In this document: piece by piece, positions 1 to 64,000 of the stretch | Position numbering within the stretch: the first letter of the stretch is position 1 | Layout of the letters: every line of letters begins with the position of its first letter | Translations under genes and position numbers: made by a program | Origin: Sporobolomyces roseus | Lineage: Eukaryota; Basidiomycota; Microbotryomycetes; Sporidiobolales; Sporidiobolaceae | Reading direction: 5' to 3' | DNA: 64,000 bases | Assembly: GCA_016617785.1 (NCBI GenBank) | Contig: JADILM010000001.1 | Span: 3,844,001 to 3,908,000 of the forward strand | The notes under the pieces: model-generated | What the model saw: the letters and a program-made list of their open reading frames with translations, nothing else | Databases searched by the model: none | What the model was told of the DNA's origin: nothing

Positions 1-383
1 GAGATAGCTCTACTCCAACCTGAAGTTTACAGTGAAAGCTATAGGCAGTGTTGACGCGGAGTACAGGTGTTGAAGTGGGAATAGGAGAAAATGACAACAT
101 TCCAATTCCTCAAATTTCGGAGAGGAGAGACTCGAAAAATGAACAACCTCAGAACCCGCTACTTTTGCGACAGGCTGAGAGCGAGAGTCACGCTCGATAG
201 TAAGCACTGAAAAGGGAGCCGGATCGGTTTGAATTGGCTCAGAATATCGACGAAAGTTTGACGAAACAAATTCTCTCTCCCTCGCAAACGATGCAATCTC
301 AGGCGCTTCGCCTCTAAGCTCTACCGCACAAGCTGGAGCAGGATACAACAACAGTATTCCGACATTTGCGTCGATGACTCCTT
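1..383. other. 3' flank of the glutaredoxin gene
   Basis: An open frame of 125 codons on the minus strand starts across the glutaredoxin stop codon, but it has no recognisable similarity. It is most simply the 3' UTR and flank. I see no other gene here. Confidence 0.4.
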
Positions 384-1757
384 TCATATTCGATTCCGCT
401 TCACCCCTAGCTCGTCCAACATCTTCGAAAATCCTCCATTCTCTATCAGTCTCTGCAGATCATCGAATCCACCTATACTTCTGGACCCCACTACGATGTT
501 TGGAAATGTGGAATGAAGAGTCTTGCGCTTGAGTAGGGCTTGTAACGATTTGGCATCAGCTGCGAAATAGAGGACTAGTGTCAGCTCTGTGGAGATGAAC
601 AGGAAGCGAGGATCTGGGCAGAAGCGCAGAGATACGGAGAGGCCAAGCGAAAGGCAGGTACGTACGACGTTGATCTATTTCTATAATATGAGGTCTAGGT
701 ACGAGTTTCATCGAATCTAACAGTTCCTTTGCTTTTCTAGAATATCTGTCGAGGAGAAGGTTTGAGCAGCGTCAGCGAGCATCCTGCATATCGCCGCCAA
801 ATAAGGAATAGGTTCGACTCACTCGCAAGTAGTTTTCGAGAAGACGACGACCGGGATCCTTCGAACCAATTTCTCAACCTGTACCTCCAACGCACTCTTC
901 CCCCATTCATTGACCATACTCCCATAAACTCTCGCCCATCCTTCACTAGCTTTCCTCATACCCTCCTCATCGCCTCTCACTCGATCCCGCAAAGGTAGCT
1001 TGTCGATGAAATCCTTCTCCTTTGCTTCTTTCAATAGTTTCTCCGTATTGATTCGATCTTCCTCATCCAAGTACACCCATGCATTCTCCAAGATGTGCTC
1101 TTTTAGCACTTTTGAGTTATGATGAGCCTCCTTCTCCGCGAGTGTCCGTTTCGAGAGGATAGGATCGTCGAATGAACTGTCTGCATCTTTTCTCATATCG
1201 ACCTGACCCAAATAAACTCCAGTTCCTACAATCCCGCTACTCCATTCAATACTTCCACCTCCCAGTACTCCCGTCCCAAGTTTAGCCTTTCCTCTCTTCC
1301 TCTTCGACATTGTTGGTACTTCCAAACTCATCGCTTCGACTCCTTTCTCAACTTCCCATCGACTCCTCCTCTTGCGATACAGCCATCCTTCGAGTCCATC
1401 AGGATACAATCGATCTGTGATATCCCCATAGTTCTTCGGTGTCGATGCGAGGATCTTCTCTCTCGCATTTCCTAATCCAACATGATCTCCCCAATTCCTC
1501 ACTGCATCCGGATGAGTACCCCAGGCTAACGGTGAGTGTCTCGGGGTTGTGTTGTCTGGTCGTAGAGTGAGGTAGAGGAGGAGGAGAAGGAAGGAGAAGA
1601 GAGAGAATTGGATTCGACGAGGATAAAGTTGGAATCGGTGTCTGAGTTTGAGGAAGAGAGGGAGGGCGAGCAATCGGCGTATTGGGAGTGGCAAAGATGA
1701 ATGGAGCTTTGTAGAGTTCGATTGAGAGTGTGTGGAAGAAGGGAGAGGAAGCATCAA
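384..1757 (-). CDS. membrane-anchored glutaredoxin (Grx6/Grx7-like)
   Basis: Three exons (823-1757, 666-745, 384-559) join in frame to give 396 residues. A hydrophobic segment of about 15 residues near residues 49-64 (FSLFSFLLLLLYLTL) follows an arginine-rich N-terminus and looks like a type II signal anchor. The glutaredoxin fold occupies roughly the last 100 residues: VVVFSKTTCEYS carries the active site and spans intron 1, and NIVVGSRSIGGFDDL carries the TVP-like and GG glutathione-binding elements. The active site is C-E-Y-S, a monothiol pattern like the CxYS of yeast Grx6/Grx7, which sit in the ER/Golgi. Family knowledge suggests a role in redox or iron-sulfur handling in the early secretory pathway. 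About 230 residues separate anchor and domain, much longer than in yeast, and match no domain I know. The catalytic cysteine codon is the last complete codon of exon 1; the split codon for the next residue crosses the intron. Confidence 0.88.
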
Positions 1758-2706
1758 AGTTGAATGATCGAGATTGAGGTTGAAGAAGTTGGAGTGTCGT
1801 CTATTCGATTACTGATATACTATATTAGGTGATACAACATATAAGAGAGCGTTTGAGGAGTTCGTTGGCGTATGAAGTGATTGGAGAGAAGGAAAGAGTT
1901 TGATGAACCTCTCTCGCTTCTACACCTCACTCGCTTCTGCTGAATACTACCAGAAATTGTCAATAGCTCTACTTTCAGCTACGGCAGCCGCTCACAGCTT
2001 CATCGGATCAGTTGTCGCTCTCCTCGCCCACTCTTCGAATTTGACCTAGCAATAGCTTGACTGCTTCAGTCTCGCTTCGGGGGTGGATGAGGACCTCCTT
2101 GAAGGGTCAGATAGTCAACGAGCTTCTATGTATGCGCTTCTGAGCCGAGTATCAACGTGAAAACGGTCAACGACAGCTCTTCGCAGATTCTGAGATCTTC
2201 GGGCGTCCTCTAGCAGTCCTCTACAATTAGTTTGACAAGAGCGTTCTTTCTGTTCAACGATCTAACAGATACTAGACCGACACTCTCTCAGCTGAATCAA
2301 GCATGGACGGCACAGGTCAGCTAAGCTCTCGTCGGAAGACTTGTGTATTCAGAGATTCGTCGACGGAAAGAACACGATTTGACCCTGGCAGTGGCCTTCA
2401 CCCAAACAGCACTTATGTATACGTCAGACAGGAGCTTCCATTTGTCGGCTGAGCTCGCGAGCACGAGCTCAACTCGTCGAGATATCCTCCGAGTTGTTGT
2501 GATCAGTCGAAAGTAGAAATGTTGTTGCAGCGGAATTGCACATCGTAGGGAGATACAGTATTGAGAGAGGGGAGGGGGAATCGAAAGCGGTTCGTTTGTA
2601 GGTATCAAGCGTTCATTCTCTGTTCATACTCTGTGAGAAACGAAACGAGTTATTAGCGGCGAAAGGTCTCGAAGTAGAGCGGGCCACTCACTCTTCGTCA
2701 AGCCTT
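1758..2706. other. intergenic region, glutaredoxin promoter side
   Basis: About 950 bases between the glutaredoxin start and the F-box gene stop, both genes being on minus. The half next to 1757 should hold the glutaredoxin promoter. Short open frames exist on both strands (for example 2321-2608 minus) but none resembles a known protein. Confidence 0.4.
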
Positions 2707-5589
2707 TCAAGCACTCACTCCTACACCATGAGTCTCAAGCAGATCTTCCACTTCCTCATCTTCTTCAAAAGCATCTTCGATTCGATTCTCTTTCTCGTCC
2801 GCAACAATGAGTGCATCGACGTCCAATTCACCACGTTGAGCCTTGTGGGTCTTGATCAATGCTTTCATTTGAGCTTGTTCGTCCGTCAGGAAAGCTTGAA
2901 CTTCCTCCTCCTCTTGCTCTTCGACTTGATTCTCCGATTTCTCGATGAGTCGGTCGACAGCGATCACTCCGTGACTCGCGGATTTAGCATAGCGAATCGT
3001 AGGTACTGTATAGTAGCTCGTGTTGAAACCGTCGGAATGGTATTCGAAAGCGTGTCGAGTCTACGAAAAGTGAGGGAGAGTCAGCGAACTTTTCGTGAGC
3101 GAGGTTGATGTCCTCCACTCACCATCTCACTCCAAGTCATCCCAGTCGTTTTCGAAGGTTTGACGACAGGAACCGTGTTGAGCCAAGAGTAACTCGGTGA
3201 GTATTTGAGGTGGTCGTGACATCCTTGACAATCAAAGTTCGCTCCTAATTTATCCAACTCTTCAATCGTCTCTTTCGAATCTTGCTGACCAGTTTCTTTC
3301 AGAATTCGTACTTGAGTTTGTAGCCATTTCTCCGGAACAGCGTTGCGCAAACCGTGGACGACAGATTCACGGTTCGAGGAATAGTACGAGAGCCAATCGA
3401 GAGGAGTTTGACGGGGAGTAGTCGATTTGAACTTGGCAGTGAAGCGGGAGAGGAGAGTATCGAGATCATTGGGAGAGATGGTAGAGGAGTCGTCGATGTC
3501 GAGAGAAGTCGTGTGGTCCCCGAAACGAGAGTAGTCTCGAAGAATCGGTTCGGGGAAATGAATCGACTTTCGAAGGTCTTCCGATACAGGGTGAGATACC
3601 TCGTCGTAGGCCTTGATGAGATTTCGAGCAAACTCCAGCTGAATCCATCTCTTGACTTTGAAAAGTTGCGAGTTGATCTCGTCGAGAGAGTTGTGCCAGA
3701 TCTCTTCGTCGATCGTCGAATCCTCCTCCTTCCAGAATAGCTGTACGGCGGGAATACTGAGGAAGAGATTGAAGGGAGGGAACAGCTTGTCGTTGGCGTC
3801 GTCTCGGAGAGCTTCGAAGAAAGGTTCGATTTTCCTGCGGCGTGAAACTACTCGATCTGCCGCCTCCACCTGAAGTCGATCTCTCTTTGACAATTCAACA
3901 TCTTCGATGATCTTGGCAGAGATACGGTTCCAGACTGAACAGAGGGAAAGAAGTCAGTCACAGCGAGAACTGGAGAATGGAAAAGACGAACTGATCGGAG
4001 TGAGAGGAGTCGGTTGATCGAGTAAATGTTGTACTCTCCACATGCGAGCAATACTACAGCTGTCAAGATACGGGTGAGCGAATGTTGACGAGGTATTCTC
4101 GGAAGAAGATTGAGGAGCTCACTCTCTATCATCATATCCGAGTTCGACTAGTTTCGCTTTGATTCTGCTCCGTTTCCAATCGAGAGTCAGTCAACGGATG
4201 GAGATATGAGAGTAGAGAAACAGTGAACACACGCTGCAGTGCGAGCTTGACGAGCAGCAGCATCTTGATCTTTGCGATCAGCAGCTGAAGAACGTTCCCA
4301 CAATGCGAGTTTCGTTCCATCCTGCACCGTTCAAGAGACTCGATCAGCTCACAGACGATAGAGAGTTGAGAAAAGAACTACTAACCTGAAATGCATTTTG
4401 GACGAGAGCTTTCCTTTCGACCAAGTAAGCGTCGAGTTCTTCCTGAGCTGCCGCCATCGATGTCTTCCCTTTCGCTTCTGCAACTTCTCTTCGCAACTCG
4501 ATGACCTTGTCGTTGACTTCGTTCGCTTCTGCTTTGTAATGGTAGCCTAGTTTGAGAGGAGGAGAAAGGATGAGGTTTGAGTTGTAGGTTCGAAAAGTGA
4601 ACGAGACTCACGTTTTCGATTCCAGTTGTGGTTCGTAGGTCCTTGATGAGTGTAAAGCGAGAGATTCGGCAAGTTGGAGACGCAAGATTTGATCTGAGTG
4701 CGAAGACGAGTTGCGAGAATAAGGCTATCGGAGAGAATGAGAGAAGACGTGAGTGAACGATCTTGGGAGGGGAGAGCAGCTCAGGGGACTCACTTCTTCG
4801 AACGACACAGCTATAGAAGTGCGAATGATCAGCGCCAGGACCAAGCGACACGAAGAGAGTCAAACTCACTTTACACCATCTCTTGCGAAGACAATAATCG
4901 ACGAGAATAGCTCGAGGTTTCCCACATACGTGACAATTGCGTTGCCAGATGAGACTCGTGAGTTGTAAATCGTTGATGTCGTTCGATTCGAGTTCGGGCA
5001 AGTGGACTGAACGTTTGACAATGTTCCATAACCCTTTCGAACGAGTTTTCGAAGCGAACAAGGACCTCATCATTTTGTTCGCTCTTCCCAGATTCAAGAG
5101 TGAGAGAGGGTCCAGATCTTCGGCGACTGTCGACCCCAGAAGTGTGAGTCACTTGGGAGAAGGAGGGAAGAGGGAGAGGGAGGGAAACGAACTTGAGAAC
5201 CAAACATCGATTGGGAGATTCACCATTGATTGTAACTTTCCAGCTCTTCCCCTCGATACTGCTTTCCCTTTACCTCTGCTCTTACTCTTCTGCTTCGCTT
5301 CTGGAATGAACTCTTCTATAGAGGGAGAGCGACAGAGAGGGATCCGAGTGGGGTTTCAACAAAGAGAAGAGGAAGAGGGAGAGGGAGAGGGAGAGCACGA
5401 CTTACCTTCAGCATCCTCTACATAGGTATCCTCTTCCATCTTGATACTCCTCTTTGATCCAGTACTAGCAGTTTCCTCAAACTCTGATGATTCAACTTGC
5501 ATCTCTTCCTCCTCTTCCTCTCCCTCTGAACCACTCTCCTGTGCATAGCTTTTGACCTTGAGAGCTGTAGACCTCCTAGCGCGGGCCAT
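2707..5589 (-). CDS. F-box protein with paired CxxC (putative zinc-binding) motif
   Basis: This multi-exon gene starts at an ATG at 5589 with an acidic N-terminus and ends in an acidic Glu-rich tail. After a basic linker comes a clear F-box, LPIDVWFSIAEDLDPLSLLN, followed by LGRANKMMRSLF. A segment of the kind found in the expanded F-box families of basidiomycetes follows: W-N-I-V, then LPELESNDINDLQLTSLIW, then CHVCGK and WCKLCR as two CxxC pairs that probably bind zinc. A 17-nt microexon (4794-4810) supplies the last cysteine. The C-terminal 270-codon exon (3081-3893) has a further CxxC (CQGC) and no other recognised domain. F-box proteins recruit substrates to SCF (Skp1-cullin) ubiquitin ligases; the substrate here is unknown. 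Exons between 3894 and 4700 are placed only roughly. Confidence 0.78.
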
Positions 5590-5994
5590 GAGGGTGGTTC
5601 GAGGTTGTCGAGGTTGAAAGTGAAAGTGACTTGGAGAAAGAGAGAGGCTCGAGTTTTCGCAACTTCGAATTTCTTGTCTCGATCGCATTTCCATACAGAG
5701 GCAATGCAGGTAACACGTTGCGGGCGAACATGTGATCAACCTTCGAAATTTCCTCAATAATTCGAACTTTCGAAAGCGATCAAATTTGCTCTTCGCGACT
5801 CACAGCAATCGATGATCCTGCTCACTCTGATGCCCCCGAGAAGACTCGAGCGCACCACGAGACTGTATGTGATTGGCTGTGCACCGGTGTTCGAGAGAGC
5901 GAGCTGTGAGAGGGAGATTTCGGATCGTTTCGCAATTGCAACGAAAGAAGAATAAAAGAACGATCTATCAACAAAGCTGTCAAGTGCGGTTCAT
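5590..5994. other. intergenic, F-box gene promoter side
   Basis: About 400 bases between the F-box start codon and the stop of the upstream minus-strand gene. It presumably carries the F-box promoter. No further feature is seen. Confidence 0.35.
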
Positions 5995-7567
5995 CTAGTA
6001 GAGTAGGCTCGAAGCGTCGTGTTCTGACAATGAATCATCCCGAGAGGTTACCTTGTGAGGATTGCGAGGATAGGAGGGATAATGAACTTTGTTTGACCTC
6101 GAGTAGGGCTTCCTTTCCCCGAGTCCGTCCTATGAGCGACAAACCCAATCAGTCAGTAGCGAGACATCGGGATGGCGGAGGACAAGAGGGTGGTTTACAA
6201 ACCTCGCGAGTGAAGAACGAGGTGAAGTATCGCACGACTTCCAGATTCTCCTCATAGGCCAGCTCGTAGGATCTCTGATCCCCCTCAATGCCCCAAGCGC
6301 TGCCTAGAATTCGGTTCAACTCATCCTTCACCTGCACCAGCCATTCATGAATGTCGATTCTGACGTTGTCGTCCAAAGCTTTGTTGATTTCCGATTTGCT
6401 CTGATTGAATCCGAACGGTCCTTGGGTCCACGAAGCCGCTTTGTGCTCACGTAGGTGAGGTCTCATGAGTTTGTAGAGGTGATATAGAACAGACAGGGCT
6501 TCGAAATTGGTTGATTCATGCAATTCGTGGTCGAGAGCACTTCGAATGGTTTCTGCGCGTTGTACTCCGTCATCCGTGTTGCGTTGAGCGGGAGAAATCT
6601 GCTCCCTCTGTTTCCTCTTGTACTTCTTTCGGATGGCCTTATGCTGCTCACAGAGTTTGTGTGCGAGGTAGGCGAGCAAGAGAGGAGGATCCGCCACGCG
6701 GACTTTGGGATCGTGGAGGTATCCCTCGAACCCGCTTGGCAAGCTCAACTTAGTCGCTGGATCATTCGCGTCGTTTCCTTGTCTCAAGTGGACCAAGAAG
6801 CTAGAGTTGCGGGTTCAGTCGAGAGACGAGAGGGAAGAGAAGGGAAAAGATGAAGCTGCTCACCGACTTCGACCAAAGTGGAACGGATCCTCAGCTGTGC
6901 CGCTCAATCATTGGTAAGAAGATATTGCCATGTATGATTGGGATGTAAACTCACTTCGTGCAAAGATAGCTTCGAGTATAGCGTTTCTACCGTCAGTCGT
7001 GAATCCTTCGCAACCTCGAATCATAACCGGGATGGGCTGCTTGTCAAGCGTCAGCGATCCCTGATTCTTTGAGCTACTCTCTAGTGACTCACCATGTCCT
7101 CGAATTCGCGCGGTCTGAACCAAAGACCTTGGATCTTTTCGTGCAGATGGTGGATCTCGTCCGGTACACCACCCTCTTCTTCTTCCGCAGCGGACGCGAT
7201 AGCCTCCGTCCAAAGAGCAACTCCAAGACGACCTGTAAAAGAACTTCAGAGTTTGAGTGAGGAGGATGAAGCAGAGCGAAGGCGAACCTGAGAAAACTGC
7301 TTTCAGATCGACCTTGAAAGACTTGCCGACGATCTCGAGATGGCTCAGTAACTTGACACCTTCCGTGATGTGCGCTTCCATATCTCCGACCATTGCCTCT
7401 TTGCGCATCGACGTCGTAACGAGTGACTTCGAGAGAGAGGAAGACAACGCTGAGAAACTCGGGTAAAGGAACTCGATACTCCGAAGACCTCCGCGGTCAA
7501 TCTCGAGCTTGCCTTCATCGGGGACGCATCTTTGCGAGCGCGTATTGATGCAGCATACATGAAGCAT
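5995..7567 (-). CDS. unrecognised protein, multi-exon
   Basis: Four or more exons join convincingly. The first starts at an ATG at 7567 (MLHVCCINTRSQRC) and continues through a helical stretch ending FKVDLKAVFS. The join to GRLGVALWTEAIAS keeps phase across a GTTCGC...ACAG intron. A long helical exon (6149-6780) includes RKKYKRKQRE and DIHEWLVQVKDELNRILG, and a terminal exon reads to a TAG at 5995-5997. I see no signal peptide, membrane segment or known motif. The protein looks globular, helical and soluble. The exon between about 6840 and 6960 is uncertain. It lies just downstream of TMA7 on the same strand, with only 65 bases between the two coding spans. I do not recognise the family and assign no function. 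Confidence 0.6.
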
Positions 7568-7632
7568 AGGCGAGGGAAAGACGAGGCGGAAAAGTCGTTG
7601 AGTCTGAACATGAGATTCCACACCACCGTATT

Positions 7633-8571
7633 CTACTTCTTTCCACTCTTCTTGATCTGCGCAGAAGAGTCAAGAGAGGTCAGCGACGGGTCACAAGCCG
7701 AATCGATGGAGCTCGGAAGCGCGGAAAAACTCGAAGAAAGACTTACTCCAGATCCTCCTAATGGTCCTCCCTTCGCCGCCCTAGCTTGGAGATCCTTCAA
7801 CTTTGCTTGTTCAGCCTTTTGCTTCGCCTATAGATAACAACGCAGCAGTAAGCTCTCGCGTATTTCGCGATAGAATAGTGGATTTAGGCGGAAAGGTCGA
7901 TTTAGAGGAAAAGGTCAATTTACTTTGAACTGCGAGTGAGGAACACAACAGATCAATAGGTCAGTTACTCTGGTGCAAGACACAAGGATTCCGAAATTTC
8001 GACTCACGGCAGCATCATCCTCATCCTCCTCATCTTTAGGACCCTTCTTCGCGGCCTGTCAAGATTCGATCATAGTCAATGAGAATTCTCAGAAGAAGCT
8101 CGGAGACAGTATGGCGTACCTTCAAGGGCTTGAGTTTACCTCCCTGTGCAGATGGAAGGAAGTAGAGCGATGAAGAAGCGGAGGAAAGGTGAAAGAAAGA
8201 GGAAGGAGGTAGAGGGAGAAGGAGAAAAGCGACAACGACATCAGCTCGTATCCTCAAGAATCGGTGAGATCTTACTGTTGACTCCTCGGTTAGCTTGACC
8301 AGTACCCGAGATCTCTCCGTATAGTTTTCATCTTCACTCCCTAAATGACCCCTTGCAAGCGGCGAGCACTCATCCAAATCTACTACAACAAGCTTCCGGG
8401 CATCGAATCCTGAGTTGCTATCCTGTTCAAGCAGTCCCCTTGTCCCTCCGGGTTGTGTAGATCGATAAAGATGAAGAATGATAAAATGCAGTTGAAGTTA
8501 CAGCTCTTGTGTAGTGCGCGGACGGTCGCTAGTTGAGAAAGGGAGTGTAGTCTTACTTGACGTCCAGACAT
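7633..8571 (-). CDS. TMA7: translation machinery-associated protein TMA7
   Basis: Six exons (8557-8571, 8120-8143, 8008-8055, 7924-7929, 7747-7827, 7633-7656) assemble into a 65-residue protein. It begins MSGRQGGKLKPLK, continues AKQKAEQAKLKDLQ and ends GGPLGGSGIKKSGKK. Length, the lysine-rich start, the central coiled coil and the KKSGKK end all match the TMA7/CCDC72 family, which is about 64 residues in human and yeast. TMA7 associates with ribosomes; its exact role is poorly defined. Every exon is a whole number of codons and every intron is GT-AG. Exon 4 is a 6-nt microexon encoding Phe-Lys, between introns of 78 and 96 nt. No single exon is long enough for an ORF search to find. The GT64-like gene diverges from it 116 bases away. 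Confidence 0.92.
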
Positions 8572-8687
8572 GATGCTATTCGAGCAAGGGTGTGTGGTGA
8601 GAGAGAGCGAACCTTTCCCTCGCTCCTTCTTGCTCTCAACCTCTAACTTGCCTCTGATCTCTCCCTGAACTCGTACCGAATGGCTAG
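8572..8687. promoter_or_regulatory. divergent promoter of TMA7 and the GT64-like gene
   Basis: Only 116 bases separate the two start codons, so the two transcripts must share this region. No TATA box is evident. This is inferred from gene arrangement alone. Confidence 0.45.
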
Positions 8688-11443
8688 ATGACCCCACCCA
8701 TTTCTAGTCCACTCCGAGTGGATCCTAGGAGAGAACACATTCAAAGTGAAGCCTCTCCCTCTCTCCTCCTCCTTCCTCGCTCTTTTGTTGACTGACACGA
8801 AATCACTCTTCTCCCAGTCAATGTCAGCACAGATTCGACCCCTGCAACCTCAAGAGACTCATCACCGGCTAGATCCCTCTCGTCTAGGTTGATCCAGGTC
8901 ACTCCTCCAACTCAAAACACTTTCGATTTGAGATCTGGAGGTTCAGGTCGAAACTCGCCAGTTACTCCAGCAGCTTCGACGAGGATCTTCACTCCTACGA
9001 CCACTCCGAGAGTCACTTCTACATACGACAGTATCCGAGGTAGAACGGGAAGTATCGTTAGACAAACTTCAGGAATCTTCGTCAATTTGGGGAGGAGAGC
9101 GTTGGACAGTTTATGGGTACAAGATCAACCTCAACGCAAATCAAACACTCCTCGATTACACAAAGACGATGATTTACCTCCTCACCTTCGATCCCCTTCG
9201 TTGGACTCGACAAAACGACCATTGAGTCGTTTTGGTCAATTCATCGTTCTCTGTTTGTTGTTGCTTGGTTTGAGGGAGTTGATTGGAGTAGGCAGCAGTA
9301 GAGATGGTCAGAAGAGGAAGGGAAGCATCAAAGTAGAAGGAAGGAACCCCTTTGCGGTTCTCAAGGATCTCAAACCTCCTTCGTCGAGGTATTCCACCTC
9401 GATCCCTGCCCTCGATTCGACCTGGAAAGTCGATACTCGCACCTCGCTCAACACAGGCTCCCACGAAGGAAATCTAGTGAAAGGAGACGTTACGGCTGTG
9501 ATACTGCATTGGAAACGAACGGAAAATGTCAGAGTCATTCTCGCCTCGCTGTGTCAGTACGAGTTCATTGAGTCGATTATCGTATGGAACAACAATCCCG
9601 ACATAATCCTCACTTACAAGGTCCGTCTCTCTCTCTCAAGCTCGACCTTCACTTTCTCCTCGAATTTGCTCACCTCTCCCTCGGTTTTCAATGACAGTCA
9701 TTCTCATCCTCACTCTGTCCCGCCTCGAAACTTCGAATTCACAACTCTCCTCGAAACCTACTCTTCTTCGCTCGCTACCTCGCTTGTATGCAAGCTTCGA
9801 CTCCGAACTGTTTCTTTCAAGACGACGATTGGCTGGTTCAACCGATGAGGAGCTTGTATGCTCAGTTCAAGCGGGATCCGGAAGGGAGTGTTGTCGTCAG
9901 TACGAATAGTGAAGTAGCTGTATTGTATGGTTTAGAATGGTGTTTCTTTCGTAAGCTTTCGGCTCTCTCAGCAGATCGACTCGGTTTCGGAGCTGATATC
10001 CTGATTGTTCGCTCGAAACGACAGAGAAACCGCTTCACACCTGCTTCACTTGGGTTGGAACAGGAGCTTTCACCTCTCGATCCCACGTTGCTCACTTCCT
10101 CCAATCGGTCTCGACCCTCGATTACCCTCGAGACGAATTGGCTCACGCCGACAACTCGTTCACTACTTTCTTGAATCGTCCACCGTATGTCATGAGTCAC
10201 GCTTTGACGGAGATGAAGTATGGGAAAGGACATAGTGATGGAAATGGGATTCTCAGAAACAAGGATTACATCGTACGCTCCTCGACTTTCTCGCATTGAC
10301 TTGCTCAGTCCACGGATCTAATACGATGTTGAGATGCACGTAGCAAAAAGGATTGCAACACTTCGTCAAATACACGAATGCGAACCTCTCGACTCTACCC
10401 TCGACCGCACCTCTTCCCTCGACTCCCTTCTCCGTCGATATCTCGCCCTATCGTTCGACTCGATCCCCTCCCCTCGCACCTCATCCGTACTCTCATCACA
10501 CGCGGTCACCGTGTCTTCCCTCAGATACCTGTTTCTTCCTGACGAATCTCGCACTCCTCCCTCCTCCGGACGCGACCCCTTACCCAGGTCCGAACCGAGT
10601 CAAATCGTTGACGCAGTGGGAGAATCATGTTGGATTCGTAGGGAGGGGGTGGTTGGAAGGTGATACGACAGAGATGTGGAAGGAGGAGGAAAGGTGGAGT
10701 TTGGATTGGAGTTATGAGTTTGCCGTAGATGGGGATCCGAGAACTGCTTTCAGGAGTACTGATGGTGAGTTTGACCTCTCTCGCTCTATTGGAGCTTAAC
10801 TGCGAATCATGCGTTAGTGGGAACTGATGAATTGGTGTAAACTCGATCTACAGTCGCGAAGAAAGGAGATTACGTTGGATTAGGATTGATCAAACCTCTA
10901 GATCCAGTTTGGACACCGACAGTATCGCTACATTTCATACTCGAAGATGTCGAAAGCTTCTTACCTAGATTGACAATCGAAGTTAGTTTCGATGGATATC
11001 ACTGGGTGCGTTTTCGTTTGCCGCTTGACTGATCGCTCGAGGCAGCACTGACCACTCTACGTCGAGCAATCGATCAGGTGCAAGCTACTCTCGCCAACAC
11101 CGGGAGATCGACATCTCCGTGGGTCACGACGAATCTACGCTCGAGTCGACCAGATCTCTCGTTTCCGAACTCGCGATTGATTTCGCCTCTCGCCACTGCA
11201 ATTCGACGACGAGAGCAAGAATCGAACTCGTCAAAGCTAGGAGAATGGTGGGAAAGGCGAAAGAGACGAGGGGAGAAGTTGAGGGAATGTAAAGTCGAGA
11301 TCAGTAGTGAAGGTGGAGACGACGGTAGGGGCTGGAATTTCGTCAGGCTCGTTATCGCTAACGATGCTGATGAAAGAGAGATCAAGAAAGGATGGGGAGT
11401 GTACGAACTTTGGCTGAAAGCGGGAACCTCGAATTTGTGGTGA
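8688..11443 (+). CDS. GT64-like (exostosin-type) glycosyltransferase with discoidin-like C-terminal domain
   Basis: Seven exons (8688-8745, 8818-9620, 9698-9950, 10025-10272, 10344-10764, 10854-11005, 11078-11443) give 766 residues with all phases matching. After a Ser/Thr/Pro-rich cytosolic N-terminus there is one membrane segment (FIVLCLLLLGLRELIGV), as in a type II Golgi enzyme. The catalytic domain starts at VILHWKRTENV and IIVWNNN, contains the DxD-type site CFFQDDDW and continues through TCFTWVGTGAF and HADNSFTTFLNRPPYVMSHA. This order resembles the GT64/EXTL2-type domain; the family call is from motif memory. The C-terminal third contains AVDGDPRTAFRS, KKGDYVGLGLIKPLD and IEVSFDGYHW, the pattern of an F5/8 type C (discoidin) carbohydrate-binding fold. 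Sugar donor and acceptor are unknown. A last spliced exon near 11542 would stop at once, so the end is fairly safe. Confidence 0.72.
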
Positions 11444-11798
11444 GTTTCTATCGGTTATTGAACGAGATCTCGTGAATCATCTCTCCTTCTCCCCTTTCTC
11501 ACGTTTACGGGAGCTTCCATTGACTCTCTCGTTGCTTCCAGATGTATAGCTTGTAATTACCATTCAGCTCCAACATTCAAAACTACGAAAGACGGATGTC
11601 TCGTCGAGTTCCCTCGATCTCATTCGGCGATTCAAACGCACAGTCTCGTCCAGGCTTAGCACCAACGACCGTATCTCGGCGTCACTTACACTTTTCGCTG
11701 TTCGACGACGCGAAGTGATACCTCGCCCTTTTCTATCCGAATGCGCAACATTTCCCTCTTCCTTCAACATCGTCTTCCTTTCTCACAATCTCGACGAT
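11444..11798. other. intergenic, promoter of FAD monooxygenase A
   Basis: About 355 bases between same-strand genes. It holds the 3' end of the glycosyltransferase transcript and the promoter of monooxygenase A. No separate gene is seen. Confidence 0.35.
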
Positions 11799-14307
11799 AT
11801 GCCTACCTTACTAGACAAGATGAAGCTACCTCCCTTCCTCAAATCCTTCACCGTCAATGGAACCTCAACAGAACAATCCGACGACAGCAACAAGTCGAGC
11901 ATTGTTTCGAAATCGCCCAAGTCGTTCTCGCTAGTTTCGACCCCTGTCGTCGACAAGAAGCCGGTTCGACCAAACTATTCTGCAGCTCTACGTACGGCAA
12001 GCTACCTCTCGGATCACTCGGCATGCACAAACTCTTCGACCGATACCTGGCCTGCTTTGCCCGTTCACGATTCGATGCCAGTTCGTCCGAAACTTCCGAC
12101 GTTCCTCAGATCGACGAGCTATCGATCCGATCACAGCTGTTCTTCGAGGACAACTTCGAGGAGCCGTGATATCGAGAAGGGAATCCCACAGCTCAACGAC
12201 TGTCTCGAACCGATCGTCAGTCTGCTCGTGCTCTACTCTGAAAATGGACGTTGTCGCTAACTCGATTGCTCGTCGATCCTATAGCTACTACCGACTCTCG
12301 ACACTGATAGCGCAATCTACGCTCCAGTATCGCCATCGTTAGACTCGGGAGACGAGGGACTCGCTTTCGAAGATCTCGCCTCTCCTTCGCTGCGAGTCGT
12401 CATTGTCGGCACTGGTTTCGGTAAGCTCTCCATCTTGCTTCTGTAGAGATCGATAGATAGTAGCTGAGTTTCCGTTGCTGCAGCTGGATTGACCGCAGCG
12501 ATCGCCTGTGCTCGTCAAGGCTTTTCAGTCACGGTCCTAGAACGGTCAAGCGGTCGATCTGCTCACGGAGACAGCGTGCTACTCGGCGCAAACGCTACAC
12601 TCCTCATGCACAAATGGGGGATCGGAGAGGAGATGTGGAAGCGAGCTTCTCGAGGGAGTTATTGGATTCTTTACGACAAGCAAGGGAGAGAGGTACACAA
12701 GGAAGATTTGCGAGCCGTGTACGTTCAGTCTCATCGCTATGTCTCGCCGATATCTTGCATACTGACGCAGAGTCGAGGACCAGAGCTGAAAAGTACGGCG
12801 CCCCCATACTTCAAGGGAAACGATCCCATTTCATCGGTGTTTTGGGCACAGAGGCTCGTCTGCTCGGAGTCAAGATTCGTTACGAGACGGAAGTCACTGG
12901 CTACTCCGACTCGTCGGAAAGCCCTGCCGTGATCTTGGCAGGAGGAGAGATCGTTCGAGCCGACGTCGTCATCGTCTGCGATGGTGCAAGATCAGTCTCG
13001 CGAACTCTATTGGCGGAAGCCAACATTCCTCCAACTCCTCGGCGGCCATCAGGCTACTCTATCTATCGTGCTATCATCAATGCTGGACCGATTCGAGAGG
13101 ATCCGATTTGTCGACGTGAGTTTCCAATATTCATATAGTTTTTTTGACCCGTGTCGCTCACAAATGGAGTTCATGACCAGACTTTCTCGACGGGTGCATT
13201 CGCTTCTGGTTAGGTCTGGATAGTCACGTCGAAATCTGGCCAATGGATAACGGACAACAACTCGCTTTCGTAAGTCTCCTATTCTCGTCTCTCGAGCTTT
13301 CTCGAATCTCTCTTACTCGATTCACGCGCTACAAAACAGACCTTCACGCATCCTGATGTCAGTCATAGTTCTAGTTTGAGTTGGAGATCAGTGTCTTCGA
13401 TTTCAGCAGTTCTTGCCGAGCTCTGTGACTGGGATCCAGTACTTCAGTCATGCATCAAGAAGTTTCCGAAAGCGCTTAATTGGACTATCCTGGAGGATAG
13501 CATCCATACCGGTTGGCGCTCGAAGGGAGGCAAGGTGAGTAGTTCGCATCGTTCGTTTGAAAGTTGACTCGCCATTGATCACTTGCTCCCGCAAATCTCG
13601 CAGATCGTCTTCGCAGGAGACGCGGTCCATCCGCTCTCGGTACGTACATTGTTGATCTTGTATCGTTTGAACGACGTCTAATCTGCTGATCAACGTTTCT
13701 TGTCTATAGCCGGCAAGCTTTCAAGGCGCTACTCAAGCCTGCGAGGACGGAGCGACGATCGCTCAGTGTCTCTCGTTGGCAGGAGCCAGTCCAAAGAGCG
13801 TACATCTCGCTTTGCGGGCATTCGAGCTCCTACGGAAAGAGCGGACTGAGAAAGCTGGGAGACTTGGGAGAAAAGTACGTCGATTCCGTCGTTCTCTTCT
13901 CTCGACGGCGACGATCTGATCTCTTCATTCTCGCTTTATATAGCAACAACGAATCTTTCATACCTTCGTCGATCGTGTGAGTGGGTCTCCTCAACCTCTC
14001 GATCCATCTGCCTCGCCCAATTCCGCTGATTTCACGCCTCAACCGGACATTCTTCGACCCCTTGCTTTCCGTACGTATACAGCTTTCGCTACTCCGAGGA
14101 AGGAACGACAGGCTGCTGAACCGAGCTCTCTCGCGACTAGAATTATTCGATTTCGACTCTGAGAAGTTCGCTCAAGACAACTTTCACAAGGTCGTCGATC
14201 ACATCAAACGAGAACGACTCGCCAATGCGAACCTGACAGGCGAACCGATCACTTCTCACTATTTCAACTCGGAGGGAGACTGCAAGGAGAACGGCATTTC
14301 AGTCTAG
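11799..14307 (+). CDS. FAD-dependent monooxygenase A (class A flavoprotein, salicylate hydroxylase-like)
   Basis: First of three tandem paralogues. The ATG at 11799 begins a Ser/Thr-rich leader of about 140 residues that twice repeats a motif: ALRTASYLSDHSAC and FLRSTSYRSDHSCS. The Rossmann dinucleotide motif VVIVGTGFAGLTAAIA is split by an intron after GTGF. It is followed by LERSSGRSAHGDSVLLGANA, the class A DG motif (VVIVCDGARS) and the GD motif with FAD-binding end (FAGDAVHPLS, PASFQGATQACEDG). Enzymes of this class use NAD(P)H and O2 to hydroxylate aromatic or related substrates; the substrate here is unknown. Intron positions largely match those of copy B. The C-terminus ends LELFDFDSEKFAQDNF, then a short tail. 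The last intron (about 13975-14090) is placed by comparison with B and C. No membrane segment or signal peptide is visible. Confidence 0.85.
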
Positions 14308-14663
14308 CATCGTGCACGCATTTGTTGTAAAGATAGGTCGATTCGTAACACGTTCGAGAGTGTTCGAGGGTTTCTCTGTGAGCATTCCAAAGTTTCGTTT
14401 CCTGTCTCAACGAGAGACTTTTCTCCTGGAGTTGACACGTCGATCCGGAACGATGTCTCTCCTGACTTTGACTCGATCCGGAAGAGTTCTCTTTGTTCCT
14501 CGCAAAGTGTTCCTCGAATGCCCAGCTGACCGCTCTACCTTCTCCCGGTTGTTCTCTACTACCTTCCCCCCACCCCTTCTCGAATCTAGCTGACAACTCT
14601 TCTTCGTCGCCAACTCTGAATCGCACCTTCGAACCGCCTCATTCAGCTCACTCGTCGCCCAGG
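14308..14663. other. intergenic between monooxygenases A and B
   Basis: About 356 bases. It should hold the terminator of A and the promoter of B. The open frame continues upstream of the B start without an ATG, so an upstream in-frame exon cannot be excluded. Nothing else is seen. Confidence 0.35.
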
Positions 14664-16750
14664 ATGAGGCTCTCCCCCTTTCCACACCTATTCGGCCGTC
14701 ACGACGAGTATGGGAATCCCTTACCTGCTCATCGCATGGAAACGTCAAACCCTCCTCAACCTCCTCCATTCCTTCGCTCAACTAGCTACACCTCGGAGTT
14801 TTCGACATCGGATAGTTCAGCCTATACTTCCTCTCCACCGACATCAAGTCCGAGTTTAGCAGACGAAGACAGTCCAGATTCGGAGAAGGAGGACCCCATC
14901 GTTCATTCCCGTTGCGAGGAAGGGTCGACATGGATGAACGGAATCGAGGCGAGCTTCGCAGAGAGCCTCCCTCGAGATGAACTAGTTTACGACTTCGATT
15001 TCGACAAACCTCCAGCTGCGAGTCTTCGCATCGTAATTATCGGGACAGGATTCGGTACGTCTTTCATCGCTCACGACGATCTCTCGGAGTCACAGCTGAC
15101 CTGATGACTACGGTCTTCTCCATCATAGCTGGACTTTCGACAGCAATCGCTTGCGCTAGAAAAGGGTTTTCGGTGACAATCTTGGAGAGGTCGACCATTC
15201 GATCGGATTCGTTTGGCGACAGCATCCTTTTGGCTTCGAACGCTACTCGACTGCTTCATCGCTGGGGGATTGGTGAGGAAATGCGAAGTAAGAGTACGAA
15301 CGGGAAATGGTGGATCGTCAACGACAGTTTGGGAAATGAGCTACATCGTGAGGATCTCGATGGAATGTGTGTGCTCTTCTACGCTTTCGAGATTCGGGAG
15401 TCGGGACTGATCACACTGGCTAAATACAGCGCAAAGAAGTACGGGTCGGTTTTGTTACAAGGGAAACGAAGTCAGTTTACTCGAGTCATGTCTCGAGAAG
15501 CTCAACGCCTAGGAGTCGACTTTAGATACGGAGCAGACGTTACTGGTTACTCGGACTCGGAGTTGAGACCTGCTGTAATGTTGAGGGGAGGAGAACTTGT
15601 TCGAGGAGATGTGAGCTTTTCCTTCTCTCTTGACGATTCGCAACTTTCTCAGACCCGTTTCGTGGACTTGACAGGTCGTCGTTGTGTGCGATGGAGCCAA
15701 ATCGACAGCGCGAGCTTTGATGGCGTCGAAGGACAGTGTTACTACTCCTCGGCAGAGTAGCGGATTCGCGATTCACAGGTCAATTATCTGCTCGAAACCG
15801 ATTAGGGACGACCCGAGATGCTGTCATCTCCTCGACGGATCGATACGATTCTATCTCGGCGACAATGCGCACGCTGAGATCTGGCCTCTAGATCACGGAT
15901 CTCAGCTCGCTTTCACCTTCACCCATCCAGATGACGAAGGAACCTCGACTCTGAACAAACGGGCGACGACTAGTATTTCGACATGTCTCGCTCTCATGAA
16001 GGATTGGGACCCTGTACTGAAAGCTGCCGTCGAGAACTTTCCCATCTCGCATCACTGGAAGATTCTTGAGGACACAGTCGAGGCTGGTTGGGTATCAAAG
16101 GGAGGAAAGGTACGCCTGATTATGCTCTGCTCCGCCAAAATCCTCGTCTAACTCTTGTTCGTTCAGATCGTCTTCGCCGGCGACGCTGTACACCCTCTCT
16201 CGGTTCGTCGCTGGTACTCCCTCTTTCGACGCTCTCGTTCGTCCTCGCTTTCGACCCCTCCGACTGACTCTGCCTTCTTCGTATACAGCCGGCAAGCTTT
16301 CAAGGAGCAACTCAAGCGTGCGAAGATGGTGCAACGATCGCAGAATGCCTCACCTTAGTAGGATCGACGCCTGAGCGAGTTCCGATCGCTTTAAAAGCTT
16401 ACGAACGATTGCGTTGTGATCGCGCCGCAAAAGCCGGACAGCTCGGTCGTGAGGTCAGTAGCTCTCGCATTCCCTTCACACGCTTCGGAACTGCTGGCTG
16501 ACGCTTGAGTGAGCTTGCAATTCAACAGCAGCAGCAACTGATGCATTCTTTCGTTCGAAGGTCGAAAGTTGAAAGTGCACCTCAACCGTCACCGGATCGA
16601 CTCCTCAACTTTGAGATGTACGATTTCGATGCCGTCGAGCATTGCCTCGAGAACTGGGAACGAATCGTCAACGAAGTCGAATTTGAAGCGGCACTCAAAC
16701 CGAAATCTACAAAAGGCTCTATGGCTCGCTACTTTGCGGAGACTGTCTAG
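14664..16750 (+). CDS. FAD-dependent monooxygenase B
   Basis: Second tandem paralogue, start ATG at 14664. The Pro/Ser-rich leader carries one copy of the array's motif (FLRSTSYTSEFS). The FAD site IVIIGTGFAGLSTAIA is interrupted by the same intron as in A. LERSTIRSDSFGDSILLASN, VVVVCDGAKSTARA and FAGDAVHPLS with PASFQGATQACEDG follow. The central DPRCCHLLDGSIRFYLGDNA, HAEIWPLDHGSQLAF and the next stretch of about 90 residues lie in one uninterrupted exon, where A and C have introns, so B has lost introns there. The C-terminus has QQQQLMHSFVRR and NFEMYDFDAVEHCLENWERI, the same tail motif as A and C. The intron before PASFQGA uses the donor GTTCGT. Role as for the class: NAD(P)H-dependent hydroxylation of an unknown substrate. 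Confidence 0.86.
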
Positions 16751-17320
16751 CTATCACACTCGTTCCTCTGTCTGATCCACTCTGCCCATGCCTGCACATA
16801 GCGGTCCTCATCACTTCCGATATCACCCTTTTCTCTATTTTTGCATATTCTGTTTCGTGCGAGGGTATTTGTCAACTCTTCTCCGGATTACCTTCGCTCC
16901 TGTGTTCGTATGTTTAGATGTGCTGTATTGAGCTGTCTCTGCTGAACTGTAGGCCGACATATCGAGAGAAAGAGAGCTTTTCCCCTTTTCGAGCTCATTT
17001 TCGCCTTCGCAAATCCGTAAACTCTGGGACTCTCGAGGCACGCTCTCCTAGAGTGGGTAGGCCAATCGCCTGTAGCGTTTGTGCGTTCGCAGCATGCAGA
17101 GAAGGGTAGACTTCTACAGGCTTCTCTGCACGAGCCTTTGTCTCCATTCGGTCAAATCTATTCGAGGTCTCTCTTGACTCTGAACACTTCACTCTTCTCT
17201 CATTACTTGCTTCGTCCGACGAAGTCCTCGATCGGATTGACCCCTGTGCCCGCGTCTCCAGTACTTGGCACATTTGATCAATATTCTATTCTTTTCCGCT
17301 CACCCTCCAGTCGACGATTG
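16751..17320. other. intergenic between monooxygenases B and C
   Basis: About 570 bases. It contains the 3' end of B and the promoter region of C. A minus-strand open frame at 16995-17273 has no recognisable similarity. Nothing else is seen. Confidence 0.35.
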
Positions 17321-19611
17321 ATGAAGCTCGCCAAGTTGTTCAACCGCAACGAAGACACCAAGAGGAGCAAAGCTACGTCAGCGAGTGGAGGCAGTAGTAA
17401 ACGCACCTCTTCGTCGTTTGAAGGCTACAAGCCATTACCGAAACCGCCCGAAGAAGACGAGGCAGTTTCTAGAGTCGTTCGTTGTTCCCCTTCGTCCCTC
17501 ACAGCCACTGCTAATAGCTGAGTTGGACCTTTCCATCAGGTTCTACTGCCGAACGAGTCTGCCTTCACTCCATTACCGTATCCCTCGATCGAAAACAGAC
17601 GCCTCTCTCTCGCTTTCGACAATTTCCCGGCTCAGAATTCGCTACAAGTACTAGTCATTGGTTGCGGATTCGCGGGGTTATCGTCAGCTATCGCTTGCGC
17701 TCGTCAAGGATACGATGTGACTGTCTTCGAACGATCAACGGGAATTTCGCAACATGGCGACAGTGTCATACTTGGGTCGAACGCGACAGTTCTGCTTCAT
17801 AGATGGGGTTGTGGTGAGGAGCTGTGGCTAAAGTCGTCTAGGGGGAAGTATATGGTTTTCATGGAGAGTCAAGGGAAGATTTTGTACAAAGAGGATTTGG
17901 AAGAACTGTACGCTCTCTCTCCACAAGCGAAACCCTCGCACGTCTCAGATTTACTGACTACATGTCTAAGAAAGCCCTTCGCGCTATGGTGCTCCGCTAC
18001 TACAAGGCAAGAGATCGCAGTTCCTGGCAACGTTAGGAGTTCAAGCTCGATTACTCGGTGTTCGATTCGAATACAATCGAGAAGTAGTAGGGTACGACGA
18101 CTCGAGCGATCGACCTGGAGCTATACTCGAGAATCGAGAGTTACGACGAGCCGATGTGATCGTGGTCTGCGACGGGATCAATTCGACTTCTCGATTGGCA
18201 CTCCTTTCTTCGGGTGATCAGGCCTCAAGTATCCGACGAAGCTCAGGATATAGCATACATCGAGCGATTATTGATTCTGATGCGATCGCTCGCGATCCAG
18301 CATGCAGCTGTACGTACTCTTCACTCGTCTCTGGAGTTAAATCGCTGACTTTTCGAAATTCGGCAACAGACTTGCTCGAGTTAGTCCTCTACTCCTCTAC
18401 TCCTCTACTCCCTGATCTTCTATAAGCTAGTTTACTGAGATATCGACCTATAGCGGCGATATACGAACTTGGATGGGAGAAGACGCGCATGTTTCAATTT
18501 ACCCGATTGATTCGGGACGACAAGTCGCTTTCGTAAGTTCTGCTTCTCCGTGAGACTGTCTCTCGAGCAACTCATAGAGGATGTCGATGCAGACATATAC
18601 CCACAAAGACATCGATGTATCTTCTTCGCTCAACTGGAGAAGCTTGTTGCCAATTTCGACGATGCTCGACAGTTTGCAAGGATGGGACGAGAGTTTGACG
18701 AAGGCGTTGAGCAATTTCCGTCGGGTTTTGCATTGGCAAATACTCGAAGGAGATGTACAGGAAGAATGGGTGAGCAAGGGAGGAAAGGTAAGTAACGATC
18801 TTTGCGCTTATTCACCTGAGTTGTGCTGATTCGGTTCATCGAAATCGTCTCATCTCATCGATAGATTTGTTTCGCTGGAGACGCCGTGCATCCTCTTGTG
18901 GTCAGTAATATCGACTTGTCGTGCTTCTTTTCGTCTCGAATGAATCCCGACTGTCCGCTCACATACTTGTACTGTTTATCCTTGACAGCCTACGTCGATA
19001 CAAGGAGCATCTCAATCAGTCGAAGACGGAGCTACGATAGCACTGTGTCTCTCTCTAGCGGGAGGTAATACAGAAGGGATTGGGCTAGCGTTAAAAGCTT
19101 ACGAAAAATTGCGCAAACCCAGGGTCGAGCTCGCTGCCAGATTGGGAAGAAAGGTAAGCTTCCTCCCTACCCTCTATCTCATCGTCAAAAGCTATGCTGA
19201 GCGACTAGGAATGGACAGCAACTTCAAATCCTTCACACCTTTACGCTCAGAAACTCGCTTCGAAACTCGCCGTGTCGCGCTTCTCAACGGTTCTCGTGGT
19301 ACGAGTCGTCTCCTGTTCCTTCAAATACATCGCTTGAGGAAGGTGGTCCGAATCGACTCTCAGCCTTCATCGCGAACCCCTGTATCCTTCGCCCTTTGTC
19401 GTTTCAACTTTACGATTTCGATGCCGAAGAGTACGTTCGTTCGAGCTGGGATGATATCGTACGAGAAGTGATTCGAGGTCGTCAACCGATGACAACCGGG
19501 CTGAGTAAAGATATGGAAGCGGCGACGAGGAATTGGGCAAACACGATCAGAAGTCGAAAGGATAGTTGTTTAGCCTTTCCTATTGAATCTTTCACCAAGC
19601 TTTCATACTAG
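17321..19611 (+). CDS. FAD-dependent monooxygenase C
   Basis: Third paralogue of the array. From the ATG at 17321 the leader is shorter, basic (MKLAKLFNRNEDTKRSK) and lacks the FLRSTSY motif of A and B. The FAD motif VLVIGCGFAGLSSAIA lies in one exon: the intron that splits it in A and B is absent. The other class motifs are present: FERSTGISQHGDSVILGSNA, VIVVCDGINSTSRLA and FAGDAVHPLV. The following loop reads PTSIQGASQSVEDG, so C differs from A and B at the flavin end (Val and Thr-Ser-Ile for Ser and Ala-Ser-Phe). One intron contains a CTACTCCT microsatellite (about 18381-18412). The C-terminus ends FQLYDFDAEEYVRSSWDDIV and a unique tail. The divergence suggests a different substrate from A and B. 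Confidence 0.84.
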
Positions 19612-19816
19612 AGTTTGTAGTTTTGCTTTAATCTTACCTCTCTGGCTTGACTATTCGCACAGGCTCGAGTCGACCGATAGAGTTGTGAACGAGAGTAAAG
19701 TGTCTGTAAATTCTGAATGAAAGGGTATCAACGTATAACGATAAATGAGGGGGAATAAATAGGAAATGCTACTCTGAGAGTTGAATGCGAGAGAGGGAGA
19801 GAGATAGATACAAAGT

Positions 19817-22800
19817 TCACGACGACGAAAGACAAGCTTCGCTCCATCCTGTACTGTTCTCCGAATGCCACGCGTCGGGATAGTCGCATCCTTCGATAGG
19901 GGTATGCCAGAGTCGTTGAGGTGTCATGGTAGAAGCTGGAGCTGGACCGGGTAGAATGACGGGAGAAGCGATTTGGGTATATCGAGGTAATTTCGCAACC
20001 TCGAGTTTTGGGGTCGAGTCATCGAACGAAGAAGGTGCCGACATCGGATCGAGGTTGAAGTATTCTGGAGGAAAGGGATACTCCCCTTGATCGATCTCTT
20101 GTTCAGTCGGAATGATTCGTTGATCCTCCGAGAGATAACGACCAACTTTCCAACCCTCCATCTCTTCTTTCGATTTCCTCAACCTCCTTCGAGGCATTCC
20201 GGACATGAGGTGATTCTCTTCGGCGTAAGCGTAGCAGAAGTTCGAGGAGAGTCGAGGATTCCGAGGAATCCAACCTTGCTCGAGTCCGAGAGAGTAAGAC
20301 CAGAGAGGATTGGCGAAACGTGTTGGATCGGCGAGTGAGGGTGAAGTCTTCCATCTGATCGAAGTCGACTCCTGTCAGCTTTCTCTACGGCCGGAAAGAG
20401 GAGAAGAGCAGAAAGAGCATGCGTACGTCCAGTAAAACCAATTCTGTATCATCGCGGTATGGAATCAGCGAAAAGCGAAGATAGCACCATCGAAAGAGAA
20501 ACCACAGGCGTACCTGGAAAGTATCCATTTGAGCATAAGCTAGATCTCTCAAGCTAGCTTTGAGTTCTTCATCCCAACTCTCGTAGTCCTGTTTCATCGG
20601 GAGCCAGTCCGCGATCAGTACCCGTCTTTGACTGAAGATTACTCACTCTTCCCCACCGATGCGGACGACGGAGGAGAACAGTCCGTCAAGAGCACAGTCT
20701 CGACCGTCGAAGAGAGAGCAAGGCTTACCTCCCAAAACCGACAACTCCCTTCCTCAGCGATAGCCTCAAACAGAGGTTTCCCAGTCGCTTCATTCAAGAA
20801 GGTGCCCTCGAGTCGAGTCCCTTGGTTGACATTGTTGAGGAACCTAGAATCAAAGTGAGAGAGTCGAGGTTCATTAGTTCACTCCGACCTATCCTAGAAC
20901 AAGGAAGAAACCTCTGAGCTTACCGACCGCAATCATTGACAGCTAGACTGAACTCTCCAGCGACAGGGATCCCGAACCCGTTGAAAGTCTTGTTGAATTC
21001 AGGTGCCCATTTCTGACAAGGCTGTTTCATCGAATCGCTCCGATGATCAGCCAAACTGCCTGGGTTCTCACGAGATCGCCCGAGCAGGTAAAGAAGACTA
21101 TGGGCTCACCTTGAGGACCTGTTCTCTGACAGATCTGAGATCTGGTTCCGAGAAAGCCAAATAACGATGCGAGTCGATCGCTACTCTATCCATCCCTCCC
21201 GGCCCAGCTCGTTCTCTTCCATATCCTCTATAAGAATCTGAAGTGGTCGTACTGTTCGCGTCGATTGGGAAATCTTGGAATGATGTCGAAGAAGGGAAAT
21301 CGAACCATCTTCGAGTTCCTTTGAATCCGTCGTGAATCGCAATCACCTGTGAGCACCGGATCACGTTCAGCATGTGATCGAGGAGATGTAGCAGAGAGGG
21401 GACCGGGTACGCACAGGTCCAGCTCCCTCGCCATATCCAGTTTGATCCCTGATCGTTCGATAAGCTTTCGAATAACTATCCTCGCATCAACCGTCAATTC
21501 CTCTGCTCCCACTAGCTTCGAATATCGAATATAATGAGAACGTACAAACTCCTCATAGGATCCATCCCAATCACATTCATCATTGGTTCATTCAACAAAC
21601 TAAACATTTTCACCACCTACAGTTACAGTCCTCCCCCTCAAACCCTCGTCAGTTTCCACTTCCCCTCAACGACTAGCAGAAAAAGTAAAAACGTACCTCT
21701 GCGACTTTTGGACGACTAACGAATTCAGCAATCGTCGAAATGTAATCCAAACTTCTCTGAGCGTTCGCGAGTCCCATTGTAGAATGTAACCAATTAATCG
21801 ATCCTAATCGACCTGAATGATTCCAACCACTACTCAAATCCACACACACTCAATCAGTACGATCACGAGAAAGAGGGAGAGGAGAGGAGAGCAGAACGAA
21901 GCGTACTTTTGTGATCCGGGTACAGAATGAAGATCTAAATTGATTCGCAACCCGTATTTTCTACTCCATTTCAAAGCTTTCAAGAAATCTAGACTCGCAC
22001 TCACATCAGTAACCTCGCACACAAAATCAAGAGGAAAGAGAGAGAGAGAGAGAGAGTGTGTGTGTGATGACTCACATTCCCAACTGGTTTTCTCCAAGAA
22101 TGGTTCTCCCTCCCATTTCGAAACGGCCCAATACGGTACTGGGATTCGAATCCAATTCAAACCACTCGCTGCGATCCTAGCCAAATCTTCTTCCGTCTAT
22201 TCTCACACCTCTCTCTTCTCTCATCAGCTCACCGTTTCGAGTTGGAGGGAAAAGGGAGGAAGAAATTGGAGAGAGAGAGGAAACTTACGATGAAATTCTC
22301 ATAATGATTCGTTAGAACTTCTGAGAGGTATTCTTCACCACCGATAGCGAGTAGGTTTGAGGAGAGGGTCCATTCGTCGACCGCTGGTGAGGGAGTTGTC
22401 GAGTTTAGAAAGGGTTCGAATAGGGAGGGAGTAATGAAGGGTTCGACAGTCAACCACCTATTTTTCCTCACTTGATCAGCTGAGTAAGAGAGGAGGAGAA
22501 TGAGAAAGAACTGAGACGTACCCGCCAAGATTCACCCCGCTTATAGTTTGCGTCTCAAAATCCCATGGTTCAGCAAGAGAGGGCGTATCATTCTGAGCTT
22601 GAGCTGCTAATGAACCCGAATCCATCGATTTAATGAAGGTTCCACCACTGTACCCCTTATCCCTTATCTCAGCTTAATCGCTCTTTTGAAAGGCTGAGAT
22701 GAGAGAGATAGGTGTACGTACAATGGATTACGATAAACGAATTCTCTTCCATTCTCCATCCTAACCACTTGTCCATCTCTCCCCAACTCCTCCTCCTCGA

Positions 22801-23488
22801 GTACATGGTCCCCTCTTATCCGTCCCGTATCAACTCTTGACTGATTCGTTCCAACCCCTATCCGACTCAAAACAGTATTCAAACCGTTTCCTTCTTCGTC
22901 TTGCTCAATTAAAGAATCTCCTTCTTCCCTAGTGGTTCTCCCAAATACGATTCTCCAAATCAACCAAACCCCTACTCCAGCAGCGACTAGAAAGAACCCT
23001 ATCAAGTTGAATGAAAGCGTAGTAATGGGTTTCCTCGTTGTTTCTTCTTGCAAAATTCGATTCAGTCTCTTTTGTCGATAATTGAAAGGTAACAACATTG
23101 GTTCTTCCTCCTCTTCGTCGTCGTCTGATTCATATTCATTCCGATTCCCATGATCCCTAGCCCGGTCACTCTGATCATAATCGGAGGAATGAGAGAGATC
23201 TATCGAAGTTGATCTACTCTTGACCACCTTCCTGGGTGGTGTGATTCCTAATGAGTTTTTTCGTCTTTGAGGAGAAGGAGTAAGTTGAGAGGAGAGGATG
23301 GGGATTATGTGAGATGAAGTTGAGTGATGAGGGGGATAATGAGAGGATTCGACGAGTTGTAAAGGGGCGGGTGGGAGTGCTCGTTGTTGTTGAATTGGGA
23401 GGGAAATGGAGGAATTGGAGGAGGGAGGAGGAGGAGGTGGTGGTGGAGCTAGTTTGGGAGGGACGAGAGGGGGAGGACTACAAGTCAT
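19817..23488 (-). CDS. membrane-anchored exo-beta-1,3-glucanase (GH5_9)
   Basis: The N-terminal exon (22730-23488) has a Pro-rich cytosolic tail, an acidic stretch (ESDDDEEEEEP) and one membrane segment (LIGFFLVAAGVGVWLIWRIV), giving a type II protein like the fungal ExgD/Exg3 group. The catalytic domain is spread over many small exons and shows the GH5_9 marks in order: GVNLGGWLTVEPFITPSLF, GLNWIRIPVPYWAV, YGLRINLDLHSVPGSQ, FSLLNEP (acid/base Glu), MDRVAIDSHRY, VAGEFSLAVNDCG (nucleophile Glu) and NWFYWT. Such enzymes trim beta-1,3-glucan at the cell surface during wall remodelling. The C-terminal exon (19817-20206) ends in a low-similarity tail. One intron holds a GA/TG microsatellite. MET8 diverges from it 356 bases away. 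Confidence 0.9.
22036..22067. repeat. GA/TG microsatellite in an intron
   Basis: A run of about ten GA units followed by five TG units, inside an intron of the GH5_9 glucanase gene on the opposite strand. Confidence 0.8.
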
Positions 23489-23844
23489 TTCTGCCGTAGA
23501 TTCTTGTGAGGCTGAGTATAGGGAAATACTCAGATCATTCTATTGAGCTTCCGATGCTAGCTAGCGAGACTAGTCGGAGTGTGAGGAGAGAGAAGAGTCA
23601 GGAGTTGCATTCCGCGAGATTCTTCCATTTCAACTTCGCTTCTTCCCCGCTAACTCTTACACGAACCTTTCCACTATCAAGCAATAAATACAAGACTAAT
23701 CAAGCACCTACACTCCAGAGCTTCTAGCAATCTGAGCGACTTCAATACTCCCAATTCTTATCTCATCTCATCATCTTCCTTTCCCTCGCTCCCTTTCCCT
23801 TTGCTCCCACCTTTGATCTCAACCTCACCACTCTCCCTTTCAGC
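23489..23844. promoter_or_regulatory. divergent promoter of the glucanase and MET8
   Basis: The 356 bases between two divergent start codons. The part next to MET8 is strongly pyrimidine-rich on the plus strand (about 23760-23840), a common fungal promoter feature. No specific factor site is identified. Confidence 0.45.
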
Positions 23845-24765
23845 ATGTCCTCCTCGACTCCCCCCTATCCAGCTATAGAACCCTCCAATTCCCTCTTCCT
23901 AGCCTATCAACTCCGATCGAAAACTGTACTCCTCATCGGTGGAGGCTCAGTAGGTGCCTCACGACTCTACCACCTCTTGTGTGCTCAACCTCAACGAATC
24001 ATTCTCATCTCTCCCTCGAATGGATTATCCGATGAAACTCTATATCGATTAAAAGAGGATCAAGGCAAAGTTATTGAATGGAGGGATCGAAATTATCAAC
24101 AAGGAGATGAGAAAGGAATGGATATGGTTCTCACTGCTATAGATGAAGCAGGATTAAGTAGCAAGATTTGCGAAGTGTGTAGGAAAGACAAAATTCCAGT
24201 CAATGTTGCCGATGTTCCAGGGGAATGCGATTTTTATTTTGGGAGTACGATGAGGAATGGTTCGTTGAGTGTCATGGTTAGTACGAATGGGAAAGGTCCT
24301 AGAATCGCTGCTAGGTTGAGGAGGAAATTGGAAGCGAGTATTCCTGGGAATGCAGGGAGGGCTTTGGAGAATGTTGGGAAATTGAGAGGGGAATTGAGGA
24401 AAATCGCGAATGGAAAGGACAAGGAAGATATTGATAGGAGGATGGAGTGGATGAGTAGGGTTTGCGATAGGTGGAGTGTGTCAGAGTTTGACGAGATGGA
24501 TGATAGGATGTTGAGAGGAGTTTTGGATGGGTGGGAAAAGGGAGAGGCGAGGGGTTATTGGGATGTCAACAAGTCGAAATGGATGGGATTCGGTTACTTC
24601 TTGAGTTGGACGAGTTGGCTCGGATTGGGACAGTGTCCGAAGAAAGAGAATAGGGATGGCAGAGCTTCAAAGTGCCCGTTTGTTGTAGGAACGACGGGCA
24701 TGTTGGTGGGAGTCGCGGTCACAGTTGGAGCGATCAAGGCTTTATCGTACTCTCGAAGGAGATGA
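23845..24765 (+). CDS. MET8: siroheme synthase: precorrin-2 dehydrogenase / sirohydrochlorin ferrochelatase
   Basis: Single-exon gene of 306 residues. The N-terminal Rossmann fold shows VLLIGGGSVGASRLYHLL for NAD binding. VNVADVPGECDFYFGS holds the aspartate that acts in both the dehydrogenase and chelatase steps of yeast Met8, and the C-terminal helical part begins GKGPRIAARLRRKLE. Met8 oxidises precorrin-2 to sirohydrochlorin and inserts iron to make siroheme, the cofactor of sulfite (and nitrite) reductase, so the gene serves sulfate assimilation. Unlike the soluble yeast enzyme, this protein ends in a hydrophobic segment (FVVGTTGMLVGVAVTVGAI) and four basic residues, which could be a tail anchor. 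Being uninterrupted is unusual here, where most genes have many introns. Confidence 0.93.
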   Translation: MSSSTPPYPAIEPSNSLFLAYQLRSKTVLLIGGGSVGASRLYHLLCAQPQRIILISPSNGLSDETLYRLKEDQGKVIEWRDRNYQQGDEKGMDMVLTAIDEAGLSSKICEVCRKDKIPVNVADVPGECDFYFGSTMRNGSLSVMVSTNGKGPRIAARLRRKLEASIPGNAGRALENVGKLRGELRKIANGKDKEDIDRRMEWMSRVCDRWSVSEFDEMDDRMLRGVLDGWEKGEARGYWDVNKSKWMGFGYFLSWTSWLGLGQCPKKENRDGRASKCPFVVGTTGMLVGVAVTVGAIKALSYSRRR

Positions 24766-25066
24766 GGGGAGAAAACTTTTGAGGAATCAACGAATAACTC
24801 TGAAAAACTCTCAGCTCTTGATCTTCTCTGTGTTCGTCTCTCCTCGTTAGGCATTCTGCGAACAGCGGCGAGAGATGTATGAGCTGAAGCGAGGTCGCGG
24901 TGCAGCTCTCTCGATCAAGAGACAGAGTGGAGTGTAAGAACTGGTATAATTGAATATGCGAATTTGAGTCTGTTCTACTCCGACTCCGACTGTTCCCCCA
25001 TTCCTCCTGGTTCTATCCCAATTGCCGAGTCCCTCAGACGTCTCTCAAACCGATAGAAGGAGCCCT
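24766..25066. other. convergent 3' region of MET8 and uL14m
   Basis: About 300 bases between two converging stop codons, presumably the 3' ends of both transcripts. Nothing else is seen. Confidence 0.35.
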
Positions 25067-25795
25067 TCAGACTACTTTCGGTGCTGTGGATTGAAATTAA
25101 TCGCGAGAAAACAAAGTCAGCTCCTCCAATCTGTACATTTTCCCCTTCTTCTCCGTCCACCAGTCGTACCCAATCACCTCAACCAGAGAAGAGAGTGTGT
25201 GTGACATACCTAAACTAACGATTTTACCCCAACCTCTCGCCCTCAATTCCGCCGCGACGACTCCACCAATCCTATTCCCAACCATTTCCTTCTTGTTATT
25301 GACCAACACGGCAGCGTTATCATCGAACCTGACGTATCTCCCATCTGGTCTCCTCGTCGGGTACTTTGTTCGAACTACTACTGCTCTTCGAACGTCTCCT
25401 CTTCGAACTTTGGGAGCGGCGGAGGATTGAGTCGTTGTGAGGGAGATGGGACGCGCTCGTTTGACTACTACTACTATCTCATCTCCTGTACACTCTCATA
25501 CTCTTGTGTCAGTGGGATTGAGAGAGAGAGGGAGAGGGGAGAGGAGAGGAGAGGGACCTCACCTATCCGAGCCATTCCATGACCAGTTTTGGTCTTCAAT
25601 ACGTTTACACATTCAGCAACTAATGCTCCAGAGTTATCGATAATAGCCTAACGTTGTCGATTGAGAGAGATAAAACGAATGTGAGATGAAGGGATATTGA
25701 TGAGAAGACAAACAGCGAAGGGACAGGATCAGCTGTGTTTGAGGAGTGCTAGAGAGTAAGAGAGTGCTTACCATGGTGGCTTTGAGTCCTAACAT
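25067..25795 (-). CDS. MRPL38: mitochondrial large-subunit ribosomal protein uL14m
   Basis: About five exons assemble to a protein starting MLGLKATM at 25795. It continues [33 protein letters not shown] and [20 protein letters not shown], then [12 protein letters not shown] and [20 protein letters not shown], and ends PKVV. Each block aligns with bacterial L14, whose C-terminus is KIISLAPEVL. The last exon encodes only five residues (A split across the intron, then PKVV) and stops at 25067-25069. uL14 sits at the subunit interface of the mitoribosome. Bacterial-type sequence rather than cytosolic uL14 identifies it as the mitochondrial form; yeast calls it Mrpl38. No obvious N-terminal presequence is visible, which is usual for this small protein. 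Confidence 0.9.
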
Positions 25796-26192
25796 GATCG
25801 GTGAAGTCAAGTGAAGAAGTTGACCTCCTGAAATTTCGAAAGGGAGAGAACTTGCTCTCTTACCATTCACTCTACTTTGAGAACCTCATTCGATAGCTCA
25901 AGAGCTCAATTCTAGCATGACTTTACCCAGCTAGTGCTTCTTCTTCGCTCTCTCGGGTTTGCACAATCTTCTCCTCCTTTCCAAGTTGTTCACTCTTCCT
26001 GACTGCCTCCCCTTCTCTGTCTCCTCAGGATAATTACGTAGACCCCGTGAACTCGTAGGCTATCGGTCGGCCTGATCGCCTTCCTGCACCCGAGGTCCGC
26101 GGGCTCGGATGTCAATAGCTTTCATTTCGACGAATCCGCTCCTCTTCCTCCTTCCTCTCCCTGAGCCAACTATCTTCAAGAACTGAAATCCC
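25796..26192. promoter_or_regulatory. divergent promoter region of uL14m and the first coiled-coil gene
   Basis: About 400 bases between divergent start codons. A GC-rich stretch lies at 26040-26110. No tRNA-like fold or known motif could be supported in it. Confidence 0.35.
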
Positions 26193-27056
26193 ATGGAGGA
26201 GGCACACCAGCAGCACAGATCACCATTTGTCGACTTAGAGGAGGAGGCAGCTTCAGACCACTTTGGGAACTCCTCGCAAGACGAAGCTTCACTTGATCCT
26301 GACCTCTCTCAAGCCCTTCATTCTCCCAGTCCAAGCTTCATCAATCCAATTGCTATCTTCTACGATGCTGGTCATGCATCACCAGACGCAGGGACGGCAC
26401 CAGATCACTCGACATTCTTCGCCGAACCCTCCTCACCTCAATCTCCCACTCCAGACGATGTCGATTCGACTTCCTTTCTACCCACGTCTCCCCCTTCTCC
26501 CAGTCCTGCCCCCAGTAATCATCGATTCTTTCCTCGCAATCGCAAAGTGTCATCTTCAAAGGATCGATCCTGTTCTCCCTCTCCCTCTCCTTCTCCTTCT
26601 TCCCCTGCGCTAGTCCCCGAAGAGCCAGAGCCGACGAACCTTTCAGACACCGGGTACCAGCCAACCACCACATCGCGTCCTCAGCGTCGTCGCCCGAAAC
26701 CCTCGAAGAAGTCCGTGCCAACTCGTTCCTCTCGACGTACCACTATTCAATCGTCCCAAGTCATCACCCCAAACCTCTCAGATCTCGAACACCCCGCTCT
26801 TCCTCGTCGTCGTGGTAAACCCGCGCATCTCAAAGTACCTCCCCCAAATCTGACCCGCGAGGAATTGGAAGTTTGGCATCTAGCAAAGATTGAGCGTTTG
26901 AGGAAGCATCATCAGGAGTATATGGATCAACATACGAGAGGTGAAGTGATGAGGTTATCTGAGAAAGATCGGAAGGAACATAACAGCGAGAGAGATCAGA
27001 GGATGTCGCATCTGAGAAGGGCGAGGAATAATTATTCGGATTTCAAGAGTGAATAG
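26193..27056 (+). CDS. unrecognised Ser/Pro-rich protein with basic coiled-coil C-terminus (copy 1 of 2)
   Basis: Single-exon gene of 287 residues. The first 200 residues are disordered in appearance: acidic at the start, then Ser/Pro-rich (PSPSPSPSSPAL), including HRFFPRNRK. Basic runs follow (RPQRRRPKPSKKS). The last 80 residues form a charged helix starting LTREELEVWHLAKIERLRKH, with MDQ and LSEKDRKEHNSERDQRMS. These elements recur in the next gene downstream (RFFPRGR; WHKRRIQKRKQEYQDVMDQ), so the two are paralogues. The composition suggests a nuclear protein, but there is no recognised domain and no function is assigned. Confidence 0.62.
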   Translation: MEEAHQQHRSPFVDLEEEAASDHFGNSSQDEASLDPDLSQALHSPSPSFINPIAIFYDAGHASPDAGTAPDHSTFFAEPSSPQSPTPDDVDSTSFLPTSPPSPSPAPSNHRFFPRNRKVSSSKDRSCSPSPSPSPSSPALVPEEPEPTNLSDTGYQPTTTSRPQRRRPKPSKKSVPTRSSRRTTIQSSQVITPNLSDLEHPALPRRRGKPAHLKVPPPNLTREELEVWHLAKIERLRKHHQEYMDQHTRGEVMRLSEKDRKEHNSERDQRMSHLRRARNNYSDFKSE

Positions 27057-27517
27057 GAGTGAGTGGAATAGTACGTGAACTGGGTGGAGGTGGATTTTGG
27101 GATTGGAGCAGCGGGATTGAAGTAGACTGGTAGCAAGCGATTCTTTCATCCAAGCGAGTGGGAAGCGTTTCTCAGGTCAGCATCCTCTCTCTCTCAATCG
27201 CACCGTAACAGACTCCCTGATTCCACTTCCAGCTTATAGAATGAAACCGAGCTGCACTGTCTCAGCATTCGACGCAAAGAAGGCTCAAACGTATCACTCG
27301 CTTGACTTTCTTATTCTCGACATCTCGCTTTCTTCTCGAGTCGCTTCGTCTCTCGATTGAGACGGCTTTGCTGCTCTGCATCTCGTTATCCAGTTACTGC
27401 GCAGGAAAAGTCCGATGAGCTCCGCGGCGGAATCGGCAAAAGGACCTTTTCTTTCTCGTCTCTCTTCTTCCTCTTCCTCTCCCTTTCTATCTCTCGGGTA
27501 ACATCTCGATCAACTCC
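27057..27517. other. intergenic between the two coiled-coil genes
   Basis: About 460 bases with the 3' end of copy 1 and the promoter of copy 2, including a pyrimidine-rich stretch before 27518. Nothing else is seen. Confidence 0.35.
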
Positions 27518-28880
27518 ATGGCCCCTCAACTTCGACGCCGACCAGCCTCTATCAACACACGTAATGAAGCTGTCGAGGACCCTCAGGATCTGGGAGAACC
27601 TGTCAACCTCGACGATTACCCGATCAACTCGATCAACTCGCCCAACTCGCCCAACTCGCCCAACTCGCCCAATTTCGATCCTAATCTCCCCTCTTATCCT
27701 GTCATCGCACCTCCTCCTCGTACGGGGTTAAGCGAACGCTTCATCGCTCGTCCTCGTCTTCCCTCTCCTTCGCCCTCTCCTGCTCATCCTCCTCCTCTCC
27801 CGCTTCACGATGATCACATCTTCAAGAATCCTCGGGCTCCAGAGAACTACCTCGACCCTTTCCCCTCCGATAACGAAGCGGACGATGAACCCGAGAAGGA
27901 GCAAAATGATGAGCTCTTGTGGCAGCAAGTTCGGAAACTACCGTTTGAGGAGCAAGTCAGTTGGCACAAGAGAAGGATTCAGAAGCGCAAACAAGAGTAT
28001 CAGGACGTTATGGATCAACCAATCAAAACTCAACGAGAGCATCCGCACATGTCGGCGCAAGAGAGGAGGAAGGCGGCGACGGAGCGCAAGAACTTGCTGA
28101 ATAAGAAGCAGATGCAAGTCACTCGGGCTGAGGCGAGCTATCGGGACTTGCTAGCGAGACACCACCAAGGACAGCATCACTCTCGTAACTCGCCTGGAGA
28201 CCAATTCAAATCTTCATTTACGGCTTCCTCCCCGATTACTTCGTCGCAAAACCGATTCTTCCCCCGTGGTCGACAACTCGGTTCGGATCACTCGCCCTCT
28301 TCCTCTCCATCCAGTGAGGATTCAGAGGCGGGCTCGTCATCGGAGAAGGAGGAGGAAGGAGATGCTGGTGACGGCAGCGAAACGTCTCCTCGAAGCAAGC
28401 ATTCGACTCGTCCTCCAGCAGTGTCCGGTTCTCGAAATCCCGGAAAAAGTATCGTCTACTCTTATCGTATTCCTCCGGTTGGTGCTGACTCTCCCTCCTC
28501 ACAAACTCTCCGCAACAGGCAGGACCGAGCACGAGGCAATCATGCGAGAGCTTGACAGCCAGATGGAGAAGCTCAAGGCGGACAGACAACTAGAGGTCGC
28601 GAAGAAGGAGAGAGAAAAGCGCGAGAGGACAGAGGAAGGGAGATTCAAGCAGAACACGAGCAAGAAACGTGATCGTAGGAAGGAACCGGATGCGAAGAGG
28701 TACAACAACGCTCGGCAGACAATCTACCTTCGAAAGAGGAGAGCGGAGGACGCCTACGAGGAGGACTTTCCAGACTACAGTGAACGGAGGACCACGCCAA
28801 AAGAACTTCAAAAACACAAGTATATCCCCAAGGTGGGTCGAGGAGCCGCTGAACGAGCAAGACGTGGCAGGACGAAGTGA
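27518..28880 (+). CDS. unrecognised Ser/Pro-rich protein with basic coiled-coil segments (copy 2 of 2)
   Basis: Starts at ATG 27518 (MAPQLRRRPASINTRNE). Without splicing the frame ends at 28555. An intron of about 72 bases (GTATCG at 28448 to ACAG at 28519) joins instead, in phase, to a second long open frame ending at 28880, giving about 430 residues. The first exon has a tandem SPN repeat, Pro/Ser-rich blocks, an acidic patch and a charged helix (FEEQVSWHKRRIQKRKQEY; MSAQERRKAATERKN), then RFFPRGR. The second exon adds another charged helix (RTEHEAIMRELDSQMEKLK; KKEREKRERTEEGRFKQ) and a basic end GRGAAERARRGRTK. It is paralogous to the gene just upstream and longer by one helical module. 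Function unknown; composition suggests a nuclear, nucleic-acid-associated protein. Confidence 0.6.
27635..27670 (+). repeat. 9-bp coding tandem repeat (AACTCGCCC x4)
   Basis: Four perfect copies of AACTCGCCC, preceded by degenerate copies from about 27622. They encode Asn-Ser-Pro repeats in the disordered N-terminus of the second coiled-coil gene. Copy number is likely to vary between strains. Confidence 0.9.
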
Positions 28881-29077
28881 GAAGCAGCTGGACGACTCTG
28901 GACTGAGCTTTCTTCCTATTTCTTTATCTTCCCTTCATTTATTAGACGATTCATTCCTATTCATACACAACTTTGTTATCTAGCTCTTCGTGATGATATC
29001 TACACTCGTCTTCTCACTTGACGGGAAAGATTCATCCTTCGAGAGTCGTTCGTTTTCTGCAAACATGAAGACTGACC

Positions 29078-31161
29078 TCACGCCAACTCTCGGAAGTCAG
29101 ATTGGGGAGACAGGAGGAAAGAACTCATAGTATGACAGAAGCTGACAGAAGCTGAAGGTACAGAGAGTCTATGAACTAGGCGAAAAGAGGGACAAAAAGA
29201 GAGCTAATCGGCGAAATTCGGCAGAATGAAGAGGTTGCTTCAGCTCCTTACCATCAGCTAGTTCCTTCGTAGCGTAAACGCTGGCGACGAGTGAGGTATT
29301 TCGCGAGAGAGTGACGAGGAGATGAGGCTCGACTGGGATTCTCACTTGTCTGCGGTACTCGAAGACGAGGTTGAACCGAATTCGGCCATCCCTATCGTGC
29401 TCTAACTTGTGACTCCAAGGGTCAGGGAGCACTGAGTGGAGATCGCGAAAGGTGCGAAAGTTCTCGATCTGCAATCAAAACGAGTCAGCTTTGTCACATT
29501 TCTGTGTCGAAAACTATAGACCTACTCCTGACCAACGCGACCACAGACCATCTAGCTCTGTAGCTACATCTTCCTCCTCCCAGGCCCTCAAGACTAGGCA
29601 AGTATCGCGATATATCCTTTCGACGAGATCGCGAATTTCCGTCTCGAAGTCTTGTTCAGTCTGTCGGGCAAAGTCTCGGTGGTCTCCGGTATCTGTGAGT
29701 CGTAAAGTTGAGTACCAAGACATACTCGTCGTAGCAAGGAACGTACCGCCCTGCCTGATCCTGATGTCTTGGACTCTTCGTCTCCTTTCGTCAAGGTTAG
29801 CCCATTCGAGGTACGATGCTCTGGCTGCCGACGGCAGAATGAAGTCAGTCACGTGAAGAGAGGATAGCCTGCGGAAATGAGGCGGTCTCGCCAATGCATA
29901 CCGGCTCGGAGTGAACCTTGGGAGCGGATAGAGAAAGGGTAAATCAGCTCGAGAACGACGAGACGGGAGATCGAGGGAAGCCCACCTTCTGGGAGCATAC
30001 TCAGCAGTTAGAGCGAGACTCAGCAAGAACGGCAGCGGGAGCGACAGAGTAAGAAAGGGAAGCAAGCGATTCAGAAACCTGAGCACGCAAAAGGGCGCTG
30101 AGACAAACTGAACTCCGCAGGAGAAACCGGACCAACGCCAATGATAGGAGAAGCTAGAACAGGTAAGAGACGCGATGATCCACGCTATAACTTGCGGCAA
30201 AAGACATCGCAATCTTTGCAATTCCGATTCGATGACAGACCGCCCTCCACAAGCTTGACGCCCTCTCACTCCCGCTACAAAGATGATCATGACCGACGAG
30301 AAAGTCGAGGTGTTGTCGAGCCGTCGTCCGATGAGACTCCATTTGGGCTAGTCGGAGGTGAAGGAGACGTCGAACGGCGCTGACGATATCGAGGGTACGG
30401 TGTTGGTGTACGAGGTGAAGGACGAGGAGTTGGGGAAGGGGTAGGAGGGAGTGGTGGAACTGTCACCATTCCGTCGAGACCAAAGATAGCGTTTCGACGA
30501 CGCAATAGAGCTGGTCGTTGGGTCGGCGAACGACGTCCTACGTAGAAAGGATCCTGAGACGGAGTCTGTTGGGGGCTATCGATGAGCCGGAACGGTGTTT
30601 TGGCTTCGATGAAAGCCTCCGTGGTCGGAAATAGTGCTCGATCCTGTATTTTAGTCTCGTTTAATCGCCGCTTCGCCAGAGTAAAGCTCAATCTCACTCA
30701 CCTCATCACGCATTCGGCTCGACCATATTTCATTTGCCAGTCTTACTGAATCTTTCGCATTCTGCGAGCGATTGACGCTGTCTTTCGCGTTTTGAAGGAG
30801 TCGTTGTACGGCTAGATTGGCCTTTGTAAAATCCTCTCGCGCACTAGAACGCTGCCAATCTTCCCCAGTATCTACCACGGTCTCGAAATGGTCAGCTTAA
30901 CTCCTCTACAGCTGCAAGGAACATGCCCTCTCACCTCCGAGTTCTGCGACACGACGCCCCGCCTTATCCTTCTGCCGCAATTCTTCGAGCCACTTGTCGG
31001 CGAGTTTGCATACTAACAAGGGAGATGTAGATGGTGAGCGAAGCACGCTTCAAGACGAGTTTCACCGCTTACTCTCGAGATAGAATGCTGCAAAGTAGAG
31101 GTTAATCGAGAACTCCACTTTGAGGTCAAGTGGAAGTGAGCTTACCACTGCCGCCGACCAT
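29078..31161 (-). CDS. unrecognised multi-exon protein with hydrophobic central region
   Basis: Exon chaining supports a gene, with uncertain joins. The likely start is the ATG at 31161 (16-nt first exon, MVGGS). It runs through FYLEICKLADKWLEELRQKD to DTGEDWQRSSAREDFTKAN, then a helical stretch with a repeated QNAKDSV, then RALFPTTEAF and a Pro-rich segment (VPPLPPTPSPTPRPSPR). The central part (29880-30230) contains hydrophobic stretches (IAWIIASLTC; LLPFLTLSLPLPFLLSLAL) that could be membrane spans. The C-terminal part has EQDFETEIRDLVERIYRDT and WSHKLEHDRDGRIRFNLVF. I do not recognise it. The joins between 29900 and 30300 are a guess, and two genes cannot be excluded. Confidence 0.42.
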
Positions 31162-31378
31162 GCCTTGAATCCTTCCAGTTCTGGCCCTGGGAATGATGGA
31201 GAGAGAAGACCAAAACCGAATTCGAGCGGCCTGCTGCAACTGGGAAGAGGCGTTAGCTTGCCGCGGAGCTCGGCTGAGAAAGTGCCGATAGTTCCGTCGA
31301 GCGAAAAGGGGCAATCGGATGCCCTTTTTCCGTGAAGTGGGCGAAGGACAGGAGATTGAAACTTCGGAGTTCTCGATT

Positions 31379-32480
31379 TCATCGTCGTTTCTTGTCTACA
31401 GCAGTCGAGGTACGAAGAGCTCCGACGATATGAACGTAAGAGTCGTACATCAAGTAGAGAGGAATGACGACCCATCTGTGAAGCATCGAGAGTCAGGTCA
31501 AAATCAAGCGAGTTCTCAAAGTGTGAGAACGTACAATCCATTGAAGAACAGAAGATAGACGTAGGTGTAGAGCCAATGCGAGGTGTTTAGTGCGGAGGAG
31601 CCAGTGATCCATTCGGGGAAGAACTGTGGGAGTGTAAGAGCTGAGCTCAGGATGCGAAGGGAGAGGGCAAGAAAAGGAGGCTCACGGTCATCATGCCTCC
31701 GTAGATCTCGGCAGTGCTGTCAACGTCGACGAGAATGATCAGTCAAAATGTCACGCATGCTCACGCAGAGCAAGGAGCTGAAGCGTTGCGAGCAGAAACT
31801 TGCGAAAGAACGACGCTGTTTCGACGATCTTTCCGTCAGTTTCCCTAAACATGCTCGAAAGTAGGAAGGGGAGCTTACATCCAGTACCTCCAAGCTTCGT
31901 TTTGTTTCCTCATCATATCCATCAGAACGACACACAGAGGCCCAGCCATCAAAACCGTTATGATTTCGATTGAAACGACGGTGGGGTCAGAGGTTCCCCA
32001 TCGCGTGTCGGCTCTTGCGTATTCTTGCCATAGTAAGGCGAGAGGACCTGGAGAGTCGGTCCAGCGACAGAGGGAGTGGAAGAAGGAATGTGAATTCGAG
32101 AGAGAGGTAAACAGATTCAGCTTCATCTCAACTGGAGACCGCAAAAGAGAGTATGGCTTACCTTTGCTAGTGTTCACAGAGCTAGTGGGAGGCGGGAAGC
32201 TCTGATAGAGGAAGGAACCCTCGAGAATACTTCACTCAACACATCATCAGCTCTCTCCTCAACTCGAAGAGGGACGCCGCAAAAGAGTGACGTACAAGTG
32301 GGTAAGAGCATCAAAAGCTAGCCATACGAAGGTCCACTTTTGAATCCTGTCGTGGTAGATGCGGGTTGGGAGTAGAGATCTAGCGAGGGAGAGAGCAGCG
32401 AAAAGAAGGGCGAGAGTTGCTCCTAGCGAGAAGATGGTCGTAGTATTGAGCAGAGTCGGAGGTGGACCCAAATGCGACAT
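31379..32480 (-). CDS. EBP: EBP-type 3-beta-hydroxysteroid delta8-delta7 isomerase (EXPERA domain)
   Basis: Six exons in frame. It begins MSHLGPPPTLLNTTTIFSLG and has about four or five membrane segments (TLALLFAALSLARSLL; VSIEIITVLMAGPLCVVLM; YLLFFNGLWVVIPLYLMY). It aligns block by block with human emopamil-binding protein: THFILEGSF, LWQEYARADTRW, TAEIYGGMMTFFPEW, FFNGLWVVIP. The six residues regarded as catalytic in EBP (His and Glu of H-x3-E, Glu and Thr of E-x2-T, Asn and Trp of N-x2-W) are all present. The protein ends in a lysine/arginine-rich tail (VDKKRR) that may retain it in the ER. EBP moves the sterol C8 double bond to C7; most studied fungi use the unrelated Erg2 for this step. 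One exon is only about 31 nt. Confidence 0.88.
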
Positions 32481-32858
32481 GATTCAGGGATGGGGTGTTG
32501 CAAAGGACGAAGAAGCGAGATTTCGCAACTCGAAGTTCTCGAGGATTCGCAGAATCTATTTCATCGTTCGATACCTCCTCGATTGGTCGAGATATATATG
32601 TTTCGAAGCGTTGAAGATGCGTCCGAGCGAGGAATCGAGCGAGAGAAGGGACAGCAGTCGAAGCGACTCGAATTTCGCTCTTCGCAATCAAACGAAAGTT
32701 GCTCTCTCTCTCTCCAGTTTCGACAAGGTGAAAAGCGTCAAAGGTATAGTAGATAGTGCAGTAACAAGCGTATACGTAGGTGAAGCAAGTAAACAAGGAA
32801 TCCATCGAGGCGCAAAACCAGTAAAAGCTTCTCTATTCGTCCTCCTTCCTCCCCGATT
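32481..32858. other. intergenic, EBP promoter and PWWP-gene 3' end
   Basis: About 380 bases between two minus-strand genes. It contains the EBP promoter side and the 3' end of the PWWP gene. The plus-strand frame 32359-32997 is antisense and has no similarity. Confidence 0.35.
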
Positions 32859-35275
32859 TTACTCAGATTCCTCATCCCCCGAAGACGAATCCTCAACAAC
32901 AACTTCTTCTACTTTCTTCTCTTGCCTCTCCTCTTTCGCCTTCTTCTTCTCCTCGTCCTCCTCATCACCAGCTTCCAAAGCTTTCAAACATGCTTGAAAT
33001 CGTTCCTTGACGAGAGCTGGTTTGGCCGCAAACGCCTCCGCTTCAACGAGTGCTTTCTCCTTCGTCTTCTCTCCGCTGAGACCCATCTTTTCACGAGGAC
33101 TCTGAGTCGACGACAGTTTCGCCGAATGATGTTCTATCGACAGTTCGTACAAGTCTGGTTTGACACTTAAGCGGCTTGACTTCAAGGATCAGTATCAAAT
33201 CAGCAATGAAGATGATGGGAGGATGCTTACTAGAACTTGCCGCCAGGAAGAGGAGCGACCCAGATTGAATCCTTTTTCACGTCGATACGAAGGACCTGAA
33301 CAATCATGCCACAATCAGCGAGGTTTCACGAGGAGGGCGCGAGAGCGAGAGAGACTCACAAGTGATGGCCAAGCAGGGACGGGAATTCCATTCCCCGCTT
33401 TGAACACGACTTCTCCAACTTTGTACTTGCACTCCTTGACTTGAGATCCCGTTTCGTTGGCTGATCCACTCCTAGACGATCTCTGACTATTTGAATCCTT
33501 GACCTGAAGAGCGGAGGACTTTGATGTTCGAATAGTGGTCGATTTCTTTGAGTTCTTCGCGAGTGAGGGTTTCGAAGATGAACCGGCAGAGGAAGACGAG
33601 GGTGCTTTGTTGCGGGTGGAGCGAGTAGTCGAATCTGATTTGGTGGGACGGGAGATGCGAGTCGAGGGTTTGACAGAGGCAGAAGAAGCGGGAGGTTCAG
33701 CCTTGACGACGACTTTCATTCGTGCAGAGCGTCGAGGAGATTTCGATTTCGACGATTCGGAGGATTCGTTGTCACTGTCATCTTGAGCAGGAGCAGGCGT
33801 CTTTGATCGAGTGCGTTTCTGGCCAACGGCCGGATTTTTGATCGATTTCTCCTCCGAAGAGTCCTCGCTACTCGTGTACTCCCTCGAAGCCTTGCCCTTC
33901 TTCGTCGTAGGTCTCTTCTTGGTGGCTCCTCCTCCTCCTTTCTTCGACTTGTCGACCGTCTTGACTTCTTTGACAGCAACTTTCTGCTTCTTCTCGGTCT
34001 GACTTGCTGCGACGGCAGAAGCTTTCTCCTTCCTCTCTCGCTTCTTGCGCTCGAGGAGATCGTCGTCGTCCTCCTCCTCCTCCTCCTCGGCAGATGAAGA
34101 CGGAGGAAGCTCCTTGTCTTGCCCTTTCCCTTTGCCCTTGCCCTTTCCTTTCCCCACCTTCTTCGTAATCTCCTCCTCGTCTGAACCTGACTCCAATTCA
34201 TCGTTCTCACCTTGTCTCATCTCCTCCTGTTTCAACCTCGATTTCTCTTTCGCACTCAACTTGCGTTTCTTCGCTACGACGGGAGAAACGACCGCTTTCG
34301 AGCGTTTCTTGTTCTTCGTTGATGATTCCTCCTTCTCAGCCAACTCATCCGAAGCACCATCATCTTGATCTTGTTGCTTTCCTTTCCCCTTGTCTTGTCC
34401 CTTCGATTTCGATTTCGTAGGTTCCTCCTCCACGATGATGTCGACGACTTTCTTCTTTCCATGTCCCTTCTTCGAGTTGCCCCCCTCTCCCGCCTCCTCC
34501 TCAATCTCCATCTCACTCTGTGCCTCCTCCTCGTCATCGTGATCCATTGAGCCGAGTTGATTCGAAGGAGGCATTTCCATTCCTACTCTCTCTCCTTCCT
34601 CCATCTCCTCATCCTCTTCTTCTCCCTTCAGTGCTTTCACAGCCTCCCGAGCACCACCGTCCTCATCTTGATCAACTGAAGTGTTGGTGGATCCGGTCGA
34701 AGGACGAGGTTTCGAAGAGGTTGAAGTCGAGGCAGAGGTTCTGCGGGAATCGGTTGTCGTGCGAGATGGAGGAGAATGGGAAGACTGTTTCTTGACTGTG
34801 GGTAGTAAAGCAGGTTTCAAATTGTTTGATGAAGGAGGAGAAGCGCTATCGGTCGATTGTTGAGGTGTCAGTCCGAGATTTCGCTTGCAAAGAGCGAGAG
34901 AACAAGGGCAACTCACCTTGTTTCCCTTGTTTCCCTTCTCTCCTGAATCATATCCTTGACTTGACTAATCACCTTGTACAGGGTCTCAACTTGATCCGGC
35001 TTCAAACCACTCCCCATCTCCTTAATCGTTCGCTCAACAATCAAGATCAATTTGCCAACAAACTTGCGATTGAGGTCAACAGTGGGGTTCATCTCGAGGC
35101 CTGGAAGAGCTGGGAGGAATGTGGAAGGTTGAAGAGCGCCACTAGGCATCTCGAGGAAGTAGGCGAATCCACTAGGTTCTGCATCTTTTGGGAGGTTCTG
35201 GGAAGCGGGGAGGGAAGGGAGGAGGTCTTTGAGAGTAGAGAGTACCGTGTTGAGTGATTCTACTGATGGTGCCAT
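32859..35275 (-). CDS. PWWP-domain nuclear protein with long acidic/basic linker
   Basis: Four exons. Exon 1 (from ATG 35275) encodes a helical N-terminal region (LNTVLSTLKDLLPSLPAS; KFVGKLILIVERTIKEM). Exon 2 (33342-34916) is a 500-residue low-complexity stretch of alternating acidic and Lys/Ser-rich blocks with nuclear-localisation-like runs (KKRKLSAKEKSR). At its end begins a PWWP-type beta barrel, YKVGEVVFKAGNGIPVPAWP, continued in exon 3 (SLVLRIDVKKDSIWVAPLPG) and exon 4 (GKFYRLSVKPDLYELS). A charged coiled coil and acidic tail (VVVEDSSSGDEESE) close the protein. PWWP domains read methylated histone lysine and bind DNA, so a chromatin role is likely. The aromatic cage cannot be verified by eye; the motif is PAWP rather than PWWP. 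Confidence 0.72.
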
Positions 35276-35654
35276 ACAAGCTGTACGAGTTGAATGGAGA
35301 GATCAGTTGATTTGGAAGTGAAAGGTAGGAAAGAGAGAGAGAAAAATGACATCTTACCCGAATCCCATCGACACACAGCAATGAATCTGAAGATAACTAC
35401 AATCGGCTTACACGTAGTCACAGAAGCTAGCAAGGACGCGACGCAAGCGACCTGAGCGCACTTTCAGAGAGACTTTTTTCGAGTCTCGCAAAGTAGAAAT
35501 CGCGTCTCTCAGACGGACGAGGAAGGCTTACCTCTCTTGCTAGACGATGAGGATATATTCAACTTCTATAATACTTGCCCTGATTCATACATTGTACAGT
35601 TCCCCTCCCCTCCCCTCTCCTCCTCACTTCCCTCTCCCCCTATCAATTCAGCTC
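35276..35654. other. intergenic, PWWP-gene promoter and uL5m 3' end
   Basis: About 380 bases between two minus-strand genes, with a pyrimidine-rich stretch at 35598-35645. Nothing else is seen. Confidence 0.35.
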
Positions 35655-36605
35655 CTACCGTTTCACGAAAGGTAACCCTACTCCCGACATCAAGGCCCTT
35701 GCCTGATCTTGTGCTCCCCTTCCCTTCGCCGAAGTGATACAGAAGATATTCATGCCAAACGTTTTCGGGTACTGATCCAAATTGATTTCGATTTGAGGGA
35801 ACAAACCCATGGCCTCTGGAGGTAAACCAAACGAGACGACTCCTGAAGTTGCCGAAGTAGATTGACGAGGTTGAGAAGCGGGAGGTAGAGGGATTCCTTG
35901 GAAAGTTTTCAATCGAGGTAAGACGAAATCGACGAGAGTTTCGAGGAAAGTGTACATCGGTTGTCCTTTCAATTCGACTTTGACTCCCGTGGGTGCACCA
36001 GCACGGATCTTGAAGGAAGCGGATTTCTTGGTTGAACGAGTAATGACTAGTCCTTGACCTGAACCTGGACCATACGCTCCTGGATGCTTCGATTGGGGTG
36101 GTTCTCCAGTGACGGCTTCGAACGCCATGAGGAGGGGTAAGAGGTTGGATTTACCAGCGAGAGCGGTTTTCGACATGGATTCGACTACGATGGATTCCAA
36201 TCGGGGGAGGGATTGAGGAGAGACGTAAGAAGGGTTAGGGACGAGGTATCGATTGCCTTTGGGTCGAGGAGGGGCACGGTTTTCAGCATAAGGGTTGTTG
36301 GGGGACCAGATGGGAGCTCGAGAGAGAGGATTAGGAAGGGAAGTAGAGGAAGAGTGGATTTGGTGATTGTAAAGGAGGTAGAGGAGATCGTGAGAGAGGG
36401 ATTGGGTGTAATGATCTTGAATTCTGGATCTCGCTGTATCACCGTAAGATACATTCGCGAGGTGTTCAGTCGATGGGGGAGCGGGAGATGAGGAGGATGG
36501 AGAAGAAGAAGAAGAGGAAGCGGATCTGATCGAGGAGACGAGGGGTACAGCTGGAGAGGTAGTCGCCCGAGTGACAGTCCTTGCCAGATTGACTGCTGCC
36601 TTCAT
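35655..36605 (-). CDS. MRPL7: mitochondrial large-subunit ribosomal protein uL5m
   Basis: Single exon. The frame extends upstream of 36605, but the ATG at 36605 gives a classical mitochondrial presequence (MKAAVNLARTVTRATTSP), so it is chosen, giving 316 residues. A Ser-rich stretch and an Arg/Pro-rich linker follow. Then come the L5 blocks: PRLESIVVESMSKTALAGKS, LLPLLMAFEAVTGEPPQ, ATGVKVELKGQPM-like TGVKVELKGQPMYTFLETLV, DFVLPRLKTFQGIPLP and GLFPQIEINLDQYPKTFGMN. uL5 binds 5S rRNA in bacteria and lies in the central protuberance of the large subunit; fungal mitoribosomes lack 5S rRNA but keep the protein (Mrpl7 in yeast). The start codon lies 90 bases from that of GGC1 on the other strand. 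Confidence 0.92.
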   Translation of the reverse strand: MKAAVNLARTVTRATTSPAVPLVSSIRSASSSSSSPSSSSPAPPSTEHLANVSYGDTARSRIQDHYTQSLSHDLLYLLYNHQIHSSSTSLPNPLSRAPIWSPNNPYAENRAPPRPKGNRYLVPNPSYVSPQSLPRLESIVVESMSKTALAGKSNLLPLLMAFEAVTGEPPQSKHPGAYGPGSGQGLVITRSTKKSASFKIRAGAPTGVKVELKGQPMYTFLETLVDFVLPRLKTFQGIPLPPASQPRQSTSATSGVVSFGLPPEAMGLFPQIEINLDQYPKTFGMNIFCITSAKGRGAQDQARALMSGVGLPFVKR

Positions 36606-36695
36606 GTTGGAAGTGGTTGGACTGAGGAGATGAGGACTCTCGGGACTTTTTTCGAAGAATCTTTCTCCTCTTTCATCTCTCAACCAAATCAAACA
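36606..36695. promoter_or_regulatory. 90-bp divergent promoter of uL5m and GGC1
   Basis: Only 90 bases separate the start codons of two nuclear genes for mitochondrial proteins, so both 5' UTRs and the shared promoter must fit here or reach into a coding region. The plus strand is pyrimidine-rich near GGC1. Confidence 0.55.
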
Positions 36696-38432
36696 ATGTC
36701 TCCTCCTCCCGCCGGTGGTAAAGATTCACATGCTGCTCGTATCTTGGGTTCAGGTACTTCAGGTTAGTCTCTCCTCTTTTCTCGCTTATTGCTTTTATCG
36801 ATTTAGGAATTTGCTCAACCCAATCTTTCCTTATCGCTTGACTCGGGTAATCAGGTATCGCCGAATTGATCATCTTCCATCCTGTGTGAGCTCACCTACA
36901 CTCTCCTCACTTGTATTCGAGCTAATGCGGTTGGATCGGGTAGTGATACCGTCGCAAAGCGATTAATGTCAAACAAGGTTACCGGCGTATGCTTATTGCT
37001 CTCTTTCTGTTCACCGACGACGAGAGCTGACTAGACGAGATTGAGATATACAGAAAGCCATCTCGGAGATCGTCTTCAGGGAACATGCGAAAGCCGCTGC
37101 TGGACAGAAATTCCTTTCCCTCTTCCCCGGTCTCGGTTACGCTGCTGGATACAAAGGTAAGCCTATTCTAGATCCGTACAAGATGTTCATTGGATGCTGA
37201 CACAGGTTCGAGTATACAGTTCTGCAGTGAGTTACGATCAGGATTCTGTCTAATTCCCATTTTCAGTTCTGATTTCGTCTATTCTTCCTCTCTTTCCTTC
37301 TCTTTCTGCAGGCGAGTGTACAAGGTGAGCTTCGACAGTCGCTCAGCGTATTGTACTTCTCATGCTGATAGTTTGTTGTCGCATACAGTTCGGAGGACAA
37401 CCTTACTTCAACGATTTCCTCTCGAAGAACTTCAAATCCAACTTCACTTCAGCGTTCGGAGAGAAGAACGGAAAGGCTATGATGGCTGCTACTGCTGGAT
37501 CGTAAGTACACTACCGCTTCATCCTTGATGAGTGAACAAATACTGATCGAATCGTGAAATAGCTTCACTGGTATCGGAGAAATCGTCCTCCTTCCCCTCG
37601 ATGTCCTCAAAATCAAGCGACAGTACGTTCTACGATTCTCTTAAGCTTTCTAGTGTTATGTAAGACAGAGTGCTGAGGGAAATCGTTCGATCTGTACAGA
37701 ACCAACCCCGAAGCGTTCCGAGACCGAGGATTCCTCCGAATTGTCAAGGATGAAGGATTCTCTCTTTACCGAGGAGCTTCATGGACTGCTGCTCGTAACG
37801 CTCCCGGTTCTTTCGCTGTACGTTTCGCTGTTTTTCTCTCTCACCTCACAACGAATCCTCTCTTCTCGTGATTGAACCCTCGCTGACAGTCGCTCGATAT
37901 GATGTGTAGCTCTTCGGAGGATCCGCCTTCACGAAAGAATACGTATTCGGATTAGAAGATTACCGTTCTGCATCTTGGTACCAAAACTTTATCGCCTCTA
38001 TCGCAGGTTCCGTAAGTCCTCCTCCCTTCCCCTCCTTCGCTTACTCCTACTGATCTAGATGTGGGGGTATAGATCTCTTCAATCGCCATCTCTCAACCTC
38101 TAGATGTAATCAAGACTCGAATTCAAAACCAAAATTTCGAGTCGAAAGTTGGAGGCATGACGGTTATTAGGGAACTCGTCAAGCATGAAGGGTTCGGTGG
38201 ATTCTTCAAGGGTCTCACTCCCAAGATCTTGTACGTCGTCGTCGTCGTTTCAGACTTTCTCAGGATTTCTTGAGAAAATTCATACTTAAATCGTTACTGA
38301 CGCTATTCTCCTTCTTCCTGCAGGGTCGTCGGCCCTAAGCTGATCTTCTCTTTTACGCTTGCCCAAACGTTGATCCCAATGTTTTCCTCTTTCCTGGAAG
38401 CCCCGAAGAGAGACGGCCTCACGAAGGCTTAA
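36696..38432 (+). CDS. GGC1: mitochondrial GTP/GDP carrier
   Basis: About ten exons encode a mitochondrial carrier with three repeats, each carrying the PxDxx(K/R) signature: FHPVDTVAKRLMSNK, LLPLDVLKIKRQTNPE and SQPLDVIKTRIQNQN. Long blocks match yeast Ggc1 rather than other carriers: FLSLFPGLGYAAGYK, VYKFGGQPYFNDFLSKN, FGEKNGKAMMAATAGS and ARNAPGSFALFGGSAF, ending FKGLTPKILVVGPKLIFSF. Ggc1 imports GTP into the matrix in exchange for GDP and is linked to mitochondrial iron homeostasis. The protein has the usual length of about 310 residues and no presequence, as is normal for carriers. The junctions around 37200-37390 are ambiguous by a few residues. Stop TAA at 38430-38432. Confidence 0.93.
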
Positions 38433-39072
38433 AAAATCGCCTCATTTCATTCGCTTCGCCCGCCCCCTCACGTCTCCGCCCAATAGATCTCTCTCCCCTC
38501 CCTTCGACCCATGCCCTCCCACTGCTCCCCTCACCCGCTCTACTACACCCTTCTTTCATCGTTATCGGTTCATTAACGCTTACCCTTTTTCTTTCTTCCT
38601 TTATTCCCTTTACTCGTCGTACCCCTCTCTTATCGCCACCCTCGCTTCTCCCACTCCTATCCTCTTATGTACTTATCCCTTTCAGTCGGTCGTATCGGTT
38701 CTTTCATACCGGGAAAAGCAATTCTTCTCTCTTGCGATGGTTTTTGTATTTGCAACCCAAAAAAGCACCATTCTTCAGCTCACTTTGTCCTGTTGCTCGT
38801 ACGGGCGTCACCCCGCGATCAATCTATGGCAGAGACTCCCTCACGAACTTGGAGTCGTTGCGAAATTTCGAGTTTCGTCTGAAATCGAAAGTTGGAATTC
38901 TTCATCTTCTCCACCTCACCCCGAACCGCCAAATACTCGCTCAAGTGCATCAAGGAGCCGATAAGACCCTGTACAGCCATTCGTACGCACTCGAATCGCG
39001 TTACAATCCTCTGAAACCCTTCATCAAACAAACGTCTCGGCAAACTTCCCTCTTCCCTTCGCACACTCTAAG
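38433..39072. other. GGC1 3' region and promoter of the next gene
   Basis: About 640 bases. The first 220 are strongly pyrimidine-rich on the plus strand and probably form the GGC1 3' UTR. Overlapping open frames at 38667-38964 have no similarity. No RNA gene could be supported. Confidence 0.4.
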
Positions 39073-40482
39073 ATGGAGGACTTCTCGCGTTCCGATCAAC
39101 TCAAAGCAATTCTCTCTCCCTTCTGCTGCTGTCTTAACCGGAATGGAATATCTCTCTCCCCTTCTTCCGATTCCCTCAACAGTCAACTCTCGGATCCATC
39201 CTCTTCCCCTCACAACCGAGATTGGATCAATCAAACGCGTTCAAGGGATCAAGAAGGTGATTCGGAATGGACAAGAGCGAACCGAACGAGAGAAGACGAT
39301 TTGATGAGTTTGCACGAAGGGATCGGGAGAGGAGGGGAAGGGTCAAGATTGAGATTGAGAGGGAGAGGGGGAGATGTCAGTGGAGGTGGCGCTAGTGAAG
39401 GATCGGGATTGACTAGGTGGACCTTGTTCAAGAGTTGGTGGAGAGGTGGGGTGAAGGAGGGGGCGATTCGATTGGATGAGGACGGAGAAGAGGGTATTCT
39501 CGACATGGAGGAGGAGGATCACGAACGACAAGAGGACGAGCGGCGAAGCGGGCGAACTTTCGCACTCGAGGAAGACGAGCCGAGTGCTGTAGCTTCGAAG
39601 ATGAACGAATTCGAAAATGGTTCGAACCGGTCGCAAAGCTCAAGTCGATCCGAGGGGACCACAGTCGTTGGGAATGTCCCGAACGAAGATCGCGAAGCGC
39701 GTCGAGCGAGGAGAAGGGCGAGAAGGAGGGCTAGAGAGTTGGGGATATCGACGGAGGAATTCGAACAAGGAGTCCCAGCGGAACCGAACGAACTTGAATC
39801 GACAACCAACTTCCTCGACGTGCGGACGGGATCGCACCATCGATCTGGGAAGTCGCGGAAAAGTAGTAAGGCGAGCTCGAGAACGTCTTCGTCGGATTCG
39901 AGGTCGAGGGAATTCGATCATGAGCCTCATCAGTCCTTGCCTGTCTTGGAGGAGGAGGAGGATCGATACGGCGATGGACGGGTCAAGAGAAGTCGAAGCA
40001 AGAAAGGGAGTCATCGCAGTGCCAGCAGTGAAGGAGATCGACGCTCGAATGGTTCTTCTCGATCTCGCCGACATCTCGCAGAACAAATCGATCCCCATCT
40101 CGTCCCTCTTCCCATCTCTCCTCGACCGGAAGTGGCTCATGCATCATCGCACGACAGTCCGAAACGTCCTCGACACCGTTCTCAACCTTCGACTTCGACC
40201 GTCTCTTCTTCGTCCACTTCCCGTCGACCGAAGAAGCAACCTCATCTCTCCCCTCTTCACGACTATGCCGAAGAGCCTATCTACTCATTACAAGGACAAG
40301 CAGTCGAGTACTATCAAGACGAGCATGGTCAACTTCGACCGTATCTCCGCGAACCCGAATCGACTTCTTCTCGTCCGATCGACGATCCTGCCACTTCTAC
40401 TCCCTCCTACGATCACATCGGTCTCCTTCCTCCGTTCTCCCCTTCAGAAGAGCCGACAGATTCCATTCCCTCGAACCCTTGA
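39073..40482 (+). CDS. unrecognised 469-residue low-complexity protein with N-terminal CCC
   Basis: Single exon from an ATG at 39073. The N-terminus (MEDFSRSDQLKAILSPFCCC) contains three consecutive cysteines after a short amphipathic segment, which could be palmitoylated and attach the protein to a membrane. The rest is charged and Ser-rich: a tryptophan-containing patch (LTRWTLFKSWWRGG), an acidic stretch, an arginine repeat (REARRARRRARRRARELG) followed by ISTEEFEQG, SR-type segments, and a Tyr/Pro-containing end (EEPIYSLQGQAVEYYQDEHG). Codon choice is like its neighbours. I recognise no family and infer no function beyond possible membrane association. Confidence 0.6.
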   Translation: MEDFSRSDQLKAILSPFCCCLNRNGISLSPSSDSLNSQLSDPSSSPHNRDWINQTRSRDQEGDSEWTRANRTREDDLMSLHEGIGRGGEGSRLRLRGRGGDVSGGGASEGSGLTRWTLFKSWWRGGVKEGAIRLDEDGEEGILDMEEEDHERQEDERRSGRTFALEEDEPSAVASKMNEFENGSNRSQSSSRSEGTTVVGNVPNEDREARRARRRARRRARELGISTEEFEQGVPAEPNELESTTNFLDVRTGSHHRSGKSRKSSKASSRTSSSDSRSREFDHEPHQSLPVLEEEEDRYGDGRVKRSRSKKGSHRSASSEGDRRSNGSSRSRRHLAEQIDPHLVPLPISPRPEVAHASSHDSPKRPRHRSQPSTSTVSSSSTSRRPKKQPHLSPLHDYAEEPIYSLQGQAVEYYQDEHGQLRPYLREPESTSSRPIDDPATSTPSYDHIGLLPPFSPSEEPTDSIPSNP

Positions 40483-40922
40483 GCGAACCTCAGCAGAACC
40501 TCTTCGCCTCTTTCCTCTCCCTCGTCTTCCTCATCGACCTTGAAGTCTTCGCTCTTTCCTTCTTCGTGCTTATCTTTATGAAACCTTATCTTTATTCATG
40601 CCAGTCTGTCGCAATCGGAAGTCTCTCAATCTTCGGGTCCGAGAGGGTTGACTTTCGAGAGAGTCGCATTTTGAGGAACTGATTGCACTGAGATTTCGGA
40701 GAATAAACAGAGATATTTGGGGTAACACGACCAGCGTGTGGAGGGTACAGATGAGGATAGCTTGCAAAGATGCGAAGAAGGAGAAGGAGGCACGAAACGC
40801 TAGTTCTGCAGAAACTTCACTAGTGTTGACCCAGCCAGATTCTCGAAACAGCGACGGTCGTCTTGCATTGGAGCACTTCGTGAATTGAAGTGGGCTGTCG
40901 TACGCGCGAGGTGAGAGTGGAA
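40483..40922. other. convergent intergenic region
   Basis: About 440 bases between converging genes. It could hold a short terminal exon of the minus-strand family member P1 (a GTAAGA donor lies just before its terminal codons) but none could be fixed. Confidence 0.3.
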
Positions 40923-42946
40923 TCAGCGTTCGAGTTCTAGCTCAGAAAAAGAATGGAAAAGAAACGAAGACTCGATTCTTACCACTTCACCCGGGATTGG
41001 AAGTTCTTCAGTCTGACTCAGTCGTTGAAGATACTCAGAAACGATGTTGTGCGAGCCTGCAGAATTTGCGCACTCCAACAATAGTGCGTCGAGCGTCTTT
41101 CGAACCTGCGCACCCCAATCTCCTGTTGGGTCGAAGTTCTCGTATCTGTCGACAACTTGGTTCGCCAGCTCCTCCAGAGTGTCTGATGGCCTTGCTGGTC
41201 GCGTGAAGCTGAAGATTCCGGAAGCATTGACCGCTGATTGACGTCGAAGGTTGATAGGTCGAGTCGTCGAGGGTCGTCGAGCTTGCGAGTAGAGTGAGCT
41301 GATCGACGACGACGAAGGATGAGCAGGGTAGGGAGAGGCTGAGGGAGGTAGGGCGAACGGAGACGGTATTTCTTGAGAGAACGAATGAGAGAGGTGAGGC
41401 GAGAAGTTAGGAGAGAAGTTTGGGGACGAGTGGCCGAATTGTTGAACCTGATAGTTGGTGAGAGGTTGAGGGGCTGTACTGACACGTTGAAGAGGAGCGA
41501 AGGGAGGTTCGGCGAAGGCGGACGAATCGGAAGAGGAAAAGGAATGATTGCGATTCTGTGCGATGAACTGAGGAGAATGCAAGATTTGACCTGGAGTGAA
41601 GGACCCAGCGAGCCCATCTACTGACGACGCAGACTCGCGATGCTGGAGATGTCCTGCGAAGGAGTGAGAGCTTGAAGTCCTCCGAGGTTCGAGCGGAAAG
41701 TTTGGTAAAGAGTGAGTCGAAGATGCCAGGTGACTGAAGGTGGGAGAAGGTTCGGGCGAATCGAAGACTTGGGAAGTCGGCGAAGTACGAGCGTTTGGGA
41801 AGTCGGACGAAGGGAGGAACGTCAACGGGGCGAGATTTGAACGAGAGGAATTTTGCGAGAGAGAAGAATGTCGTTTCGATGGTCTCTCAGGCGTGTCCTC
41901 CTCCGCCTGTCTGCGTGAATGTGCGACGTGAGGACTGTCAGCTTGATGTGCGAGATTGGCTGTTTGTGGGAGTCTCCGTGCTTCGAATGCCGCTCTTTGA
42001 TCTCGCTGATCTGCCTCGAAAATAGAGGCGAGATCGATGCGACATAGATCCTTGAAGGTCAAGGCGTCTGGCTGCATGACATCCGAGCGTGAGCTCCAGA
42101 AGATTGTTCGGAAAAGAGGGACTCACTAAATAAGAATCAACCAGCAATTGTGCTGACACTCCCTCCTCTCGCCTCCGATCGTAGGTTCTGGAGACAGCAG
42201 CGTAACATGCACCCAGAAAGCTGATAACGGATACCTTCTCGTCCTGGATTTCGTCCATTTCGTCGACCAGAACTTTGATAGTTTCGAGCCATCGGTAGTA
42301 ACGAGCTTGTCGAGACTTGTCAGACGTCTCGTGAGCGACGTCGAGAGCGTCACGAGCCGTTTCCAACTTGGAGAAACCAGCGACTTGGAGGGATTTCAAG
42401 TGTTGCGATGAGTCTCCTTGATACTTTTGTAGGGCGATAGCGAGACTGTGAGCATTGCGAGCCGCAGACAGCTTGAGTATCTTCCTCTACGTTGAATGAA
42501 AGCTTGAGTCCCCGATATCGATCAACGTAACCGAGGAGAAGACTTACAGTCTGTTCCCGAAGCCACGAGTTCTTTTCGACGTAGGTTGGCCGCCTGATCA
42601 CAAATCCCATCGTACAGAGCTGCTCAATAGAAGGCTGAAGGGACGGATGAAATGAGCGAACTGTAGTTGAATCGAGGAAGCATTGACAACTTACGAACTT
42701 GGGATCGAAAATATCGGCTTTGAGCTTTTCAATTCTGGTACCGCCTAGGATCGCGAACGCATTTGCCCTCTGTTGGTCACTACACTTGGATTCCCACAAA
42801 TGACGCGTGACGTGAATTCTAAAATGCGAATTCCATGATCTTGCCGTCCAAACTCCGTTGTTGATTGTGTCCCATCCCCATCGTAGAGCGATGTTGTCAA
42901 TTCGATTGAGGAAATCTTGATAGGGGTAGTTGAGAGGTTTCGCCAT
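40923..42946 (-). CDS. unknown W-rich paralogous family, member P1
   Basis: One of four related genes in the window. From ATG 42946 the N-terminal module reads DFLNRIDNIALRWGWD and VWTARSWNSHF and ends at DPKF, where a phase-0 intron follows. Next comes a short exon with SIEQLCTMGFVIRR and NSWLREQT, then a second phase-0 intron. The middle module contains ARYYRWLETIKVLVDEM and VSVISFLGACYAAVSRTYDR, ending at SYL before a third intron. The last exon begins with FKDLCRIDLASIFEAD and then has a 230-residue Ser/Pro/Phe-rich insert (SPNFSPNFSPHLSHSF) absent from P3 and P4. It closes with a C-terminal module containing VVDRYENFDPTGDWG and VSEYLQRLSQTEELPIP. No known domain, signal peptide or membrane segment is seen. 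The true 3' end may lie in a small extra exon. Confidence 0.68.
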
Positions 42947-43396
42947 GATTCAGAGAAGAACTGAAGAGCAGGCAAGAAAAAGTGGGAAGAGAGTAAGTGA
43001 GAAATAGGAAAGAGAAAGACGAATTTACGCCGATTCGCATTCTCAGGAGGTGAGCTGAATAGAGCCGAGGATGAGCGATTGATGGGCGGAAAGATAGGAG
43101 GGACCGCGAGTAACGGTAAGAGACTTTTTCTCGGTAAGAGACTTTTCTCGGTAAGAGACTCTGATTCGCTCAGATCAAACAGAATTTTGTAGCGATTGCA
43201 CGAGGAAGTATAGATTTGAGTAGTAGTAGCAAGACGAAGGAGAGGCAGAAGGAAAGAGAGTTTGGTAACGTATATTGTTCGAAGATTGAGTTTTGCGACT
43301 GAATTCTGCGATTCTTGAAATCCTTAGAGCTTGCGGTAATCAGACGATGCTAGCATCTGTTCAAGTGTTTCGGGCTAAGGGTATTTAACGATATCG
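42947..43396. other. intergenic, promoter of family member P1
   Basis: About 450 bases between P1 (start at 42946) and the end of P2, both on minus. It contains a short tandem repeat (listed separately) about 170 bases upstream of the P1 start. No gene is seen. Confidence 0.4.
43115..43161. repeat. three-copy direct repeat (GGTAAGAGACT) upstream of P1
   Basis: GGTAAGAGACT occurs at 43115, 43133 and 43150, separated by TTTTTC-like spacers, a period of 17-18 bases. It lies upstream of the P1 start and could hold regulator sites. Confidence 0.75.
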
Positions 43397-44800
43397 TCAG
43401 AGATGTTCGAGAATCGGAAAAAACGAGTAGAGAAGACTGACCAAGACGTAAGGAAGCTGGTGTATCGTTCGACGCTCGAGTCGCCTCAGATAATCGACTA
43501 CCTTTTCATCTACTACGTTCCCACTCGTAGCTGCTTTGCGTAAGCTAGTCAGACGATCTCGAGCTTCATCCTCCGATTTTCGGTCCATTCTTCCGTAGAT
43601 TCGAGCGATCGCGTCGATGACTTTGATCATTGCCTCTGGAGTATCTTGACGCGAGACAGCGACATATGCGCTGTTTGTCGGGAGGTGCGCATGCGACGAA
43701 GAGGCGACAGGGTTGACCGAGGGGTGGAGAACCGAAGAATCCCCTCGTCGTTGATCATGACGGGAATCGACGGAAAACGCTGTTGAGGGCGCAGGAGGAG
43801 GCTGCGAGATAGACGGATGGCGCTTTGGAGGTCTCCCAGCTTCTTCGGCATCGTCTTCCTCCTCGCGAGGGCGGACCTCGCGAGCGTGTTGCTGAGCGCT
43901 CGAGGCAACAGCGTGTCCTCCTCCCTTGATCCCACAGTGGGTTCGGAAACTGTCCTCATTCGGCTATCCTCTCACCTCGTCTCAGCGATTGTTGCAAGAG
44001 AAAGGGAGAGTCAACGTACGAGATAAGAAGCGACGACGAGACTGGCTCGGATACCGACCTCCTCCTCACGATTGTAGGTCCTTCTGACGATATTGTAACA
44101 GGCTTGAAGGATGGCTACGATCCGTCTATGTTTCTGATCCTTTCCATGTTTGAATTCTTCGAGAGCGATTGACTGAATCGTCTCGCACCAAGTATTGTAA
44201 GGAAGCTCTTCCTCGGCTGGAATCGCGGGGTCAGAATGTTTGCGCGCGAACTTCAGCTTCTCGAGCACCCTGAGTAAAAGAGACTTGAGATCTGGGTTCG
44301 GCAGGCGGGAGAGGTTTCGCTCCTTGGTGGCGGCAATGCGTATGAGCTCCGTCCTCTGTTGCTGAGAATGTATGAGTCTAGTATGCCAATGCTGAAAGAA
44401 GGCAGTGTAGCTCACGGTCTGTCTTCGAAGCCATGAGATTTTCGAGTACTCTTCTTTCCCGAATAAACAGCCCAGGTCGACTACACGGTCAATGCTCGGC
44501 TAGCAAATAGAGGCTTGTCGTCAGTTCGTCCGGAAAAGGCGAGAGAGAAGCACTTACGAAGTATCTGTCGAAGATATCTGGAGCAAATGGGAGATTGGGA
44601 TCGAAGACTGAGAGTATCGTGTCCATTTGTGCTTGAGTGCAGGTTTTTAGGCGCGTCGCTGTGATGGTCTTCTTTGTGTAATTCAACCAATTTCTGGTTG
44701 CCCACAAGTCGTCATTGTGATCCCCCCAACCCCATCTGGTTGCGATTATCTCTAGTCGACTGTGCAAATCATCGAAGGCGAGATTTGCATATCCGGGCAT
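43397..44800 (-). CDS. unknown W-rich paralogous family, member P2
   Basis: Start ATG at 44800. The N-terminal module has DLHSRLEIIATRWGWG and LWATRNWLNY and ends at DRYF before a phase-0 intron. The next exon gives SIDRVVDLGCLF and ISWLRRQT, then another phase-0 intron. The middle module holds YNTWCETIQSIALEEFKHG, VAILQACYNIVRRTYNREEE and IRASLVVASYL. A Ser/Pro-rich linker with RPPKRHPSISQ resembles P1 (RPSKRHSSLSQ). The C-terminal module has IDAIARIYGRMDRKSEDEAR and VVDYLRRLERRTIHQLP. The tryptophan-glycine of the C-terminal module is missing here. It is tandem with P1, to which it is closest. Function unknown. The exact 3' end is uncertain because the last codons could be intronic. Confidence 0.66.
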
Positions 44801-45273
44801 TAAGGCTTAGTCGATGTTGGGCGAAAAGGACAAGAACGAAAGAAAGAGTGGATAGTTGATGAAGAGGTTCACGCCCGGCGGCCCAACCGCAAGTCGGAGA
44901 ATCGTGCTTTGACGTTGAGCTGGAACGTTCCTCCGGACCGGGAGCAAAGGAATAGAGAAACGGACGGACTGTCTCGGGATTAGACGAGACTTGAGCAATC
45001 GAAGAAAGTGGGTTGAAGATTCGAAGCTCCTGACGATATCGCTAATCGCAGAGAAGACGTGTGAGTTCGTAGATGAAGACCAAGAGCTCACCTTCATACC
45101 AGAGTCGAGGACGAGGAGAAGAATAGCGCAACCAATGATTCTCTCTTCTTTTCCGATGCTAGCATCTGATAACCTTCTTGATTCCCACTTTGTACACGTC
45201 TAAACCCATCAATCTACGAACCCCGCTTTCGATCATCGAATGCTTACCCACTTTTACCTCTAACGGAAAGATT
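44801..45273. other. intergenic, promoter of P2 and 3' end of GMH1
   Basis: About 470 bases between two minus-strand genes. Open frames on both strands (44807-45097, 44991-45203) show no similarity. Nothing else is seen. Confidence 0.35.
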
Positions 45274-46664
45274 TCATCGACCAAATAGACCTTCGAGAAC
45301 GACATGGCTCACGTTGAACCCTAGTAGACTGACGATGTAGAAGGCGAAGAGGAGTGCGACGGGGAAGAGGAGGAGTTCGGATCGGATTAGGAAAGGGAGA
45401 GCGTTGTAACCGAGATCTGCGAATCAACGAAGAGCAATGTCAATGAGGTTCAACTCGCAGCAAACTCGTCGAGACAGAGAAAAGCGATACGAACAAGTCA
45501 CATAAGCGTATTGAGTGAACTAGGAAAAACGAAATCCTGAATTAGTTCTCAAATCTCGGTTTTGAAGAGCAGGAAAGCGTACAGCAGCGAGGTACAGCGT
45601 GTTTCCGACCCAGAGACACACCCAATTACTTCTTGTTACGACGGGAGCGAGGACGAGTTGAGCGACGTAGAGGGTCAAGAAGAGAGGGAAGAAAGAATTG
45701 GCATGAACGTCGAATGCATAGGGCCTATCGGGGGAGGGCGTTCAATTCAGCGGGTAGTATGGAAGAGTCGCAGCGAGAGGGTGCGTACCACTCAACCTTC
45801 TGATCCGTCGCATGGGTATGACTCGCATGAGTAAGGTATTTGTTCGACAACGCCCTATTTATGGAGTTTGTGCGATACGAGTCAATTTGCGCTGCTACTA
45901 CAACCAGTAGATAAGGAGAAGATAAAGCGTACCATAGAGCTGTACTGATGATGAGACCGACTCCGAAGAATTGTATCACGATGAAAGAAAAGATTGTTTC
46001 GAAAGTTTTCGCAATTCCATGGTGAGCGTACAACACAGACCAGAGAATCGCTGCGACTGCATACCGAGAGAAATGCCAAGATCAGTATCGCGTCGTACGA
46101 TGAGTTCGCGAGATCCCTCGACGTACCGAGGAGGGAAAGGGAAATCAGGAGGAGAACAGCAGGATCGTCTCGAGCCCAAGTGTTTTTCGTTTCTGTGCGA
46201 AGGGTATATATCAGCCAGGATCTGGAGATAGGTCGAAAGGATTAGACATACGTTTGTGATAGTAGACGTTTCGATATCTTCGAAAGCGCAACTAAAATCA
46301 GCGAGTTGTCGAGTTATCGAACAGCACGAATAAGAACACTCACACTCGCCGCGGTGCAATACACAGATAACAAAGTTGCCAGATCGCCAATTCAAAGTCC
46401 TGTCGAAGTAAATTGACGAGCATGAGATTTGAGAAAGCGAGAATGAGAGAGGGAAAGCGAAACTCGCCATTTGTGGTAATCGACTCAATCTCCGTAGCCA
46501 AGTCTTCATTCCACCGTTCCCTAACCGAGGGAATCCATGTGCAGAGCTACAGGAGTACGAAGGAGGGTGAGCGAAAGTTCGGAATAAGAGGGGAAAGAGA
46601 AAGAGAGGACTCACTTGAGATTCGCAGTAGAGCTACCATTACGGCCTCTCGATGATGGCAGCAT
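45274..46664 (-). CDS. GMH1: UNC-50/GMH1 family Golgi membrane protein
   Basis: About nine exons. The ATG at 46664 gives MLPSSRGRNGSSTANL, which joins in phase to GMKTWLRRLSRLPQM. The next intron (46400-46467) has a GC donor and leads to DFELAIWQLCYLCIAPRRV. The family's hallmark blocks follow: VYRNVYYHKQTKNTWARDD, PAVLLLISLSLL, AILWSVLYAHHG, IQFFGVGLIISTALW, EWPYAFDVHANSFFPLFL and DLGYNALPFLIRSELLLFP. About five membrane segments are visible. UNC-50/Gmh1 proteins are Golgi inner-membrane proteins linked to the Arf guanine-exchange factor Gea1/2 and, in worms, to receptor trafficking. The end at 45274 assumes that the last GTGAGC after LLGFN is not used as a donor. The alternative upstream frame to 46908 lacks an ATG. 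Confidence 0.9.
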
Positions 46665-46939
46665 CTAGTTCAGAGCTTCGGGTCCTCTTCAGCGAGTGCA
46701 GGGAGTCGAGAGATTGAGCGAGGCGGGCGAAAGTCGATTTCGATGAGGAAGGAATGGATTGAACCAAGAGCGCTTCCGAGCTGATTGTAGGAATGTATAA
46801 AACTTGACTTAGAGGTCTACGGGAACAGGCGAGGTAATCGAGTTCGAAGTTGTTGTCGAAGAACGAATCCGAGTCGTCTCGCTTCTTGCGCTCTCCCACT
46901 TCACTCAAACTTCGACCGGAATAGAGTAGTCCACCAGAG

Positions 46940-49900
46940 ATGCATCAGGAAGACGAGCTCGACTTTGACGAAGATGATCTAGTACCTCAAGCCTTTGCAA
47001 TCCCTTCCTCTTCCTCATCTTCTTCCCTCCAATCTCGATCTCAGCCTCACCAAGCAGTACCTACAGCTCCCCTTACCACCACCACGATCAAAGCATCCAC
47101 TCCAGCTTCGACCAAACCTCCTTCTCACGATACTTCACTAGATTCACTCGGAAGAAAGTTACCTCAAGGATGGGTCTCACGCATGAGCAACACGACTGGA
47201 GAACTCTACTACCGCAACACAGTCAGTAATACGAGTAGCTGGGAGATCCCGACAACTCCCGCTGTCGAAATCAAGAACGATTCTCCCCCTCCTCCTTCTT
47301 CTCTTCCTCAAACTGCACCTCCCGCTTCGCAACCTATTGTCCAACACCAACAGCCATCGCAACAGGCGCAAACTACGGAAACGAGAACAGGAAGAGAGGT
47401 GGAACAGAGTTTGCCGAAGGGACCAAAGCTAGCGACTCATCCAGATACAGCGAAGCTCGTTCAGTCGATTCCGTCTACCTCTTCTTCAGGTGATTCAACC
47501 TCATCCTCAAACGAGTATCGCTCTATACTGACTCTATTGATCCTCGTATAGTCACTGCAGCACTTCCTACCGGTCCTCGAGCATCGACTCAAACAAATTC
47601 GAATCCGCCTCGACAACCTATGGCATCTACAGCTGCAGCAAGATACCCTCCTCGTGCAGCTACGTCAAGCACGTTGGCTCCGGCGGTTTCGCAATCACAA
47701 AAGTTGGAGACAAGTAATGGTGAGCTTTCGTCCTATCAACGAATTCAGTCGATCGTCTGCGCCTTCTAGAAACTCGGAACCGCTTGGAAGAACACCTCGA
47801 AGCTCCAGAGCTATCACTAGCTCGAGCCGAATCTTACCTCGCCTCGAGCCGTCCTCCTCGACCTCCTCCCTCCGTCGAGATTTGCCTCGAGAATCACTCA
47901 CAGCCTGTTCCTCACATCGTTCAATCGCTTACCTCTTTCCCTTTCCCTTTCCTTTGCCTCCTCTTACTCATCTTCGCCATCTCCCTACCTCGTCACCCAC
48001 TCCGTAACGCTCCTTCTCGCCCACTCTATTCCATCACTTCACACTTCGAAATCCTCCTTCCTCCCTTTCCCGAATCACAGAACCTTCCAAGTCTTCTACA
48101 TCGTCCAGTTCCACTTCTGCTGAGTTACCGAAAGGTCCAAGAGCTTCTATCGATCAACAACGTGAGTTTTTATGTTTCGAGGGGAAGAGATCTTGGAAAA
48201 AAGGGGTAGATGAGAGTATGGCTCGATTCAAACAACGGACTGATCCTAGTCAAAGCGAGAAGAAGGAAAGATAAGAGAGGCTCAAGTCGCATCGGGATTG
48301 AGGGAATTGGAACGAATGAAATGCTGGAGAGGCTTTCTTCGCCCGGCAAACACGCTCGCCTCGATTGATCACCCTTCGAACACACCGCTTACTCCTTACT
48401 TCGCTTCCCTCATTCTCCCTTCCCTTTCACCCCTCGCTCTCATCGCTCGACAACTCTCGCTTCTTTCTCACTCACTTCGACCTGTCCTCCGTATAATCTC
48501 CCATTTCCCTCATTTCCCCTAAACTTCATTCTTCAGGTCGTCAATCTATTCCATCTCAACCCTCAGCCGTACAGTCTTCCACCACTCGTTCTTCCCGTGA
48601 TCCGCCTTCCGGACCTGCTCCTCGAAACCCAAACCCAGCTCGATCTGTCAACTCCATTCCTGTCGCTCCTCGCAATCCTTCAGCCCCAACTGCTGCATCA
48701 GTCTCTACCGAGCCCACACATACATCAAGATCGATCGCAGATGAACGCAGGAGTTCAGTAGCCTCGGCAAGATCGAATGGAGAATCAGCTCGAGGGACCG
48801 CTGTGATTCGACCAGATCGGTATGCTTCCCTGTTACACGCCTCATACCGTTCTTCGCTTGAGCGAGGAAATCATCAGCTGACTCTCGTTCTCGCTATCTC
48901 CATAGTGATTCGACCAACCCTCGCGCTCTCTCTGTCGTCACTTCCCTCCCTCGAGGTCCTCGTCACGGACCTCGTCACTCTGCACCTATCCTCCCACCGT
49001 CAAAACCTCTCGCGACAGCCGACTCGAAGCGAAACGGAGACAGTTCGGAACAACGACGTTCTTCGATCAGTAATGGTTCATCGTCGAGGATCGTAGAGGA
49101 AGAAAGAAGATCTCGACCTTCACCTCTAGCTCGAGAAGATTCGAGTTCCCGACCTCGATCGAGAGATACCAGTCCTCGAGCACCGCAAGATCGAGAGTCG
49201 AGGGCTGGTGCTGGAGGAAGAAAGGAGGAGACTTCTTCGAGGAGAGTAGAGGACCTTGATCGAAGTTTGGACGATTACAATAGGGGAAGGGAGGGAAGAG
49301 ATAGCGAGAAGGGAGATAGGAGAGAAAGGGAGAGATCACCGGTTCGCAAAGAGGAAACTAGGAGGGAACGCTCGAGATCGAGGGATAGATATGCTAAGGC
49401 TTCAGAGAAACGGCGCTTAGATGAAGGGAAAGAGAGGGATTCGAGGAGAGGAGAACGGGATGAATACGTCGACAAGATGGATATCGACTCACTCTCTTCC
49501 TCTCGATCTCGACCCCTCCACGACGACTCGACTGCATCCAAGCGAGACCTTCCGCCTCACGTCGCTCTCCAACGAGTACCTTCATCATCGACCGCCGATT
49601 CTCACCGACCTCGTTCCCTTCGCGAGTTGTCGAAATCACCTCCTATTGCTCCTAGTCCAGCACAGAGGCAGAAGATGAGGGATGAGGCAAGGAAAGAACA
49701 ACAGAGAGGAGTGTCTATCGAAATCGGAGGAGGAGGAACGAGAGGTGAACGAAGTCGGAGGGAGGGATCGAGACCGGACAAGGATGCTGGTCGCTCGAGG
49801 GACTCGGACAGAAGCGATCGGGAGAGGGCAGCGAGGGCAGCAGAAGTCGAAAAGGAGAAGGAGAGGGTCAGGCTTAGAGCGCTCGATGATGCGAGGAATC

Positions 49901-50815
49901 GGGAACGTGACATGGTGGAACGTGAGAGGGCAAGAGGGAGCTATAGAGATGATAGAAGCGATAGGGATGAGGACAGATATCGTGACAGGGGAAGGGATCG
50001 ACGAGAAGTTTCGCCGCCATTACTCAGATTCGCTTCTTCGACGACACCTTTCCTACCACCTCCTTCTCCACCTCGAGCTTCCAGAACTCGTACTCGATCA
50101 CTCTCACCTCCCATTCCTCGTCCACCGGTCTCTTCAGTCGCACCATCAACGAGCAGTCGAGGAGGAGGGGGAGGCGTAAGAGGAGCGATTCACATCGAAA
50201 TCGGTGGAAACGCTATCGTCAAGACACCCGCAAGTTTCCGTGGCAAATACAGAGTACCGGATAGGGAGGAGATCTTGGGACACTCGATCGTACCTTTGAT
50301 GAGGATAGTCGGTACCGGATCAAACGGTCTCGATGATTTGGATGCGAGAGAAAGGCGAAGAGAACGATCTCCTCCTTTGGCATCTTATCGAGGGGAACGA
50401 TCTCGTGACGCGAGAGGAGGATCAAGATACGCCAGGAGTCGTTCACCGGTACGAGAACGTTCTCCAGTACGCTCAAAGGCCAGGTCACCAGTTCGGGAAT
50501 CGATCAATCGTTCGAGCGATCTCAGTTCAGCTCTTCCTCCCCGACCTGTGCGTATCGTTCTTTCGTTATCCACGGGTCTCTCGCTCTCGCAGGTGTACTG
50601 ACTCTCAAGTTCTCCTCGACGATTTCTAGACTGCTTCTTCACCAAAATCGACCACACCTTCCCTACTTTCTCGAATGTCTGGACTTCCCGAACGACCTGT
50701 CTCAGCCAGTCCAGCTATAAAGGACCGACCCTTATCGATCAACGGCGCTGCGAAGAGGATACGAGATCCCGAGGAGGTCATCAGAGAGGCGGAAATGAAG
50801 AAAAGACGAGGATGA
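46940..50815 (+). CDS. WW-domain protein with RS-like C-terminal region (probable pre-mRNA processing factor)
   Basis: Start ATG at 46940 (MHQEDELDFDEDDLVPQAF). Around residues 70-105 there is a WW domain: LPQGWVSRMSNTTGELYYRN and then TSSWEIP, with both signature Trp and the Tyr-Tyr pair. A Pro/Gln-rich region follows, then a chain of short exons with Ser/Arg/Pro-rich sequence and a long exon (about 48905-50550) with many RS, RE and RD dipeptides (RRERSRSRDRYAKASEKRR; RERSPVRSKARSPVR). A glycine-rich patch precedes IHIEIGGNAIVKTPASFRG. The terminal exon ends with IRDPEEVIREAEMKKRRG. WW plus RS composition is typical of spliceosome-associated factors. The structure between 47720 and 48540 is uncertain; one frame there (VDRLRLLETRNRLEEHL) would need an unusually short 29-nt intron. 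Confidence 0.7.
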
Positions 50816-51186
50816 TGAAAGCTCTTACGTAGCTCACATCGGTGAGAGTCGATTGTCGATGTGCATTGCAACTTACGCCATGTCATACAGACTTCTCGCT
50901 GCCTACTCCGAGTCGACTTTCGACGAAACTCTTCAAAACCGACTCGAGTCTCGGCTCTTCTCGCTACTCGCATTCTGCTAATCGCTTCGCAGAGCCACAC
51001 GATATAAAGCCCAGTCGAACGAGCCCGCAGGAAGTGATCATCTTTCTCGAGTCTCTAGCCGGTCGCCGCGGATCAATTCGGCCTCAAGAACCGCTTTGCT
51101 TTCTCTCTCTCTCCCTTCTCCTTCTTCACTTCACCTCAGCTCACGTTGCTTATCACAGCCTCGCCCTACCCTGCGCAGAGCTTCAC
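50816..51186. other. intergenic, promoter of family member P3
   Basis: About 370 bases between plus-strand genes. The frame of P3 is open upstream of 51187 but without similarity. The stretch before the ATG is pyrimidine-rich. Nothing else is seen. Confidence 0.35.
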
Positions 51187-52575
51187 ATGCCGAAACAACC
51201 TCGTTCTACAAAACGAGACCCTCAAATCTCGAACGGCGTCCGTCAAGTCCGTCCGCAACCTTACCACAACTTCACTGATGCTGTCGATCGCATGGTCGCA
51301 AATTGGGGAGGAGACGTTGAATATCAGCCTGGGTTCACCCCTCGGAGTTTCGGCAACAACCTAAAAGCCAGGATCACGGGGACAGTTTGGGACGTTCAAG
51401 TCCCGACTTTGCAAGCTGCGATCATCAAGATGATCCGTCTCGCAGAGCCCGACATCTATTCTGGAACTTTCGTACGTCTCGCATTTCACGACGCCTTGAC
51501 TGGTCTACCGAGCTGAACGGCATGGTCGTTTCAGCCATCTGTTGAGAGAATCGTAGTCAGAGGTCTTCGTAAGATGCCAAAGGGAGAACACCCTTCTTGG
51601 GTCAAACCTGTTGTTGTAAGCGAAACTTTCGATTTCGAGCTGAGCGCATATATCGGACTGAAACGACCACAACCGTAGATCCAGGATATCGCTAAACGCT
51701 CGCTTGATAGGATCAAACACATGGAGGACGCCAACTTCGAAAACAATCTCGAGAGCTGGTTCACACAGGTCAATCACACCGTTGAAGCGATGCACTCGCT
51801 ATTTCCGAACGATAACAACTACGGGCAATGGCTCGAGACGATGGAACGAATCGTCAATCAAAGCTACTACGAAATCGTTTACAAGATGCACAAAGGTTCA
51901 GACTTTCTCGGATACTTGGAGGGAACTCTCGAAGCTCTGCAACTACTCAGGAATGGATGGAAAAGTGAAAAGGGAGAGCCAATCAAAGTTCCTCGCAATA
52001 TAGTGAGTCTCTATCACGTGCGTCCATTTCCCTCCTTGCCGTCTGTTTCCTCCTCGCAGCCTGACCTTCATCTGTTGGCTAGCCGAGCGTCTACGATTTC
52101 ATGAAAATGGTCGGCATTGCACCAGCTGCTTCGTGTATTCACAAGGAACTAACGGACGAGAAGAGATGGAACACATTCAAAGCGGGAAATCGTAACGCGG
52201 TGAGACCCGTCGTACTTCGTCGTTACCACGCTGTAGAAACGTTGTCTCGGCCAGGTCTTTCAAATGAGCTGGTCAAACTTATTGAAGCCGTGGCGGAGAA
52301 GTACAAAGAGTTCTTCGCGGATTGGGGATATAACGTAGGCGATCGTCTTCGCTGGCTATACCATGATGTTCGACAAAACGGAGGCTACGAGCTGATGAGG
52401 CGGTACTTGCAAGAGCTCCTCTCAACCGGAAATACCTATCTCCCTTCGCCCGAGCATATCGTGAGCAGTTTCTTTCTGAACATCTGCGTTCCTCAAAGGC
52501 TGACCACCTCGACCTGAATTTGGATTGCAGATCTCTACTGTAGCTCAGCTACGTGCTTACTCTTCCGTTTATTAG
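51187..52575 (+). CDS. unknown W-rich paralogous family, member P3
   Basis: Start ATG at 51187 (MPKQPRSTKRDPQISNG). N-terminal module: NFTDAVDRMVANWGGDVEYQ, FTPRSFGNNLKARI, ending at YSGTF with a phase-0 intron. Second exon: SVERIVVRGLRKM and HPSWVKPVV, then a phase-0 intron. Middle module: TVEAMHSLFPNDNNYGQWLE, TMERIVNQSYYEIVYKM, ending SLYH before the third conserved intron. C-terminal module: VYDFMKMVGIAPAASCIHKE, LIEAVAEKYKEFFADWGYN, YELMRRYLQELLSTG and LPSPEHI, then a final short exon with ISTVAQLRAYSSVY and TAG at 52573-52575. P3 lacks the large linker of P1. It is tandem with P4. The module order and the three intron sites match the other members. No known domain; function unknown. Confidence 0.7.
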
Positions 52576-52951
52576 TTTGACCTCCCCTCCCCTCTTGCTT
52601 GATAAAGTATTGTCCTTCGTCGTTTTGTCTATTACCGATCGTCAATTTTCGACTCTTTCTGTTTATACCGGTTCTACTTTGCTTATCGATATCGCGAGAC
52701 TCATAGTTGAGTAATCGGGGAAAGGAATCGAGAGCTTTCAGAGCGCTGAGTGCCGCGGTTTCTACACTCTGCTCCGTTATCCACGAAACTCAGACGGAAC
52801 GAGCGATCGTGCAAAAGCTCTCCTCCTTTCCCTACTTCTCTCTTCTACGCTACTATCATTCCGACTCATCGTGTTCGACGCTACCCCGACTTAAGCATAG
52901 GAACACGTTAACAACGGCACATCCAAACCTTGAAAGTCGAAACCTCGAATC
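52576..52951. other. intergenic between P3 and P4
   Basis: About 375 bases with the 3' end of P3 and the promoter of P4. A short stretch at 52628-52690 is AT-rich. Nothing else is seen. Confidence 0.35.
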
Positions 52952-54483
52952 ATGCCCTGGCCACTCGCCTCATCCCTTCCCTCTCAAAATCCAAGTCTTC
53001 ACACCTTTCAGAGTGGCGACCGCTTGGAACCAGGAGCGCATTTGACATACCAGTCTTTCTTGAACGCCGTCAAAGAATTGGTCGAATATTGGGGACCGGA
53101 TAGAGAATTTGAGCCGGGCTGGACTCCTCGTGAATTGGCAGAAGACATCACACGAAGATTCACAGAGGATCTCTGGAATCGTCAGGACGATCCCTTCCGA
53201 ACTCGCGTTCTCGAGCTTTTGAACGTTCGTTCAGCTTCGCACGACATCTACTCTCCTAACTTCGTACGTTCTCACCCGAGCTTCGCTAGCGTCCGACACT
53301 GTTCTCACTTCTTTCCTTCACCCTTGCACAGCCCTGCTTCGAGCTTTTTGCCGCCAAAGGCATGCGTCGAAGAAGCAACGAAACAATCAATTCGCCTTGG
53401 CTCAGGGCGCAGGTGGTAAGCAACGCTGCTACGCCGCCTCTCAGGGTCAAACAGCTGATGTCTCCCTACCAGGTGAAAGATATCTCAGGAGTACGCTTCT
53501 GGACAAACCTTGACAAAATCAGGCCCGCCGCACTCGCTTCGAACTTTGAGCTTTCACTCGAATTATTGGACCGCTTCTTCAGAGCACTTTCAGCCCTATT
53601 CGGCAAGTACCAAGAATATCAACAATGGGTAAAAAAGATGGATTTGGCGCTATACAGGAACTGGTATCGGATCTTTTTCGAAGAGAAGAAAAGCGAGGTG
53701 GTCTTCGCGACCATGAAGGGTTGTCTCGAGGTCTTGGAGCTGATTAAATCGCGATCAAAGGGAAGCTATGGACCAGGGAAGATGCTTGCATACTACCACG
53801 TACGTTTCCGCACTTTTCCCATGCGAGCTTTTCGATTCGAAACCATTTTCCAGCTCACTAAGACTTCTGTTCTGTCGCAGCCGACCCTCGAAGGCTTCTT
53901 CAAGATGTGCGGTCTCCTCCCTACCCAAAGCTATGTCCAGAAAGAGCTCGAAGACGTCGACAATTGGCATCGCTTCTCAGTTCGAAATCGAGAATCTGCG
54001 CAACCTCCCGTGTTCAAAGACTCGAATCGTCCTTCGCATCGGCAGCCGCCCAATGCTACGGATTGGAGGCAGCTCTCGATTCTCGTACTCACAGTAGCTC
54101 AGAGGTATCGAGCTGATTATGGAGACTGGGGACACTTTGTCGGGAATCAACTCAACGTTCTCGTTGAAGAGTCGAAGTCTTCCGGTGACGACCAGAGCTA
54201 CCACACTCTTGACCACTACTTGCGAGAGCTCCTAGCTTGTCGCGTATCCGAGCTTCCCTCACCGCAAAAGATCGTAAGTATCCTTGATTGCGTTTTCTTC
54301 GATCTCGAAGCTGACTCGACCTCCTCGTCGCTGGATCACTCAGCCTCCTGCGATATGGGAGATCGGCGTGCCTCCTTACATTGTGCCGCGCGTAATCTAG
54401 CCTTCCCTGTGTCTTTCGCTCCCTCCCTTGTCAAGAAATGCGTAATATACGTTACAACACACCCTTCCAAACGTACGAGATGA
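52952..54483 (+). CDS. unknown W-rich paralogous family, member P4
   Basis: Start ATG at 52952. N-terminal module: SFLNAVKELVEYWGPDREFE, GWTPRELAEDITRRFTEDLW, ending at YSPNF with a phase-0 intron. Second exon: CFELFAAKGMRRRSN and SPWLRAQV, then a phase-0 intron. Middle module: FFRALSALFGKYQEYQQWVK, KMDLALYRNWYRIFFEEKK, ending AYYH before the third shared intron. C-terminal module: LEGFFKMCGLLPTQSYVQKE, VAQRYRADYGDWGHFVGNQL, LDHYLRELLACRVSELPSP and QKI. A final intron donor (GTAAGT at about 54275) follows the last conserved codon as in P3, but its acceptor is not clear, so the end given is where the unspliced frame stops. Closest to P3. Function unknown. Confidence 0.66.
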
Positions 54484-54530
54484 CCTTTATCCTTCTTCCC
54501 TACATCTATGATCTACCTGAGATAGACCTT

Positions 54531-55082
54531 CTACTGCTCAAACATCGTTTGTAAACTTCCTTTTCCCTTTTCTCCTCCAGCTCCTTGCCTCCTGTGATCA
54601 CCTTGTTCCATCGTCGGTAGCTCGTCTCCTTGTTCGAACTGTTTGGGGAATTTCAATCCGACCATGTTTGCAGATTTCTCTGCTCGTTCTGCTTGTGTCA
54701 TATCTTGAGTCGAGTTATACCTCTCCACTAAAGCCTAGCAAACTCCAACCTCATCCCCAATCAGCTCGCGCTTCTTCTAGGATTTAGTGAAGCTGGTAGC
54801 GTACCTTGTGCACTCGATGGGCCTTCATGAAGACGACCAAATTCTCGACATCTTTCCCAAATTGAGTCGCCTCTGGCGTTGAAGGTTGAATCTTCCTACC
54901 CGATTCGATGAGTAATCGCAAGTGAGATGGAATAGTAGGAGATCTAGCAGCTCTCGAGTGAATAGACTAGAGGGAAGAAAGAATTGAGATGAGAATCAAT
55001 GCAAGATGGAGAGGCAAGGAGGACTCACGTTTTGTACGAATTGCTTCAGGACTGATCTGTATAGTTGAGGTAATGAGGACAT
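54531..55082 (-). CDS. FMC1: mitochondrial F1-ATPase assembly factor FMC1 (LYR family)
   Basis: Three exons from ATG 55082: MSSLPQLYRSVLKQFVQN contains the LYR motif (LYRSVL). The second exon reads SIHSRAARSPTIPSHLRLLI and then ATQFGKDVENLVVFMKAHR. The third reads LVERYNSTQDMTQAERAEKS and ANMVGLKFPKQF, ending in a Gln/Gly-rich tail. Length, LYR start and the AxxVGLKxP-type end match the Complex1_LYR/FMC1-like family. In yeast Fmc1 is needed for F1-ATPase assembly at high temperature and acts with Atp12. The divergent neighbour 107 bases away is ATP11, the chaperone of the F1 beta subunit, which strongly supports the call. Confidence 0.85.
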
Positions 55083-55189
55083 GCTTTGCTTTGCTTTTGA
55101 TCGCGTGAGTGAGGAAGTGGAGGTAAAAGAGAGGAGAGGAAACTTCTTTTTGGTTCCCGACACTTCACTTTGACAGCTGAGACTCGACT
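55083..55189. promoter_or_regulatory. 107-bp divergent promoter of FMC1 and ATP11
   Basis: The whole distance between the two start codons is 107 bases. It must drive both F1-ATPase assembly genes. No canonical TATA element is clear. Confidence 0.6.
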
Positions 55190-56382
55190 ATGATCACTCG
55201 AGCATTGAGAATAGCTGGTATTCCCCTCCTTCGACCTTCACCTCGGCTCATCTCGACTACCTCAACCCTTCGAAACGCTTCACCGGAATGGGAGTCTCTC
55301 ATCGGAGGTAGAGCAGGAGTAGAACGTAAACGACAGCTATTCGAACAAAAGTATCAACACGTACTGGAAAAGAAAGCGAAAGAACAAGGATTGACAGTCG
55401 AACAATTGAAGGAAAAGGCGGCAGGGTTATTGAAAGCGAAAGAAGCGGTCAAGAGGGCAGAGAACTTGAGTAAGAAGGGTCCAGTAGAAGCTGGGAGTGT
55501 CGATACGAGGAAGGAAGGCGAAGGGGAGAAGGGCAATGTCACGAAACCTCTGCCATCGTCTCAAAAAGGACCGTCACAAGCGAAACCTGCTTACAAGAAG
55601 GGGGAAAGCCCTGTCAAAGTACGTTCATTCACCTCCTCATATAGCTCGGAAGACCTCGGCTGACGACTTGGACTCTCTGACAGCCCTTACACGAGATCAT
55701 GGACTTGTCAAAAGTACACGATTTGAACTCTTCTGCACTCTCGACCCTCTGGACGACTTACCATCAAGCGAAAGGGTTCCTCTCAGCCGCGATCCCGACA
55801 GAGACTTACCTGAAGATGATCTCGAGCGCGAGGAAGTACCCTCTGTTCATTCTGCCATTGCAGAGGGACGTCGTTGGAGAAGCGCCAGATGGAACTCAAA
55901 CACCTCAAGCTGTCGAAATGCATGTACTCGTGAGCTCAACATCCTCCCCATTTGACTACCATTCTTCCCTCGACGCGACTAATCGTGTATTTCAATCTCG
56001 TTAGAATTGGGCACTCTTACCTCCTCCTTCCAATATCACTGAACCCGTTCCTCCCCCTTCCACCGTCCTCTTCACCCCTCTCGCCGAATACAAATCTCGA
56101 CAAGAATACGCTCAACCCTACCTAATCCTTACCCACTACACCGACCTCTCTTCTTCCCACAACGTCGTCCTCATGCGTGGAGAAATCACGCCAAACGTTT
56201 CCCTCAACGATACGGAAGCTCAAATCCTCGCGATCAGGATGCAATTGTTCTATCACGATAAAGGGAACGGGAGTAAGATGGAGGAGGAGAGGAAAGAGTT
56301 GTTGAGGATTTTTCATATGGAACCGGATAAATTCGAGTGGGAGAGATTGATCAAAGCTGGTGAGATTACAGAGACCAAGTAA
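55190..56382 (+). CDS. ATP11: mitochondrial F1-ATPase assembly chaperone ATP11
   Basis: Three exons. Exon 1 starts with a mitochondrial presequence (MITRALRIAGIPLLRPSPRL) and a Lys-rich coiled coil (KAKEQGLTVEQLKEKAAGLL). Exon 2 carries SALSTLWTTYHQAKGFLSA and AIPTETYLKMISSARKYPLF, then FILPLQRD. Exon 3 carries NWALLPPPSNITEP, YLILTHYTDLSSSHNVVLMR and GEITPNVSLNDTEAQILAIR, ending RLIKAGEITETK. These blocks are diagnostic of the ATP11/ATPAF1 family. Atp11 binds the F1 beta subunit in the matrix and prevents its aggregation before assembly into the hexamer. Head-to-head with FMC1. Confidence 0.94.
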
Positions 56383-56528
56383 ACGTAGCGCCGTTTAGCT
56401 GGTGTAGAATGTATATATTGGAGTTTTGAGATTCCCCGCGAGACTTGCGAAATTTCGAACGAGACGAGAGAGCGAGGTTGACCTTTCCCCTCTAACCTCT
56501 CTTACTCGCTCAATCAGCCTCACAAGCA

Positions 56529-57510
56529 ATGCCTACTATTTCAGACGACTTCAGTGACCCAGAAGATCTACCTCTAGATGATTCTCTCCCTCCTCCAACC
56601 GCTTCCACATCCTCATCAACCCCTCTCCGCTCTCTCCCAAACGAGCCCATTTCCGCTCCTCAAATCGGTCCAGATGGTGCACCTATGATTCCCAAAGCAG
56701 TGAAAATTGGTCCAATGGGTCAATTGTACAAAGTAGATCAAACAGAATTCCAAAAGTATGACTCTCTCTACTCCTGCCCCTTCACGATGAGCTAGAGCTG
56801 ATGAATGCGCTTGTTTAGATGGGATACGATTTATCCGATCTATGTGGACAACAAACACCCGCAACAGGATGGAGCGAGGAGGGTTTCGAAATCTGTCGGT
56901 TTGGAATGGCCTCTCGCAGAACCTATCGCGAGAGTTTGCAGAATGATGGGATTAGAGACTGTTTACGAGGTACGCACTCTCTCTCAGCTCCAAGTTCAGG
57001 GAAGAAGAGCTTATGAGAGGTTTTGTGCGGAAATTAGCCTTCGAAAACTCATCCGAAAGATTGGGCGAATCCTGGTAGAGTACGAGTCCAGCTCAAGGGA
57101 GAAGATGGAAGGTTGAAGGTATCGTCGATTCCCAACAGTACGTCCCGTTGTATACTTTCATCACGGAGTTGTTTCGCTGACCTACCTCGCACCCCTTTCT
57201 CTCAGAACGTGTTCTCCTGAAACGAATCTGCGATACGTTACGACCCCACCAACCTCGTGCAATCCCCCCTTCTTCCCTTCCACCAATCGAACAACGTCTC
57301 CCTCCCAACTCGCCCGCCGTTTCTCTCGGTACACTCGATCAAGCGTTGAAAGGTGCTGGACCTCTCGGAATGTTAGGGAACATGCTTGGAGGTGGGGGCG
57401 GAGCGGGCGAGATTGAGGATGGGAAAGAGGATGAAGGAGCAGTGACACCGAAGAAGAAGGAGCAGCCGAAAGTGATGAAACCTCGCAAGATTCATATGAA
57501 ACGGCGGTAG
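56529..57510 (+). CDS. SEC65: signal recognition particle subunit SRP19 (Sec65)
   Basis: Four exons. An acidic, Ser/Pro-rich leader (MPTISDDFSDPEDLPLDDSL) is followed by a lead-in (AVKIGPMGQLYKVDQTEFQK). The SRP19 fold then begins at WDTIYPIYVDNKHPQQDGAR, RVSKSVGLEWPLAEPIARVC, MMGLETVYE, and PSKTHPKDWANPGRVRVQLK. A Gly-rich segment (GMLGNMLGGGGGAGEIEDG) leads to a basic end (KVMKPRKIHMKRR), as in yeast Sec65. SRP19 binds the tips of helices 6 and 8 of SRP RNA and prepares the particle for SRP54 binding, so it serves co-translational targeting to the ER. The YPIY start, the R-R-V motif and the HPKDW block make the call firm. Confidence 0.93.
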
Positions 57511-57730
57511 AACGAGTAGCATTGGGAATCATGTAATTATCAAGTGATGTCGAAGTATCATTGACTGATGTGATCAGGGCGTCGAGGCAGAAGTCTGTTA
57601 TTTTGCGAACCGGAGACGCTCAAGATTCTCTCTCCAATTCCTAAGTGCGACGTTTCCAAAGATTCAGATTCAACATATACTGATTCTTGAACTACAGCTG
57701 ACTACCCTTTGGTTGTAGATTCCGACACTT

Positions 57731-58982
57731 TCACCAGCTAACTCCGTACTTTTTCTTGACCCATTCGCCTTTCGTCCACGCTTCAACGATGTCTCTTCCT
57801 GCCATACCAAGCTGCACAAAGATGGCTAGCTCGAGGAAGTGATCCTCGTACAAACGACGTCTACCTCGAACCTCATGTCCAGTCACACACTGATTGTCCC
57901 GCAAAGCTTGCCTGACAATTTCTCGGACGTTCTCGATCGAGTAGGTCTTGCGAGGGAGAATTGCAACGATGAAGTGGATGTCGGTAGAAGTCGAAGTATT
58001 GAGCATCGCTGGTAGCGAGAAACACGGTAAAGCACCTGGGTCGCACGTGAGATAGCGTTTTTGAAGTCGGCTGTAGGCTGATTGCTGCATTTTCGACATC
58101 GCAGACAGCGTCCTCAGTCCATGCAAGCCGACCAGAGAGACGTGAATAGATCTCGTTGCGACTTACGATAGCAGCGAAAGTCTCTGGAGGCAGGTTCAGC
58201 CACGAATTGTCGAGCGCGTAGTCGATTCTCGTCTCTTTGTTGTCGGAAACGTTGAAGTCCTCCGGGTTCATCAAGAGAGGCAAGATGTTTTCGATAATCA
58301 TTCCAACACATTGATGCTGCTCTCCAGGAATGTTGAAACGGTAGAGTCCGTAGACGTGAGGAAGTTCGAAACCTTGAAGAGCTTGATAATTCCTTTCGCC
58401 GTATCCTGCCTTTTTCAGTCTCAAGCGGTGACAAGCGCAGACAAGTCGGACTCACGAGTAGAAGGCGTAGTCTTTCTCCAAGAGGAGTGCGGGACTCGTC
58501 GAGTGAACGGCAGCTTCCTCAGGCGACCAAGTTGGAAGGAGTGACGGTTTTGCGACAGAGAAGTACACCTCAAATTCTCGCGTTCCGCCTACTTGTCGTA
58601 AGGTAGCGAAGTAAGCGTGAGTGAGAGATCCGGAACCACCGGCGAGGAACTTGTCGATGGTGAGGACCCAAGGAGTTGAGGAATGAATCGGTCCGTCCTT
58701 TGCGAGCAGGGCTTCGAAGCGAGGTCGAGCTGGATGAGTACAGTCTGGCGAAGGAGTAGGGGGATAGGTGCAGTCTGAAGCTTTGTCGACGAAGAGAGAG
58801 GGTCCATTGAGCGCGAGAACGGTCCCTTCAGGAAGATCGAAAGGTTTGGTCGACATGTAGAGGCTGTACGACGATACTCTGCGTGGAAGCTCGGAGTGTC
58901 GAGGGTTGAGCGATACCGACGAGGAGAAGATAGAGGCAGAAGTCGAAGAGAGAGAAAGAGCCGCTTTCGCATTTTTCGCCAT
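57731..58982 (-). CDS. unrecognised protein with weak similarity to fungal protein-kinase-like N-lobes
   Basis: Start ATG at 58982 (MAKNAKAALSLSSTSASIF). Around residues 105-160 there is a possible glycine-rich loop and strand (LTIDKFLAGGSGSLTHAYFA; VYFSVAKPSLLP). After an intron comes ERNYQALQGFELPHVYGLYR and then EQHQCVGMIIENI. This order (index residue, helix, LQG...P..YG, then I-I-E) recalls the fungal kinase-like families in which LQG...P.F.G precedes the hinge. No HRD-type catalytic loop or DFG motif is visible in the remaining exons (FSLPAMLNTSTSTDIHFIVA; IENVREIVRQALRDN; EAWTKGEWVKKKYGV). It is therefore either a degenerate kinase-like protein or unrelated. The join near 58050-58150 is uncertain. 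Confidence 0.5.
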
Positions 58983-59276
58983 TTTGATCCGCGGAATGTC
59001 CGAAGGGAAGAATTATGAGAGAGCAGAGACGAGTGCAAAGGAGTAGAAGAGACCCCGGTAAAGTGCTAGAGCTAAAAGGTTCTATTGGATTACTGTCGAG
59101 GTACTGAGGAGAAAGACAAAATGAATATGGGTAAAAAGAGGGTGGGGGGGTAAAGCAAGTAAAAGTACAACTTCTACAACGAGAACGAGAGGCAAAAGAT
59201 TTCGACCAGCGAGGATCTTGCCGAGAGAGCCCGTTTCGTATCAATCAATCAAGGAGGAGAGGGAGGAGAGATGGGT

Positions 59277-61245
59277 CTAGTCGAGGTCGGCGTATGATCG
59301 TTTCGAGGGAGCAGTGGTAGGGACTGCGGTAGCTGAAGCGTCCGAGTAGGTGTAGGTCATCTGCAGAAGAAGCGATAAAGTCAGTTTTTCGAAAAAAAGA
59401 ACGAAAGAAGAGAGGGAGAGAGACAACGTACAGCTTCGGCAGTAGCGATAGCTTGAGATTGAGTAGCAGCCATACTCGAACTCTCGGTAGCGTGCCAAGC
59501 TCCAGAAGCGTGAGGTCCTTGTCCCTCAGTTCCTCCGTGGTGTTTCTTGCTCATCTCAGAATCGGGTTCAGCGTTCTCTTCACCTCGACGAGCCAAAGGA
59601 GCGGGAGGAGGGGTAGCGGGTTCTTCAGTGTCGGAAGAGTCCATGTCGGAATCCTCCCAGTCCTCGTCGTCGTCAGAGTAATCGGAAGCCGAATCGTCCA
59701 TCGAGTCAGAAGTGGGTTTCGCGGCTGAAGAAGATGCGGTCGAAGATGCGGCGGGAGTCATCGAGGAAGCGGAAGAGGGAATGGCAGTGCGCTTGCTCAT
59801 CTCGGCGGCAGAGGTCGAAGAAGGAGTTTCGGAAGTCGAAGATTCAGCGGGAGCTCCTCCTCCAGCACTGATAGCGGAAGCGACAGCCTCGGGGGAAGCG
59901 ATGGCGAAAGTAGGAGTAGCTCCTCCTTCATCCTCAGCGGGAGCGGCACCTGTATCGGTGGTCGTTTCGTTTGATCCTGCTTGAGCTTTGAAACCGTAAG
60001 TGCGACCAGTGACGGAACTAGCGAGGTTGTTTGCAGTCGAGGATTGATCAGGGATAGCTGCTTCGATCTGATTGAGGAGACGACCGGTAGTGCCCGAGGG
60101 AAGGAGACCGTATTGTTCAGCTTGAGCGACAGTGAGACCTTGGAGAATCGAAGTCGCTTGTTGGACAGCAGCAGGAGAGGGGGTCGAAGAAGTGACAGTG
60201 TCGGCTTGTTGTTGGATCGCACCGGTGGCAGAGGAGAGGGAACCAGTGAGGGCGGAGAGAGGGAGACTGCCGAGTCCTAGACCTTGGAGTTGACCGAGAA
60301 CTCCAGCGAGTTGAGAGCTCGAAGCACCGGCACCTTGAAGTTGACCAAGGAGACCGTTGATAGTCGAGCTGCCGGAATCGAGGGCTCCGCCGAGAGGAAG
60401 GGCGGAAGTGAGACTACCGAGGGGAAGAGCCGAGGTCAAGCCTCCTAGTCCTCCTAGTCCACCAAGGGCACCTCCAGCTCCTCCAGTGGCACCGAGGAGA
60501 CTATCGAGGAGTTCACGCTTCGACTTGGGCTTGTTGAGGAGATCAGAGACTCCGACAGCTAGAATCAAGCGATCGACGGTCAGCTCGAGTAGAGCGGTAT
60601 GGAATAGGCTTTGAACGTACTGCCATCGACCGTCTTTACCAAACCTCCGACTGGGGCTCCTACGACGGGAAGACCGTCGACCAAACCTTGAACAGTAGGA
60701 ATGAGAGGGCCGAGACCTAAGAATAGTTGAAGAGAAGTCAGCTATGGTAGGTCGCGAGAGGGTCATACTGAGGCATAGAGACTAGATTGCGAGTAAGAAA
60801 GTGATGCTGAAGAAAAGACTTACCGAGAGGCGCCAAAGCACCAGTCAAGCCCAACTTGGCGACGACAGACTCTCGTTTGGCCAGGTCAGAAGCCGAGTTG
60901 GGAGTGAGAGGGAGACCACGACGAATAGCGTCAGATCCAGTGCGTTGAGAATCTGAAGTGAGAAGAGTTGATCAGCTTGGGAGACGTTGGAAGAGTGGAG
61001 AGAATAAGAGACTTACCACGCTTGCGAAGGTTATCAGCGATCATCTGACCAACAGCACCAGTCTGTTGATCGATTCCGAGAGCTGCCGAGACTTCATCGA
61101 CGAGTTCAGCTTCGTCTTGACCTTCGAGCAAGTCGGATGAAGCAGCGACCTCGGTAGAACGCTTGAAGCGAGTAGGGGCGGCGAGAGTGGAAGAAGAGGC
61201 GAAGAGAGCAGCGCCGACGAGGAGGGAAGAAGTGACTTTGACCAT
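59277..61245 (-). CDS. secreted low-complexity protein with multiple Kex2-type sites
   Basis: Start ATG at 61245 opens with a signal peptide (MVKVTSSLLVGAALFASSST, cleavage near LAAPT). About five exons follow. Dibasic sites of the kind cut by Kex2 recur along the protein: TRFKR, LRKRG, LAKRE, KSKRE, MSKRT, LARRG and PSKRS. A Gly/Leu-rich repeat region (GGLGGLGGLTSALPLG twice over, then LLGQLQGAGASSSQ and VLGQLQGLGLGS) is followed by a Ser/Thr/Ala-rich stretch, an acidic patch (DYSDDDEDWEDSDMDSSD) and HHGGTEGQGPHASGAWHAT. There is no GPI signal and no enzyme domain. It is probably a secreted or wall-associated protein, possibly a Kex2-processed precursor. The last exon is only a short tail ending KRSYADLD. 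Confidence 0.72.
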
Positions 61246-61911
61246 GTTGAATTAAAGAGAGTTTAGTTGAGTGAGTGAGGGAGTGAGAGAGTTGAGTTGA
61301 GTTGATTGATTGGAAGTTGTAAGAAAGCTGAAGTCGACCGGCGACGTTGAGAAGATAGAAGCTGAAGGTTGTGAAAGGTGAGAGTGTGAGAGTGAAGAAG
61401 TGGATGAAGAGAAGGGAGGAATAGGGAAGAAGTTGTTTCGAGGTTTTTGTAGAATCTCCTTCGACTCGCCATTCGATCATTAAGAAATCGACTGGCGAAA
61501 CGAAATACACTCTTCATCGGCTGGCTCGAAGTTGGCGTGGAGAGAAAGTTTCGATCTCGACTAGGTGAACTCGAATTGATCGTCGGTAAGGGCAGCTGTT
61601 CGAATCTATGCAGTCACCTTCGACTCGGTTAAAGCACACCGTTCCGCTTTCGGAGAGCGAGCCAGCTTCGAACGAGGTGGAGGAGTCAAGCCACGACGAC
61701 AATCTACGAAAACGTCTGCGAAGGTCAGCGAGCGAAACGACCGCAAGGAGCCGAGACTGAAGAGGACGCACGCACGCAAGCTCGAGAGCACCCAAGCGGG
61801 CAAGACGTCGAGGCGAACGAGATGAATGCGTAACGACGAAACTTGCGACGCTGTCAATTCTAGAGTACAATTCCCTCTTCCCTAACTCCGTCGCTCTCTC
61901 TAAATCCTCGC
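61246..61911. other. intergenic, promoter of the secreted protein gene
   Basis: About 665 bases between two minus-strand genes, unusually long for this window. The part near 61245 (61260-61400) is purine-rich on the plus strand, i.e. pyrimidine-rich upstream of the start. Open frames there have no similarity. Confidence 0.4.
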
Positions 61912-64000
61912 TTATCTCCCTTTCCCCTTCTTCTTCTTTCCTTTCTTCTTTACCACCTTGACCCCACTACTAACCGCCAACCCTTCAACCGCTTCCTCCG
62001 ATTGTTGTCGACGAGGTTCCGCTTCTTCTTCTGCCTGAACAATCCTTTCTTCCTCTTTCGGTGGTTCAGCTTTTCCACCTCTATCCTTGTCTTCCTCCTT
62101 CTGCTTCTGCTGTAGAGCTCTCGCTTCTCGTTCCCCTAATACGCTCAACCAATTCTCCCCGACTTCTTCCCTCAATTTCTCAATCTTCCTTCTCAACGCT
62201 TCACCACCTCCTCCTCCTTCACCTCCAGAAGAAGTCGCTTCTCCGTGTCCTCCTCCTAGTAGCGCTTCATAGGTCGATGCAGAAACTCGTTCGCGACGAC
62301 TATTGATTCTTGATTTCGTAGGAGAGGTCGAAGGTCCGAGGGAAGCGAAGTCGTTCCGAGCTGGAGAGATGCGAGTGTGGGAAGGGGAAGAAGCGAACTT
62401 CTGATGATGAGAAGAAGGTTGTTTCCTTGGTGTAGTAGGAGCGGTCGAGTTGCTCGAACTTGAAACTGGTTCTTGAACCGTTGCGAGCGAAGTAGTCGCT
62501 CGTTTTCCTCCGTCTGGACCTGAAGAAGTCGTTGTCGCATCCGAGTCTGACTGTTGTTGAGTCGAGGAGGAAGCGACTGGTGGTATTCCTCCAGAGAGAG
62601 GTGCATCGAGATCAACAATTCTTTTCGGTTTCCTCCGTCTGGCAGGTTTCGAAGGTGACAGAGGGCGAGGAGGACCTCCAAGAACCGGCGAGGTCGATAG
62701 AGAGCCTGGTGGGGATGCTTCATATGCAGTTGAAGAGCGTTGCCGAGAAGATTGAGCCGACATGGGAGCGGTAACGACTCTCCTCCTAGGTTCGACGACA
62801 ACTTTCTTTGGTGCAACTCCCATTCCCAATCCCGCTCCATTTGAAGTTTCACCTTGCGTCGAACCGAATCCGGTACTAGCTCTCCTCCTCATCGTACGAC
62901 TCGGTAAGAATGCCCCTCCAGATCGTTTCGCAACTTCGGCTTCGACCGCTTTCCTTTCCGTTCTCCCCTCGATCCATCTCCCATCAATCCTGACTCCTTC
63001 CTCTTCCGTTTCTGCCGGATCACCCTTCAATAATCTCTCCTCATCAAAGTAAGCGAGACATTTGATCCTCCATCCTTCTTCACCTCCTTCCTCCTTCAAC
63101 CGAGCAAAGGGATTCTCCTTGATCCAAACTTCCCTCAAATTCGGCAACCTAGCCAACCTCGATACTTCCAACGCCTCGTAGATCCTGTTCCCTCTCAAGT
63201 CGAGTCGTTCCAAAGCCAGTAATCGATCCAGACCAGAAAGGTTCTCAAGTCGATTTTGCGAGAGGTTGAGAACTTCGATCGCACCGAGAATGGTTGGGAG
63301 GGAATGAAGGTTATCGATCATGTTATCGCGGAGATTTAGGGATCGAAGGGAAGTGAGGGTTGATAAAGCGGGAGGAACCGAGATGAGTAGATTCGAGGAG
63401 AGGTCGAGGGAAGTGAGCATGGGTAAATGGGAGAGTGGAGGTGCGGGGAGGAAGGTGAGGGAGTTGTCATGTAATGATAAGTGTCGTAAGGAAGACCAAG
63501 CGAGTTTTGAGGGACTGGGATAAGAATCGTTCGAAAGAATCCCTATCGAATGGTTTGATGCGTCGTCCAATTGACCAGAACTTGTTGAACCTTCCGTCCT
63601 TTTCCTCCTACCTTCTCCTACCGTCTCATTCGCTGATCCTTCCTGAGCTCGTTTCCTCTTACTTCGCGCCTCATCCTCGACGACACAATCACAAATCAAT
63701 TCTCCGACATCCTCGATTCCTCCTCGAACTACTTCCAGTTTCTTCAGTTGAATCGAAAGGACGTCCCATCCTGCGAATGCTCGTGGATCGAGATCTTGTA
63801 GGTACAGTGAAGTGAGCGAGTGGAACAGGGAAAGAGGAACGCAAGTTGAAGGGGGAGGACAATCTTCGAACCCTTCTACTGCTTGACTCGGTGGTCGAGA
63901 GATCGAAGGTGTTTGACTTTGTGAAGAGGGAGAGAAGATGAAAGGGGAGAGTTTGAGTGCTGGTAACTTTGTACATGAAGAATAGATGTGTCGAACGTGA
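61912..64000 (-). CDS. leucine-rich-repeat protein (5' end outside the window)
   Basis: The minus-strand frame is open from the stop at 61912 to about 63980, with no convincing start, so the gene continues beyond the window. The first visible part has SLFHSLTSLYLQDLDPRAFA and LKKLEVVRGGIEDVGELICD. Six LRRs follow (residues are relative to the visible part): LRHLSLHDNSLTFLPA, LTSLDLSSNLLISVP, LRSLNLRDNMIDNLHSL, IEVLNLSQNRLENLSGL, LERLDLRGNRIYEAL and LREVWIKENPFARL, with an LRR-cap like end. A long Ser/Pro/Arg-rich region and a charged coiled coil (ALRRKIEKLREEVGENWLSV) end in a lysine-rich tail (KKKGKKKKGKGR). The layout is that of cytosolic LRR scaffold proteins (for example STK11IP- or nischarin-like); that is inference. 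Confidence 0.75.
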   Translation of the reverse strand, partial: HVRHIYSSCTKLPALKLSPFIFSPSSQSQTPSISRPPSQAVEGFEDCPPPSTCVPLSLFHSLTSLYLQDLDPRAFAGWDVLSIQLKKLEVVRGGIEDVGELICDCVVEDEARSKRKRAQEGSANETVGEGRRKRTEGSTSSGQLDDASNHSIGILSNDSYPSPSKLAWSSLRHLSLHDNSLTFLPAPPLSHLPMLTSLDLSSNLLISVPPALSTLTSLRSLNLRDNMIDNLHSLPTILGAIEVLNLSQNRLENLSGLDRLLALERLDLRGNRIYEALEVSRLARLPNLREVWIKENPFARLKEEGGEEGWRIKCLAYFDEERLLKGDPAETEEEGVRIDGRWIEGRTERKAVEAEVAKRSGGAFLPSRTMRRRASTGFGSTQGETSNGAGLGMGVAPKKVVVEPRRRVVTAPMSAQSSRQRSSTAYEASPPGSLSTSPVLGGPPRPLSPSKPARRRKPKRIVDLDAPLSGGIPPVASSSTQQQSDSDATTTSSGPDGGKRATTSLATVQEPVSSSSNSTAPTTPRKQPSSHHQKFASSPSHTRISPARNDFASLGPSTSPTKSRINSRRERVSASTYEALLGGGHGEATSSGGEGGGGGEALRRKIEKLREEVGENWLSVLGEREARALQQKQKEEDKDRGGKAEPPKEEERIVQAEEEAEPRRQQSEEAVEGLAVSSGVKVVKKKGKKKKGKGR

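What the first reader, a model, noticed from the sequence alone, without database searches (positions are those of the whole stretch)
40923..54483. Four-member unknown gene family with shared modules and three conserved intron sites
Genes at 40923-42946, 43397-44800 (minus), 51187-52575 and 52952-54483 (plus) share one plan. An N-terminal module has (A/V/L)xxWG, then (W/F)TxR or WxAR, and stops at a Phe. A short exon has S(I/V)(E/D)...G and SWLRxQ (SWVKPV in P3). A middle module is centred on YxxW(L/C/V)(E/K)x(I/M). A C-terminal module has (Y)xxxxDWGxxV and YL(R/Q)xL. In all four a phase-0 intron follows that Phe, another follows the SWLRxQ exon, and a third follows Y(H/L). Sequence identity is otherwise low, so intron sites and Trp motifs are the evidence of common descent. 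I know no family with this plan; a lineage-specific expansion of unknown function is likely.
Basis: partly seen in the sequence, partly recalled or inferred. Interest (0 to 1): 0.85.

Follow-up and report, generated by a model that had tools for sequence, protein, structure and literature searches.

The report
Hypervariable orphan gene cassettes in fungus
Four neighbouring genes in a fungus belong to a larger, unidentified family whose members have become almost unrecognisably different, in one pair between nearly identical flanking DNA, a pattern best known from genes that let fungi tell self from non-self.

Summary
P1-P4 are homologous (BLASTP P3-P4 3e-51, P1-P2 1e-25, P1-P3 5e-5) and share five exons with FOUR, not three, phase-0 introns. 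In BLASTP alignments 29 of 30 intron sites coincide exactly. The genome holds at least ten gene units, six on contig C1 and four on C7. No library tried identifies them.

Two findings go further. P7/P8 lie in an inverted duplication with flanks 96.8% and 89.9% identical, yet the ~2 kb holding the gene drops to 0.22-0.57 DNA identity: an idiomorph-like island. P5/P6 show the same break on the upstream side only. And relatives of P3 and P4 differ mainly in the N-terminus: all 11 P0003/P0004 differences fall in codons 4-49; P3/P0005 is 27/63, then 30/30 identical.

Best reading: intracellular, helical, multi-module proteins under diversifying selection, most likely partner-specific self/non-self recognition (0.33, inferred). 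Plain fast evolution and killer meiotic drive are the main rivals. P1-P4 carry no homeodomain, and no member lies on the contig of the STE3 or homeobox match.

The parts
40820..42946 (-). P1, 620 aa, five exons; exon 4 carries a long Ser/Pro-rich insert with ..RPSKRHSS..
43324..44800 (-). P2, 413 aa, five exons; paralogue of P1 (31% over 245 aa, E 1e-25)
51187..52575 (+). P3, 375 aa, five exons
52952..54400 (+). P4, 390 aa, five exons; paralogue of P3 (29% over 356 aa, E 3e-51)
51187..51471 (+). P3 exon 1 (N module); its 5' part is the variable stretch relative to P0005 (27/63 identical before TVWDVQ, 30/30 from there to the exon end)
52952..53263 (+). P4 exon 1 (N module); the 11 differences between its relatives P0003 and P0004 lie in codons 4-49
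53473..53799 (+). P4 exon 3 (middle module, three helices predicted at low confidence, pLDDT about 46-64 by block)
53881..54273 (+). P4 exon 4; its second half is a predicted three-helix bundle (pLDDT 77-91 by block)
42548..42946 (-). P1 exon 1-intron 1-exon 2, open in one frame; used for the N-module model (residues 11-70 at pLDDT 67-83 by block, most of the rest below 50)

Best explanation
A family of at least ten gene units for intracellular, helical proteins with three helical modules (exon 1, exon 3, second half of exon 4). At least one pair persists as old, very different versions between homologous flanks, and P3 and P4 change fastest in the N-terminal module. I infer that they encode partner-specific self/non-self recognition: the variable N module decides which other version or partner is bound, and the conserved remainder transmits the outcome (incompatibility, or licensing after cell fusion). 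Shown: homology, shared introns in six members, paralogues, flank/core contrast, clustering of differences. Inferred: three-module fold (only the C-terminal bundle is modelled with confidence), dimerisation, location in the cell, recognition.
For: Family and introns. Ten units: P1-P4; P5 C1:4482978-4484553(+) and P6 C1:4498699-4497245(-); P7 C7:1305900(+) and P8 near C7:1292400(-); P10 and P9, C7:1193.9-1196.1 kb(+), reading as fused. Flanks: P7/P8 upstream 96.8% over 1338 bp, downstream 89.9% over 2192 bp; P5/P6 upstream 92.1% over 3738 bp. In 150-column windows P7/P8 is 0.86-1.00 upstream (9 windows), 0.22-0.57 over the gene (15), 0.76-1.00 downstream (14); 9 of the 23 flank windows are 0.99 or more. 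P5/P6 is 0.67-0.97 upstream (12 windows), 0.27-0.57 in the 17 that follow. P7 and P8 are 40% identical in the N module. The DNA search found 3 copies of the C7 downstream flank, and all 3 adjoin a family member; a TatD-type gene lies in or partly in that flank. N-terminal hot spot: P0003/P0004 11 differences in 155, span permutation p 1.5e-5; P3/P0005 Fisher p 2e-7 and P4/P0001 12 of 24 differences in the first 65 of 267 residues, p 0.005, both with cut points chosen after seeing the alignment. Exon 4 of P1, P2, P5 and P6 (4 of 6) has a basic KRH patch (read).
Against: No population data: relatives are single translated fragments of unknown strain, so allele versus sister species is open. A two-sided island is shown for one pair only, P7/P8, and P8 is probably decayed (in-frame stops). 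For P5/P6 identity does not resume downstream within the loci fetched, so there the duplication may simply end. The window's own genes show no DNA-level repeat of themselves or of the other loci. The P4/P0001 exon-versus-intron contrast is not significant (p 0.147). P1/P0007 shows no exon excess (3 of 88 versus 2 of 44), P5/P0008 is identical over 97 residues, P6/P0002 is 96 of 99, P6/P0006 has 13 of 95 in the exon versus 2 of 28 beyond it, not tested. The family is not on the contig of the STE3 match (C11) or the Homeobox_KN match (C8). P5 has one stretch at the usual membrane cut-off (1.69; the cut-off is recalled). P9 has a frame break in exon 3 (by eye).
Confidence: 0.33

Rival explanations
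1. An ordinary fast-evolving family: old local paralogues with weak constraint, whose flanks happen to be kept alike by gene conversion of neighbouring genes. No recognition role.
For: Decayed or fused copies; three of the four genomic clusters form their own clades in a tree of nine units (P1+P2 100/99, P3+P4 95/92, P7+P8+P10 100/99; P5/P6 unresolved); conversion would stop where the cores no longer match; a two-sided island is seen in one pair only.
Against: Intron sites in register and open frames in P1-P6 argue against loss of constraint; differences between close relatives are clustered in P3 and P4.
Confidence: 0.32
2. Killer meiotic drivers (poison-antidote genes, like wtf of Schizosaccharomyces in dynamics): a selfish, multi-exon, fast-diverging family in which each gene protects only against its own product.
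For: Multi-exon family with decayed and fused copies, strong divergence at a conserved locus. In passages of PMC9562144 the Wtf4 antidote is encoded on exons 1-6 and the poison on exons 2-6, and in five pairs sharing 13-76% identity antidotes did not neutralise non-cognate poisons.
Against: No clear membrane segments; one borderline stretch, in P5 (that wtf proteins are membrane proteins is recalled). No evidence of two transcripts.
Confidence: 0.2
3. Host- or environment-facing effector proteins diversifying in an arms race.
For: Localised change in P3/P4 and tandem copies.
Against: N-termini look hydrophilic with no obvious signal peptide (read; hydropathy; no dedicated predictor run).
Confidence: 0.08
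4. The inverted duplications are assembly artefacts joining two haplotypes, so P5/P6 and P7/P8 are two alleles of one locus each.
For: Inverted arms about 10-17 kb apart in one contig; I had no reads to check.
Against: Within the loci fetched the C7 arms are short and bounded, and a third copy of the C7 downstream flank lies about 89 kb away at 87%. If true, the cores would be idiomorph-like alleles, which would strengthen the recognition reading.
Confidence: 0.07

Closest known systems
Basidiomycete HD mating-type genes (SXI1/SXI2, bE/bW)
   Same: Alleles with a highly dissimilar N-terminal region (PMC2873909, passages seen: dissimilar region at the N-terminal parts of Sxi1 and Sxi2; at least six alleles in seven strains).
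   Different: No homeodomain found in P1-P4; the Homeobox_KN match is on C8 and STE3 on C11, the family on C1 and C7; a family at several loci.
wtf killer meiotic drivers of Schizosaccharomyces
   Same: Multi-exon, strongly diverging, multi-copy family (PMC9562144, passages seen).
   Different: No clear transmembrane segments (membrane nature of wtf recalled). Not compared with wtf sequences directly.
Fungal heterokaryon-incompatibility loci (HET/NLR; het-B of Podospora)
   Same: Pseudo-allelic genes at one locus deciding self and non-self (PMC10890737, search listing and start of abstract only).
   Different: No Pfam family at E<=1 in P1-P4, so no HET or NACHT domain seen.
MAT idiomorphs of ascomycetes
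   Same: Dissimilar gene blocks between homologous flanks (recalled).
   Different: Here dissimilar versions coexist in one genome and their proteins are still detectably homologous.

Membership tests
HD mating-type genes | homeodomain | tested here: not met
   Pfam hmmscan of P1-P4, 0 families at E<=1 in 4 of 4; P5-P10 scanned at exon level only, and only in part
HD mating-type genes | location at the HD or STE3 locus | tested here: not met
   STE3 match on C11, Homeobox_KN match on C8; family on C1 and C7. Contigs may belong to one chromosome; other homeobox families were not searched
HD mating-type genes | multi-allelic with variable N-terminus | tested here: inconclusive
   pattern seen for P3/P0005 and P0003/P0004; strains unknown
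wtf meiotic drivers | multi-pass transmembrane protein (recalled) | tested here: not met
   hydropathy scan of P1-P6: highest 19-residue mean 0.49-0.97 in five and 1.69 (one borderline stretch) in P5
wtf meiotic drivers | alternative short and long transcripts encoding poison and antidote | not testable with these tools
   no RNA data
HET/NLR incompatibility genes | HET or NACHT domain | tested here: not met
   0 families for P1-P4
Secreted effectors | N-terminal signal peptide | tested here: inconclusive
   hydropathy only; no dedicated predictor
Any fold solved in the PDB | matching fold | tested here: inconclusive
Fungal orphan families in proteome databases | homologues in other fungal proteomes | not testable with these tools
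   no fungal proteome collection held; some searches returned 8 proteins, all fragments close to a known member; one search scored only the 7993 candidates sharing most words

The most novel reading that the evidence does not exclude
A new kind of fungal non-self recognition system: an orphan multi-module helical protein family kept as ancient, idiomorph-like alternative cassettes at several loci, with specificity set by a hypervariable N module, working apart from the pheromone-receptor and homeodomain loci.
Probability: 0.25. Interest if true: 0.87.

Novelty: new variant of a known kind. Interest (0 to 1): 0.61.

Why it matters
If true, it adds an unrecognised protein family to the short list of fungal recognition or drive systems, and it can be tested directly: conserved flanks allow PCR of the variable core from many strains. 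Even without a function, a gene pair with near-saturated divergence between flanks that are in places 99-100% identical is a striking case for studying gene conversion, balancing selection and cassette exchange.

Tried and rejected
Known families: Pfam on P1-P4 (none at E<=1); NCBIfam and PADLOC on P1-P4 (each hit in 1 of 4 members, best NarP 0.12 and DrmMII 0.014, not taken as real); Pfam on exon-level alignments at E<=10 (every hit in one member only, best 0.014); PDB sequences (best E 0.13, 1.7, 0.11, 0.15, unrelated proteins). Internal threefold repeat: hhalign of the three modules gave E 0.04, 0.32 and 0.28 for single comparisons, suggestive only at the exon 1/2 versus exon 3/4 junction; not claimed as shown. 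Structure: model of P4 exons 2-4 with introns 2 and 3 read through, mean pLDDT 52.6, pTM 0.30; P1 N module with intron 1 read through, 55.1, pTM 0.49; only the C-terminal bundle is confident. In the VIA second look no family stood out. Linkage to the STE3 or Homeobox_KN match rejected by contig. DNA-level repeats among the window's genes: none at E<=1e-4 in 36001-58000. Literature: listings showed no paper that I recognised as describing this family; two searches sought comparison systems; I read passages of three papers. The organism was not identified; a STE3-type receptor and short introns fit a fungus. Weak genome hits at C1:2894831, C7:629375, C4:438629, C1:532868, C12:217376 and C1:1139215 were not followed.
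Full report
What is there. The four genes are real and homologous. Joining exons at GT..AG junctions gives proteins of 620, 413, 375 and 390 aa, each with five exons and four phase-0 introns. BLASTP aligns P3-P4 at 3e-51, P1-P2 at 1e-25, P1-P3 at 5e-5 and P1-P4 at 5e-4. In alignments at E<=1e-3 (11 of 15 pairs among P1-P6), 29 of 30 intron positions fall exactly together. I chose some junctions with the family in view, intron 2 of P2 and P4 above all; leaving intron 2 out, the count is 20 of 20. Exon 2 and exon 4 start with proline in 6 of 6 genes and exon 5 in 5 of 6.

A larger family. Searching the 22.4-Mb genome with single proteins found P5 and P6 about 0.6 Mb away on the same contig, both with the same five exons. 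P5 and P6 found P7, and P6 found P8, on contig C7; P7 found P9 and P10 there. These four were modelled by eye only. P10 runs without a stop from the start of its exon 4 into a second N module, that of P9; P9 has a frame break in exon 3, and P8 has stops in its C-terminal frame. So at least ten gene units exist, some decayed or fused. A tree of nine of the ten (P9 left out) groups P1+P2 (100/99), P3+P4 (95/92) and P7+P8+P10 (100/99), and leaves P5 and P6 unresolved, though these two are each other's best BLASTP match (3e-36).

Divergence islands. P7 and P8 point away from each other and have like flanks on both sides: 1338 bp at 96.8% upstream and 2192 bp at 89.9% downstream. In 150-column windows identity is 0.86-1.00 in the 9 upstream windows, 0.22-0.57 in the 15 over the gene and 0.76-1.00 in the 14 downstream; in the N module the proteins are 40% identical. 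P5 and P6 point at each other just inside an inverted repeat of 3738 bp at 92.1% that ends 259 and 223 bp before their start codons; identity is 0.67-0.97 in 12 flank windows and 0.27-0.57 in the 17 that follow, and does not resume downstream within the loci fetched, so this is a one-sided break and may be the duplication's own end. P9's downstream flank is 86.6% and 81.5% like those of P8 and P7, while upstream likeness is short or weak. The DNA search found three copies of that downstream flank, all beside a family member, the third about 89 kb from the nearest other. It holds a TatD-type gene, whose Pfam-matched stretch (L062 2252-2782) lies inside the part shared with the third copy and half inside the part shared with P7's. 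Genes as unlike as P7 and P8 cannot have diverged since such similar flanks did, at one rate. Either flanks are homogenised while cores are too unlike to convert, or old versions were exchanged between homologous flanks. I saw no reads, so an assembly artefact is not excluded.

N-terminal hot spot. Three protein searches returned eight fragments, from sources labelled jgi, ena and lgn (the last I take to be Logan). P0003 and P0004, both close to P4, differ at 11 of 155 positions, all within codons 4-49, while the rest of exon 1 and the read-through beyond it are identical (permutation p 1.5e-5). P0005 matches P3 at 27 of 63 positions before TVWDVQ, then 30 of 30 to the exon end and 10 of 14 in the read-through intron (Fisher p 2e-7, cut point chosen after looking). 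P4 versus P0001 has 12 of its 24 differences in the first 65 of 267 residues (p 0.005, cut also chosen after looking), and intron 3 read through is identical over 27 codons, but exon versus intron is not significant (p 0.147). Against this, P1/P0007 shows no exon excess (3 of 88 versus 2 of 44), P5/P0008 is identical over 97 residues, P6/P0002 is 96 of 99, and P6/P0006 has 13 of 95 versus 2 of 28, not tested. So the hot spot is shown for P3 and P4 only.

Structure and place in the cell. The C-terminal module is predicted as a three-helix bundle (pLDDT 77-91 by block), the middle module as three long helices at low confidence (46-64), the N module as helices at 67-83. No clear membrane stretch in P1-P6; one borderline value, 1.69, in P5. 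KRH-type basic patches occur in exon 4 of P1, P2, P5 and P6 (read). No library identified the proteins, and Foldseek found nothing at E<=0.001.

How it most likely works. Old alternative versions between homologous flanks, fastest change in one module, a conserved remainder and several loci resemble recognition systems more than housekeeping. In Cryptococcus heveanensis the homeodomain mating genes show a highly dissimilar region at their N-terminal parts (PMC2873909, passages). I therefore propose partner-specific recognition through the N module, at 0.33. This is not membership in the homeodomain system: no homeodomain was found in P1-P4, and the STE3 and Homeobox_KN matches are on other contigs. 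Plain fast evolution with converted flanks is nearly as likely on present evidence, and killer meiotic drive fits the dynamics (PMC9562144, passages).

Noticed in passing
window 53290-54480: P4 exons 2, 3 and 4 stay open in one frame through introns 2 (57 nt) and 3 (81 nt), and P1 exon 1-intron 1-exon 2 is likewise open; intron retention could give longer isoforms. This is not general: most introns of the other genes shift the frame or hold a stop.
   Followed up: partly
window 45520-45741, 46925-47548, 55181-55660, 61915-63999: Neighbouring genes by Pfam: UNC-50, a WW-domain protein between the two gene pairs, ATP11 beside P4, a leucine-rich-repeat protein.
   Followed up: partly
L080 (C7:1193.9-1196.1 kb): P10 and P9 read as one fused gene in which the C-terminal module of the first is replaced by the N module of the second; P9 has a frame break in exon 3 (by eye).
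   Followed up: partly
L062 (near C7:1291.2 kb): P8 shows in-frame stop codons in its C-terminal module and is probably decayed (by eye).
   Followed up: partly
G000 C11:266514-267497 and C8:1184252-1184374: One STE3 receptor gene and one Homeobox_KN match, on different contigs.
   Followed up: no
L038:1-3720 and L039:4923-8633: The duplicated flank of P5/P6 carries an F-box-like gene and a weak lysine methyltransferase match just below Pfam's cut-off.
   Followed up: no
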